NCBI GenBank assembly: GCA_949152475.1
Contig: OX424558.1
Location: 35,722,651-35,786,650, forward strand
DNA length: 64,000 bases
Reading direction: 5' to 3'
From: Terebella lapidaria
Lineage: Eukaryota > Annelida > Polychaeta > Terebellida > Terebellidae
Shown here: positions 1-64,000 of the stretch, piece by piece
Position numbering within the stretch: position 1 is the first letter of the stretch
Layout: each line of letters opens with the position of its first letter
Notes under the pieces: model-generated
The model's database searches: none
Told to the model about the DNA's origin: nothing
The model's input: only the letters and a program-made list of their open reading frames with translations
Translations under genes and position numbers: made by a program

Positions 1-816
1 GCAGCTCACTCGTGTGACGTCATGAATAATCATTATCATACTTAATAAGCCTCATAATTCCAGTACAAATTTTAAAAAAAATGACATAAAATTGCTAATT
101 TCTCGAGATCGGTTGAAGATATTAAGGTTTTGTAAAAGCCAGCACATTAGTTTTTGCATTTTCTATCTCATAAAACACGATAAATTGAAATTCAATTAGA
201 CTTGAGTTAGACTTTTACGCTTAGCATGAGTACTATATGTGCTGGATATGAGTTTTCTTGAAATTTGCCAATAAATATTAATTGTTGATTCGGGTGATTT
301 AACTTGAAATGCAATGTTTGATCTATACATTTAAATTGCACTGATTAGGAATACGAATACTGACAAAATTGTGAGGACTATTTGCATAACACAACGTTGA
401 GATAAGTGAGAAATATTTGGAATGTTAACTCTGAAGAGAACTTACATCAACTTACATTTCTTTATGTATGATTCAGATTAATTATTTGATCATCGCTCTG
501 AATGGAGTGCACCGATAAATACTGGTTAAACCTTACCATAATAAACAATCCAAGCCAAACAACTTGAACTCTGATTAGCATGTGATAAACTTCTGATATC
601 TTGCTATTATCTTAGATTGTACTGTGTTGAATCACGAGGAAATTTAATCTGACTGGCATTTTGCGAAGAAACAATTGACAATAATCTGGATATAGTTCCC
701 AAGCAAATGATAAATAACTGTGTTTGTTTTTTTCTATAATAAACAAAACGTAGACCTCAATTGGCGTGAGTAAACACTTGAATACGTTTTTATCCTAACA
801 AAAATTAATTAATTAA
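1..816. other. AT-rich intergenic DNA, no gene seen
   Basis: No convincing coding frame, RNA gene or repeat was seen here. The stretch is AT-rich and ends in a short run of attaa-type repeats, which supplied the target site for the adjacent retrotransposon. Confidence 0.6.
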
Positions 817-990
817 TGTAATGATATGTTCATGGGAATAAGGTAGTTATCCGGAAATCAGTGGATCATAATAAGTATGTCAATCCGTTTAATATGTCAA
901 CAAACACAACACCGCTTACAATCATGTCTCACAGTGTATGTATGGTAATCACCGCATAGACACTTTCATGATATGACACATTATGTTACA
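817..990 (-). repeat. 3' LTR of the gypsy element
   Basis: 174-bp terminal repeat with TG..CA ends, matching 5445..5618 with one visible difference. A polypurine tract, read on the minus strand, abuts its inner edge. Confidence 0.93.
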
Positions 991-1083
991 TCCCCCTTTT
1001 TATCAAGACAAGAAAATCATATTGCTTACGGATTATTACATATTACATACAATGTTCATTACACACACAGCACATGCACAAAG

Positions 1084-4000
1084 TTATACATCATCTCGGA
1101 AGCGGACTGGTGGTTTCACTGTACGAGCAGACCGAGTGCGGTATCCACCTGTTCCATCTGTGTCATTCCTTTCATTCTCGATTCCTCCAGGTGTGGCAGG
1201 TGCTACTTCACTTTGTACATGTGTATCAGCATGATCAGGCGCTACCAATGCAGGTGTATCAGCAGAAGGATGTGTGTCCAGTCCTGTGTTGGTCTGAATG
1301 TCAGGCATTTCTCTCAACTGCACACGGTTACGACGGATCCTTCTTCCGCCTTCAGTCTCAATCATATACGATCTATCGTTCTCTGGATCCTGCGACAAGA
1401 CTTTACCTTAGAACCACACTTTTCTCTCTTTGTCGAGGACTCGCACATTCTGTCCTGAGATCAGAGGTGGGAGATCTCTTGTGTGTCTGTCAGCATATTG
1501 TTTCTCCTTCTGAACCTTTGCACTGATCCTTTCATGGTACTCCTCATTTTGCACTGTAGCACAGCGTGATGGCAACATTGTGGATATCGCCCTTCCAAAC
1601 AACAACTCAGCCGGACTTGGCATGTGGCTGTCTAAGGGGGTTGCTCTGACGTTGAGCAAAGCAGTTGCTATATCTGTCTTTGCTTTCAGACATTTCCGGA
1701 TTATTGGTTTTATGTAACGAATCTGGCGCTCGATGAAGCCATTGCCTTGGGGATGACGTGGACTACTAGTCTTGTGTTCAATTCCCCACTCATCACAGAA
1801 GTTATTGTAGTCATTTCGGAACTGCGGCCCATTGTCTGATATAATTTCTCGAGGAACTCCAAACATACTGATAGTGTCTTTGGTAGCAGCTATCACGGCG
1901 TGTGCAGATGTGGACGACAGTTCTTTCACAACTGGGTAACGACTGAAATAGCCTGATATTATGACGTAGTCCCTGTTGCCAATTGAGAAGAGATCCGTTC
2001 CAAGCTTAGTCCATGGCGTTGATGGTCGTTCGTGCATCACCATTGACTCTCTTGGCTGTTGAACTTGCAACTCTTGACATACATCTGATTCACATCTCTT
2101 GCACATGGTTTCAACATCCTTACTGATGCGGGGCCAGAAGACACTTTCACGGGCCAGTCTTCTAGTTTTCTCTATGCCCTGATGTCCAGCATGTAGCTGT
2201 TTCATGATGTTCTCATGTAGAGGTGGTGGTATGAGGATCTGTTTCCCTTTGAATATGATTCCACTCTCAACTGCCAATTCATCTCTGTACGTCCAGAAAT
2301 CTCGAAGGACACTTGGTAATTCCTGGATTCTTGCTGGCCAGCCTGAGAAGATTACCTTGGCAAGACCACTTAATGTATCGTCTCTTTGTGTTTCTTGACG
2401 GATTTCAGTTTGCTTCACAGGAGAGAAGTGCAGTAAGTCTAGCTCTATACTGTCCACTTCACTGAGCTGAATCTCGTCTACATGATGATCCAACTCGACA
2501 TCTTCCTTTTTGTCAGTGTTCGGTAGTCTGGAAAGGGTATCTGCTAGGACCAACTTTGGCCCAGGTTTATAAATCACGTGAAAGTCATACCCTTGGATTT
2601 TGGTGAGCATACGTTGCAGACGTGGTGGCGCTGAATGTAGTGGCTTCTGAAGGATCATTTCCAGTGGCTTATGATCTGACATCACTGTGAACGGTCGGCC
2701 AAAGAGATAATGGTGAAATCTCTGTATACCGTAGACGATCGCCAGACACTCCCGCTCTATGTTACTGTAGCGAGATTGGGTGTCGTTGAGTGTCTTGCTT
2801 GCAAAAGCAACAGGTGTCTTGTTTTGTAGTAGCACGGCACCAAGACCTTTGGTAGATGCGTCAACTTCCAGAGTTACCTCCAGTAGAGGATCGTAGTACT
2901 GCAAACCATTACTCTGTGCAACTTCATGTTTGATTCGTTCAAAAGCAGTTTGATGGTCCTCACTCCACTCGAAAGGTATGTTTTCCTTGAGCAGGTCTCT
3001 CAGGATAATGGTGTGTTCTGAGAGGTTTGGAATGTGTGGCGAAAGGTATGTTATCATTCCAAGGAATTTCTGGAGAAGCTGTTTGTCCTGAGGTGTGGCT
3101 ATTTTCTGGATGTCTTCCACTTTCTCCGGATCAGGGAATACTCCTGTGTCTGTGTATAGACGACCAAAGAAGGCAATCTTGTTTGTCTTCACAACACACT
3201 TCGACGAGTTAAGCACAAGTCCTGCCTTCTGTGCTACTTGGAAGAACTTGATGAGCCTCGCATTGTGTTGTTGTTCATCCTGACCACATATGACGATGTC
3301 ATCACTTATTCCGACACAGCCCTCACACTGCTCAATGATCTGGTCCATGTGTTGCTGAAACACATCTTGGCTGATGCACAGTCCAAATGGCAAGCGTAAG
3401 AAGCAGTATCGGCCAAATGGAGTCCGGAAAGTTGTCAGCTCCTGTGACTTGGGAGCAATCTTGACACTCCAGTAGCCGGCTTTTGCATCTAATTTGGTGA
3501 AGTACTTGGCGTTTGCGAATGCATGATTGATCTCTTCCACGGTTGGAATCTTATGTGGGCATCGTTTTAGTGCATCATTGAGTCTCCTTGGATCCAGGCA
3601 AACTCGTAGACTTCCGTCTTTCTTGGTTGCATAAGTGAGCGATGAACACCAGTCAGTGTGATGATTGACCTTGCGTATGATGCCTTGTGTTTCCATGGAA
3701 TCCAGTTCGCTCTTAATTTTGGTTTTCAGGTGAATGGGACAACGCCTTGGTGGGTCGATGTGAGGTGTGCTACCTGCTTTGAGATGCAGTTCAACATCTC
3801 CGTCCAGACATCCAATCCTGTCAAAACAGTCTGGAAACCACCATTGTAGGTCACTGAGAGAACTGATCTTGGCTCCAGGTGGAGGTCCTGTGTGTTGGGA
3901 CTGGGTATTCTCAGAAATCTCTGCAATGCTGTTCTGGGTGAGCAAGTTCCTGTTGACAACAGATTTATCAAGGCTGATAAGATCCAGAGCTTTACTTGCG

Positions 4001-4188
4001 TGAAGACCCAAAATGGCTGGACCAGGTACATCAACCACATAGAACTTGTGCTCTTGGTAAGGCATTTGTGTGTGTTTCTTTAGTGATAGCATCAGTGATC
4101 CACAGCAGCGAATGGGGTGTCCACTGTACGATGTACATTTGTTTGTATGTCCTGAGCGGGAGTGTATTGCCTCCGGACCCTGTGTCAA
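1084..4188 (-). pseudogene. Gypsy pol region: RT, RNase H, integrase
   Basis: Minus-strand pol of the retrotransposon. In order it shows a reverse transcriptase with an ISDD catalytic box, an RNase H stretch beginning EVDAS, and an integrase with an HHCC-type zinc-binding head followed by a DDE core. The tail, rich in proline and charged residues, is typical of K02A2.6-like pol proteins. The aspartic protease (DTG) lies upstream in the gag frame. Pol overlaps the gag frame by about 150 bases in a different frame, which suggests programmed frameshifting as used by this family. The region looks nearly whole, with about one break. The close match of the flanking LTRs says it is recent. Confidence 0.9.
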
Positions 4189-5221
4189 CTTTCAGTTGAA
4201 GTGATCCTTGTACATTGGGGTGGCTGTGTGATACTTGTAGAGTGACAAATGCTTCCTCCCTCTGGTTGATTGGACACAGTACCAAGTCGCTCATAGTGAT
4301 AGCATAGAATGCTTTTGTGTATGTGGTGTCATCTTCAGACACGTCAATTTCATTCTGTGATTTGTGACCACGATCACCAGATTTGTCTCTAGGTTTTCTG
4401 AATTTGTCCCGTGATTTAGAGCGCCAGTTGCGTGACCTGTGTGATCGATTGTTCCTGTTTTGTGACTGGGGCCCACGACTCTGTCTTTTTGTTTTCCGGC
4501 AGTAGTCTCTCCAGTGCCCCTTTGCTCCACATGCACCACATTCATCGTAGTATGCAGGACAGGTTGCATAGGCATGGCTGAGGCCACAGTTGCCACATGT
4601 ACGGGACTTGCGTACTGCATTCACAGTGGCTGTTTGTGTTTGTGATTGTGACCGCATGGTACTCAGGGAAGCCTGAGAGGCGAGTATGGCTTCATACTCT
4701 CTAGCTCGTTCTAGCACTGTCTTGATGGGATGGCCTTTTGGTTTTGTTAAAAGCTCTTTCCTGAATTCTTCAAATGGTGTGTGCAAGATAATCATTTCTA
4801 TGAGTCTTTCATTGAGTTCATCGTCACCGAATTCACATTTTGTCGCCTTTTCACGCAGGCGTGACACAAACTCTGCAGTAGTTTCATTTTCTTTTGGGCG
4901 AATGTTACTCAGTTCAAGTCTGTGAACTCGGAAATTGATTTTGACAGATGCGTCGACTTGACCCTCTAATAGAGTCCAAATTTGCAATGGGTCACTCTGT
5001 TGTGCATCATTAAGCTCTGATGACAGTATCCGACGCATACCCTCATCACCAAGTGCAATTTTTATTTTGGTAGCTTTTTTGGCATCATCAGTCACATCAT
5101 TATCTTCCAGGAATAGCAACATGCGGGCTTTAAATGCTTTGAAAGAGTCTGCCAATGGTTCATACTTCCAGTCCATAGAGGGCATTTTACTCGCCATGAT
5201 GATGTAGGTAGGTATAATCAC
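4031..5221 (-). CDS. Gypsy gag with zinc knuckles and protease start
   Basis: A 396-residue minus-strand frame opening the retrotransposon. The N-terminal two thirds has the charged, helical character of a gypsy capsid. Around residues 205-245 there are two closely spaced cysteine/histidine knuckles, the second fitting CX2CX4HX4C, followed by a basic RS-rich stretch that would bind RNA. Near the C terminus a VDTGSGG motif marks the aspartic protease. The start codon lies about 220 bases inside the 5' LTR edge, after a short leader. The frame is open and long for its family, consistent with a recent copy. Confidence 0.88.
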   Translation of the reverse strand: MIIPTYIIMASKMPSMDWKYEPLADSFKAFKARMLLFLEDNDVTDDAKKATKIKIALGDEGMRRILSSELNDAQQSDPLQIWTLLEGQVDASVKINFRVHRLELSNIRPKENETTAEFVSRLREKATKCEFGDDELNERLIEMIILHTPFEEFRKELLTKPKGHPIKTVLERAREYEAILASQASLSTMRSQSQTQTATVNAVRKSRTCGNCGLSHAYATCPAYYDECGACGAKGHWRDYCRKTKRQSRGPQSQNRNNRSHRSRNWRSKSRDKFRKPRDKSGDRGHKSQNEIDVSEDDTTYTKAFYAITMSDLVLCPINQREEAFVTLQVSHSHPNVQGSLQLKVDTGSGGNTLPLRTYKQMYIVQWTPHSLLWITDAITKETHTNALPRAQVLCG

Positions 5222-5444
5222 GACAATGTCAATTTGTATAACGTTAATGATGTCTATGCACTACCGTAGTTGCGGGGTGAGGCTGTGAAACGGTATTGGC
5301 GTGATTGACTGTTCGTGTGAGATGTGCATGCGCTACCGTAGGTACTAGCAGGAAAGCGGCTTTACGAGATAAGTTCGTAGTTGAGCACTCACAAGGTGAA
5401 CAGAAATGGCCTATGATTGATACCAGTATTTACCGCTGCCACCA

Positions 5445-5618
5445 TGTAATGATATGTTCATGGGAATAAGGTAGTTATCCGGAAATCAGTGGATCATAAT
5501 AAGTATGTCAATCCGTTTAATGTGTCAACAAACACAACACCGCTTACAATCATGTCTCACAGTGTATGTATGGTAATCACCGCATAGACACTTTCATGAT
5601 ATGACACATTATGTTACA
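5445..5618 (-). repeat. 5' LTR of the gypsy element
   Basis: 174-bp terminal repeat matching 817..990. On the minus strand it is followed at once by a TGG-starting primer-binding site. It is flanked by the attaa duplication at 5619..5623. Confidence 0.93.
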
Positions 5619-5623
5619 ATTAA

Positions 5624-6455
5624 TTAGTTAAATTAGTCTATGTTAATGTGCATGTCTGTGAAACCGAGTTACCATATACTGTCATTGATATACATATATT
5701 CTAAATAGTCACACGTTAGGCCATTTCACTCAAGCTGTATTTAACATCCTGCATAAAATACATGAAATTGATATACTATACTATATCCCTTTATGATCGC
5801 CATCCACCATAAAATATCAATAGCATTTGACCTGAACGAGAGAGACTGAGAGGTGGAGGCGGTACAGAACCTGCTTTTGTTTGTGCACATTACATCATGT
5901 TGGAGGGTTCAGCTATTACATTGGAAGTGACAGCAAGGATGTAAAAACTAATTGGAAGCCCCAGGAAAAAAAGGCCTACCATTCGGGATGGAGACATAAC
6001 GAGAATTGTCCGAAGGCATATCCCTATTAAAAACCATTACTCCTGTTACAAGACAAGATAGGAATAAAAGATATGTGCGGGGTAATTTCAGAGTGTCATA
6101 ATTGTATGCTGATTTACAGGTGTTTTGATGTGAATTTAAATCTATTATTATTATTATAAATGAATTATATTATTACTGCCCCTTTGCTGAGTTTGCTCTG
6201 CTCGAATCCAATCATCTGTAATTACATATCCCGATTGGCACAACTCATTGCATCGCAAGGATTTGACATCTTCAGGTGGTCATCGGTTACAAATAACCTG
6301 ATTCAAGATCATCTCCAAAATTTGAAATAATTACAATGTTAATCGAATGATGTAATTCCCATGTGTTTCGAACAATAACTGTCAAACAATGTCAGCCATT
6401 GATGACGCCGATTTCGCTGTGATTGTTCAGTGGGGCTATGTGCTATGCATGCGAG
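5624..6455. other. Intergenic DNA, no gene seen
   Basis: AT-rich, with no supported coding frame, RNA gene or clear repeat. Confidence 0.5.
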
Positions 6456-6460
6456 GTTTT

Positions 6461-6795
6461 CTATAGAACTGCATTTGTCCTGGTGGGAGAGGAGAGAAAG
6501 AGATGACACAACATTTCTCGTGTATGGAGAATAACAATGGGGGTACAACTTATCTGGGAATCCTCAAGTATAGACAAAAAGGTATGTCTAAACAAAACTG
6601 AATACATCTGTACTCCCGAACGGTAATCGACGGTAATCGGGGTATCTACAGTGATCATAGAACTTCATTTGTACTGGTGGGAAAGAAAGAGATGGCACAT
6701 AGCAGGGAAGGTACACCTTATCTGTGAATCCTCAAGTGTGGCCAACAAGCTACTGTATGTCTAAAAAATAGTAGGTGAATACATGAGTACTCCCT
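6461..6795. repeat. Imperfect tandem duplication, ~155 bp unit
   Basis: The stretch 6461..6617 recurs in degraded form at 6656..6795. Shared blocks include a tagaact..catttgt start, a tggtggga purine-rich stretch, a cttatctg..gaatcctcaa block and a gtactccc end. There are several small indels, so the duplication is not recent. No coding potential is evident. Confidence 0.65.
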
Positions 6796-7360
6796 TAGCT
6801 TATAACGATGAAAACAATCTAGGCCAGACAAGAAATCCATTCAAGCCAGAAAGCTGAAAAGTAGAAAAGAAACCTACTCCAGCAGATTACCCTTACAAAC
6901 AAGCATTGAATATTTTTGATGTTCACGGTATCTTATCGTCAAATCAAAAATCACTGTAAGAAATTATAGTCATCAGACTATCGGCACTTCATATACACAC
7001 TAGACGAAACGGTATCTGTGGCAACATCATGTTTTTGCTTCCCCAAGGGATGGCTGTCAAAACACAGTATTCACCGATGTCATTCCACTGATTATTTGTG
7101 GATTCTAGGGAATCCCTAAAAATTTTTTATTCAACATATTTGTTCTAATTGAAAATCCCAAAGGACAAAAATGCAACATGTACATAAATCTTATAGAAGC
7201 AATATATCATGTATAGAATAAGTCCATGGAGATGAAACACTAATATATTGATATAGTAAGTATTAAAATTATTGGATATGACAATATCGTCTATATTCTA
7301 AAGTATTTGTAGAGCTATCACAATATGAATCACAATATCATGAATATGTACAACAGTTGA
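6796..7360. other. Intergenic DNA, no gene seen
   Basis: AT-rich stretch with no supported feature. Confidence 0.5.
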
Positions 7361-9905
7361 TGCCTGGGTCACAGGTACAGGTCGCCGGCCGACGTGGGGA
7401 TATTGGTGGTATTTACCGCCGGTGATAGTTTGTCAGGTATCTTTCCCATATCGTTCGAGTGGTCATGAAACCACCAGGAATTATCCACCGGTGACCGCTA
7501 CACCCTGCAACATATCTTAAAGCGGTGACTGACCTATTTCTTTTGTCTAGGGGTCAGGTCATGTTATTGTCACCGACTTCAGCTCAGATTTTTTGGACGA
7601 AACCGCGACACTCTGTAAGAAAAATTCAATTTCTGCAATATGAGGCACACATACAGTAACTGAGGGGGATGCTACGATGTCCGAGATACAATTGCCCACT
7701 TACGTAATTCACAAATGTTAGTAGCAATTGATATTCCCCAGAAATAAGGTTTCTTCCGCCGATATTTGCTCCAATTTTGACATGGTGATCACAATCATCG
7801 TCATTTTCAAAAACTTCCGGACATTGTATTTCAATAATCTCCACACGGGGGTTAGTTACGATAATCATCTCAGGTTCCACACATCCGATGCATTTGCACA
7901 AAGGTATTGTAATTTTCCAGTTATTCCTAAATTAATCCACATGTTTGTCGTGTCACAGATACGTCACCGACTTAAGATATGTTGCAGGGTGGCTATAGTC
8001 ACCTACGATCGCGAGTCTTCACCATGTCCGTTCAAGAAAAGAAAGACTGACCAACCCACGATGCCCTACCGGAGACCGCATGGCACCCTACTGATGCCTG
8101 CTCGGTGAACGTCTGATATGTACAAATCGGCCGATTATCTGAAGGGCATCTTCCGTACATTCATCGGCGCCCTGCAGGATACCATGCGGTGATCGCCTGG
8201 TGAGCTACTCACATTGGTCGGCCGAAAAATTTGGTCGATTCCCTCGGCACCTGGTGGGCATGTGAAGGGGCAGTGGCCGGTTGGCAGCAGACGTGCTAGT
8301 GATTCACTACCGATGTAATTTTTTCCACCGGTCGCAGCATTTTCTCCAGATGCCTAATGCCTAAGTCATATTTGCACAGGCGTTCGGCCAATGTCGGGAC
8401 ATCGGTGGTAATTACCGATGTTCCAGCCGCCGGTGATAGTTTGACAGGCATCTTTCCCTTATCTTTCGAGTGGTCATGAAACCACCAGACATTGTCCACC
8501 GATCACCACTATATTCATCTATGATCACGTGTCTACAGCGTGTCCCTTCAAATTCGAAGAATTTCAAGAAAAACTGACCAACCAACTATGTGCTACTGGA
8601 GACCGCATGATACTCTACTGATACCTGCTCGGTAAACGTCTGATATGTACAAATCGGCCGATTATCTGAAGGGCACCTTCCGGACATTCATCAGCGCCCA
8701 GCAGGATACCCCGTGGTGATCGTCTGGTGAGCTACTCACATTGATCGAACGAAAAAATTGGTCGATCCCCCTTGGGATCTGTTGGGCATCTGAAGGGGCT
8801 CTGGCCGGTTGCCGGCAGGCATGCTAGCGATTCACTACCGATGTCATATTTTCCTCCAGTCGCCGCGAGAAAATAACTCTAACGTTGTTTTCTTCCGATG
8901 CCTCCAACGACGTGTCTACGATGCCCAATTGTTGCCCAATGGCCACGGATGATCTGCCCGCGCTCGGTGGGTGACCGGCCGACATGGCCAAATTTCAGCC
9001 TTTTTGGGAATCGTATCCTAATCGGCGTAGGCATCGGTGTAAATATGACTGATGCCTAGGTCACATTTGCACAGGTCGCCGGCCGATGTGGAGACATCGG
9101 TGGTATTTACCGATGTTCCGGCCGCCGGTGATAATTTGTCAGGCATCTTTCCCATATCTTTCGAGTGGTCATGAAACCACCAGGCATTGTCCACCGGTGA
9201 CCGCTATATTCACCTACGATCGCTCGTCTTCACCATGTCCGTTCAAATTTCAAGAAAGACTGACCGACCAGCGATGCCCTACCGGAGACCGCATGATACC
9301 CTACTGATACCTGCTCGGTGACCGTCTGATATATACATATCGGCTGATAATCTGAAGGACGCCTTCTGGACATTCATCGGCGCCCGGCAGGATGCCCTGC
9401 AGTGATCGCCTGGTGAGCTACCCACATTGGTCGGCCGAAAAATTAGGTCGATCCCCTCGGCACTTGATGGGCATCTGAAGGGGCTCTGCCTGGTCGCCGG
9501 GACACGTGCTAGCGATTCACTACCGATGTCATTCTTTCCACCGGTCGCCGCAAGAAAATAACTCTGCGTTATTTTCTTCCGATGCCTCCACCGACGTGTC
9601 TACGATGTCCGATTGTTGCTAGATGGCCACAGATGATCTTCCCGCGCTCGATAGGTGTCCGGCCGAAATAGCCAAATTTCAGCCATTTCGAGCATCGTAT
9701 CCTCATCGGCGTAGGCATCGGTGCAAATGTGACCTAGGCATTAGACATCAACCGACATGTTTCCGATGTACGATTGTTATGCGATGGTCATGGAAGATCC
9801 TCAAGCGCTTGGTGGGTGACCGGCTGAAATGGCCAAATTTCAGCCTTTTCGGGCATCGTATCCTCATCGGCGTAGGCATCGGTGCAAATGTGACTCAGGC
9901 ATTAC
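7361..9905. repeat. Satellite-like tandem array, ~690 bp unit
   Basis: Units begin at about 7362, 8359 and 9054 with a gcctaggtcacatttgcac-like start, and a partial unit of about 170 bp closes the array near 9905. Units 2 and 3 are about 690 bp. Unit 1 carries an inserted element (7503..7989) and lacks an internal block of roughly 180 bp. Each unit is GC-richer than its surroundings and contains CCGG/CCGGT-rich stretches and a short hairpin (acatcggt..accgatgt) that is degenerate in unit 1. Unit-to-unit identity is about 85-90% by eye. No conserved reading frame runs through the units. Confidence 0.85.
7503..7989. mobile_element. 487-bp TIR element (MITE-like) within the array
   Basis: Ends are 27-bp inverted repeats (CCCTGCAACATATCTTAA.. 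with two mismatches) at 7503..7529 and 7963..7989. The other array units run straight through this position, so the insertion boundary can be read from them. The flanks ccgctaca (left) and tggctata (right) look like a diverged copy of one 6-8 bp target duplication centred on gctata. No transposase is encoded, so the element is non-autonomous. The superfamily is not clear. Confidence 0.75.
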
Positions 9906-11770
9906 CTAGCATGGGAAAATTATATCTCCATATGCCCAATATGACGTTACATAACAACATTAATTCTACCTCTTGGAACGAAAGAATCTTCTAGAGGGAA
10001 ATTTCATTTTATACTTCCATATAGTGTTAAGTATAATCATTCGATGTGTTTGATAAATCAATTTGATATATTAACTGCTTGATAAATAATGTATTTCGCA
10101 GAAAGAGGTCCCGGCGAAGATCCCATGCAAAGTCCGTACGTGCAAGTTAAAAATTTATTCTAACATATTCCCATAACCCAGTTACAAAACAAAATAACTT
10201 TCTGGTTTCAATACTTGAAATTTTTATGAAAATGTGAGAAGTTCCATTAGTCACAATGATTTCATGACCACAGTTTTCTCACCTGGTAATGGGAGGCGGG
10301 ACAACTATACTTCCAGTTAGTTAAACCATGCTAGATCACACCTCAGCAGTCAGAGCAGACAAACATGTCAGAGTCACCGGGTGTACGCTTCCCATAATGT
10401 CATTTTACTCAATAATGGAATGATACGTTGTATTTATAGACGTTTCCCATGGTATTTCAATCCGGAGGTGTTACAGCGGCGTTGTATTATGTCTGGCGTG
10501 GAGATTGGACTTTGTTTCATAGGAATGAAACAAGGCCCTAAGTAAAATGATGAAAAGCTTTATCTTTGTCAATCAGATAGGGTAGCATATTTTGAAACTG
10601 TGGTCTCGACCATTGTCATGAACGCTTAACATTAGATACATCAAATTTAACGAATACCTACTGATTGATATTTTCTGATTGTGACACCACTAACCGCTGT
10701 AAACATTCATATATTTGTGAACAGTCATGATGCACCATGCAATAAAAGGTAAAGTTCTGACTCAATAACGCTGATTATTTCCATCCTATTTTGTCCACCC
10801 ACCAGCGTTATAATGCGCCGTATCAGTGCCAGTGGTATATTTGTGTTCAGTTTAGGTTATTGGCTAGCGCCTTGCGCTGGTCTTCAAAGTTTGGGTCTTC
10901 AAAGTTTGGGTAAAACCAGACCCACGGAGGGTAGGTATGAGTGGGCCTGGTCCTGCTATCCTTTGTTAAATATAGTAATCTCAACAAAAGGATCATAGCA
11001 CTTTCAAAAATAATATTTCTGATTGTTCCCATGAGGTTTTACATTTTAATCTTGTGAATGAACGCAAATTCTGTGAGAGCTTTGCGATATTTGTTGATTT
11101 ACCGTAATACATACGCATATAGTAGCGGAACGAAAATATCGAGTTAACTTTCTGATGTTGGCAGAACAATTACGAAAGGTTGCCAACTTTTATAGTTTAC
11201 GATAAAAAAAGTAATAAAATATGATGACAAATAATTTTTCACATCAAAATAGACGCATAGACTATCAATTTGATCCAAAACATTGGGCAACATTAAAACC
11301 ATTGAATGTCTGTGCTCGGATATACATCTATAGATATGTTCTTTGTTTATCATATGGAGAATAATGAACAATTTAATCCAATAAATTAAGGTTAGTAATC
11401 ACATAAACTTTCCCATCCCAACATATTTCCGCTGGCCACAAAAACTTTCCACTGTAGGTTACTTGTTCATTTAGATGTACATGAAATGTGTGATGGTTCA
11501 GTTGGTGACAAGTATATCCATAAAATGCGTTATGTTGGAGAATGCCACAAGACAAATATTCAATGATTAATGATGAACCCAGTTAGGGAAGATGAAAAGT
11601 ACCAGTCCATGTTATCTACAGAAGGGCATGGTGTTTGTAGTATTTCAGGTTTGCTATTTACATCATCAAAATCTTGTTTTATTATTGGTAATAGGCTCGT
11701 ACGTACATATAATATTCCACCATCCATACTTCAAAAGTACAAGCGAACATCTCCATGATGATTTCGAGCA
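9906..11770. other. Intergenic DNA, no gene seen
   Basis: AT-rich. The only structure noted is a small doublet of cttcaaagtttgggt near 10882..10911. No supported coding frame. Confidence 0.5.
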
Positions 11771-11773
11771 GTT

Positions 11774-12192
11774 TAAAGTGATATTGGCAGAAAGTTATGG
11801 ATTTTGCCATACCTTTCTGATCGAACGAAAAAAACTTAATAGTTATATATCTGCACTTGTATGCCCGAACAGATGCCCATTGAGTTCGTTGCGAGTTTCT
11901 GGTGGAGATAGTTTGATTTTGTTTGCATTACCGCCATTCTTGGTGCCTTGTATCCCTTGATGCAATGTGATTTCAGTTTACTCGTGTATGTTCGAGCCAA
12001 TCGAGCGTGAACTAGGCCAGGTCAGAGGTAAGTCTGAGTGGCATACAAAAAAGCGGCTGCTAGTACTGTAATATGCTTGCTTTATCCATCTGATCAAGCA
12101 TACTTTGTTTTGTAAACTATTTTTCTGAGACCACAGGCATATATGTAATTGATTTGGAAACAATAATTGTTCTGCCAATATCACTTTAGATA
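11774..12192. repeat. Possible short inverted-repeat element
   Basis: A block reading taaagtgatattggcagaa near 11775 recurs in inverted orientation near 12173..12190, about 400 bp apart. A related gttggcagaacaatta block occurs near 11156. This may be a degraded MITE, but no target duplication was found. Confidence 0.3.
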
Positions 12193-12645
12193 GACTGATC
12201 ATTTCTATAGCATTTGCTTATTATTCGACAGATTGCAGTGTTGCTTCGGGTGACACAAACATGCTTCGGGGTGCCTACATACATACAAACTTAGTGGTTG
12301 ATACCTGATACGAGTAACCGTACATTGATTATGGATCTAACAACAGAACGTACATTATATATATGTAACAGGAATGAATATATTACACAATGATTGTATA
12401 GCAGAGGTACATAACATACCAGGTATGTTCCATGTATATGAGTACATACATTGCTTTTACATGGGCGAGAAATACATGCCATGTTTTATAGACACACTAT
12501 TCACAAAGTAGGCGGTTTTGAGATGTCCTACAAGGAGTTATAAGTTCCACTCGTTTTTTTATCACGTACATGTAGGTGGGCAATGTGTGTTGTCCTAAAT
12601 GACCGGCAATGATTTGTCTATTAATCCGCGTAGCCGGGCATCTAT
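12193..12645. other. Intergenic DNA, no gene seen
   Basis: AT-rich stretch with short tandem words such as gcttcggg near 12245, but nothing that supports a gene. Confidence 0.5.
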
Positions 12646-12652
12646 CTCAATA

Positions 12653-12770
12653 TGTCGAGACGAAATGATACTTCGCCTACACGAAATATTAATTCGCCCA
12701 GGCGAAATACATGTACTAATTCGTCTGGACGATCTACTAATTCGCTATGACGAAATGAGACTTGCTCGAA
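12653..12770. repeat. Array of ~24-bp imperfect palindromes
   Basis: Four to five consecutive units of about 22-25 bp each carry the self-complementary pattern ttcg(n)6-8cgaa, for example attcgcccaggcgaaat. Spacers are rich in acttc/ctaat words. Each unit could fold into a small stem, and adjacent units could also pair with one another. Confidence 0.6.
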
Positions 12771-12789
12771 GATATCATATCGTCAATAA

Positions 12790-14430
12790 ACACGGATGTG
12801 GCAAATAAATGATCGTAATATACAAGTATTCTGGATTGAGGAATATGGTATGATTCTTTGCGAACACATACTAAACAATATAGTAATGCACTAAGTCTAT
12901 GGTATAATTAGTTGATTTTTTGACCTGATTTTCAACGTGTGTACGTGCTTCAATTGTTCACTAGATGAAGAAAAATGGTGCATATGACTCAGAATGTTGC
13001 ATATGACTCGGATATCCAGAAGAAACTGGCACCGGTTATATATTGTACATCAAAAAGTGAATTTATATTACGTAGTAATTGATAGCTATAACACTGTGTG
13101 TTTCATTGTTTATTAATACTCATCTCAGTCACATTAATATTATACTTTGATTTTATTAATTTTTTAGCGAAATTATGCTCTAATCAAAACATCAAGAAAG
13201 ATACCATGTATTTAATGTTGCAGGCGGACACACATAGTTTATGTACAAGGTGTCTGCATAATGAGGCTCATTCTGTTGACGTTATCAACAACTCACACTA
13301 GTGGTGCTTCGGTCGATAAACACGTTCGTTTTATTATTCTTTCGCTGAAGTAATTGTCATATGATGGCTAACTTGACTAGTTGTTCTGCATCAAAATATA
13401 TGAATAACCATTATCCATGGTCACTCGCGCAATAATTGACTTAAAGTTATCCGTCCATTGTCGACATTCAGACTTAATGAAACCAACATGTGTAGGACAT
13501 TATAAGATAATGTCACGATAACCCTCACAATGGTTTTGATTGACCTTATAGCTATAATTTGGTAAGTTGTACATGTTGTATAATATATTTTCATCATGTA
13601 TCGGTTATATCGTATTATGTTGCACTACAAGCAATGCCAAAAAGCATTATGGGATAAACGCATTGTTTATGTAGCACATTCTTACGGTCAACACGTCTCT
13701 GTTTCCAGTAGAGACGTGATCGACAGAATCGAGCTGTGAATAAAATGTCATATATTTTGAACTACGTGAGATGAGATTTTCCTCTTAAGATTTGCGCACA
13801 GCAGAGTAGATCAATCTAGATACACGAATGATAACAGTACATTTCAATAATTTCTGAAATCACTGTCGTTGTTGGTAATATAGCGGAACATGCCCTCTAT
13901 GAATCTGTAGCATGCAGTTACAACGTTATTTTCCATGAATTCAGGGTGATCCGTCACACTTCATATCCATGAAATGGTGCTCCAGGGCATACAGTTTCGA
14001 GATGGTCCAATAACAAACGCTGTTGTCCCTACTCTTATCGTTAAATTTGAGATTTCGAACAGAAATGCTTCGAAAATGGTTCGAGAACCATTTATTTTTA
14101 GTCATTGAAGGTATTTTTAGTTTCGGATTTTCATACAGATGTGTCGAATGGCAGCCTTTTCCGAATAAATTTCATTTTGACTATTTTTTCGGGAAAATGC
14201 TGTGCAGATCTTAGGCCTGTACTAGTGGAAGTCCTTCTATATCTAAACCTGAGTCCCCATCATCAAACAGAATAGGAAAAGAACTTACCTATGACCTCGG
14301 CCACAGGTGTCATTTCCAAGAGCGACGGTGTGCAATCGCTGAAAGGCGCGTTCATCAAGCGTCATTGACATGGATACGAATGCTGCGTTTAGGGCCACTT
14401 TTCGCGAATATGTTTCAATGATTCATATGA
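12790..14430. other. Intergenic DNA, no gene seen
   Basis: AT-rich with no supported coding frame. A short direct repeat of gttgcatatgactc-like words lies near 12979..13008. Confidence 0.5.
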
Positions 14431-14435
14431 TATTC

Positions 14436-14870
14436 GTAAATTGGTTGATATTAACCAATTGGCTGAGAACTCAAGGTATTTTTGCGTTCGCAAAACAATA
14501 ACACACGTTTTTCGTAATAATTAGGAAAGTTGCATATGGAGTTTCATCACGTTTCCATTAAATGTATATACCGAGAGAGGAACTGGAAGTGTTTAATAAA
14601 TAATAGTCCCTTTTCGCTTCAGTTTAAAATTTTCCTTCTATGACTTCCAACTTGGGATTCGCCGCTAATCACTTGATAATATTCAGCGGCTGAGTTAGAT
14701 ATGGAATGTTACTGATTCGCTTCTATTCCGAATTGTTGTATTTTACGTTTGCTATTGTCATCTTTGAAATTTTGTTGTATCGGTGATAATAGGTTGATAT
14801 TTACAACCTATTATTTACATTCTTGTTTACATTTATTATTTTCAACCTACTAATTACATTCTTGGTTTTG
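14436..14870. repeat. Related small hairpins
   Basis: A near-perfect palindrome aattggttgat/attaaccaatt lies near 14440, and a similar hairpin aggttgat..caacct lies near 14790. The second is followed by a direct repeat of an acctat..ttacattcttg block. The function is unknown; these may be remnants of a foldback element. Confidence 0.4.
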
Positions 14871-14879
14871 AGAAAGTCA

Positions 14880-15300
14880 CGTTTTGAAAACTCTGGATAA
14901 CTGGTATTATTAATTGGCCTACTTCCAAAATATTTGTTTCAATCAAGGCAAAAACAATATCGTCCGTTTGTTTCTATGTAGTGTACGGAATACAAACAGT
15001 TCACGAATTCAAGGGAAGGGCATGCGATGTGTTTTATCTCGTATTCGCTGAAATGTCTGACATGAAGTGGTCTACGTGACTATTTGCTGTAAATGTAGAA
15101 TAATCAGCAACTATCGTCACGCTGGCAATACTTCACTTATAGTTTTTTTTCTATTATTACCAATCAAAGCAAAAGGGAATGGGTACCAACATTTGTAACC
15201 ACGGATACATGAATGAGGTAGAGATTCTCTCGAAAAGAACCATTTAGTAGCTAGTAGTTTTCATCAAGGATCAGAGTGGAAAAGAAATGCTCATGAATGA
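14880..15300. repeat. Diverged copy of duplicated segment (part C1)
   Basis: The stretch around 15030..15130 aligns with 31205..31320 and 40830..40940, sharing blocks such as gacatgaagtgg, tgctgtaaatgtag and aatcag. It is much more diverged than A and B are from each other, so it appears to be an older copy of the same family. Confidence 0.5.
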
Positions 15301-15364
15301 GACTGTATACGTTATTTTGTGCTGACGACAATCTATTTTGATCCAACTGAGATATTCAAGTAAA

Positions 15365-16269
15365 CCACTGGAGTAACAAACATGTACAGGGCAATTCAGA
15401 GAAAAAAAACACAAATCGTATGTTTATGATTGAACATGTATACCTGTATACATGTCCCAACGTTTAGGACAGGTTAACCACTGGAGTAACTACAGTAGCT
15501 GATAAGTGACATTGTAAAACAAGTTATTTATTTATCGAAGTAATCCTGACTGATACATAATCAACATAATCTACGCGTGAATAATGTTATTTGCGCGTAA
15601 ATAAAGTTATTTTTGCGTAAATAAAGTTATTTACGCAGAAATAATGTTATTTACGTGGAAAAAACATTATTTACTTCTGCCGTGTATGAGATACTAACCA
15701 AATACTGCCTACACGTGCTTTTATCTTTCTCTTGGTCGATGGGGTAAATAATGTTATTTATGTGTAAGTAAAGTTATTTATGCATAAATAAAGTTATTTA
15801 CGCATAAGTAACGTTTTTTTCCGCGTAAGTAACGTATTTTCTGCGTAAATAAAGTTTTTCACGCAGAAATAACGTTATTCACACGGAAATAATCTATTTA
15901 CGCAGAAAAAACACTATTTACTTCTGCCGTGTGTGATATACTAACCCAATACTGCCTGCATGTGCATTTATTTTTCCCTTTGTCGATGGGATAAATAACG
16001 TTATTTCTGCGTAAAAAACTGTATTTATGCGGAAAAAACGTTACTTACGCGTACATAACTTCATTTATGTGTAAATAACATTATTTACGGGGAAATAAAC
16101 AGGTCAAGATTACTCCGAAAAATAAATAAGTATTTTTTCGCAGTGTCACTTATCAGCCACTGTAAGTAACAAACATGTGCAGGGCAATTCAGAGAAAAAA
16201 AACACCAATTGTATGTTTATGATTGAACATGTATACCTGTATACATGTCCCAACGTTTTAGGACAGGTT
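15365..16269. repeat. 113-bp tandem duplication, second copy interrupted
   Basis: Copy 1 runs 15365..15477. Copy 2 begins at 15478, is split by the inverted-repeat element at 15491..16164, and resumes to about 16269. Each copy starts ccactggagtaac and ends near gtttaggacaggtt. The near-identity of the copies and the clean interruption give the order of events: duplication first, insertion second. Confidence 0.8.
15491..16164. mobile_element. 674-bp TIR element with internal palindromic repeats
   Basis: Inverted ends of about 60 bp (start TACAGTRGCTGATAAGTGAC) lie at 15491..15550 and 16105..16164, flanked by the 6-bp duplication agtaac (15485..15490 and 16165..16170). The interior is built of about 20-bp self-complementary words of the type ttatttacgcgtaaataa. 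It also holds a ~248-bp internal duplication marked by cttctgccgtgt near 15673 and 15922. No coding capacity. It is a non-autonomous DNA element; the 6-bp duplication does not assign a superfamily. Confidence 0.8.
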
Positions 16270-16270
16270 C

Positions 16271-17490
16271 ATCACGTTGCCAATCAGACTGAAGGCGCAG
16301 TTCCATTCTGCAATATTTACACTATTAAGAGATATTGCTGAGTTAATGACATCTTCTTGACCAAACAATTGTCTCATGCAATATTGTACCCCTGATATTA
16401 TCAGTAGAAAATGTGTCGAAATTGTCTTGAGTAATATCCGGAAATGTTTTGTCAATCAACCATAACATAATCATTGGTGTAGTACTATGTCGAAATTATT
16501 GTGAAAAAACATTTGACATTATGTGCAACTGACTTTGTATGATGTAAATGTGATTCGTAAATAAATGTCAATAACGTCACTGCCAAATTCGGTGAAGTTT
16601 TTTTTTTGTGTGTGAATCACCCAGTGAATCACGTCTACAATTGTTAGTGAATAATTATCATTTCCATTCATGGACAAAATACAGTTTCATAGAATCACTG
16701 CGAGTATCGATATGTTAGATAAAAATCCAAAATATATGGTTTGACTATCAGATTATTTTATCAAATCAAATCATGTTTTTTTATCTAATCAAAATCTATT
16801 TCCTGGCGTGTGTGAGTTGCAGTTTTAAGTGCAGAATAAATGTGTGGCCACAGCGGGAAATGTTTTCTATTGCCAGGAATTGTTTACACGTCAACGTTGG
16901 ATGGAACATGTTCATACATCTTGCAGCTATATGCGGCAAACTCTTGAACAGGAATAAACGTATTTGTTATCATCACTTTGACAGGCGAGTTTTTCTACAT
17001 GTATAATCGATGGAGTCTGAAGGGCCGGTGATGTGCGTATTGAAGCACTTTGTCATTAGTTTGCTATGGTTACATAGTGTAAAAATTGTGAATAAATAGT
17101 TCATGTTTTCTATTGCCATCGTCAGAATCGGTTTGTACTGATAGTGATAGGTTGTAGAATTCCGTGTTCTAAAATACCGAAAATAATACAAAGTATATAC
17201 AATTACACTGTGAATACATTTCCACTCTTCTCAAAACCCTATCATGATAGAACTCGTTAAAACCAGACACCAAAAAGTTATCAAAAGTAATAGATAATTT
17301 AATGCCTACTGGTAACGGCAATTTGTCTCAGTTATATTAATCTTCGACGAGGTTTTGTCGAAAAGCATTTCCCAGAAGACCAAAACTGTTTAGCGACAAC
17401 CACTTTCACAAATAAGCACTAAATATTTGATGTAGAACGACCTTTCATGTAGAACAGGAAAGATGTAAAAGCTGAACTTAAGTGTAATGT
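16271..17490. other. Intergenic DNA with diverged copy C2
   Basis: No supported gene. The block around 16938..16990 (aggaataaacgtatttgtt.. through gacaggcgag) aligns with 32277..32320 and 41171..41215, so part of this stretch is an old relative of the A/B segment. Confidence 0.45.
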
Positions 17491-17907
17491 TTGCACTATT
17501 ATATAATGTCGCCTCCATGTGGCTCTGAGATATTGGGATTAATGACCACTGTCATCACCACTCCGGGAATTATGAATGATTGTAATGCTGTGAATATTAA
17601 CATAAGCACAATATATGAAGAGCTTGATAATGAACTTGACTCACAAGGTGACATTCATGACCTAATATTTCCAAATCTTTCAATTTCCATACACTCATTG
17701 TCGTTGACCGATCGTGACGTGTCATATCGGTGGGCGTGTTGTGCATTGTACGTGCTTTCTGTACAGTTGTGCACACTTAGATTAACAGAAACTGCCCAGC
17801 AAATCCAGCAAATTTCTTCAGAGCCTAGAAAAATTACGCCAGCTTATTGGTATGCGAGTGCGATATGTGACGTCATTGACAGCTGGCTTTTTAATGAGGC
17901 GTTTTAA
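17491..17907 (+). CDS. Unassigned 138-codon frame, weak ABCA-like hint
   Basis: An open frame of 138 codons beginning MHYYIMSPPCG. Residues ~88-130 carry a YRWACCALYVLSV hydrophobic stretch followed by TAQQIQQIS and PAYWYASAICDV. That pattern vaguely recalls the loop and transmembrane segment of ABCA transporters, where a lipid-exporter half has a QxxSG..YWL..WD signature. The resemblance is short and lacks the SG dipeptide, so it may be chance or a decayed exon. No clear splice sites or neighbouring exons were found. It could be non-coding. Confidence 0.25.
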   Translation: MHYYIMSPPCGSEILGLMTTVITTPGIMNDCNAVNINISTIYEELDNELDSQGDIHDLIFPNLSISIHSLSLTDRDVSYRWACCALYVLSVQLCTLRLTETAQQIQQISSEPRKITPAYWYASAICDVIDSWLFNEAF

Positions 17908-18004
17908 CATGTAACAATTAAGGGTTTTATGTTCATATTTGGTCACTAACACCCATCACATATATTTTTCAGTAGGAAGAGTAGAGTGAGTGTATGTCAA
18001 TTTT

Positions 18005-18438
18005 GGTTGCCGTGACAACCAATAGGCTGATTTGGCCCTTAGCAACCACAAATAGCCACGGCTGCTAAGGGCAGTATTCAAATTGGAACACTATATAAAT
18101 GTATCCAACCAATTCAGATAACATAATAGTGTCAATATCTTGTGGAATTGATCTACAAAATCTTCAAAAACATTCCTTAGCAACCGATACAGGCCTGAAA
18201 AAATCACCAACCTTGGAGAAGCCCTTGGAGATGAATAGATGCCAATACCACTAGCTTCCAATGACTGTATTGGTTGCTAAGGGATGATTTCAAACATTTT
18301 GCTGATATAATACGCAATATATTGTTATTACTCTATTGTCTGAAAGCGTTTAATTCATGTGTATCTTGTTTTTAATTAGATATTGACCTTAGCAACCGTA
18401 GCTAAGGGCCTAACTGGCTATTGGTTGCTATGGCAATC
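18005..18438. mobile_element. 434-bp foldback element
   Basis: Imperfect inverted ends of about 45 bp start GGTTGCCRTGRCAACCAATAG. An inner motif, ggcccttagcaacc, is repeated in both orientations several times, including near 18180 and 18270. There is no coding frame. A target duplication was not resolved. It is best read as a MITE-like element whose arms can pair along most of their length. Confidence 0.65.
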
Positions 18439-19411
18439 ACGAGTTTTATGAAATCACTGACTATTCCAACTCAAAACATGAAAAGTGGGGTTTGTAAACA
18501 GATATGAATACGAACGGTTTCATTATTCCATTTCAATGCAAACAGTGCTTTTACATACATGACAAGAACTAATACATAATTTTTCGTGACATGTACACTC
18601 TTCCATACTCCAGTAATATGAGCAGACATCTTCATAACCAGTATAATGTTTAGATCTATCCGACTACAAAAATAAAGTTTAAACCTACATCTCAATATTG
18701 ATGAATATTTGGCGATGTTGCTGCGAGGATGAGTCACAATGTACTCGATTAAGGACACAACGAAATGCACAAAGCTTAGTAGATTTTTGTTTCGAACATA
18801 TCTCCGTAAACATCAACTGAAATTATTGTTGATCATTCCCAATGTATCAAATGTACCGCCAACGATCAGGTGCAATTTCAAGTGGATGAGCACACCCATT
18901 GCTTCATGTGTACCAGTAAAACATGCCCTCATTTATCGACAGAGTAAACAGTATGCGGCCAGTATGCGGTATGCGGTTTCCAGTTCTATCCGTGTCCTGT
19001 ATAATATTATATGTACCACACGATATGCTTGTTTCATGGTGTATGTGGGATGGTTGTTTGCCCTTTCAACATAAAAGAACGACGATGAATTGTCTACTCA
19101 TCCATATATGCCAGGATTTTATCAACTATCAGCTCATCACAGTAACGGTTTTGTGTAGGAGGAACATTTGAGGATCGTTTCGCAATAGGACCGTTACCTC
19201 GGTAATAAATGTAGAACAACACAGAGTGCTGGTTAATGAAGCTAAAACACAAGCAATGATATTACGAATGCAGTGAAATTCACCATTTGGTAATTTTACA
19301 CACATAAAATACATCATCAAGTACACTGGCTGCACATATTTTTTGAAAGATGAATCGGACGGCCCATATGAATATAAACAACAGGTGTTTGTTCATAACT
19401 GTTTTCAATTA
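18439..19411. other. Intergenic DNA, no gene seen
   Basis: AT-rich. Open frames here are short and lack recognisable domains or splice context. Confidence 0.5.
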
Positions 19412-19775
19412 ATAATAACTTGATAATAATCCAATTGAATTGTGCTCGCATATTACAACAAATTATTGATTTTCCTATGAGTGCAAATTCTGCACCATTA
19501 TTGGCACACCTGTTTGTGTACATAATATAAATAAGATTTCATCCAATTTCTAAGAAACACACTAGTACCGTAGCTCCAATTTCACTTCCAGATACATAGA
19601 TGACGTATCTAAGTAAGGTGATTAATTGGATTCAATATATCATAAAAAAACTTAAAATATACATATTACAGGGTCCCTTAATTTTCCTATCCATTTAGAT
19701 CTAAGGTTGGTGATTGATAAAGATTCTAACCGGTCAACTATTGTAGATGACAAACGTGATGATAAACAATTTCCC
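19412..19775. repeat. Dispersed repeat, copy 1 (~370 bp)
   Basis: Aligns along its length with 35567..35950, sharing blocks such as gtgcaaattctgcaccatta, ggattcaatatatcat and aaggttggtgattgataaag. Identity is roughly 85-90% by eye with small indels. Neither copy holds a shared open frame. The family is unknown. Confidence 0.75.
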
Positions 19776-20091
19776 TTTTCTAAGCAGCATTCCTATGTCG
19801 TCAGCATTATGGTATGTTTGTCTCACAACGCATGCGCTATTTCAGAGCTAGTTGTAGATATGAGGACTTTGTGTTGATGAAGAAGAGGCTCCACCTGGCG
19901 ATTGTGTCATGTTTGAAACTCTTCAAAAAGGGTTCAATAAATTTTAAAATCCTCATATCACTCTCACAACAAAATTCATGAATACCCATTGATGAAAATC
20001 CAAATGTACTTCATGTAAATAATGTATTGAATATATTGGCACTTTCAGAATGACCACAGAAAAGCCAAAAAACCAGTGCTAAAAGACTGAC

Positions 20092-20255
20092 CTGGGGATT
20101 CCACAAATGCCCAGTGCATTTTATGTGCATCAGCCAATAAATATATCCAAAGTTATCTATAAACAGTATACAACAATGTACCACTGTGTATTTATGTCCA
20201 TACTTCCTCATACTCCGTGCATAAGGGCCCAAAAATGGCACTGTTTGGCCAAGAA
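20092..20255 (-). CDS. Candidate host exon, unidentified
   Basis: On the minus strand a pyrimidine-rich acceptor (ttttttatttcag) at 20256 precedes a 164-bp stretch open in one frame (LGQTVPFLGPYARS.. to ..GHLWNPQ), ending at a CAG|GTCAGT donor. The protein is not recognised. It lies just outside the TTAA that may bound the transposon at 20322. With a candidate exon at 26742..26789 it could belong to a host gene whose intron received the element. This rests only on splice signals and an open frame. Confidence 0.25.
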
Positions 20256-21200
20256 CTGAAATAAAAAATCAATATGGCCGACTATAATTTGATTGGAACT
20301 ACTTTTGCTGCTGGGAATTAACCCTTTGCTTGTTATAATATTGGGGCTTATTGAGGGAGAACTAATTTTCTGAAGAAGACAAGAAATATGAACATGGCAA
20401 GGTGAAAGGTAAATATTTTATTTTGTCAACACTTCATGAAAAGAAGATCAATATAATAATGCGTAACATCAATATATGAGAAAGTCAATAACAAGAATAA
20501 CAGTGATGTAAGGTTGAAAGCATAATAGTTGTATATGGGAGGAAATAAAATAGAAATCATGAAAATCACTTAATAACATATCATGATCAATAATGACTGA
20601 AGATATGACATGCGTTGAAAATCATAACGTGTACATTTTCATGGAAGTTACATGTATCTGTGAAATCAACTTCTACATACAATAAATCACAGCAAGCTGG
20701 TGAGAGGTATTGTTTCCCTAAACACATGTACAATAGATAAATTCTAAAATTGTGTAACCATGGTAACACTCGCAGGTAAATCAGTTGCATTTGAAGGTTA
20801 ATAATATCCAAATTACCGAAGAATTTTATATGAAGTCTGCAAAGTGTGCATACTGCAGGTGGGTTGATTATATGTTTTATGGTGGTTAACATATCACAAA
20901 TCAATATATATCCTGGCTGAAGTGAGCACAGATCATGGATCAATATAACCTGCAGTGAAATGGAATACCAATTTGACATTGTGAGGTCTCTATACAATGA
21001 AGCCATGATGTGGAAGGGAAATATTTCCCATTATTCACCCGAACCACCACATTGGAATGAGGCATGTGCATTTATAACAGTAATATTTCGAATCAGCATA
21101 CATAGTCGTCTTATCTCTCCCCTAACAAATAAAATACATGTACAGGTTGTGATGAATGTACACATTTCATATCATTATTACACATAATATATCGTGGAAG

Positions 21201-21606
21201 CTGTGTTGGAGACGCTCACTGAGTGTTGGAGAACAGTTCGAGACAGATGTCTTGGAGATGTTCACCGAGTGTTCGAGAACAGTTCGAGTGTGCTGTCTTT
21301 GAGATGTTCACTGAGTGTTGGAGAACAGTTCGACAGAGATGTCTTGGAGATGTTCACCGAGTGTTGGAGACCAGTTTCAGTGTGATGTCTTTGAGATGTT
21401 CACTGAGTGTTGAAAGAACAGTTCGACAGAGATGTGTTGGAGATGTTCACCGAGTGTTGGAGTACAGTTCGAGTGTGCTGTCTTTGAGATGTTCACCGAG
21501 TGTTGGAGAACAGTTCGAGTGTGCTGGCTCGGAGATGTTCACCGAGTGTTGAAAAACAGTTGGAGTGAGCTGTGTTGGAGATGTTCACCGAGTGTTGAAA
21601 AATAGT
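21201..21606. repeat. Minisatellite, 46-bp unit, ~9 copies
   Basis: Units starting gagtgttggagaacagttcg recur at 21221, 21267, 21313, 21359, 21405, 21452, 21498, 21544 and 21590, a strict 46-bp period with one 47-bp step. The middle of the unit alternates between a gacagagatgt and a gtgtgctgt form, giving a partial 92-bp higher-order period. The unit is not a multiple of three, so frames running through it are incidental. The array ends in an A-rich tract at about 21607. Confidence 0.92.
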
Positions 21607-21751
21607 TGAAAAAAAAAAAACGAAACTGAAGAAGTCTGAAAAAAGCCATAAAAATATATGTTACATGCATAGATATATTTATATGACAAAAACAACAAGA
21701 GAAATTGAAACATTGGAAATTCATAATAAAATAGCCTTCATGAAAACATAC

Positions 21752-21835
21752 CTTGTTTGAGGTTATGTAGTATGGTGCTGGGGATGTTCCTGTGCATTGT
21801 GCATGTCTGGCCTCGTATGGTGCAATGGTGACAAA
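21752..21835 (-). CDS. Candidate exon downstream of the transposase gene
   Basis: On the minus strand an 84-bp stretch lies between a ctattttacag acceptor and an AAG|GTATGT donor. It is open in more than one frame, one of them reading FVTIAPYEARHAQC... It could be an exon of a second gene of the same element or a chance pair of signals. No domain is recognised. Confidence 0.25.
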
Positions 21836-22015
21836 CTGTAAAATAGAGTAAGAGTAGAATACCTGAAATGTCATTGGCAGGTGTTGTGTTTCCCACAACA
21901 AAACCAAGATAAATGACAACATGGAGACTGTATTTTTTGTCAACATGATTATAGTTAATATCATCATACTATTATGAGGATATACTCAGCACAAAGGATG
22001 CTACTCACATTAAAC

Positions 22016-25000
22016 TCAAATCAGTTGAACATCCCCAGCGTGGAAGTCCTCCACAAGATGAGTGACATCACAGATCTCGGACTCGGATCCACTCCCGTCA
22101 TACTCCACCCGATAAACAGCAGAAGTGGTGCCCGCTCTTCCTTTAAGGAGTTTGAGAACTTTCCCTGTAAAAATATATATAAATGGAATAGAGAAATGGA
22201 GAATGCTGATTACTCCGAAAATATAGGGTGTAAAGGTCAAAAGAGAAGGTCAGTTGAGATTCACAGTGTACATACGAGTGCTCAGTGCTTACCGGTGTAC
22301 CACTTCTGCTGGCCCGGCTCGTCGAGAATCCAGCGGTGCTTGATGTGCTTCCCGACGAGCTTCGGAACCTTCCTTCGGGTGGATCTTTTCTGGGAGTGGA
22401 CAGCAACCTGTGTCTGGAGCCTCGAGATCTGTGACGGTGGAGGACTCCCAGGTGCAGTGGCTTTCCTATCGATACAAACATTATACAGACTCAATATTCA
22501 TATTTCAACATTAGAAAGCACTACAAAGACAATGTTTATTTAAGACATTTGTGTTATTTTTTATATGATGATAAATCCTCACCTTTTGGTAGCATGGGCA
22601 GAAGCACAGGCCTCAGAGATCTGCTGAATTGGTTCCACCTGTAATGGAGGAATCACAAAGATAAATCATAGGTATACAGGTATTGGCTATACACATCAGG
22701 TTAATCTGGCACTGATACATGCAATATGTGGTTTGTGATAATTGTTATTCATGTTGCATTCATGATACACATCATACATGTACTTACAGATTCCCTGATG
22801 CCTGGGTATTTCCCTTTCCGAGGCACTGCCAACTCAGGTAAATAAGAGCCGAAATAGAATTTGGATAACTTGGGTAACATAACAGTGTTCCAAAAGCTAT
22901 CATCCCTTGGAATGCGCTCAATGTACACGTCATGGGGATTTATACGCCTTATCATGAGATCGCACCACTTGCAGTCATACGCCTGCATCTGACCCTGTAC
23001 TTGATGGAAGAAAGCATGGTCTTTCTTGAGTTGGAGCTGCCCTTCAGGACTGACAGCCAGACAAAATTGTTTTTTTGTCTTGGCTGCCTCGGTCAACATT
23101 TGGGCAGACCCCGTAGTCAAGACATGCTTGATCTCAAGAAGACCATGCTCCCCATTCTCTTTCACCAGTCGGTCAGTGCTAGCCGCAAGGAAAGGGTACT
23201 GCTTGACAACGGCTAGGCCAGCAGTCTGCAGTTTTACCACCTTTCCCCCTGACTGCCGGGCGAGATACTCACGAGCCGCGTACTCTTCCTGTCTCAGTCC
23301 TAACCTGGTCAACCTCGTGCCATTGAACCGGCTGTAAAGCAACTGGTCTACCAACGGTGCAGCTGCTGTACTTGTTCGGCGTTTGACTATTTTGGCAAAA
23401 TTGGAGGCAGAAAGGCGGAGTCGCCTTTGCTGGAACCAAAAAGCACAACTGCTTTGACCAGTGGTCTTCTGCAAAATAGTCTTACGCTGAACATCTGTGA
23501 CAACAACCTCCCGCTGATAGAAATCAGTTTGCTGCTGAGCCAGCTCAGCACTTGAAATGTCAGGTTCCACCTGCACACTCTGGGGGCCATATGACCTTTT
23601 CGCTTTAACACTAGATGCCTGGGTCTGCCTAAGGCGTTTGCGCTTCTGGGCACGGGCTCGAACTTCAGGACGACCCGCACTGCGTGCAGCACGGGCCAGC
23701 TTCAGAAGTACTTTCCGCCCATGATCCCAGAAGGCAGAGGAAGCTTGTGAATGGGTCACCTGCTCCCATACCTTGGGCGACCACTGAGGCCCTAGGTTCT
23801 TACGTAGGCCAGCCCCAAAACAACGAGCATGCCAGGCGCCCCTCTGACACCGGTTAACCAGTTTCCCACCATCAAACTTGCCCCGGATGGCCATCCAAGA
23901 CTCCGCCAGATTAGTGGTTTGATTGCCAATCAAGCTCGACGCCTTGATAGCAAGACGTTCGAGCAAGATTTTGACACCTGCCACCAAACTGGCATCAACA
24001 TCTGATTGACCATCAGGACAATCCCCACGAGCTTCTTCCTGCTCAGCCTCAGTGGAGCCCTCGAGCCACACCTGCAGCTCGGAAGCAGCCACGTCATCAG
24101 CATTATCACATTCCGAAGGTGAGGAGGACGTTGTCGGCTGGATAACGGACTGTTTGACGGTGGGAACAGACTGAACAGGAGGAGCTGACAAAGGTGCCGT
24201 ATCGCATGCCACACCAGAATCAGCTTGGCGTACTCTACAGAAGTCCACAGAGCAATTGGTGTGGACTCCGAATACATGCCAAATGCTGTTCCGAATGTCA
24301 CATGCTAACAGCTTAGCAGCATCTGTTTTGTTCTGAAGTTTAGACCGCATTCGAATAGCACATCTAACTCCAGAAACCAAACGGATACGCTGCTGCTTTG
24401 TCAGTTTACCACGACCTTTGAAATCTGGATTATCCTGCACAAGCCGCTCGAGGCTGTCACGCAGGCACTTAGTGGCATGGTTAGCACACTCAAGCTTCCT
24501 AACATGACGACACCAAGCGGGGCCACGATCCAAAAGTGTAGCCATCACTGAACTGTCACCGTCTGCAATCAGGCGCATGAAGCGAACACCATACTTGCTC
24601 TCACAGGTGGAGAACGCCTCCAAAATTATGTCCGACTCCATGGCCTGACTGCTGGCTGTCCAGTTGCAAAAACACTTATGTGGTTTTGGCTTACACTGGA
24701 TGCCATCGGCAACAGTACAGATTTGGCACAGTTTGTTTCGTACACCAATGTGCAAGATTTTATCAGTTTCAGCCCCAACAATGATGGCCACACCACCAAG
24801 GGCGTTGTAGGTGTGCTTGTGACTACGCTTGCTCCAACCACCATCTGCAACAACAGTTATAGCCGGAACATCTTCATGAAAATCCCCCCGCTCTATCGCC
24901 AACCTCTTCTCCTCCTCAGCAGCCCTCCTCATTTCCTGCTCTAGAGTGTCATGCCACCATGAACCAATCTCCTGCTCTAAGCTACAAAACATCCCCCCAC

Positions 25001-25604
25001 GCATACCCGGAACACCTAGAGTACCCATAACCTCACTGAGTCTGGCATGACCTCCGCCAGTTGTCATCTGGCCCCAAACTGCTCTAAGATTAATATCATA
25101 GAAATTTTGCCCACCAATATCCAATTTGGAAGATCCCGGAATTTTGAATTCTTTTTGACAACCCAAGCAAACGACGCTCAGGATTGATGCGAGGCCCCGA
25201 TGCGACACTTCTCCCAAAAATTTGACAGGCAGCCCCCCACAATCAAGCAAAGAATGTGCCGCCTCGCATCTCATGCAGTGAACGGTAATGTTCACAACAT
25301 GTACTCCCAGCTGTTCTAAATTCAAAAACCGATAGCCCTGCTTATCAGCTAAAGGTGCTGGTTTGGCCTGTTTCACAAACTGCACCTTCAGTCCCTCCCC
25401 AATCCTAGCACTATAGGAGCCGTAGTCACCAGCACCCACAACAGGTCGTGGGGGCGAGCGCAAATCCCCATGAGACGCTACATCAGAAACACATTCCAAG
25501 GAATGACGGATACGCGCCACCAACCTCTTACCTTTAACTTTCCTAAAGTGCTTACCACCAGCACGTCCAAACTTAGATGGCGCTTTACCCTTGGGTTTCC
25601 CCAT
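22016..25604 (-). CDS. Mutator-like transposase fused to YqaJ nuclease, 4 exons
   Basis: Four exons read on the minus strand: 22788..25604, 22583..22638, 22293..22465 and 22016..22164. All introns are GT..AG and the phases agree, giving 1064 residues. A basic start is followed by CXXC pairs (C110/C113, C146/C149) that probably bind zinc. A Mutator-like DDE core follows: D254 in VVADGGWS, D348 in LIADGD, a C2H motif at C373-H376, and E568 in NLAESW. Residues ~715-930 match the YqaJ-type PD-(D/E)XK nuclease, with D811 and E824-x-K826. The last ~75 residues (VGKHIKHRW.. KWYTGKV..) resemble a Tudor/chromo-like fold. The frame is intact and may be a mobile-element enzyme or a domesticated host gene. 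The start is the first Met and has a strongly basic leader; no upstream in-frame extension was seen. Confidence 0.85.
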
Positions 25605-26730
25605 AGTTTTTGAAACAAAGTTATGTTAACCGTAATTTGGAAAAGTTAAAATTTGGAATAAAAGGAGGTATTCAGAAAAATTGTATTTAATAGTTATTGC
25701 AATTACAGAATATGTGATATTACTAGCCAAACAATTAAAAAAGAATTTTGAAGTTGAACAATGCCTCAGAAAATATTGCCCAAAATTGGGGAAAGCCAAC
25801 TGCACATAGCAGTGTAATTTGGAAGAATGACGGTTGCAATAATTGTATTCCAGTACTACTGCATGTATGTACCGACCAATCCCTCCAGTAAATACTCATA
25901 TACACCATGTACATAGCGAGTCATATCTCTTTGTACATGTACAAGACAAGGCCAACTTATATTGAAAATTTTGTGTTCAAAAATGAATTTCACATGACCA
26001 CATAATAATGAAAGTTACATCTATATCTTACAAAATATTAAAGATATTTGATGTCACTTTCCAAAAATATCTATGATGTATAATCCTTTTTTTGTAAATT
26101 TATATTATGAAGTCCATTTGTATGACATACATCATGTCCAATCATCCATGTGTCACACACATGTAACATCTTTTGCTTGGCCTATCTGCACTTTGAATTT
26201 GTTTTCTGTCAATCAGGCATAACATTTATCTCGTGAAACATACACTGCTCATGAAATTACAACACAATGTTTACAATGTGTAGCCATGTAAGACACAACA
26301 CAGACAGTAATGTTGACCATCCCACATGTGGATTGCCATGGACAGCAAATGATACGGAACCAACCGTCTGAGCAGTGAGAAAAATAACTCTTACCAATGC
26401 ATGATGATAGGCTGGTGGTGGTGAGTCCTGCTACACTACCGCTCACGAATCCGTTGGCGTTGCACACCAACATACATACTGCAATGTTGTTGATGCCCAC
26501 CTGGGAGAGCATGACGAGTGGGTCGTAATTTTGTGTTCGTGGACAGGTGTCCGCAGCTACTGCCACTACTAGTACTATCCCTACGTCTATCTGTAAACGA
26601 CAAGTGTGGATTGCTTTCCACTGATCCCGTACGGGAATCGATAAACGATGTAAAATAATGTTGCATATACGTGTGTGACACCTGACAATATGTAGTTGAT
26701 AATATCCCATTCTAATACATTACAAAAGGG
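25605..26730. other. Upstream flank of transposase gene, possible extra exon
   Basis: AT-rich DNA upstream of the transposase start. On the minus strand 26395..26590 lies between a gtcgtttacag acceptor and a TTG|GTAAGA donor and is open in one frame, with a hydrophobic VGIVLVVAVAAD start. It might be a 5' exon or belong to a second gene. No TATA box or clear promoter was recognised. Confidence 0.3.
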
Positions 26731-26741
26731 TTAACACTCAC

Positions 26742-26789
26742 CATTCGTGTTGTTTTGCCTGTTCCGCTCAGCCACCCATCCGACCACAT
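26742..26789 (-). CDS. Candidate first exon, host gene
   Basis: On the minus strand an ATG at 26789 opens MWSDGWLSGTGKTTRM and runs into a strong ATG|GTGAGTG donor. E-box-like CACATG/CATGTG and CACGTG words lie just upstream. The donor is followed within a few bases by the TTAA that may bound the transposon. The product is unknown; the call rests on one start and one donor. Confidence 0.25.
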
Positions 26790-26799
26790 GTCAGTCATG

Positions 26800-27897
26800 T
26801 GACATATCGCACGTGGGTCTTGGTAAAGTACTGTTAAGTTCTTAAATTGAAATAAAGCCAAAACGAAACCAATTTTGTACGAATACAATGTTTTTTTATA
26901 TTACGGGAAATAATATGAAATGAAATCATGTTGTATGAACATAAAATATAAAAAACAATCATATTGCAAATGGTGATTTGCCCTTGACCTTCGTGTAACA
27001 TTCTCATCACATGATCTCACTTGTATATTACCATAGGTATCGTTACCCTAAAGAAATAGTGCAACAGAATTGGTTACCTTTCGTGATATTATACACAATG
27101 ACATGGGATATACATTATTTATTTCGCACATACATGGTTATGCACGAAAAAATATATAACTTTACTGGTATTTCATTATAAGTTATAGGAATTATGATTT
27201 CGTGTGTATTAATATCTGCAAATTGGGTTATCGTGATTAGCCTCCATGATATGGGAACTACTTTATCATCTTGAAATTGAAAATCGGTGATGCGTCAAAA
27301 TATAAACAAAATGTTATGTGATAAATTTACGGGAACAGTCACCATGGATACACGAACGAAACACACAGTTTTATGCATCAACTGACATAGAATAGCTGTC
27401 GACTTCGGTGAGTAAATTCGATCGTTAAATTCGTCAAACCAGACCTCTGTCCAGCCCGGTGTTAACACGCGTTTGGCCGCCATTTCTGAGTTTTTTCGTC
27501 CCGCGCAGTTCGAGGTCATAACTTTAAAAAATATCAACAAATATTAGATGACACGTACATTTTAATTTATTGGTGGTACATTGTAGATGTTTCCCTGGTG
27601 TTGTTCTAGTATATTTTGGTGTTCATTGTTACTACTTGCAAGATGCATTTTTTTTGGAATCCAAAAGTAGGTATTTTAGTCATAGATTTGCTCCTGTAAA
27701 TAATGAACTGCAAAATATAATTTTTGCAGGAAAATAACTGAAATTGTGTATAGATTCAGAATATATGTTGCTTTACTGCATTATACCTTCATTCTATTGA
27801 CACAACCAACACATTATGTGGCCAAATATTTTCGGACACACCCACATCCAACATGGATTCTATGATGCAGCCTACTCTGAATAAATAAAAAATCAAA
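26800..27897. other. Intergenic DNA, no gene seen
   Basis: AT-rich stretch with no recognisable gene, up to the left edge of duplicated segment A. Confidence 0.5.
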
Positions 27898-28170
27898 AAC
27901 TTTTCACCAAAATTCGGGAACTTTTATTTTCGAAAAATACATGAACAAGTCGGCTATCTATTCCAACGACATGTAATGTTCTTTACGTAGTCCACATCAA
28001 AGTATTCGCATGATCACAGACGAAATTATACCTTCAAATTAGCTAATAACTCGTTTGTTCCGCAGATGTCTATAACAAAGTTATCAACCAATGGGAGGTG
28101 TTGGGAGGTTGATAATAATATTATATCGCTGTGAAAATTACTCGAGCGTGGCACACTGACGAACCAACAG

Positions 28171-28498
28171 AGCCAGTAGATAAAACAGTTATCCACTTCG
28201 TGCTCGGCACATGTCAAAATCTAAACATTAGCCAGTAGCTGAAACGTTATCCATTTATGTTCGGCGCATGTCAAATTATAAACCTTAGCCAGTATCTGAA
28301 AAAGTTATCCATTCATGCTCGGCACATGTCTATAAACCTTAACCGCTAGCTAAAATAGTTATCCATTCGTGCTCAGCGCATGTCAAATTATAAACCTCAT
28401 TTTTTATTAGTGCTCGGCACATGTCAAATTATAAACTTTAGTCAGTAGCTAAAACAGTTATCCTCTTCATGTCCCGTGCATGTCAAATTATAAACATC
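28171..28498. repeat. Tandem array, ~58-bp unit, 6 copies (A)
   Basis: Units start agccagtagctaaaacagtt and continue through atccattcgtgctcggc and gcatgtcaaattataaacc. Six units of 41-60 bp are present, one shortened. The same array is at 36235..36511 in copy B. The unit contains a cggcrcatgtc block and an inverted-looking catgt word, but no reading frame. Confidence 0.85.
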
Positions 28499-30360
28499 GC
28501 CGCTTCGAGGCTCGATATATAATTTTAACATGCACCCGCACTCAGCAGATGACTATTACTTAATGAACTGCTGACGTTCATAGATCTGGAGATTCTGGAA
28601 ATTAATATCTGTTATAATCGTTGCACATTGCATCTTAAACACGATTCAATAGAGTGTCTGACAACCAACATAACGCTTGGCAAAGTTCATCGAATACTAA
28701 TATCATTCGTGAGATAATTCTTTGTGACACCCTTCTTAACTGCATACCAAAGTATTCACTTAGTAGCAGCATTAAGGGCAGCTTTTTCGCTTTTTAAATT
28801 AAGTTATATCATGATCCCATTATTAACGCCACAAATCAGCGTTTCATAGTCTGATATTTGTCATGTGACTGCTGGGCTTACCTTCAATTATGTTCGTATC
28901 GGTATGGGTGTGTGTTTCGTGGGCGTGATGGTGCCTTTGTCGTATTTATAGCCATAGTGACCTTGAAACATCAGTGACTATGCTGGTAGATATGCTACTA
29001 TTCAACCAATATATGAACATGGAACATCCAACCTGCTATAATATGTATTGTTTTATAACTGATTGCTGCTGTAATTTACATGTATGTTTCAATGGTGACA
29101 ATAGCAAACTTAAAATACAACATGTTTGAGGTAAAACAAGCCCGACCAAAACAAAAATATTGCCAAAGCCAAACTTTTGACATCAACATGCTATAGGTTG
29201 TTATTATATTTAAAGCGGAATTGAACCTCATATTTTTATTCCTCTATGCGTCACTTTGCTATAACACAACATTGATGGCACTAATTTTCTGACGACTGAT
29301 AGTGTTCGATAGACGATGTTGGTTTTTAATAACAATATTAAAAATGACATTCCATTTTAATGACAATGTCTATCCAGCAGCGATTTGGTGATATTTTATC
29401 TTATGCTTTGCCAACGTGATATGGCGCCGATCTAGATGTACAAATGATAGGTAATTTTTAGTATGTTCTAAAACCAATTTCGGTACTGGGAATGCCCTGT
29501 AGAATATGTGGCGTGTAGTTTGAATGTGATCTCCTACGAATTACAAGGGATCGTTCAGACTACAGCTTTGGGGAACATATATCCTGAGTTATATCTGTGT
29601 AGCTATGATTCGAAACAAATACTGACAGGTTTTATTTCATCAATTATAGCTCCGGGTACCCAAGTCTATTCCTAGGGGATTTCAGAGTAATTCGGGAACC
29701 AGAATACTCCAAATCACGTGACTACATATATATATATACCCAGATATTATCATGATGTGAACTATATAACCTGGAGGGATGAACAAAATGGAAGTGTTTA
29801 CATAAGGCAGTTTCCTATCTTTATTTGAGGATGCACTCTTTCCAAAGGAGGCGTTAGGTGTAAACTTGCAAGTCATTACGCAGATAATTTTCTCAAAATA
29901 CTTTTATCAACTCTGATGAAAATAATGATATCAAATTCGCAAAGAAAAGTGAAAAATGTTCTGATAGCATAATACAGGAAGTCGTTTGTTGAAATCTACT
30001 CCAGACACATTGAAATCCAGAGGACTCGAGGGAAACTATTGTCCACAGAGAAGCAGCACGAAAATCGAACTTTTATGTGAGCAAGATCTCGAATACAAAG
30101 TTCATCAAATCTTCATCCTAATTTTTCTTTAGATGATGTGCAAAACACTGTAAATATATATTAGGTTATATCACTGAGCAGAATTTCGAGCTCATAAGTT
30201 GAAAAAACCCAAAACAACGATCAAGTGGCTTTTGTGTGAAAATTGAAGAATTGTTTTCTTCTCATGAAAATTGGATCGTTCAGGTGTGAAATTGAATAAC
30301 ACTTTGCCTTTCATAGTGAAATGAGAATTGAACATGGAATGACATTTTGATGACTTTGGC

Positions 30361-30715
30361 CGCACGTTCCGATACTTGGTGGCTCAATTACTATTCAGCG
30401 TCGTTGTCATGGAAAAAATACCAAGTAGGGATACATGTTTTTTGACAGGAAGGCGATAATGTTTCAGTAGTTTTTCCCATGTTCATAAATACAACTGGCC
30501 AAAGCTAAATTTTGGCTGGGATTTGATTCATATACTAATCGCACGTTCCGATACTTAGTGACTCAATTATTATTCAAGCATCGTTGACATGAGAGAAATA
30601 CCGAGTAAGGATATGCTTTTTGCTGGCATACGATAATATTTCAGTAGTTCTTCCCATGTTCATAAATACACCTGGCCAAAGCTAAATTTAGGCTGGGATT
30701 TGATTCATATACTAA
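30361..30715. repeat. 180-bp tandem duplication in copy A
   Basis: Two units, 30361..30539 and 30540..30715, each start cgcacgttccgatactt and end ttgattcatatactaa. Copy B has a single unit at about 40671..40810, so the doubling happened after A and B separated or one unit was lost from B. Confidence 0.8.
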
Positions 30716-31466
30716 GTCTTATTGGAAGTGAATTCTTCCGTGACATAACTTATGTTTGGCCTAGTTTGAAATCAAATGAGATGAATCAGACAACGATTGA
30801 GAACTCAGGGCATGTGTTATCATTTGGCAAAAGTATAATTTCCAACGGGGTAGGAGTTCGTCACATTAAATCTGAAAATGTATACCTAAATATACGCGCT
30901 TAAGTATCTTCACGTGTCCAGCCTTCACTGGAAAGCACCGAAAAACGTCCATACGTGATTTGCAATTGCCCCCTATGACCTACCAATTGAGATTTGCCGG
31001 TAAATACTCACAAATGCTCTGACAGCTGACTTCGTTATGGAATCTTGCTGATTTATGATGGAAAAAGATAGTTCCTAACAACCTGGCTAATGAATAATAT
31101 AACGAAATGTTGTTTTAATCATGGCAAAGACAATACTATGTGTTATTTTTATAATAACATGCAGGTTGTAATCAGTTCGCATATCCAAGAGAATACCAAA
31201 TCCGATGTGTTCAATCTCGTGTTAACCGAAATATTGGACATGAAGTGGCCTACATGACTACTTGCTGTAAATGTAGACGTGTGTCTAATCAGTAACCATG
31301 ATCACGTAGGCAAGTTATAGGATTTCATCTATCGCCAATCGCTATCGATAGCAAAATTCATTGCATGGAATAACGCGAAACCATGGTATTAATATCGCAT
31401 ATATTATTAGTGAATCAGAGACAGTTTTCCAGTTTTAAAGTGTAAAATAGACGTAGCACAAAGGAA

Positions 31467-32115
31467 ATGCTTGTGCCATGCTAAAAAGGCTTGTGCCGTG
31501 TTATAAAGGTTCATGCTATAGGGTTTATGCCATGTTAAAAAGGTTTTTAACCCGTGTTAAAAATTTTTGTGCCCTGTTATAAAGGTTTGTGCCATATTTG
31601 GAAGGTTTGGGCCGTGTTATAAAGGTTTATGCCCTGCTATAGAGGTTTGTGCTGTGTTAAAAAGGTTTGTGGCCTGCTATAAAGGTTTGTGCCCTGGTAA
31701 AAAGGTTTGTGCCATGCTAAAAAAGGTTGTGCCCTGTTATAAAGCTTTAGGCCCTGGTATAAAGGTTTGTGCCATGCTAAAAAGTTTTGTGCCCTGTTAT
31801 AAAGGTTTGCGCCATGTTAGAAAGTTTTGTGCCGTGTTATAAAAGTTTATGCCCTGCTATGAAGGTTTGTGCCATGTTAAAATGGTTTGTGCCCTGCTCT
31901 AAAGGCTTTTGCCGTGTTAAAAAGGTTTGTGCCCTGTTATAAAGGTTTGCGCCATGTTAAAAAGGTTTGTGCCATGTTATAAAGGTTTATGCCCTGTTAT
32001 AAAGGTTTGTGCCGTGCTGAAAAGGTTTGCTCCATGCAAGAAAAAGGTTTGCACCTGCTAAAAACGTTTGTGCATTGCTAGAAGGTTTGTGCCGGGTGTA
32101 AAGGATTTGTGTCTT
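31467..32115. repeat. Minisatellite, 20-bp unit, ~32 copies
   Basis: The unit aaaggtttgtgccntgntaw repeats about 32 times. Many neighbours alternate between a ccctgntat and a ccatgntaa form, giving a 40-bp dimer. Copy B lacks the whole array: its sequence joins directly at about 41090. Three units make 60 bp, so one frame stays open for about 90 codons without meaning. Confidence 0.93.
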
Positions 32116-34257
32116 GCTAGAAACTAGTTTCATAACTGAAAATAACTATTCAATAACTACGAAACTGATTTCAAAACTAGCCTACTCTTAACTCAGGCAA
32201 TGGCAGCACTGGCCTTCCGTGATGTACACTTAGTAAATGACGATATCTCATGTTTATTCTTGTTATCACCATCAGGAGGAATAAATGTGTTTGTTATCAT
32301 TGGTGTGACAGCCGAGTACATATCCAAAATGAATGGAGTTTTATAGATTCGGGATATGTATATGATGCTGCTGGTGCCTATATAATTGGACCCATTCACG
32401 ATTACTAGTACTATAATGGAGTGTAAATATTCGGATACCCACATCAATGACAGAAAGACAAAATTAAACACGCAAGTCATTTGACATGTTCAATAATCAG
32501 CTTGGGGATAGGGGCTTCTATTGTTTACATCTGATGTATTATCACACGTTTCGTTCGCATTTTAGCAGATGTACTCAATACACAGTCTGCAAATAGCATT
32601 CTAACCTTGAAATACTTAGCTGCTAATGAGAATGGTCATCCAATGCCCCACCTGCAACATATAATCCGTCCGGTTCAATTCCGGTTTCCATTCAATCCAT
32701 CTCGGTGCAGCCTTTACACCAATTCACACGGGAGTTCCAAGTTACCATGACGCAGATATATAAGTTGTGTGTTGGGGGAGAACTATACATTTCACAGCTG
32801 GACACATTACAGTAGGCGTGCAGAACAAAGCATCCAATTTAATATATCGTCATTCATGTATATATTTTTATCATAAAAAATAGTTTTATCTTAGAACCCC
32901 GTCATATGTTATTTATAAAGCAGAATTATAATAGAGCAGAATGACCCAATGATATAACTCTATTTACGGTATGTAGCAAAACAAGGGATCGATGATATTT
33001 TTGTTGAATAGAACCAATATACGATTCTGATGACTGCAGGAATACTATCATCATTCCAGCGATAGGATCGTGGAAGTGATAACATGTAATAGTAGAAGCA
33101 TACACGAGGAAAACAGATGCCAGTCCCGATTGGCGTCAGATAAAACCAAAACATTTATTTGTTTCCAAACCAACATGAAACAATATTTTCTTCAATGTCT
33201 TCAGTATGAAACCCAGCATGAAACTTCACTGTATAGTGACAGCGTTATCATTTTTGCGATATTATGTCTTGACAGGATGGTGCATGGGAGTGTATTGTCT
33301 GGGTTCTTGTGACCCATGTCATTGTTGCAATTGTGTAAAATAATTTCAGAGAACGGTGTCAGGTTCACGTAAGGATATTGTTTCATAGCTCAAGCTGCGG
33401 ACCAAATCTTCATCCATGCAAAGGATTACTCTGCATGCTGTTCGATATAAGATTTGTACGAGAGAGAGATATTGAACCAAGAAGACATTGACCCGTACAA
33501 AATTGAATTTAACCACACCTGAATTCCCTACAAGGATATGACTATATCAAAAAGTATACCCGAATAATTTGGTTTTGCAACGGTTAAACCAGGGAGGAAT
33601 TATTGGAAAATGACAGTGCGCAATCGATGGAAAATGTGTCACCCGGTGCGCCAATATGTGTTGATATATTAGGTGCGTAAAAAAGTATCATAAATGGCGG
33701 GTAATAGTGAAAAATAAACGTTGCAGCAGTTATCTTGTTCATGCAAATTAGCTGAAAATCAATATCGGCATTCCTAATAATATTATATAAAAATAGTATA
33801 TTTTATTGCTATTAATGTTTTTCATCGAATGGCATGTTTGTACCCTGTACGAATGCTCCAGTAAAACTGACTGATTGATTGATTGATGATGTTCTTGCTG
33901 TCAATTGTTTTATCAATTTTCGTGATGATATGTCAAAGAGGTTCTAACTTATTGATCGGACATCGTTCCAGGACGCACTGTAAACGAGCAGTACATAATG
34001 GACAAAAAACAGATAACGTCGTTGGAATTCTTTGAAAAAATATTACTGATGAACATTTGCTATATGTTTTCAAACGGTTGTGGTGGGTACACGTATCATG
34101 TATATCACACGGTGAATAATTCATTTAGTTGTATGCAAAATTAGCTACTGGTCCCATTGTTCTCAAGAGGTCGATAACTAACTTATACACCCGCTAGCAG
34201 GTATATAACTAACAAGAATAGAGCCAGTAGCTAAGTCAGATATACACTTCGCGCTTC

Positions 34258-34297
34258 GGTGAATTAGAATATTATGAACATAATATTCTAATTCACC
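34258..34297. repeat. Perfect 19-bp-arm hairpin
   Basis: Arms ggtgaattagaatattatg and its exact complement are separated by two bases. The flanks extend the symmetry imperfectly outward (gatatacac near 34239, gtgtatatc near 34309). Found only in copy A; copy B joins across this insert. Confidence 0.85.
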
Positions 34298-34724
34298 TCG
34301 CGCTCAGTGTATATCTATTACAAATATAATACCCGAGTGTGCACCAGCCTGAAAGCAACGAAGCATACACGTGTATTTGGTATATTACACAACCATTGTT
34401 ACCCGGTCAATACAGCGTGAACTTCCCATTCGCATTCGTTTGTATGATGTAGTATATCAATGTGCCTATAACTATATACATAAATATCACATGTCCAGTG
34501 TTCTTTTTTTTTCTCTTGGGACAGAACAACACTACGCACGTTTCCATTCCCAAGTGGATCGAACTGTACGCAAGTGTCAATGTGCAGTTTCACGAATAAA
34601 CTCAATCGTACCGATCCCGGTATCATTCGAACATAATCAAATGCATAGCAGTACAATAGAACACACACCTGGGACAATCTGAGTACATTCACCCATTTCG
34701 ATTGTGCACACCACTGAGCGTCTG

Positions 34725-34859
34725 CAGTTAGTCAGCTGCAAATATCCATGGCAAGTGGTCATTCGGCATCGCGTTGTTCTTGGTTCTGCAACATTCGTGT
34801 TCTATTTCTGTTTTTATCCAGTTCGTCTGTATAGCCAATTTCACCTGGTTAATGATAAA
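34725..34859 (-). pseudogene. Globin 3' tail fragment in copy A
   Basis: Matches 43511..43643, the last ~34 codons and 3' flank of the intact globin gene (43542..44141). Only this tail is present: everything upstream in the globin is replaced by unrelated TatD-like sequence. The frame is shifted by a one-base difference (accaggtgaaatt here, accaggtggaaatt in the intact gene). With no start and no haem pocket it cannot make a globin. Confidence 0.8.
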
Positions 34860-35340
34860 GAGCAAAGAGTTCCACCGACTCGAAGATCCAAGGCCCTTGC
34901 CAGGCATCTGCAAGATTCGGTGCATCGACACCGATACCTACGTGGAGCGCCTCTTCACTCAGGGACAAGCCATCGCCATTCCACGTGTGGATCCGCAATG
35001 CTTACCTGGACACCGAGTGGACGTCAGCTGCATCGTGGCGTCCATCAACTTCCCGGACGCCCTTCGCCAGATCGATCGACTTCGCGTGGGAGGGGTGGTA
35101 TTCACCGTCGGTTGCCACCCCGATGAGGCCGGCAACAAGACTCCAGCTGCGACGCTGCCAAAAAACACCACCCTGATGAGAGATCCCATGTGCATCGGGG
35201 TCGGAGAAGTAGGCCTAGACTACTTCAAGCACTACGATCCCGATCCCAGGCGACAACCCACAGAGTGGAACATCTACTCATCACGAATGAAACTGTCTTC
35301 CTATTGGCGAGAATGGAATCTCCATTCTCGTCACTGACAA
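34860..35340 (+). pseudogene. TatD-like hydrolase fragment, decayed
   Basis: The GC-rich plus-strand frame reads INFPDALRQIDRLR, VFTVGCHPDEAG and CIGVGEVGLDYFKH, in the order and spacing of TatD-family metal-dependent DNases. In active family members an N-terminal HXH pair binds metal; here that site reads IDTDTYVERLF, so both histidines are gone. The GCHP histidine and the GEVGLDY glutamate remain. After the LDYFKH block the match stops: the C-terminal half, with its further metal histidines and aspartate, is missing. The frame begins at the exact point where homology to the globin tail ends. A further open stretch in another frame runs to about 35480 but is not recognised. Confidence 0.65.
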
Positions 35341-35566
35341 GACTTCCCAATCCCTCGAAGGAGTTCTCAAAACGAGGGAGAGTGTGGTGCCGCACAAGCG
35401 ACACCTGGCGGATATTCAGCGACCCAGGAAACCGGGGGCAGACGTCTACTTCCGGTCTGCCTCATTCCGGCCTCTAGAGTCTGACCATCAACGAAGCTAG
35501 AAGCTCAATGAAAAGTATCAGACTCGAGGCATTTATAAAGTCGTCATAAACGAGGCAAGTGTTAAT

Positions 35567-35950
35567 TATTAGCACGACAATAGTAACTTGATAATAATGC
35601 AATTGTATTTGGCGCACGCATATAACAACAAATTATTGGTTTTCCCATGAGTGCGAATTCTGCACCATTATTGGCAGACCTGTTTTTGTACATATATTAG
35701 TAAGATTTCATCCAATTCCTAAGAAACACAAGTACCATAGCTTCAATTTTCCATTCGAATACATAGGTAACGTATCCAAGTTAGGTGATAAATTGGATTC
35801 AATATATCATTGAAAAAATGTGAAAATATACATATTACAGAGTCCTCTAATTTTTCTATCCATTCACATCTAAGGTTGGTGATTGATAAAGATTCTAACC
35901 TGTCAACTATTGTAGATGGTATGACAAACGTGATGATAGTCAAATTCCCT
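35567..35950. repeat. Dispersed repeat, copy 2 (~385 bp)
   Basis: Second copy of the repeat at 19412..19775, in the same orientation, lying in the spacer between the TatD-like fragment and the start of copy B. Confidence 0.75.
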
Positions 35951-36234
35951 TTCAATTTTAGAACTTTTCACCAAAATTTGGGAACTTTTATTTTCGAAAA
36001 ATACATGAACATGTTGGCAATCTATTCCAATGAAATGTAATGTTCTTCGTGTAGTCTACACCAAAGTATTCGCATGATCACAGACAAAGTTATACCTGCA
36101 AATTAGCTAATAACTCGTTTGTTCCGCAGATGTCTATAACAAAGTTATCAATCTATGGGAGGTGTTGGGAGGTTGATAATGATATTATTTCACTGTGGAA
36201 ATTACTCGAGTGTGGCACACTGACGAACCAATAG

Positions 36235-36511
36235 AGCCAGTAGCTAAAACAGTTATCCACTTCGTGCTCCGCACATGTCAAAATATAAACATTATAGCCA
36301 GTAGCTTAAACATTATCCATTTATGCTCGGCGCATGTCAAATAAAAAAACCTTAGCCAGCATCTAAAACAGTTACACATTCGTGCTCGGCGCATGTCAAA
36401 TTATAAACCTTGTTTTTCATTAGTGCTCGGCACATGTCAAATTATAAACCTAAGTCAGTAGCTAAAACAGTTATCCTCTTCGTGTTCCCTGCATGTCAAA
36501 TTATTAACCAC
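36235..36511. repeat. Tandem array, ~58-bp unit (B)
   Basis: Copy B counterpart of 28171..28498 with about five units, including the same shortened one. This shows that the array predates the A/B duplication. Confidence 0.82.
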
Positions 36512-37197
36512 GCCGGTATAAATAATTTTGACATGTACCTGCACTCAGTAGATGACTATCACTTAATGAGCTGCTGACGTTCATAGATCTGGAGATTCTG
36601 GAGATTAATATCTTTTATAATCGTTGCACATTGCATCTTAAACACGATTCAATAGAGTGTCTGATATCCAACATAACGATTGGCAAAGTTCATCGAATAC
36701 TTATATCATTTGTAAGATAATTCTTTGCGACACCCTTCTTAACTGCATACCAAAGTATTTACTTGCTAGCAGCATTAGGGGCAGCCTTTTCACTTTTGTA
36801 ACTTATTAAGTTAAGTTCTATCATGATCCCATTATTAACGCCACAAATCAGCGTTTCATTTTCTGATGTTTGTCATCTGACCTTCAATTATGTTCATACC
36901 GGTATGGGTGTGTGTTTCCTGGGCGTAATGGTGTCTTTGTCGTATGTATAGCCATTGTGACCTTGAAACATCAGTGACTATGCTGGTAGATGCGCTACTA
37001 TTCAACCAATATATGAACGTGAAGCATTCAACCTGCCATAATATGTATTGTTTTATACCTGATTGCTGCTGTTATTTACAGGTATGTTTCAATGGTGACA
37101 ATAGCAAACTTAAAATACAGTATGTTTGAGGTAAAACAAAGCCCAGCCAAAAACATTATTGCCAAATGTGTCACTTTGCACAACATTGATGGCACTA

Positions 37198-37600
37198 AAG
37201 TCGGCGCAAAATTTATTGGCGCGAACCTATCTCGTCATATCTCGGAACAAACTGACTTGTATTATTTGAATTTCAGATAAAGTGAAAACGGCACCGTGAC
37301 CATTGTGAAACAATGGCTGTGTTTCTGTCGTGTGCGTTTCTCGTCGGTATATCTAGGAAAATATATATCCTTATGTGTTTTTAACATGGGAATTCTAGCT
37401 TGCCATTTTGATGCTGTAAGGGATTGAGACAAATAAATGGAATAGCCGATTTGAATAGGGTCCTTTTCAAAGAAAATGTAATGATAAAAATCCATTCTAT
37501 TACTTGTGCTTGAATATATTTCACATAACAGAAATCACAATCACACAATATCCACGGTAATTATTCAGTCCGAATCTGAACTGCTGGATTCACCCAGATG
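37198..37600. other. Insert in copy B, no gene seen
   Basis: The sequence is absent from copy A. Short frames are present, but no domain or splice evidence was found. Confidence 0.4.
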
Positions 37601-38820
37601 TATGACAACCCGATCAATGTGGATGTAAGTATCAATCTATTACCACCAATACAATCAGATTTTAACAAACGTAAAATACAACATTTTGCAATAGAAACAA
37701 AGCCCGACCAAATAGTTTATCCAAAGACACACTGGCGTCATCAGGGCAGACAGTGTGTTCGTAGTTGTTTCTACTGTACACCTGATGGAATTGGTATACA
37801 ACCCCATGGAATAGATACATGACAAGTACAAAAGTACCTAATCACAAGCCAGAAGGCTACTGAGTTGATGGTATCCTCGTGGACAGATTTAACGTCCGCC
37901 AGCAGTGACACCGACTCAGTGGTATGAATGTAAGTATCAATCTATTACCACCAATACAATCAGATTTTAACAAACGTAAAATACAACATTTTGCAATAGA
38001 AACAAAGCCCGACCAAATAGTTTATCCAAACACACACTGGCGTCATCAGGGCAGACAGTGTGTTTGTAGTTGTTTCTACTGTACACCTGATGGAATTAGT
38101 ATACAACTGCAAAAGTGTAACGTGAAGGGGTGTTCGTGTGTTCACGTTATTGGGCTCTTTACAGATTCCACAGCTATATCTACCCTCGTCACACAACAAA
38201 GACACAACACCAAGGTAAGTTTTTAAGCTTTAATTGATATAACTAAAAATTACAGTAAACTGAATGTATATGTGTATATAAACTTGACTAGTACATTACC
38301 ACACGGTGCTTCGTTTCAGAGAAACAACAATTTAAATTAAACGTAAGAAAAACCACGTGGAGTCGGCTGTCCACTGACAATTGCTTGCCCCGTCCTTCCG
38401 CGTTGGATGTCTCGGCCCGTCTGTCCACTTCCAGGCTACGGCGTCACACTTGGCTGCACACGGGTGAGTTGTTGTCACCGCCCGGCCCACGGGTCGAAAA
38501 CGTCACGCCACCAGTATGGAGCGAAGTTGGTGCCTGCAACTCAAAAAACAAAACTGACATGCATGCATATATACGTCGTCTGTCAGTATCGCTGTATCCC
38601 GTACGTATGTAATAGTAATATATCATATGTAATCTAAACATGTAACCAAAATCGTCATTTGTAACACCCAACAACCTACGAAAATAATTTAGAAATCCGA
38701 AACTAACAACATGGAATAGATACATGACAAGTACAAAAGTACCCAATCACAAGCCAGAAGGCTACTGAGTTGATGGTATCCTCGGGGACAGATTTAACGT
38801 CCGCCAGCAGTGATCTCGTC
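37600..38820 (+). repeat. Repeat module with exon-like cysteine-rich frame
   Basis: Modules starting gtaagtatcaatctattacc occur at 37627 and 37930, with a partial tail at about 38704..38815. Relatives lie at 63557 and 63924. The period here is about 303 bp. One frame is shared: INLLPPIQSDF, RKIQHFAIE, THWRHQGRQC and SCFYCTPDG. In the second copy it continues to KCNVKGCSCVHVIG and ends at a strong CAAG|GTAAGT donor (38214). The cysteine spacing faintly recalls the C-terminal zinc domain of piggyBac-type transposases. That is a weak inference; the module could equally be a non-coding repeat. Confidence 0.5.
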
Positions 38821-39657
38821 GATGACTTGGAACGACAACTTCATGTTACGCGCATATATATTATACATGTACGTATACATGTGTTATAGGTTATGGGTAT
38901 TCTGACTCATCTGTTAAGGAATATAGGCATTTGCGCTGTACGTTGAAAATATAATATCAGGAACAAAGTTTTGCTTGAATGATCAACAGCGCAATCAAGC
39001 ACAAACGTTTTGTCATTTTTCTGAAATATGTTTCATAGCTTCTTTGAGACAGTCCCTTAACCAGAACTGAGCTGAGCCCAGAGGATTTCAATTGGACTCA
39101 AAGGCCAGAGCAACGTGAGCATAGCCGGGCACGATACAAAGCTGGTCAAAAATTAGACACCCCAAAACCTCAATTCATATTGATGAAAACTGAATATGTT
39201 CGTCTGTTTAGCGAGATAACAATTTACTGTAATTGTATATATGATTCTTGTCCTGTTTGGCCTGATATACAGTTTCACACCCAAAAATATAAACCAACAT
39301 TCTTAGCCTTTTTGGGACATCAAAATCTGACCACTATCATTTTTCGAATAGGATAAGTCATCACATGTTACTTTTCAGACCGTTGCACACCATTGATCAG
39401 ACCAATGATTTTTCTTTGCATTGTTGAGCGTTTGCATTGGCATTCACCACTGTTTTAACGTTCCGCTTTCCCGCTCATTATTACAATGGTAAAATCCCAT
39501 TTAAAATCGTATTAATTGAAATAATTATTTTCTGTGTGAAGAACAAACTTCAAATTCACGTCAGCAACTTTGGTCACAGTCTTGTTCAAACGTTGCCTGA
39601 ATTTCATATAATACAAGTCAGTAAGTTCCGAGATTTCATGAGATATGTTATCTAGTT
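38821..39657. other. Insert in copy B, no gene seen
   Basis: AT-rich remainder of the B-specific insert with no recognised feature. Confidence 0.45.
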
Positions 39658-42600
39658 ATCTGGTGATATTTTATCTTATGCTTTGCCAACGAGAGATGGC
39701 GCCGATCTAGATGTACAAATGATAGGTAATTTTTGGTATGTTCTAAAACCAATTTCGGTACTGGGAATGCCCTATAGAATATGTGGCGTGTAGCTTGAAT
39801 GTGATCTCCTACGAATTACAAGCGATCGTTCAGATTACAGCTTTGGGAAACATATATCCTGAGTTACATCGGCGTAGCTATTATTCGAAACAAATACTGA
39901 CAGGTTATATTCCATCATTTATAGCCCCGGGTACCCAAGTGTATATCTAGGGGATTTCAGAGTAATTCGGGAACCAGAGTACTCCAAATCACGTGACTAC
40001 ATGTACCCAGATATTATCATGATGTGAACTATATGACCTGGAGGGATAAACGAAGTGTTTACATAAGGCACTTTCATATCTTTATTTAAGGATGTACTCT
40101 TTCCAAGAAGACGTTAGGTGTAAACTTGTGAGTCATTATGCAGAGAACTTTCTCAAATTACTCTTATCAACTCTAATGAAAATAATGATATCAAATTCGC
40201 AAAACAAAGTTAAAAATGTTCTGATATCATAAGGCAGGAAGTCATTTGTTGAAATCTACTCCAGACAAAGGACGTTCCCTTTTGAGACGGTGTGAAATAT
40301 CGGTAAGTATTAAGATCATTGGTCGAAGAGAATGAATGGTTCACTCGTTATAGTCCACAGAGAGGCAGCACGAAAATCGAACTTTTATGTGAGCAAGATC
40401 TCGAGTACTAAGTTCATCAAATCTCCATCCTAAATTATTTTGAGCTGATGTGCAAAACACTGTAGAGATATATTAGGTTATATTGCTCAGCAGAATTTCA
40501 AGGTCATATGTTAAAAAACCAAAACAACGATCAAGTGGCTTTTGTGTAAAAATTGAAGAATTGATTTCTTCTCACGAAAATTGGATTGTTCGGGTGTAAA
40601 ATTAACAAACACCTTTCATAGTGAAACGAGAATTGAACATGAAATGACATTTCCGATGACTTTGGCCACACGTTCCGATACTTAGTGACTCAATTATTAC
40701 TCAAGCATCGCTGACATGAGAGAAATACCAAGTAAAGATATGCTTTTTGCTGGCAGGCGATAATGTTTCAGTAGTTCTTCACATGTTCATAAATACACCT
40801 GGCCAAAGCCATATCCAAGGAATACCAAATCCAATGTGTTCAATCTCGTGTTAGCCGGAATATCGGATATGAAGTGCCTACGTGACTACTTGCTGTAAAC
40901 GTAGACGTGTGTCTAATCAGTAACCATAATCATGTAGGCAATAGTTATAGGGGTTCATCTTTTATCGCCAATCGCTATCGAAATTCATTGCCTGGAATAA
41001 CGCAAAACCTTGATATTATCGCATATATTAATTATTAGTTAATCAGGAGACAGTTTCCAGTTTTAAAGTTAAAAATAGACATAGCACAAAGGGAAGGCTG
41101 TTTTTATCAACATGTATGTACACTCTGTAAACGACGATATCTCATGTTTCTTCTTGTTATCACCATCAGGAGGAATAAATGTGTTTGTTATCATTGGTGT
41201 GACAGGCGAGTACATATCCAAAATGAATGGAGATTCATAGACCGGTGATATGTATATGATGCTGCTGCTGGTGCCTATATAATTGGACCCATTCACGATT
41301 ACTAGTACTATAATGGAGTGTAAATATTCGGATACCCACATCAATGACAGTAAGAGAAAATTAAACACGCAAGTCATTTAATATGTTCAATAATCAACAT
41401 TGGGATAGAGGCTTCTATTGTTCACATCTGATGTATTATCACACGTTTCGTTCGCATTTTCACAGATGTACTCAAAACACAGTCTGCAAGTAGCATTCTA
41501 ACCTTGAAATACTTAGCTGTTAATGAGAATGGTCATCCAATGCCCCACCTGCAACATATAATCCGTCCGGTTCAATTGCGGTTCCCATTCAATTCCATCT
41601 CGTTGCAGCCTTTACAACAATTCACACGGGAATTCCAAGTTACCATGACGCAGAAAAACAAGTTGTGTGTTGGGGAGAACTAAATACATTTAACAGCTGG
41701 ACACATTACAGTATGCGTGCGAAACAAAGCATCCAATTTAATATATCGTCTTTCATGTATATATTTTTTATCTTAGAGACCCGTCATAGGTTATTTATGA
41801 ACCGTGCATGTTTTTCCCCTACTGATCACCGGGTATCAGATTATAAAGCAGAATGACCCACTGATTTAAAAGAAAAACTCTATTTACGGTATGTAGCAAA
41901 ACAAGGGATCGATGATATTTTTGTTGAAAAGAACCAATATAACGATTCTGATGACTGTAGGTATACTAGTACCATTTCAGCGATAGGATCGTAGAAGTGA
42001 TAACACGTAATAGTAGTAGCATACACGAGGAAAACAGGTGCCAGTCCCGATTGGCGTCAGATAAAACCAAAACATTTATTTGTTCCCAAAACAACATGAA
42101 ACATTATTTTCTTGAATATTTTCAGTATGTAACCCAACATGAAACTTCACTGTATGGCAAGAGCGTAATCATTTTCGCGATGTTGTCTTGACAGGATGGT
42201 GCATGGGAGTGTATTGTCTGGGTTCGTGTGACACATGTCATTGTTGCAATTGTGTAGAATAGAGTTTCAGAGAACGGTGTCAGGTTCACGTAAGGAGATT
42301 GTTTCATAGCTCAAGCTGTGGAACAAATCTTTATCCATGCAAAGGATAAACTTTGCATGCTGTTCGATATAAATTTTGTACGAGGGAGTTATTTAACCAA
42401 GAAGACACTGATCCGTACGAAATTGAATTCAGCCACCGTATGTACCAAATCGTTGCCGGAATTTTCTAGAAGGATATGACTATATCAAAAAGTATACCCG
42501 AATAATTTGGTTTTGCAACGGTGAAACCAGGTAGGAATTATTGGAAAATTACAGTGCGCAATCGATGGAAAATGTGTCACCCGGTGTGCCAATATCAGTA

Positions 42601-43541
42601 AGTGTTGATATATTAAATGCGTAGAAAAAGTATCATAAATGGCGAATAATAGTGAAAAAAAAAACGTTGCAGCAGTTATCTTGTTCATGCAAATTAGCTG
42701 AAAATCAATATCGGCATTCCTAATAATATTATATAAAAATAGTATATTTTATTGCTATAAGTGTTTTTCACTAAATGGTATGTTAGTACCCTGTACGAAG
42801 GCGCCAGTATAATTGATTGATTGATTGATGTTCTTGCTATCAATTTTTAATCAATTTTCGTGACGACATGTCAAAGAGTTTCTAACTAATTGATCGAACA
42901 TCGTTCCAGGACGCACTGTAAACGAGCAGTACACAATGGACAAAAAACAGATAACGATGGAATTCTTTGAAGAAATATTACTGATGAACATTTGCTATAT
43001 GTTTTCAAACGGTTGTGGTGGGTACAAGTATTATAATATATCACTGTGAATTATTCAATTAGTTGTATGCAAAAAAATATAATACCCGAGTGTGCACCAG
43101 CCTGAAAGCAACAAAGCATACACGTGTATTTGGTATATTACACAACCATTGTTACCTGGTTAATACAGCGTGAACTTTGCATTCGTTTGTATGATGTAGT
43201 ATATCAATGTGCCTATAACTATAGTATACACATAAATATCACATGTCTAGTGTTCTTTTTTTCTCTTGGGACAGAACAACACTACGCACGTTTCCATTCC
43301 CAAGCGGATCGAACTGTACGCAAATGTCAATGTGCAGTTTCACGAATAAACTCGTATACCGATCCCGGTATCATTCGTTCAAACATAATCAAATGCATAG
43401 CAGTACAATAGAACACACACCTAGGACAATCTGAGTACATAACTATACATCATTGAGCGTTTAAAAGGCATTCATCCATTTCAATTGTGCACACCACTGA
43501 GCGTCAGCAGTCAGTCAGCTACAAATATCCATGGCAAGTGG

Positions 43542-44141
43542 TCATTCGGCATCGCGTTGTTCTTGGTTCTGCAACATTCGTGTTTTATTTCTGTTTTTAT
43601 CCAGTTCGTCCGTATAGCCAATTTCCACCTGGTTGATGATAAACTTGAATATTTTACACCACGCGTCCCTCGCGACACCGCTGTACGTCCGGCCCAAGTA
43701 TACCGTCCAAACGTCGTCCATTGCATAGTAAAACAAGTCGAATATGTCGTGGGTAAAGCCTGGGATTCGCGTGTGATGCTCGCCTAATTTCCGCAGGTTG
43801 GGGATGTGGATGACCTCCCAGGCGTCCATGTTCACAATGGTCATGCGGACGGCGTTTATGAAGCGTATCGAATGGCTCTTGAAGTACGGGTGTTTGACGA
43901 GAGCGCTGTCATCGGCGTCTTTAAACGGGAAGAACTCCTTGACCTCGGGTCGCAGCTCGAAAATCTTGAGGAAGATGTCCCGCGCGAGATCCGTCGTGTC
44001 GCCCTCGAGCTTTGCCCACGTTTCATGTATGAACTTTCGCTCGCGTTCGTTGAACTCGGGGGTAAAACTGCTATCGGCGTCAGGGAGAGGCGGCCGAACA
44101 TTCGTCGCTGGTTTACAACCGGCGGACGGCCCAGCTCCCAT
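43542..44141 (-). CDS. Globin, probable membrane-anchored GbX/neuroglobin type
   Basis: The uninterrupted 199-residue frame binds haem: CD1 phenylalanine in EFFPF (~70-73), E7 histidine H90 in FKSHSIRF and F8 histidine H123 in LGEHH. E7 and F8 are 33 residues apart, longer than in myoglobin and closer to neuroglobin or globin X. The start MGAGPS fits an N-myristoylation signal (G2, S6) and C9 could be palmitoylated, as known for globin X, so a membrane-attached sensor or redox role is inferred. The coding region has no intron, unusual because animal globins normally keep B12.2 and G7.0 introns. A ctccacttcag acceptor nine bases before the start suggests a 5'-UTR intron. The last ~34 codons lie in duplicated segment B. 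The coding region is much richer in G+C than its flanks. Confidence 0.9.
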   Translation of the reverse strand: MGAGPSAGCKPATNVRPPLPDADSSFTPEFNERERKFIHETWAKLEGDTTDLARDIFLKIFELRPEVKEFFPFKDADDSALVKHPYFKSHSIRFINAVRMTIVNMDAWEVIHIPNLRKLGEHHTRIPGFTHDIFDLFYYAMDDVWTVYLGRTYSGVARDAWCKIFKFIINQVEIGYTDELDKNRNKTRMLQNQEQRDAE

Positions 44142-44142
44142 G

Positions 44143-44155
44143 GCGAAGTCCTGAA
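44143..44155 (-). promoter_or_regulatory. Likely 5'-UTR splice acceptor of the globin
   Basis: On the minus strand cacatatctccacttcag precedes gacttcgccATGG. This would place the acceptor at 44150/44151 and make the first intron non-coding. A donor was not identified with confidence; a gtacgt word near 44445 is possible. Confidence 0.45.
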
Positions 44156-44847
44156 GTGGAGATATGTGTTTGATGTATTTTTATTTCTATCCGCACTTTG
44201 TTCACATATAGCCTTCCACTCGTATCTCCCACGGTTCAATTTCTACCATGCAAACATCAAGAATGATGCATTTTGCAATGGTTGTGTTTATGGTCTCTAG
44301 TTCCGAGCGAGACTGGGATTCTCGACTATCTGTCGAGCGTGTGGGCTATTTATCCATTTTGGAAGGAGCATAGAAATGTCTGATTGCCCGAGTCGGTGCA
44401 GGCAGCAAGGGGCCAAGACTGCGGCGCGCTGAGAGCACGGCGTACGTACGAGGAGACCACGGCCGTGCCATGCGCTGGGTTGCCCCGCCCGTTCGCTCGT
44501 CAGGCCCTCCCCAGAGACCCACTTTACCGCCGCAAACAGAGACAATGGCTCGAGCGGCGGTACCAAACGACTGATTATACTCTGGCTTTTCTGCACGCAC
44601 AGGATCCACACGAAATTACAATGGCCCCTCGCCGGCGATTGATCTTCGACCGGGTCGTCCTTTTCATTCATTCTACTGCGGCCGTGGGTATAGCGTGGGG
44701 AAGCCTGGCTCAACTAGGGAGAATTCCTCTAGACTTGGCAGGGTTTCAACGACGGTTTCCTCGGGGTTCTTAATTTTCGCCATCAGTGCATCTGTGGTAA
44801 ACATCACACCTCACAAATGGAATCATATTTTAATCATTCACATATTA
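44156..44847. other. GC-rich island upstream of the globin
   Basis: 44350..44780 is far richer in G+C and CpG than its neighbours. Frames are open on both strands for 87-138 codons, as expected of CpG-rich DNA, and no domain is recognised in any. The position suits a promoter/first-exon island for the globin on the minus strand and perhaps a divergent transcript. Confidence 0.4.
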
Positions 44848-45350
44848 AACCTGTTGTTTCAACACGGCTTGTCGTGTTAACTTTCAGGTTGAGACGTGTT
44901 AACGTGAAAATATCACGTTAAGTTTTCTTAACATGATAAACTCAGCAAGATGTCTTACAATTTCATACATATCACAACAAGTCATCTTAACGTGAAATTT
45001 ATCATGACGAAACGTCCTGACGTGAAAATTTATGATCAATAGATGTCACATAAATGTGTACAAATATCACAACAAGCCGCCTTAATGTAATAAAAATATC
45101 AACACATTAACGTGATAAATATTAGGATAAGCGCCTTGTTATGATATTTTACACATTATGACATCTAATCATTATAAATTTTAACGTTAGGACGTCTTGA
45201 CGTAATACATATCACGTTAAGATGACTTGTTCTGATATTGTAAGACAACTCGCTGAGTTTATCATATTAAGACAACTTAACGTGATATTTTCACGTTAAC
45301 GCGTCTTGTTGTATAAGCTAACACAACAAGTCGTGATGAAACAACAGGTT
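44848..45350. mobile_element. 503-bp foldback element with ~200-bp arms
   Basis: Begins AACCTGTTGTTTCA and ends with its complement. The arms (44848..~45050 and ~45150..45350) pair over most of their length at about 80%. They are studded with short words such as ttaacgtgaaaatatcacgtt that are themselves palindromic. No coding frame. A target duplication was not resolved. Confidence 0.8.
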
Positions 45351-46752
45351 ATGTGGATGATCAAAATATGCTTATAAATGGGAAAGGGAATGTTTTTCAA
45401 CGTACACGTATATTGATTGTAATGCCATTACGCTGATTTAAGTTTGTCTGGAAAAAGATAAGGCCAGAGCGGTAAAATTTCTCTGAACGAAATGATTTAC
45501 ACCTATCTGTATAGGGCGCTATAATGTTCTGGAGATATATTGAAAACATACTCGATGATAACCACCAGATTGTGTCAAAATAGTTCTTGAACAAGTCACG
45601 TATGCACTTTTGCTAGCTTTAATACATGAAAAAAATGTGAGGTTCCGTCCGTTCACATTGTTTTCAACGCCCATTATACTCTACTTCCTACTCGTCAATT
45701 TGTTGATTCTAAATTTGCTCATTTGTAATACCAATTACGTATCAGTTTGCAAATTGTTTGTGCCTTTCTGTATATAGACCCACCTTGTCATATAAAGATA
45801 TTCCAATTTTCTCAGTTTAATCATGCATGACTAAAATTAATCGATATTCATAGGATATGGTCGGTGCTGACCAGTAAGGCGACTGAAATTTGTCAACGAT
45901 ACTGACCTCGCTATGCATGAACGATTTTCCCTGAAGACGGCATGAAACGCAAGGTGTGTCTTTGCAATTGGCACAGTACCCCATCAATAGGGACTCCGAC
46001 TAAGAACAGACGCCAAATGAGCCAATAGTTGACCCCTCCCCCCCCAAAAAAAAAAAAACAAGAAAAAGAAAAAAAAACTGGAGAGAGTGCGAAAAACATT
46101 TTACGAGTAACGAGCCCGTTTCTTGCCATCTATTCAAAACTCACCAATACCCAGTTCTGTAATATCGTATTGATCATAATGAATTTTTGACTATTGACTG
46201 AGAATTTCCAAAGGTGGCATATGGTGCAACTATTGGAAAAAAATACACTCATGTAATGTTTTATCATGTTTGTGGTCAAGGTTATCGATTAATATATGAA
46301 TTTGTACTTCTACGTTTGTTGAGTTGGAGTTGAACAATTACCGTACTAAAATTTAATTGTTTCCTTCCTGAACATACGAAAAAGCTGTTTAGTAAATGTT
46401 GTCTATTTAGAATATGTCAATATTTCATTTATGATGAAAACTATGTGTAACGCTATATCTGAAGTATGCAGAACTGAACGACATCAGTATTGGATGAATG
46501 CTATATCCCAGTGACAACTTTGTACGTGTACACCCCCATATTGCACCTACATCCGATACGAGGGTATAGAACAAATTTTCAGTAGATTATAGTAAATCAC
46601 TTTGCTGTTACCGTCACCGAATATTATAAGCCAGTGTATTCATCTATAGACCATGGATCATGGATCAATACGTTCATAATTAGACAAGAAAGAAAGAAAC
46701 TACATGGAGTGCAGTTCACGGATGCCCTCGATACACACATGCATTGATTGAG
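45351..46752. other. Intergenic DNA, no gene seen
   Basis: AT-rich. A C-run followed by an A-rich tract lies at about 46028..46077. No gene supported. Confidence 0.5.
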
Positions 46753-46756
46753 ACAT

Positions 46757-47323
46757 TGTGATGTATATGTGGTTAGCTGCGAGTGTTTGGCCCGCGAGCC
46801 GGCCAGAAAACTTTCCCGGCCGAGAATTTTTCTTTTGATGTTTTTTGTGTGCCTGAGCGTGTGAGCTGCTGGATTCCGCGTTGGGCGGATAAAACTTCAC
46901 CGCCTGCCCGAGAGCTGGAGAGAGAGACTTCGACCGCGCGGACGGCAAGTCATGGACTGCTAAATCGGATTGCTATATACTTCTGGAAGCTATTTGGACA
47001 TTTGTGATGAATTATATTTGGAAACTATAACATATTTTTGGATGGACCTTACGCCGGAATCACCGAGGATATGACATCTTGCCGAGTTAACGGAATTCGG
47101 TGATCTTTGTGGACATTTGTAAACAAGCGGAATCGCGTGTGTGTATGAAACTGGAACTGTGCTTACGTGCCGAGCCGCACGCCGGCTGATTGTGTATCGC
47201 GGACTCGTATATTTTCACCTGTTTCCCTGTATGCATGAATGTGTGTGTATTTGATGTTTTGAGTGTGAGATTAAAGTTTTTGTATATACAATGTGTTTGT
47301 TTTCCTGTTGCTGATACGTGACA
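46757..47323 (+). repeat. 5' LTR of the Gmr1-like element
   Basis: 567-bp direct repeat starting TGTGATG and ending CGTGACA. It contains an attaaa word near 47272 that could serve as the polyadenylation signal in the 3' copy. Its sequence is GC-rich in the first third. Confidence 0.94.
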
Positions 47324-47418
47324 GGAAAATTGGGGGCTCGCGTCCGGGAACGATTTGTCGTTGATTTCTTGTTTGTCGGTTGTATTCTATTTGGTGATTT
47401 TTTTTTTCTCGGTCATGG

Positions 47419-50400
47419 GTGCATTCTGACTGCACGCGCGCCTACGGGTGTCGCATCTGCAATGGAAACATCGGCCATTTAACATTAACACACTGGCGTC
47501 TGTTAAACTTTATCACAATGGCAGCAGCAGAAACTTTTCTACGGGCACCAAGCCTTGAGGTCTTATTATCATTCAAGAAAGTTGAATTGTTGGAAGTTTG
47601 CAAGTCGTTAAACCTAGAAGGAAAACAATCTATGCGCAAGTCTGATTTACGTCGGCTTGTTGTTGATTACTTGGTGGACAATGATGATTTGCCTGAGGAT
47701 GTGTTTGAGCACTTACCTCCTGATCCCCTTGATATCTCTCAGACACAACTTGAGATGGAAACACAGATCAAACTGAAACAAATGGAAATACATGCACAAA
47801 TACAAATGCAAGAAAGAGAACTCCAAACAAAAACAGAAATTCGTGAAAGGGAATTACAAGCGCAGACAGAGCAAGAAAAAATAAATGCAGAAACTCGTTT
47901 AAAAGAATTAGAGATTAAGCTTGCTGAAGCTGAGTCAAGAAGGGATCAGTTCGATTTGACTAAGCATGTGCGCCTTGTACCCCCTTTCAACGAATCTGAA
48001 ATTGACAGGTACTTTTCACACTTTGAGAAGGTTGCCAAAAATTTGAACTGGCCCGTAAAAATGTGGCCCATGTTGTTGCAGACAGTGTTGAAAGGTAGAG
48101 CCCAGGAGGCCTACGCTGCACTTTCAGTGGCTGATTGTACTGATTATCAATGTGTCAAAGCAGCCATTCTCAAAGCGTATGAATTGGTTCCTGAGGCATA
48201 CAGACAAAAATTCAGAAAATACAAGAAACAAGACAATGAAACTTACGTTGAATTTGCTCGACAGAAAGAGGTGTTCTTTGAAAGATGGTGCAATTCTAAA
48301 GATATTGATTCGGATTTTGAAAAGTTAAGACAAACAATTCTCATTGAAGAATTTAAGAGGTGTGTTAATGATGACTTAAAGACTTACCTTGATGAGAAAA
48401 AGATTGATGATCTTCATGAATTGGCCACCTTTGCTGATGATTATGCACTAACTCACAGGCATCGTAACAATCACAAACAAAAGTCATTCAGTACTCACAA
48501 GCCTGGTCCAAGTGACAAAAGTCCAGGGGCTGTTCCAGCTGATCAGTCTCCTGCTGTGGATGATCACGGTGCTCGTGCAGACAAAAAGTCTAGCACAGTT
48601 TCTCACAGTCCTAGTTCACGAGGTTCTCATTCCCAAGGACGTGGTTATCGTCAGTTCAGTAGTTGGGGTAGAGGTGCTCCAAGGTCGGGTGGTCCGACAT
48701 GTTACTACTGTAAGAAGCCAGGACATGTCATATCTGATTGCTGGGCTAGAAAAAATGAAAGTAAAGAAACTTCTGAAGTGAAGACTGATGGTTTGGTCAG
48801 TAGTGGCCATGGCAACATGGGTTTCACTAGTCCAGTACATGGTGAGATTACTGATCATTTTGTTGCAAAGAGCAATGATATCAGAGATGAGTACAAACCG
48901 TTTGTCTCAGATGGCTTCGTGTCATTGGAGGACGACTCATCTGGAAAAGTACCAATAAAGATTTTGCGTGATACAGGAGCGACACAGTCCTTGCTCTTGG
49001 CCAGTACTTTACCTTTTGATTCCAACTCATCCACTGATGAGTTAGTTATTGTCCGTGGTCTTGAAAGTGGATTTGTTGATGTTCCACTCCACCGTGTGAA
49101 TCTAGTTTCGGACTTAGTATCTGGGAGTGTAGTAGTGGGGATATTGCCCACTCTGCCTGCAACAGGCATATCCTTATTGTTAGGAAATGATTTGGCCGGG
49201 GGAAAAGTGATCCCTGAGCCCAGGATGTCGTCTGAGCCAGTGACAATGCCTGAAGTAGAGAAAATTGGAGAGGAGATTCCAGACGTGTTTCCCTCTTGCG
49301 CAGTCACCCGAGCTCAAGCCAAGAAAATGACTGATGATGATGACAAAAATGTGGATGACACTAACGTTGATTTGTCTCAAACGTTCATGAACATTGAGAA
49401 TTTCTCTAGTGTCACTGATTCTGGTGATGTAGACATGTCATTGTCGAGACATAGTCTTGTGGAAAAACAAAAGGAGGATCCAAGTTTGGCCCCTTTGTTT
49501 GATTCAGTGTTGTCAGATGACGAGTTGGATAAGGTTCCTACGGGTTACTTTATCAAGAACAAGGTCTTAATGAGGAAGTGGCGACCCACTGATGTCCCTG
49601 CCTCAGATGATTGGTCGGTTGTACAGCAAATTGTAGTTCCGGAAGTGTACCGGTCGGAAGTGTTGAGATTAGCTCACACTCTGCCATTAGCTGGACATCT
49701 TGGTATAAACAAAACTTACTACAGAATTACTAGACATTTCTATTGGCCTAAAATCCGACAGGATGTAGCAGATTATTGCAAGACCTGCCATACCTGTCAG
49801 ATGGTAGGAAAACCTAACCAGAAAATTCCAGTGGCCCCATTACAGCCCATTCCAGCATTCCAGGAGCCTTTCAGTCGGGTGATCATAGATTGCGTTGGCC
49901 CACTGCCAAAATCTAGGTCTGGGAATCAGTACTTACTGACGGTCATGTGTGCGTCCACACGGTTTCCAGAGGCCATACCTCTTCGTAACATTTCATCAAG
50001 GACAGTAGCCAAGGCTCTCATCAAGTTTTTCACGTTAGTAGGTTTGCCTTCCGAAATTCAATCAGATCAGGGTTCAAATTTTATGTCAGGGCTGTTTCAG
50101 CAGCTAGTTTGTCAAATGGGTGCAAAACAGATAAGATCTAGTGCATATCACCCAGAGTCACAGGGTGTTCTCGAAAGATTTCACTCCACCCTGAAGAATA
50201 TGATCCGTACCTATTGTTATGAGAATGAGAAGGATTGGGACGAAGGTATCTGTTTGTTGTTGTTTACAGCGAGAGAGGCCGTTCAGGAGTCGTTAGGATT
50301 CAGTCCGTTTGAGTTAGTGTTCGGTCACACTGTTCGCGGACCACTGAAACTCATGAAGGAAAACTGGTTGCAAGAGAATGGTGAACCGATGAGTTTGCTC

Positions 50401-52230
50401 GACTATGTGTCTAACTTTCGAGAAAGGTTGACTAGGGCATGTGAGTTGGCTCAAGAGAATTTGAAGTCAGCACAAAGAAAAATGAAGGGTTATTATGACC
50501 AGGATGCAGTCCATCGTAAATTTCAAATTGGACAAAAGGTGTTGGTGTTGTTGCCTATAGTTGGCAATCCTCTTCAAGCACGTTACCACGGTCCATATGA
50601 AGTGGTCAGAAAAATCAGTGATCTTAACTATGTAGTGAAAACGCCTGACCAGAGGAAGCCAACACAGTTATGCCATGTCAATATGTTGAAGCCATATTTT
50701 GACAGAGATACAGGCCAAGAAGTGTACATTGTCCAGGCAGAAAGTCCACCTTTGGGTGAAGATAGATTTGGTGAGGAATTCATGGGTAGAACTAACATTG
50801 GTGTGAAATTGTCAAATTCTCAGATTTTGTCTAATCTGGATGAGAAATTAGCCCACCTACCTATTGAAGAAAAACAAGAACTTTCCAGAGTCATTAAGTC
50901 GTATGATTCTTTGTTTCCTGACGTTCCTAAAAGGACAACTTTTACTTACCATGATGTTGATGTCGGAAATGCTGACCCAGTGAAACAGCATCCGTACAGG
51001 TTGAGTCCTTATAAAGCTGAGGTCATGCAGAAAGAAGTAGCCTACATGTTAGAAAATGGCATCATTGAGCCAAGCCAAAGTTGTTGGTCTTCACCTTGTG
51101 TTATGGTTCCTAAACCAGATGGCTCAATACGGTTTTGCACAGACTACCGTAAAGTTAACCAGTTAACCAAGACTGATTCTTATCCCATCCCTAGAATGGA
51201 AGATTGCATTGATCGTATTGGGAAAGCCCGATACATAACTAAGTGTGATTTACTAAAAGGTTATTGGTGTGCTCCATTGACAGAACGGGCGAAGGAGATT
51301 TCAGCGTTTGTGACACCGAATGGTTTGTTCCAGTATCGTGTAATGCCATTTGGCATGAAAAACTCTCAAGCCACATTCCAGAGAATGATGAATGAATGTC
51401 TCAGAGGCCTTGAAGGTGTCGAAACTTATGTAGACGACATTATTGTGTATAGTGACACATGGCCAGAACACTTGTCTCGATTGTGTAAAATGTTTGAACG
51501 GCTCACAGAAGCCAACCTTACAGTGAATCTGTCTAAGAGTGACTTTTGTCAAGCGAAGGTGACTTACCTTGGTCATGTTGTGGGTCACGGCCAGATTCGA
51601 CCCATTGATGCGAAGATCCAGAGTATCATGCATTATTCTGTTCCAACAAACTTACGGAGTTTGAGAAGATTCCTTGGCATGGCGGGGTACTACAGGAAGT
51701 TCTGTAGAAACTTTTCGGACATCGCGTTACCGCTAACAGCCTTACTGAAAAAGAAAGCAAAGTTTGTTTGGTCAGCTGCATGTCAACAAGCCTTTGAGAG
51801 AGTGAAGGCAATATTATGTACAAATCCTGTTCTTAAAGCACCTGATTTTGGTCTTCCATTTCGTCTTGCTGTTGATGCCAGTGATTATGGTGCTGGTGCA
51901 GTGTTGTTGCAGGCTGACAAAGATAATGTTGAACATCCTGTCTGTTACTTTTCCAAGAAGTTTGATGTTCATCAGAAAAATTACTCAACCATTGAGAAAG
52001 AAACATTAGCTCTTATATTTGCCTTACAACATTTTGATGTCTATGTTTCGTCGCCTCATCATCCTGTACTTGTTTACACCGATCATAATCCATTGACATT
52101 TTTGAGTAGACTTAAGAACAAGAATCGCAGGTTATTACATTGGAGTCTGCTCTTGCAGGAATATAACCTTGATGTAAGACACATCCGAGGTGTTGATAAT
52201 GTGTGTGCTGATGCATTGTCTCGTGTTTAG
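47419..52230 (+). CDS. Gag-pol polyprotein with integrase before RT (Gmr1 type)
   Basis: A 1603-codon frame. A later methionine at 47518 (MAAAETF) has better start context and may be the true start. A SAP-like segment lies near residues 45-90, then a coiled-coil-prone charged stretch, a capsid-like region, one CCHC knuckle (~428-441), a protease DTGA motif (~519), the integrase HHCC head (~752-795) and DDE core (~820-940), a reverse transcriptase with YVDD (~1336), and RNase H (~1477-1595). In ordinary Ty3/gypsy elements integrase comes last. The swapped order is known from the Gmr1 group, first described in deuterostomes. Gag and pol sit in one frame, so no frameshift is needed. Confidence 0.93.
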   Translation: MHSDCTRAYGCRICNGNIGHLTLTHWRLLNFITMAAAETFLRAPSLEVLLSFKKVELLEVCKSLNLEGKQSMRKSDLRRLVVDYLVDNDDLPEDVFEHLPPDPLDISQTQLEMETQIKLKQMEIHAQIQMQERELQTKTEIRERELQAQTEQEKINAETRLKELEIKLAEAESRRDQFDLTKHVRLVPPFNESEIDRYFSHFEKVAKNLNWPVKMWPMLLQTVLKGRAQEAYAALSVADCTDYQCVKAAILKAYELVPEAYRQKFRKYKKQDNETYVEFARQKEVFFERWCNSKDIDSDFEKLRQTILIEEFKRCVNDDLKTYLDEKKIDDLHELATFADDYALTHRHRNNHKQKSFSTHKPGPSDKSPGAVPADQSPAVDDHGARADKKSSTVSHSPSSRGSHSQGRGYRQFSSWGRGAPRSGGPTCYYCKKPGHVISDCWARKNESKETSEVKTDGLVSSGHGNMGFTSPVHGEITDHFVAKSNDIRDEYKPFVSDGFVSLEDDSSGKVPIKILRDTGATQSLLLASTLPFDSNSSTDELVIVRGLESGFVDVPLHRVNLVSDLVSGSVVVGILPTLPATGISLLLGNDLAGGKVIPEPRMSSEPVTMPEVEKIGEEIPDVFPSCAVTRAQAKKMTDDDDKNVDDTNVDLSQTFMNIENFSSVTDSGDVDMSLSRHSLVEKQKEDPSLAPLFDSVLSDDELDKVPTGYFIKNKVLMRKWRPTDVPASDDWSVVQQIVVPEVYRSEVLRLAHTLPLAGHLGINKTYYRITRHFYWPKIRQDVADYCKTCHTCQMVGKPNQKIPVAPLQPIPAFQEPFSRVIIDCVGPLPKSRSGNQYLLTVMCASTRFPEAIPLRNISSRTVAKALIKFFTLVGLPSEIQSDQGSNFMSGLFQQLVCQMGAKQIRSSAYHPESQGVLERFHSTLKNMIRTYCYENEKDWDEGICLLLFTAREAVQESLGFSPFELVFGHTVRGPLKLMKENWLQENGEPMSLLDYVSNFRERLTRACELAQENLKSAQRKMKGYYDQDAVHRKFQIGQKVLVLLPIVGNPLQARYHGPYEVVRKISDLNYVVKTPDQRKPTQLCHVNMLKPYFDRDTGQEVYIVQAESPPLGEDRFGEEFMGRTNIGVKLSNSQILSNLDEKLAHLPIEEKQELSRVIKSYDSLFPDVPKRTTFTYHDVDVGNADPVKQHPYRLSPYKAEVMQKEVAYMLENGIIEPSQSCWSSPCVMVPKPDGSIRFCTDYRKVNQLTKTDSYPIPRMEDCIDRIGKARYITKCDLLKGYWCAPLTERAKEISAFVTPNGLFQYRVMPFGMKNSQATFQRMMNECLRGLEGVETYVDDIIVYSDTWPEHLSRLCKMFERLTEANLTVNLSKSDFCQAKVTYLGHVVGHGQIRPIDAKIQSIMHYSVPTNLRSLRRFLGMAGYYRKFCRNFSDIALPLTALLKKKAKFVWSAACQQAFERVKAILCTNPVLKAPDFGLPFRLAVDASDYGAGAVLLQADKDNVEHPVCYFSKKFDVHQKNYSTIEKETLALIFALQHFDVYVSSPHHPVLVYTDHNPLTFLSRLKNKNRRLLHWSLLLQEYNLDVRHIRGVDNVCADALSRV

Positions 52231-52336
52231 TGGGTTTTTTGTATGTGTCGTTGATGATGATTTTTCTCCTGTAATTTTTAGAGTTTTTGGAGTTTGGTAA
52301 AAAGTTGTTCCAACTTTTTTTCGTTAGGTGGGGAGG

Positions 52337-52903
52337 TGTGATGTATATGTGGTTAGCTGCGAGTGTTTGGCCCGCGAGCCGGCCAGAAAACTTTCCCGGC
52401 CGAGAATTTTTCTTTTGATGTTTTTTGTGTGCCTGAGCGTGTGAGCTGCTGGATTCCGCGTTGGGCGGATAAAACTTCACCGCCTGCCCGAGAGCTGGAG
52501 AGAGAGACTTCGACCGCGCGGACGGCAAGTCATGGACTGCTAAATCGGATTGCTATATACTTCTGGAAGCTATTTGGACATTTGTGATGAATTATATTTG
52601 GAAACTATAACATATTTTTGGATGGACCTTACGCCGGAATCACCGAGGATATGACATCTTGCCGAGTTAACGGAATTCGGTGATCTTTGTGGACATTTGT
52701 AAACAAGCGGAATCGCGTGTGTGTATGAAACTGGAACTGTGCTTACGTGCCGAGCCGCACGCCGGCTGATTGTGTATCGCGGACTCGTATATTTTCACCT
52801 GTTTCCCTGTATGCATGAATGTGTGTGTATTTGATGTTTTGAGTGTGAGATTAAAGTTTTTGTATATACAATGTGTTTGTTTTCCTGTTGCTGATACGTG
52901 ACA
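52337..52903 (+). repeat. 3' LTR of the Gmr1-like element
   Basis: 567-bp repeat identical by eye to 46757..47323, preceded by a ggtggggagg purine tract. Confidence 0.94.
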
Positions 52904-52907
52904 ACAT

Positions 52908-54270
52908 TCACAGTATTGAACATGGTATGTCTGATCCCCTTATACACCGGTCATTGTTTACTGGATGGGGGGTTGGATGTTTTTTTCCGAGATATGAGTT
53001 TTCAAAGTTTGACCCCTCCCCCCCTCCACCAATATCGAAAACCAGTCTATGACCCCCCCCCCCCCCCTCCCCCACCTCCACCAAGATCCAAACGAAAAGT
53101 ATGACCCCAATCCCCATGTATGAATTTAAGGCTGTGCTTCACGATTGATGATAATTACAGGGCACCAGTATCATAATATATATATGATTCTTGAATGCTT
53201 TTTACGCGTTATTTACATTTCTATTGAAACAATTGTGACTATTGTCGCAAATTTATGATACTATTTAAGGTCAGTGAATATTATGATTTGTGCTCTTCGT
53301 GTATCCACCATTCCTTAGCTTCGAATGTGAATGCCATTACAACAATTATTACTTGTATGCATACTATATATGGGCACTTAATTATGACAGGTGTTTGAGG
53401 GCAAAACCAGACCCCCCCCCCGTACATCTATATCCAGGATGACTTCCCTCCGAATACTAGCATTTGCGAACTCGCAAAAAATACAGGGCTCTTCCACATA
53501 TCATTGATGAGTAGGGAAGAATTGGTGGATCAGGCCATTCAGAACTGTTTTTTTTTAAGTCTTGAATCAGGTTTGTGTTGGCTCTATGATGGGCTCATAA
53601 TGTTCTGTCACCATCCAAATCATGTGAGTCAGATTCACTACCCGGGTCATCCGGGGCGATCCAAGACTATTTTGCCATTCTGTTTGGAAAAGTCCATGTC
53701 TTTTACATGGTGGTTTGTGATAGCCGTAGGCTCATAACATTTCAGATTTGCTCCCAGGCAATGGAGCTCATGAGCCAGTTGGTTGATGAAAACTTGTAAA
53801 GTAATATTGGAATATGCTTCTAAGAGCCAATTGGCTCCTAGAAATTGTTGAATAGGAGCGAAATAGGAGCCTTTGGCTCCTTGATAATATTATAAATTTT
53901 GAGCCCTGATGTACCTCTTGCACCTCACCTCGGCATCTCTTGACGTTGTGCCATCAAAAATAAAAGTATGACCACCCCAATAATGGTTAGGAGCAAAGTG
54001 GAGTCCTCCTACTGCCCAAGCTCGTTCCACATCATGGGACATTTTACCATCGTACACCAATTGTTTTTAATACAAGCAGAGTTATTGCAACTTTTGATTT
54101 TGATCTTTTATCTGACCTTGACCTTGTCGTTCAATAGTGAGCAATAAAATTTCACAGTATTGTTTCTATCATCCAGGCACATCTCGTGAACGAAATGGGT
54201 TAAAACGATTGAAAACTAGCTTCACAATATATGGCCTTGAGTCTCAGAACACTCGAGAGTCGCAAAATCG
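52908..54270. other. Intergenic DNA with C-rich tracts
   Basis: Runs of C occur at about 53018, 53054..53078 and 53411..53420, in repeated gacccc(c) contexts. Around 53750..53885 ggagcc/ggctcc words recur in both orientations. No gene supported. Confidence 0.45.
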
Positions 54271-54282
54271 TGACCCGTAATT

Positions 54283-54821
54283 TTTCGACATCGGGCGATA
54301 ATGGAGAGTTTTCGTCGCACGACCATTGGTCATACACCATACGATCGAGAATAGGCCAGAGAAAAATACGAAAATAGTTGGAAAAATAAATATCAAGTAG
54401 AACCGGAGTTCTTCTTAAGTGATTTTCATGGCGCTTCACTCCTATAAATTTCAGATCAATAGGTCCGTTTGTCTTTGAGTTATAAGCGCAGACATTTGCA
54501 CTGAAAAGTCGCGGGCAAAAAATAACCGAAATCCTGAACCCCCAATTTTTTTCGACATCGGGCGATAAATGGAGAAAAAATTAATATCAAGTAGAATCGG
54601 AGTAAAAGCCAATTATGTGATTTTCACTTTTTCCGTTGCCATGGCAACCGCTTTTATACAATCTGACAAAATTTGAGGAGGACCGAGCCATTGCCATACC
54701 GCTTCATACCTATAAGTTTCACATCGATCAGACCATTTGTATCCGAGCTATGCGCGCGGACAGACAGACTGACAGACCCGAATGCAATATCCTCGCCCCC
54801 CGTCCCCCCACGGGGGCGAGG
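54283..54821. repeat. Twice-repeated module ending in a GC hairpin
   Basis: A block starting ttttcgacatcgggcgata occurs near 54285 and 54546. Both copies continue through a tgattttca..cataagtttcaga-like stretch to a gtatccgagctat / gtctttgagttat block. The second copy ends in a gacagacagactgacagac run and a hairpin at 54791..54821 (cctcgccccc..gggggcgagg). Similar hairpin-ended repeats are common in aquatic invertebrate genomes, which is stated from general knowledge only. Confidence 0.6.
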
Positions 54822-54980
54822 GTAATAATGATGGAAACACTGTAAAAGATAATCATAGAAACGTGAAATTGATAATTTACGTGGGCGGATTAACAAAATT
54901 CTACGTCTTCACAGAGCGTGCCCTCAATACTCGCCTGGAAAAGATCTTTAGGTACCTGACGTCGAGTTAATATGTCAGTA

Positions 54981-55495
54981 AAACACGCTTCCCGACTGTA
55001 GTTTGGTGTTGCATAGTCGAATCAACTTGAGATTGTGTGTGTCTTAATTGGGTATCATGCCGTAATTTATCACGGACTTGCAGAATTTTATCTTTAAAAA
55101 TTTTAAAATGGCAATCTACCTTAATGTTAAATTTCAGTTGAAAATGGGATCGAATGAATTTCAATAAGTTCAGGGCTTTTATCATGTTTATGCCCATACA
55201 GAATGAATATATTGCATTGATTTAATGTCGGAAGGCATAGTCGCGGTGTACACTAAACATGTTCATTTAGAAGCAATATATAACTCAAACATCGAATAAA
55301 GGTCGTTTTTGTGTGCACCCCCTGAAATGCCATGTTAGGCTGAATTTTAACATTGGTGGGGTAGATTGCTAACTTTTTTATTTTTAAAATAAAATTATGA
55401 AATTCGGTTGAAAAATTACGGCATGATACCCAATCCAGACACACAAAATTTTAAGTTGATTCGAGAATCCAAAACTATGGCCAAGAAGCGTGTTT
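54981..55495. mobile_element. 515-bp foldback element
   Basis: Starts AAACACGCTT and ends AAGCGTGTTT. The arms pair imperfectly for about 160 bp, with long identical blocks such as ttgggtatcatgccgtaatt (near 55049) and its complement (near 55420). No coding frame. Flanking duplications were not resolved. Confidence 0.72.
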
Positions 55496-56012
55496 CATTG
55501 AGAGATGAACTTGGCTTTAGTGCCGGGTGGCCACAGAGAATGCGAGTTACCATTTTGTTTTCTTTCCTCCAGACCTTCGCTAATTGGGGGTGAAATTTCC
55601 ATTCAGTGAGGATCTTACTCCGTGAAATGCCCGAACACTATAGGGGTATAGTCGTTCAAAATGACTTTTGACGAGTTCTCAAATAATAATTCAGGTAAAC
55701 CGAATAACCCAAATGGCCACAGAAAACGCAGTTATTGTTTAATGACTTCACTTACAACGATGCGTGTATTCGCTGATACATGACACGCTAATATCTATTT
55801 GACATTTTGCAATATTCTGACAGTCGAGGGTTACTACAATATGTATTGCGTTAAAACAGACACAGACGTGGGCTTACTAAATTTATTGACATGACATAAT
55901 ATTATGTATATAGATTTGATGACACAGACACATTAAAATAGCGACATGTAAAATAATTGTGGTACAACAGAGGTCCCAACCCAGAGTAGGGAGTAGTAGT
56001 TACAAGTAGTAG

Positions 56013-56796
56013 TTATAAACCCTTGAAAGCATTTTGTAGAGCATGAAACTTCATGCCCGTGGTGGGTTTTAGATACGAGAAAACAGCGTCGGACGACCAA
56101 TCTCCAATCGCCTTAACCATAGCTAAGGGGGTCCCTGTAGAAAGCAACCAAGTGGCTCCGCCACGCCGCAAACTATGTGTGTTGTATTTTCCTGACAAAA
56201 GACCCACCCCAGATGACAGTTGCAAAAATCTCTGGCGGAAATGAGCCTGGGTTAACTGAACGAACACGCCATTACGGGGGATGGTGAACAATGGTTCAGA
56301 GGGGGGAACCTGGAGCGTGAGACCTAGGAACCTGATAACATGAGTAGCGGGACACAACAGGGGATGTTTTGTGTAAGGGAGGACTACCTCGTGGACTCTA
56401 GACTTACACTGGTTTGTTTTAGAGGCACGAACCTTAAGGACAACACCCTGTTTATTCACCGAGACATCCTGACGAGTGACAGACATACTGGATGTGGACG
56501 ATGACACCGTGAAGTTACTGACTCTCAGCAAACCAAAAAAATCCTGTCAGGCAGGCCGACCAGAATTGCATGTCTGACAAATCTGAAAAGTTGAGGCAAC
56601 GAGAAAAGCTGATGAGGTGTTCAGGCAAAATAGGGGCCTTTTGGTTTGCACTGTTACCTTTCTGTCTACGGACACCCTTGATTAGTGATCCAAGTTCCCA
56701 GGTTTCTACTGGATTGGGAAGACCAAATTCAAGACTGATAAGACGAAGGACATTAATGTACTGCCTAACCGTGGAAGGAGACCTGGAACGGGCCAA
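56013..56796 (-). pseudogene. DIRS-like tyrosine recombinase region
   Basis: The N-terminal part is a helical core-binding region. The C-terminal part has the HSLRRG box and a late tyrosine (FSYL) of the phage-integrase fold used by DIRS and Ngaro elements for circular integration. It lies at the 3' end of the element, as expected. It shares in the element's decay. Confidence 0.8.
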
Positions 56797-56879
56797 GTAA
56801 GCAGCATATCTACATACATTATCGGTAGAGATTGGTAAGGGCGGACACTTGGTTTGGACACAGAACTGCAGGTAAGTTT

Positions 56880-58427
56880 TTAGATGGACTCTGTAGGCTG
56901 ACTTCGTCGACTCGGCCAGGCACTTGGACCGCCAGTACGCCGCCTCTCTGTCCAGGTCCTGTCGGAGCTGCTGAGCTGCGAGATCTGTGGGTCAACAGAT
57001 AACATGGACATCGGTGTCATGTGTGGAGCTACATACAACAGTACATTGCTTTTATCATACATTGGATGCAATATATGTAACAGAAAGCTTAGATAGCCAT
57101 TTGCATACAGTCTGCTTATTGAGTCCGCTATCACATTGTCACATCCTGGAATATGGACAGCATGTAAGCTAAAGTCATAATGCAATGCAATGAGTGATAA
57201 AGCCTTGAGAATTGTCAGACACACTATGTTTGTTGATGAACCCTTGTTTAGCATAGCTTCGACGACACGACTGTCTGTGTGGACCACGACACGGCGGCCC
57301 GCCCACGCAGGTCCCCAGCGGAGGGCAGACACACACACAGCTGCGAGTTCCTTAACGTTTATGTGTTCACCAGCGATGTCGGGCCAGTCCGCCTGCCATG
57401 CCGTAAACACCCAGTCCCCATGGCAGAATGCTCCGCCCGCTTGGACACTGGCGTCGGTGAATACGTGGCGCGTCTCCCGGTCATCCCAAATCCGCTTGGT
57501 GTTGTTGCCGTAAACCAACCAGACCTGCCACCACTGTAGGTCCTCCCTGAGCGTCGACAGCGGGGCCTTGTGGGTGGGGTGGTTTAGAGATCGGATGACA
57601 TTGAAGATCGACCTGATGTGTGTTCTGCCCCACGGAATCAGGTGGGCAGCCCAGGAGAGTCTACCCGCCAATGACTCTAGCTGTCGACGTGATATACGCT
57701 TGCGTAGCTGTAGGTCTGCGAGTAGAGTCTGTAGCTGACGTGTTCATAGCGTGTTCATAGCGGCCTGACACTGGGTGAAAGTTTCTCCGGCCACCAGGAA
57801 GTCGTCAAGGAACACTGTCACGGCGTTGAATCCTCTCCTTTCCATCATTCGTCGCACTGATTGCGTTAGTGTGTGGAATAAGTGGGGGCTTTTGCGTGCT
57901 CCAAACGGCAGCCGGGCATCATACATATACTGGGAACGGCCTGTCTTAAATGTCCACTGAAGTCCGGTCAGCTGATACTGTGAGGGGTGAAGTGGCACTA
58001 TCCGGTAGGCTGACTGGAGGTCTACCTTGGCCATAAACCATCCAGGGCCTATCTTGGCTATCGCGTCGTTCACGGACTCGGCTCGGAAAGGCTCTTTGGT
58101 GGCCATGTTGTTGAGGCAGGCATCATCCGGTCGGCTCATATCGTGAATGAGCCGGATACCACCGGAGCTCTTGGGCACTGCTGATATCGCGCTGACGATG
58201 GCTGGTTTGGTGTTCACTGGTACATAGCGTCCGAGTAGCACTTCCTCCTTGATCTGGTCCTCGACAAGGTCACGTGTCTCTGCTGCGGTGGCCGATGTAC
58301 TGTTTCTGACGTAGACATCAGCAATACTGTCTGAGCACATGTTGTCTGTGATGAGAAAACCGTGCCTGATACCGTCCAATATAAATGATCGATCAGGGTC
58401 ATCGCTGGGCAGTTCCTGTTCCCACAA
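56880..58427 (-). pseudogene. DIRS-like reverse transcriptase and RNase H region
   Basis: The reverse transcriptase half has the LPFGARKSP and FLDDF boxes typical of DIRS-type enzymes. The RNase H half has FTDAS, an ELAA glutamate, a HTDSRV aspartate and a downstream VIADSISR aspartate. No methyltransferase domain follows. The region is broken. Confidence 0.82.
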
Positions 58428-58465
58428 TGCCAGTTTCTAAGTCAGCGGGGACATTGTGGGCACAC

Positions 58466-59632
58466 TCAGTTTTTTGGGGTACTTGTGGGTGGTGTGGCGT
58501 TGCTGGCCCCCGCGTTCTGGTTGTGCATGCGCGGGATGTGGTTGAAATCGCCATGGCTTTTGCTGAAGCAGGTAACACAGACGTGGGAATACCGACAGTT
58601 TCTGAGGGAACAACCGTTACGACCATTGAAGCGTTGACAAATGGCCGTCCCCGTTGTCGGCTCATACTTTTCCCGCGTGTTCCCACGTGGCGCCGACGCC
58701 CCCGGGTCCCGTCCTCTCCCTCCGCTAGGTTGTTTTTCTTGACCCAGCAGCAGCTGCATGAGGAAAGGACTATCGGAGCCCCAGGGGAAGCCCATACATG
58801 CCTGTTGTCTGCGGTATTCTGTGTCGTACCTGAGTACTCCGTGCCACGGAAATACCTGTGCCATGCACACGATTTTGGTTAGGTAACCGATGTGCTCAAG
58901 CACGCCCGGGAGTGTGAGTCCGTCAGTCAGCACCATTTCACGCAGGATGCGAAGACTTCCCTCTGCGTACTGTAGCGGAGTCATGCTCTCCAGTGACACT
59001 TTACGATCAGTCTGAGTGATGTCGATCACGGTGTTGCCGATTTTAACAGGGTGCGAGGTCTGGTCGTCTGGATTGCGGTGTTGATTTGCGAACATTATGA
59101 AGTCACGCACGTCACGAGCTTTCTTTTTGTCATTAGGCGACTGCCGTGCATAGAACTGGAATGGGTCAAAGACACTCGGCTTACCGTCGTCAGCCGACAA
59201 CGCCCCTGTTGCCTGGATGTTGCCCTGGATCTCTGCGTTGCCTCCCGCCACGTGTCCCGCGCCGAGCAGTTGACACAGTTTGGTAAAGTCCAGGTTATTA
59301 CCGTCCTCCGGTGGGTTGGGCGCTGATGTCGGATTTTCGGGCGGTGCGTTGCCATGGTCACCAGTGTCTCCGGGGGTAAAACCCGAAGGCGCGTTGGTCG
59401 TTTCTGTTGTAGACGGAGTCGTAGACGGCTGCGTCGTCTGTAAGCCCTCGACGGCGCCTTCAAGCAGCAAGAGTTGGCCGAGCGGGAGAATTTTCCCGAA
59501 GTGTTTCTGCAACACGGGCTGTGTGAGTCTCTTCAAAGATTTCTTCGAAGCAAAGCCGTGCTCTGCAAGTGCGTGAACCGTATCTGCCGACAGTTCTGCT
59601 TCTTTAAACCAATCTTCCAGTGATTCTGCCAT
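58466..59632 (-). CDS. DIRS-like gag-type protein with zinc motifs
   Basis: A 388-residue minus-strand frame at the 5' end of the element. The first ~65 residues (WFKEAELSADTVHALAEHGF..) resemble a SAM-like helical domain. A threonine/proline-rich linker follows, then a conserved central region, and near residues 335-375 a CCCH/CCHH-like cluster (CQRFNGRNGC..CRYSHVCVTC..H) that would bind nucleic acid. Such first proteins are found in DIRS and related elements. The frame is open. Confidence 0.72.
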   Translation of the reverse strand: MAESLEDWFKEAELSADTVHALAEHGFASKKSLKRLTQPVLQKHFGKILPLGQLLLLEGAVEGLQTTQPSTTPSTTETTNAPSGFTPGDTGDHGNAPPENPTSAPNPPEDGNNLDFTKLCQLLGAGHVAGGNAEIQGNIQATGALSADDGKPSVFDPFQFYARQSPNDKKKARDVRDFIMFANQHRNPDDQTSHPVKIGNTVIDITQTDRKVSLESMTPLQYAEGSLRILREMVLTDGLTLPGVLEHIGYLTKIVCMAQVFPWHGVLRYDTEYRRQQACMGFPWGSDSPFLMQLLLGQEKQPSGGRGRDPGASAPRGNTREKYEPTTGTAICQRFNGRNGCSLRNCRYSHVCVTCFSKSHGDFNHIPRMHNQNAGASNATPPTSTPKN

Positions 59633-59898
59633 GTTGATAGCAGAAATACATATCTCTCGTTATGTATTTCTGTTGATAGGCTACTCCGAATTCAAAGAAA
59701 CAAATTGTTGTATCAAATATTCCACGTAGACTTTAACGGTTGCGATATAAAATATTTGAAGCTTCCCGGCCGGGGACAAGCGAACAAATGACCACAAAGT
59801 GCATTTAGAAGGCCACATGTGAGTACTATAAGTACAATAAAACTGAGTAGAGCAATACTAGTACACTAAGCAGGGACCCACGTCTGAGTCTATTTTAA

Positions 59899-60440
59899 AC
59901 CCCGTGTAGTAAAACACGGGAGCATCAACCAGGTTGCATAATGATACCATCCTTTGTGAATTGGCCATATCAAGCAGATGTCGCTACGGAAAAAGGTATA
60001 GCCAGGGTCAGTTTCCCCAAAAGCACAGTCTTGCAAATGGTATCTTCTCAGTCGCGTGTCCTTCGAAATAAAACGAACAACCGAAATTAACTTTATGATA
60101 GTGTGGTACCTATGTGAATGTACGTAACAGACCAATATATTTCAGATGAGCCTCCCTAAAGACATAAACACGCGGATCACAATATTATTGTCTAGTAAAC
60201 ACCAATGGATCAGAATAAAAAACTGGCTTCAGCGGGCTCAATAGCTACATGCATAGCAGACTAAATATATCCACAAACATTATCCGTGATAATTCGATAT
60301 GATAACGGCACACAAAGCTGCATTAACTCACAACTGTTTCGTATTCTTGTGCCGTAATTCTCCACTGATATACGCGAAAAACTGGCAGAATGAAAAATAA
60401 ACATATACTAGCATAATAAAATCAAAAGAAATGACTAACA
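59899..60440. other. Intergenic DNA, no gene seen
   Basis: AT-rich, with no supported feature beyond the right end of the DIRS-like element. Confidence 0.5.
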
Positions 60441-60467
60441 CGGGGGTATACATTATCTCAGGACTTA

Positions 60468-60680
60468 CTTTGTGTGGGTTTTTGTCAATACCAATGAAGT
60501 CCGGTTTAGTATCTGCTGATATGCTGTCAAAGTTCCACAAAAACTGGGTTGCAAGATGACTCTCGCCCGAATCTGCTGAAGTGCCGTCCACTCGGACTCC
60601 TTGTTTTGCATCCAACATCCTGCTTATTTTTGTCCTACCGAGACGGCTCTGTGATTGTTGAAGCTTGTTTCGAGGCCTCA
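60468..60680 (-). CDS. Candidate exon beside the repeat array
   Basis: On the minus strand an open stretch reads GRTKISRMLDAKQG, GTSADSGESHL and PDFIGIDKNPHK, and stops at an AAA|GTAAGT donor (60468). No domain is recognised. It lies directly beside the array at 60660..62440, whose minus-strand frames are also strongly charged. The exon call rests on the donor and the open frame only. Confidence 0.25.
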
Positions 60681-61310
60681 CCTGCAGTCTTGATTTCGTG
60701 GTTGCTTTCTCATCTCCAATTATTATTCCAACTTGAACAATGTCGTCTGTATTTCTGTCGTCAAACTGGTTTCAAGCCTTGTCACTCGTTCAGCTGTAGT
60801 TTGTCGGGTGGAGACCCTCACACCTAGTTTCCTACTTTGTACTCTGAACATTGGTTGACCAGTTTCATGTCTAGTAACAAGTCTAATGTCCCTTACTGTC
60901 TCGCGTTCCCTGCTGTCTGGCCTCGTTGTCAGAGATTGGTCAGACATGAGACAAGTTACTAGACGTGAAACTGGTCAACCAATGTCCAGAGTACAAACTA
61001 GAAAACTAGCTGTGACGAACTATGTTGAAGCTTGTTTCGAGGCCTCACCTGCAGTCTTGATTTCGTGGTTGCATTCTCATCTCCAACTATTATTCCAACT
61101 TAAACAATGTCGTCTGTATTTCTGTCGTCAAACCTGGATTCAAGCCTTGTCACTCGGTCAGCTGTTGTTTGTCGTGTGGAGTCCCTCACAGCTAGTTTCC
61201 TACTTTGTACTCTGGACATTGGTAGGCCAGTTTCACGTCTAGTAACTAGTCTCATGTCCCTCACTGTCTCGCGTTCCCTGCTGTCTTGCCTCGTTGTCAG
61301 AGATTGGTCA
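60660..61310. repeat. ~366-bp duplicated block with inner inverted repeat
   Basis: 60660..~60860 recurs at 61027..~61230, both starting gaagcttgtttcgaggcctc. Inside, 60824..60890 and 60943..61009 form an inverted repeat with ~67-bp arms around a 52-bp centre, so one piece of the array has been flipped. Minus-strand copies show a CTGCAG|GTGAGG donor-like site next to a frame reading RVTRLESRFDDRN. Confidence 0.8.
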
Positions 61311-62440
61311 GATTCACGTCTGATGTCCCGTACTGACTCACGTCCCATCCTGTTTGACTCACGTTCCATCCTGTTTGTCTTGCTGTCAGTGATTGGTCAG
61401 TTTCACGCCTGGTTTCTAGTCTCGTGTCCTGTACTTACACAGGTCCCATCCTGTTGTGTCATGTTGACAGTGATTGTCCAGTTTCACGTCTGATATCTAG
61501 TCTCGCGTCCCGAATTGATTCACTTTCCCTTCTGTTTTGTCTTGCAGTTAGTGATTAGCCAAATTGACGTCAGGTGTGTCGTACTGACTCAGGTTCCCTC
61601 CTGTTTTGTCTCGTGGTCAGTGATTGGTCAGTTTCACGTCTGGTATATAGTTTTGTGTACCGTACTGACTCACCTTCCTTCCTGTTTTGTCTCGTGGTCA
61701 GTGATTGGCCAGTTTCACGTCTGGTATCTAGTCTCGTGTCCGGAGCTGATTCACGTTGTTTCCTGTTTGGTCACGTTGTCAGAGATTGGCCAGTTTCATG
61801 TTTGGTGTCTCGTCCTGACTCCCATTCTGTCCTGTTCTGTCTCGTTATCAGTGATTGGCCAATTTCATGTCTAGTATTCATTCGTGTGTCCCAAACTGAC
61901 ACCCGTTCTCTCCTGTCTTGTCTCGTTGTCAGTGATTGTCTAGTTTCATATATGGTACCTAGTCTGGTGTTCCACACTGATTCATGCTCTCTCCTATTTG
62001 TCTCGTTGTCAGTGATTGGCCAGTTTCATGTCTGGTATCTAGTCTCGTGTCCCGTACTGACTCACGTTCTTGATTGCTTTGTATCGCTGTCAGTGATTGG
62101 CCAGTTTCACGTCTGGTATCTAGACTTGTCTCCTTTACTGACTCACGCTCTCTCTTGCTTTGTACCAACGTCAGTGATTGGCCAGTTTTACGCATGGTAT
62201 CTAGTCTGGTGTCCTGTACTGACTCAGGTTCTCTCATGTTTTGTTTCGTCAGTGATTGGCCAGTTTCACCTCTGGGATCCAGTCTTGTTTCCCGTACTAA
62301 CTCACGTTCTTTCCTGCTTTGTATCGCTGTCAGTGATTGGCCAGTTCCACGTCTGGTATCTTGTCTCCCGTACTGACTCACGTTCTCTCTTGCTTTGTAT
62401 CGCTCTCAATGATTGGCCAGTTTCAATGAGTTTCAATTGG
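61300..62440. repeat. Tandem array, ~79-bp unit, ~14 copies
   Basis: The core gtcagtgattggccagtttcac recurs at about 61306, 61392, 61470, 61551, 61621, 61703, 61786, 61852, 61931, 62015, 62093, 62174, 62254, 62334 and 62410, with spacings of 67-86 bp and a mode near 79. The rest of the unit is gtctggtatctagtctcgtg, then cccgtactgactcacgttc, then tcctgttttgtctcgtt. It is C/T-rich on the plus strand. Long frames through it on both strands follow from the near-multiple-of-three unit and few stops. Confidence 0.9.
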
Positions 62441-63552
62441 CGTAGGCGTAGGTACTCGAGTCACCTCCAAACTTATGATTCCGGGTCCAATAGACATTTG
62501 GTGGCCGATGTCATCGCATCATCAGTCTATGGTGAAACAAAACATTTGCCCTGTATTCGGGACATACCACTAGTATAATGCTTAAATTGTTGTGACCTGG
62601 AGGATGAAATCAATTCGAGGAGTGATGTTGTTTGCCTTCTTTTCAGAAGCCCAGGATGAAGGTAATCGGTTTCAAGGTCAAATCGGACACGTTGTTGTAA
62701 TAATCTCATTAACGCTGAGTGCATCCTTATTTGTTATTCCAATTTCTTCCGACTCGAAATTTCCTGCCACTATTATTAAAGTGATTGAATTTGGAATTCA
62801 TTATATGATTCGTCAGCACGATATACCCTGACTCATTACCGCTTGTGAATAGTACGGAAATTAGGAATTGACATATCGACAAAACAACACAATATTCCAT
62901 CAGGGTACCCAATGGGGCAACATTGATTGCACGTCATCTCCTGTTTGTTTCTCTTATGTCGTTATGATCTAACGAACAAATTGTCAGTGGACACCATAGC
63001 AGGACACACGGGATGTCTATTCAGAATAATTTTTGCCTAATTGGTGTCTCCCTATGTATAATTTTGCCCAGTGATGAGATTTTCTCAGTAGGAAATATTC
63101 AGCGGCCGAGAGGAGTGTCCCGTAAATGACTAGACGTAAAGGCCTAGAGGCCTTGGGGCATTTCGATCCACAACACAATCACAGGTGAACTGTTAATTAC
63201 TGACAACTCTTTCAACTTTTTCTTTCAATACACAATAATCATGATAATAATCGTAAAAATTAGCCCAAGGGCTAAGAAAGGTTACCGGACAATATACATT
63301 TTAGATATTAGCCTTTTGTCCAGTGACCTTGAAAATAAAGTCACTGATAAATTCAAGGCCATAAAATTTTCAACAAATATATCACTTCTAGTATGTCCAC
63401 AATAAATTCCTAAGCTGTAAAGTCGATAATAAGTGAGACATTAGCCATTCTGTGATGTGACCTTGAAATGAGGTCAAAGTTCAAGTTCAAGGTCATGAAA
63501 ATATTCAGTATATATCATTCCTCTATATTCGCAATTGATTCCTATGCTGTAA
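62441..63552. other. Intergenic DNA, no gene seen
   Basis: No supported gene. Around 63460..63500 there are several nuclear-receptor-like half sites (see findings). A palindromic aaggcctagaggcctt lies near 63139. Confidence 0.45.
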
Positions 63553-64000
63553 ATGTAAGTATCAATCTATTACCACCAATACAATCAGATTTTGATGATG
63601 CCAATAAGAAACGTAAAATACTACATTTTGCAATAGAAACAAACAAAGCCCGACCAAATAGTTTATCCAAAGAAACACTGGCGTCTTCAGGGGCAGACAA
63701 TGTGTTAAATGTAGTTTTTTCTACTGTACACCAGATGGAATTAGTATACAACTGCTCAACAACCTATGAAAATAATATAGAAATCCGAATCTAACCCCAT
63801 GGAATAGATACATGACAAGTACAAAAGTACCCAATCACAAGCCCGAAGGCTACTGAGTTGATGGTATCCTCGGGGACAGATTTAACGTCCGCCAGCAGTG
63901 ACACCGACTCAGTGGTATAAATGTAAGTATCAATCTATTACCACCAATTCAATCAAATTTTGATGACGCCAATAAGAAACGTAAAATACAACATTTTGCA
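63553..64000 (+). repeat. Repeat module copies, second cluster (cut by window end)
   Basis: Modules starting gtaagtatcaatctattacc lie at 63557 and 63924, a period of about 367 bp. They match those at 37627 and 37930 but retain a gatgatgccaataag block absent there. The module continues past the window. In this cluster the shared frame is less well kept than at 37.9 kb. Confidence 0.75.

Follow-up and report, generated by a model that had tools for sequence, protein, structure and literature searches.

Gmr1 elements are LTR retrotransposons in which the integrase precedes the reverse transcriptase (RT), as described in PMC8220671 and PMC6238403. The fish Gmr elements tabled in the available part of PMC11117352 measure 6058-6465 bp, with LTRs of 337-518 bp and a fused Gag-Pol of 1506-1634 aa. 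The SCAN domain is reported to be homologous to the C-terminal part of the capsid of Gmr1-like elements (PMC4592553), and in the portion available of PMC4131045 it is listed in >50% of frog Gmr elements only. Four crustacean elements were reported in 2013 as the first Gmr1-like elements in protostomes (PMC3587641), and Gmr1 elements in the annelid Lamellibrachia luymesi followed in 2021 (PMC8220671). PMC8556966 places Gmr1 among the clades present in several phyla and states, in its available part, that the Lamellibrachia clade was not found in its own annelid set. Since protostome Gmr1-like elements have been in print since 2013, covering crustaceans and an annelid, the suggestion in the earlier note on this DNA that a copy in a protostome would widen the known range of the group does not hold.

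The window analysed here, the whole 64,000-nucleotide stretch of DNA, carries at 46757-52903 what is very probably a young and structurally whole Gmr1-like Ty3/gypsy LTR retrotransposon copy in a most likely annelid genome, with a CG insertion in its primer site, for which the best explanation is that the element hands this sequence down itself. The element is 6147 bp long on the plus strand. Its 5' LTR (46757-47323) and 3' LTR (52337-52903) are both 567 bp, start with TG and end with CA, are identical at 567/567 bases, and cannot be extended on either side. Comparison of the flanks places a 4-bp target duplication, ACAT, at 46753-46756 and 52904-52907. Both the lack of any LTR difference and the target duplication had been noticed by eye and are borne out. 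The polypurine tract AGGTGGGGAGG, 11 bases on the plus strand (52326-52336), lies directly before the 3' LTR at 52337, and the same string precedes the 3' LTR in six other two-LTR copies. Only 106 bases separate the stop codon from the 3' LTR, which leaves no space for an env gene.

A single gag-pol frame on the plus strand (47398-52230) runs without interruption between the stop codons at 47395 and 52228-52230 (TAG), and counts 1570 codons from its first ATG at 47518. It was searched against Pfam in overlapping pieces of at most 400 aa. The matches are, in order, a SCAN domain corresponding to the C-terminal part of the Gag capsid (48190-48459; PF02023, E 3.8e-11), a CCHC zinc knuckle (48697-48741; PF00098, E 9.7e-05), the integrase H2C2 and core (49636-50154; PF17921, E 7.2e-23, and PF00665, E 3.9e-10), an integrase C-terminal module (50590-50694; PF22938, E 2.2e-13), RVT_1 of the RT (51106-51579; PF00078, E 7.2e-30) and RNase H (51769-52164; PF17919 and PF17917, E 3.5e-35). 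Between the knuckle and the integrase, an aspartic protease (48940-49200, ends approximate) is recognized by motif only, with DTGA at 48970 and LLGND at 49177; Pfam gave no match to it and a PDB search returned designed proteins alone. The order protease, integrase, RT, RNase H proposed from the sequence thus stands by Pfam, with a motif-only protease, and the length of 1603 codons then given was counted from a mechanically chosen GTG. The fusion of gag and pol in one uninterrupted frame is also confirmed, and is usual in the tabled fish Gmr elements (PMC11117352, available part).

The pol domains are of Ty3/gypsy type by their Pfam and PDB matches. The nearest PDB match of the RT is Ty3 of yeast (4OL8, E 1.8e-68), and that of the integrase, which has D-D-35-E spacing by an eye count, is a foamy virus integrase with Ty3 a close second; phmmer found no PDB chain for the SCAN piece. 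RVT_2, the copia-type RT, is absent from the Pfam matches of the frame at E up to 0.1. The presence of RVT_1, RT_RNaseH and Integrase_H2C2 without RVT_2 speaks against membership in Ty1/copia.

To place the element among its relatives, we searched the 761.6-Mb assembly of 438 contigs. Sixteen contigs >28 Mb, C1-C9 and C11-C17, are represented among the matches listed; none of these matches falls on C10, though the contigs with neighbouring numbers are chromosome-sized. Eight of the best 150 RT matches scored, including the element itself, are 95.7-100% identical over the full length. When LTR ends were inspected, both LTRs were found in six of the seven other close copies, and the copy on C17 has the 3' LTR alone within the stretches inspected. 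Comparing the two LTRs within each of the seven two-LTR copies gives a total of one substitution in 4,048 aligned sites (0 or 1 per pair in the six other copies), and one pair has 4 gap columns. Exact 4-bp target duplications flank six of the seven; the copy at C6 23.5 Mb has TAAC on one flank and CAAC on the other. The frame of the C9 copy is split: 360 codons are open at SCAN and 1,249 at RT. The insertions of the element and of these two-LTR copies are recent, as directly seen, like the anatomy and the close copies themselves. Over the 2.1-kb stretch from integrase to RT, the eight copies differ by 0.75-3.4%, and third codon positions hold the largest share of the differences in 28/28 pairs. 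Because of this divergence and third-position excess, several lineages of the subfamily seem to have been active, and not one master copy alone.

The subfamily has two LTR types, one in L047 and L049, the other in L041, L043, L045, L051 and the element in the window. Between the types, alignment columns ~200-500 differ by roughly a quarter to two fifths, against only a few percent in the 200 columns before them and in the coding region; the pattern looks like an exchange of LTR segments among lineages. At a further locus (L124, 236-2336, reversed strand), two LTR matches, the second covering only the first 142 bases of the LTR, lie ~1.3 kb apart with only leader matching between them; this is possibly a non-autonomous derivative of the subfamily.

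The relative order of integrase and RT was counted in the first 80 of the best 150 RT matches, set against 74 of the best 150 integrase matches. An integrase match on the same strand accompanies 61/80 RT matches and lies upstream in 61/61 and downstream in none, at a distance of 988 to 1,780 bases, mostly 1.4-1.5 kb. The other 19 are unpaired, and 7 of them belong to a group at 46-47% identity, two elements of which have the integrase downstream of RNase H, in the usual order. A further 14/14 integrase matches have an RT downstream on the same strand, and all six other two-LTR copies are integrase-first as well. The window also holds a conventional gypsy pol frame on the minus strand (1408-4188) with RT, RNase H and integrase in that order, which contrasts with the element; the adjoining frame at 4031-5221 has no Pfam match.

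The SCAN profile gave 149 matches in the genome among the best 150 candidates scored. An integrase of the integrase-first type lies downstream of 124/149 (123 within 1.62 kb and one at 4.1 kb) and upstream of none; 25 are unpaired. Seen from the integrase, 123 of the best 150 matches have a SCAN match upstream, and SCAN was found within 8 kb of 0 of the 150 best-scoring rve matches, a list that does not contain the 46757-52903 copy. The long frames of two conventional relatives, L055 and L056, start near the protease. Thus, as far as these best-150 lists reach, the type of Gag and the order of the domains go hand in hand. The literature searched, mostly papers readable without subscription, yielded no report of protostome Gmr1 elements with a SCAN-type Gag. 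The present set of well-preserved, recently active Gmr1-like elements with a SCAN Gag comes from a protostome and can help to date when the SCAN fold family arose.

Phylogenetic trees were built for both RT and integrase. The RT tree has 63 rows: 45 integrase-first, 17 conventional and yeast Ty3. It samples 78 loci, from which one without a match, two shorter than 150 aa and 13 near-duplicate or damaged rows were omitted; the order label is by RT similarity alone for L022, L025 and L063 (3/32 group-A rows) and for L058, L068 and L070 (3/17 group-C rows from the genome). One branch, with support 96/89, parts the 45 integrase-first rows from the 17 conventional rows and Ty3. The integrase tree has 41 rows from 53 sequences (four without a match and eight near-duplicate or damaged ones omitted) and places 31 integrase-first rows on one side with support 85/84, below the star level. 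In that tree, no branch separates group A by itself from all other rows, and the conventional integrase of the window sits on a very long branch. Integrase-first rows of both proteins therefore form one group apart from conventional gypsy elements, among the sequences of this one genome and the Ty3 RT, which answers in part the earlier note's call for trees of these regions with reference elements. The order labels on the trees fit a single change of order, with its direction beyond these trees. A scan of IMG/VR for external Gmr1 references returned none. The domain order, the type of Gag and the trees, which are built within one genome, support membership in the Gmr1-like clade; the Ty3/gypsy domains, the fused frame and the size of the element point the same way, in favour of the Gmr1 type that the earlier note had assigned.

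The primer binding site lies at 47331-47350 on the plus strand, after a 7-base spacer; a CG insertion splits its 18 matching bases. A tRNA-Pro(AGG) gene of the host predicts the site TGGGGGCTCGTCCGGGAA. The earlier note's tRNA-Pro-like primer site is therefore upheld in its match to the 3' end of the host tRNA-Pro(AGG) and needs amending for the two inserted bases, which had gone unnoted. We searched the genome for the first 17 bases of the site, allowing 0-4 inserted bases behind position 10 and no substitutions. The 47 matches comprise 37 exact sites and 10 with inserted CG, and no other insert length occurs. A SCAN match, or an integrase match from the best-150 list, lies within 4.5 kb downstream of 33/37 exact sites. 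The CG sites, 10/10, are at LTR ends of the element's own subfamily: the 46757-52903 copy, the six other two-LTR copies, and three partial copies, of which one is an LTR with a 921-bp leader/gag stretch and two are an LTR with leader only. In the two sister copies (76% RT identity) the primer site is uninterrupted. The ten CG sites were selected by the insertion itself, whereas the seven two-LTR copies were selected by RT and have the CG in 7/7.

Three alternative explanations have to be weighed, two of them for the domain order. An assembly join, or the nesting of one element in another, might place an integrase ahead of an RT. One uninterrupted frame spans all the domains, the outer ends carry matching LTRs and target duplications, and the order recurs in all 61 paired matches on many contigs, mostly at the same 1.4-1.5 kb spacing. 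The frame and the paired matches rule out a join as the source of the order, as do the six further copies with both LTRs, and we give join or nesting practically no weight. The integrase-first order might instead have arisen separately here, so that the element resembles Gmr1 without belonging to the clade. In its favour, the trees hold sequences of this genome and the Ty3 RT without a published Gmr1 sequence, and some conventional elements are nearer to the element in RT identity (~46%) than integrase-first group B (37-42%), which makes RT identity alone a misleading guide. However, the RT tree joins both integrase-first groups, and a tree that holds group A together with the 46% conventional group is disfavoured (p-AU 0.026, the group having been named after the tree was seen). 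The SCAN Gag, the fused frame and the size also match vertebrate Gmr elements as far as those are described in the available parts of the sources. A separate origin is thus highly improbable.

The third alternative concerns the primer: the true primer could be a CG-bearing tRNA that the assembly lacks or that departs from the searched string at other positions, and the site would then be exact. The insertion is exactly common to all 10 CG sites, and the tRNA search was an exact-string one, both of which leave room for such a tRNA. However, that search located TCCCGGACGCGAGCC at 10 places in the assembly, each of them one of the primer sites, so no tRNA gene of the assembly carries exactly that string, and a variant tRNA gene with it is rejected as the source of the CG. 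Relatives of the element have the exact ordinary tRNA-Pro site, and among the 178 matches to the pattern of the tRNA-Pro 3' end, none of the 100 listed carries the CG. We consider a CG-bearing primer tRNA unlikely. The preferred reading is that the CG is inherited with the element: two-LTR copies that share it differ by up to 2.3%, and its presence in 10/10 sites across such copies agrees with a primer site inherited from the element, a mode reported for Ty1 and Ty3 (strict inheritance in Ty3: PMC7472051, available part). A young common ancestor of all the copies would weaken this strict-inheritance reading. The shared insertion makes inheritance from the tRNA versus from the element testable in natural copies. 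As a separate observation, tRNA-Pro 3' ends, mostly ~1.1 kb apart, form a long tandem array at C1 92.587-92.698 Mb (L035-L040), and tRNA-Pro and tRNA-Ala genes alternate in L035 and L036.

We then propose a model for the replication of the element, with steps inferred from its domain families. RNA transcribed from the LTR would be translated into one Gag-Pol chain with the integrase ahead of the RT, and the SCAN-type capsid would pack the element RNA. The host tRNA-Pro would prime minus-strand synthesis at the primer site, the polypurine tract would start plus-strand synthesis, and the integrase would insert the copy via a 4-bp staggered cut. The CG insertion would be there because new copies receive the primer-site sequence of the element and not one copied from the tRNA. 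It is tempting to go further, with about even odds: Gmr1 elements with a SCAN capsid would have strongly diversified in an annelid, so that the SCAN-type capsid would date back to the bilaterian root of the Gmr1 clade and not to vertebrates, and one subfamily would stably carry a bulged tRNA-Pro primer site, marking that Gmr1 elements do not copy the primer tRNA into the next generation.

The host assignment draws on contig C438 (15,973 bp). Its COX1 match includes 11 TGA codons in frame and is readable under the invertebrate mitochondrial code. The sampled part of the contig reads nad3, tRNA (tct), nad2, cox1, tRNA-Asn, cox2, tRNA-Asp, atp8, tRNA-Tyr, tRNA-Gly, cox3, with protein names other than cox1 assigned by eye. 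ARAGORN calls a tRNA-Phe on the other strand ahead of nad3, where we would presumably expect tRNA-Lys on the plus strand; otherwise we take the gene order to be the common annelid mitochondrial order. This order supports the protostome host suggested earlier, with an annelid likely and a protostome very likely. Besides C438, the 61-kb contig C417 (L003, L004) has a split COX1 match with in-frame TGA together with tRNA matches, and may be foreign DNA. Elsewhere in the window, three features lie on the minus strand. A single 951-codon frame at 22749-25604 encodes a Mutator-like transposase domain (E 1.9e-75) and, after it, a YqaJ-like recombinase domain (E 1.1e-10). A frame of 199 codons at 43542-44141, 2.6 kb left of the element, encodes a globin domain, and a fragment of another reverse transcriptase lies at 57744-58427.

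Compared with known systems, the element shares the relative order of integrase and RT with Ty1/copia, in which a single long frame is common, whereas its domains are of Ty3/gypsy type. Ty3 of yeast has RT-RNase H and integrase of the same superfamily and carries its integrase after the RT. Its primer tRNA also differs, being tRNAi-Met (PMC5371799, available part). By description, Gmr1-4 of Tetraodontiformes resemble the element in size and in the length of the fused frame (PMC11117352), and in having the integrase before the RT (PMC8220671 and PMC6238403); their hosts belong to another phylum, and the LTR of the element is slightly longer. The frog Gmr elements (PMC4131045), also likened by description, have the SCAN domain likewise, in a different host. 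GyRex4, GyRex5 and other crustacean elements (PMC3587641) are of the same clade as reported and also come from protostome hosts; unlike the element, GyRex4 and GyRex5 are partial sequences, and the likeness is again by description. LGF3 of Lamellibrachia luymesi (PMC8220671) has the same clade name and order as reported, and its host phylum is probably the same. Fewer than 25 Gmr1 elements are reported from Lamellibrachia in the available part of that paper, and one in that of PMC8556966, against 123 of the best 150 integrase matches with SCAN in T. lapidaria. The element at 46757-52903 is thus an addition to a known family, reported from fish, frogs, crustaceans and a worm.
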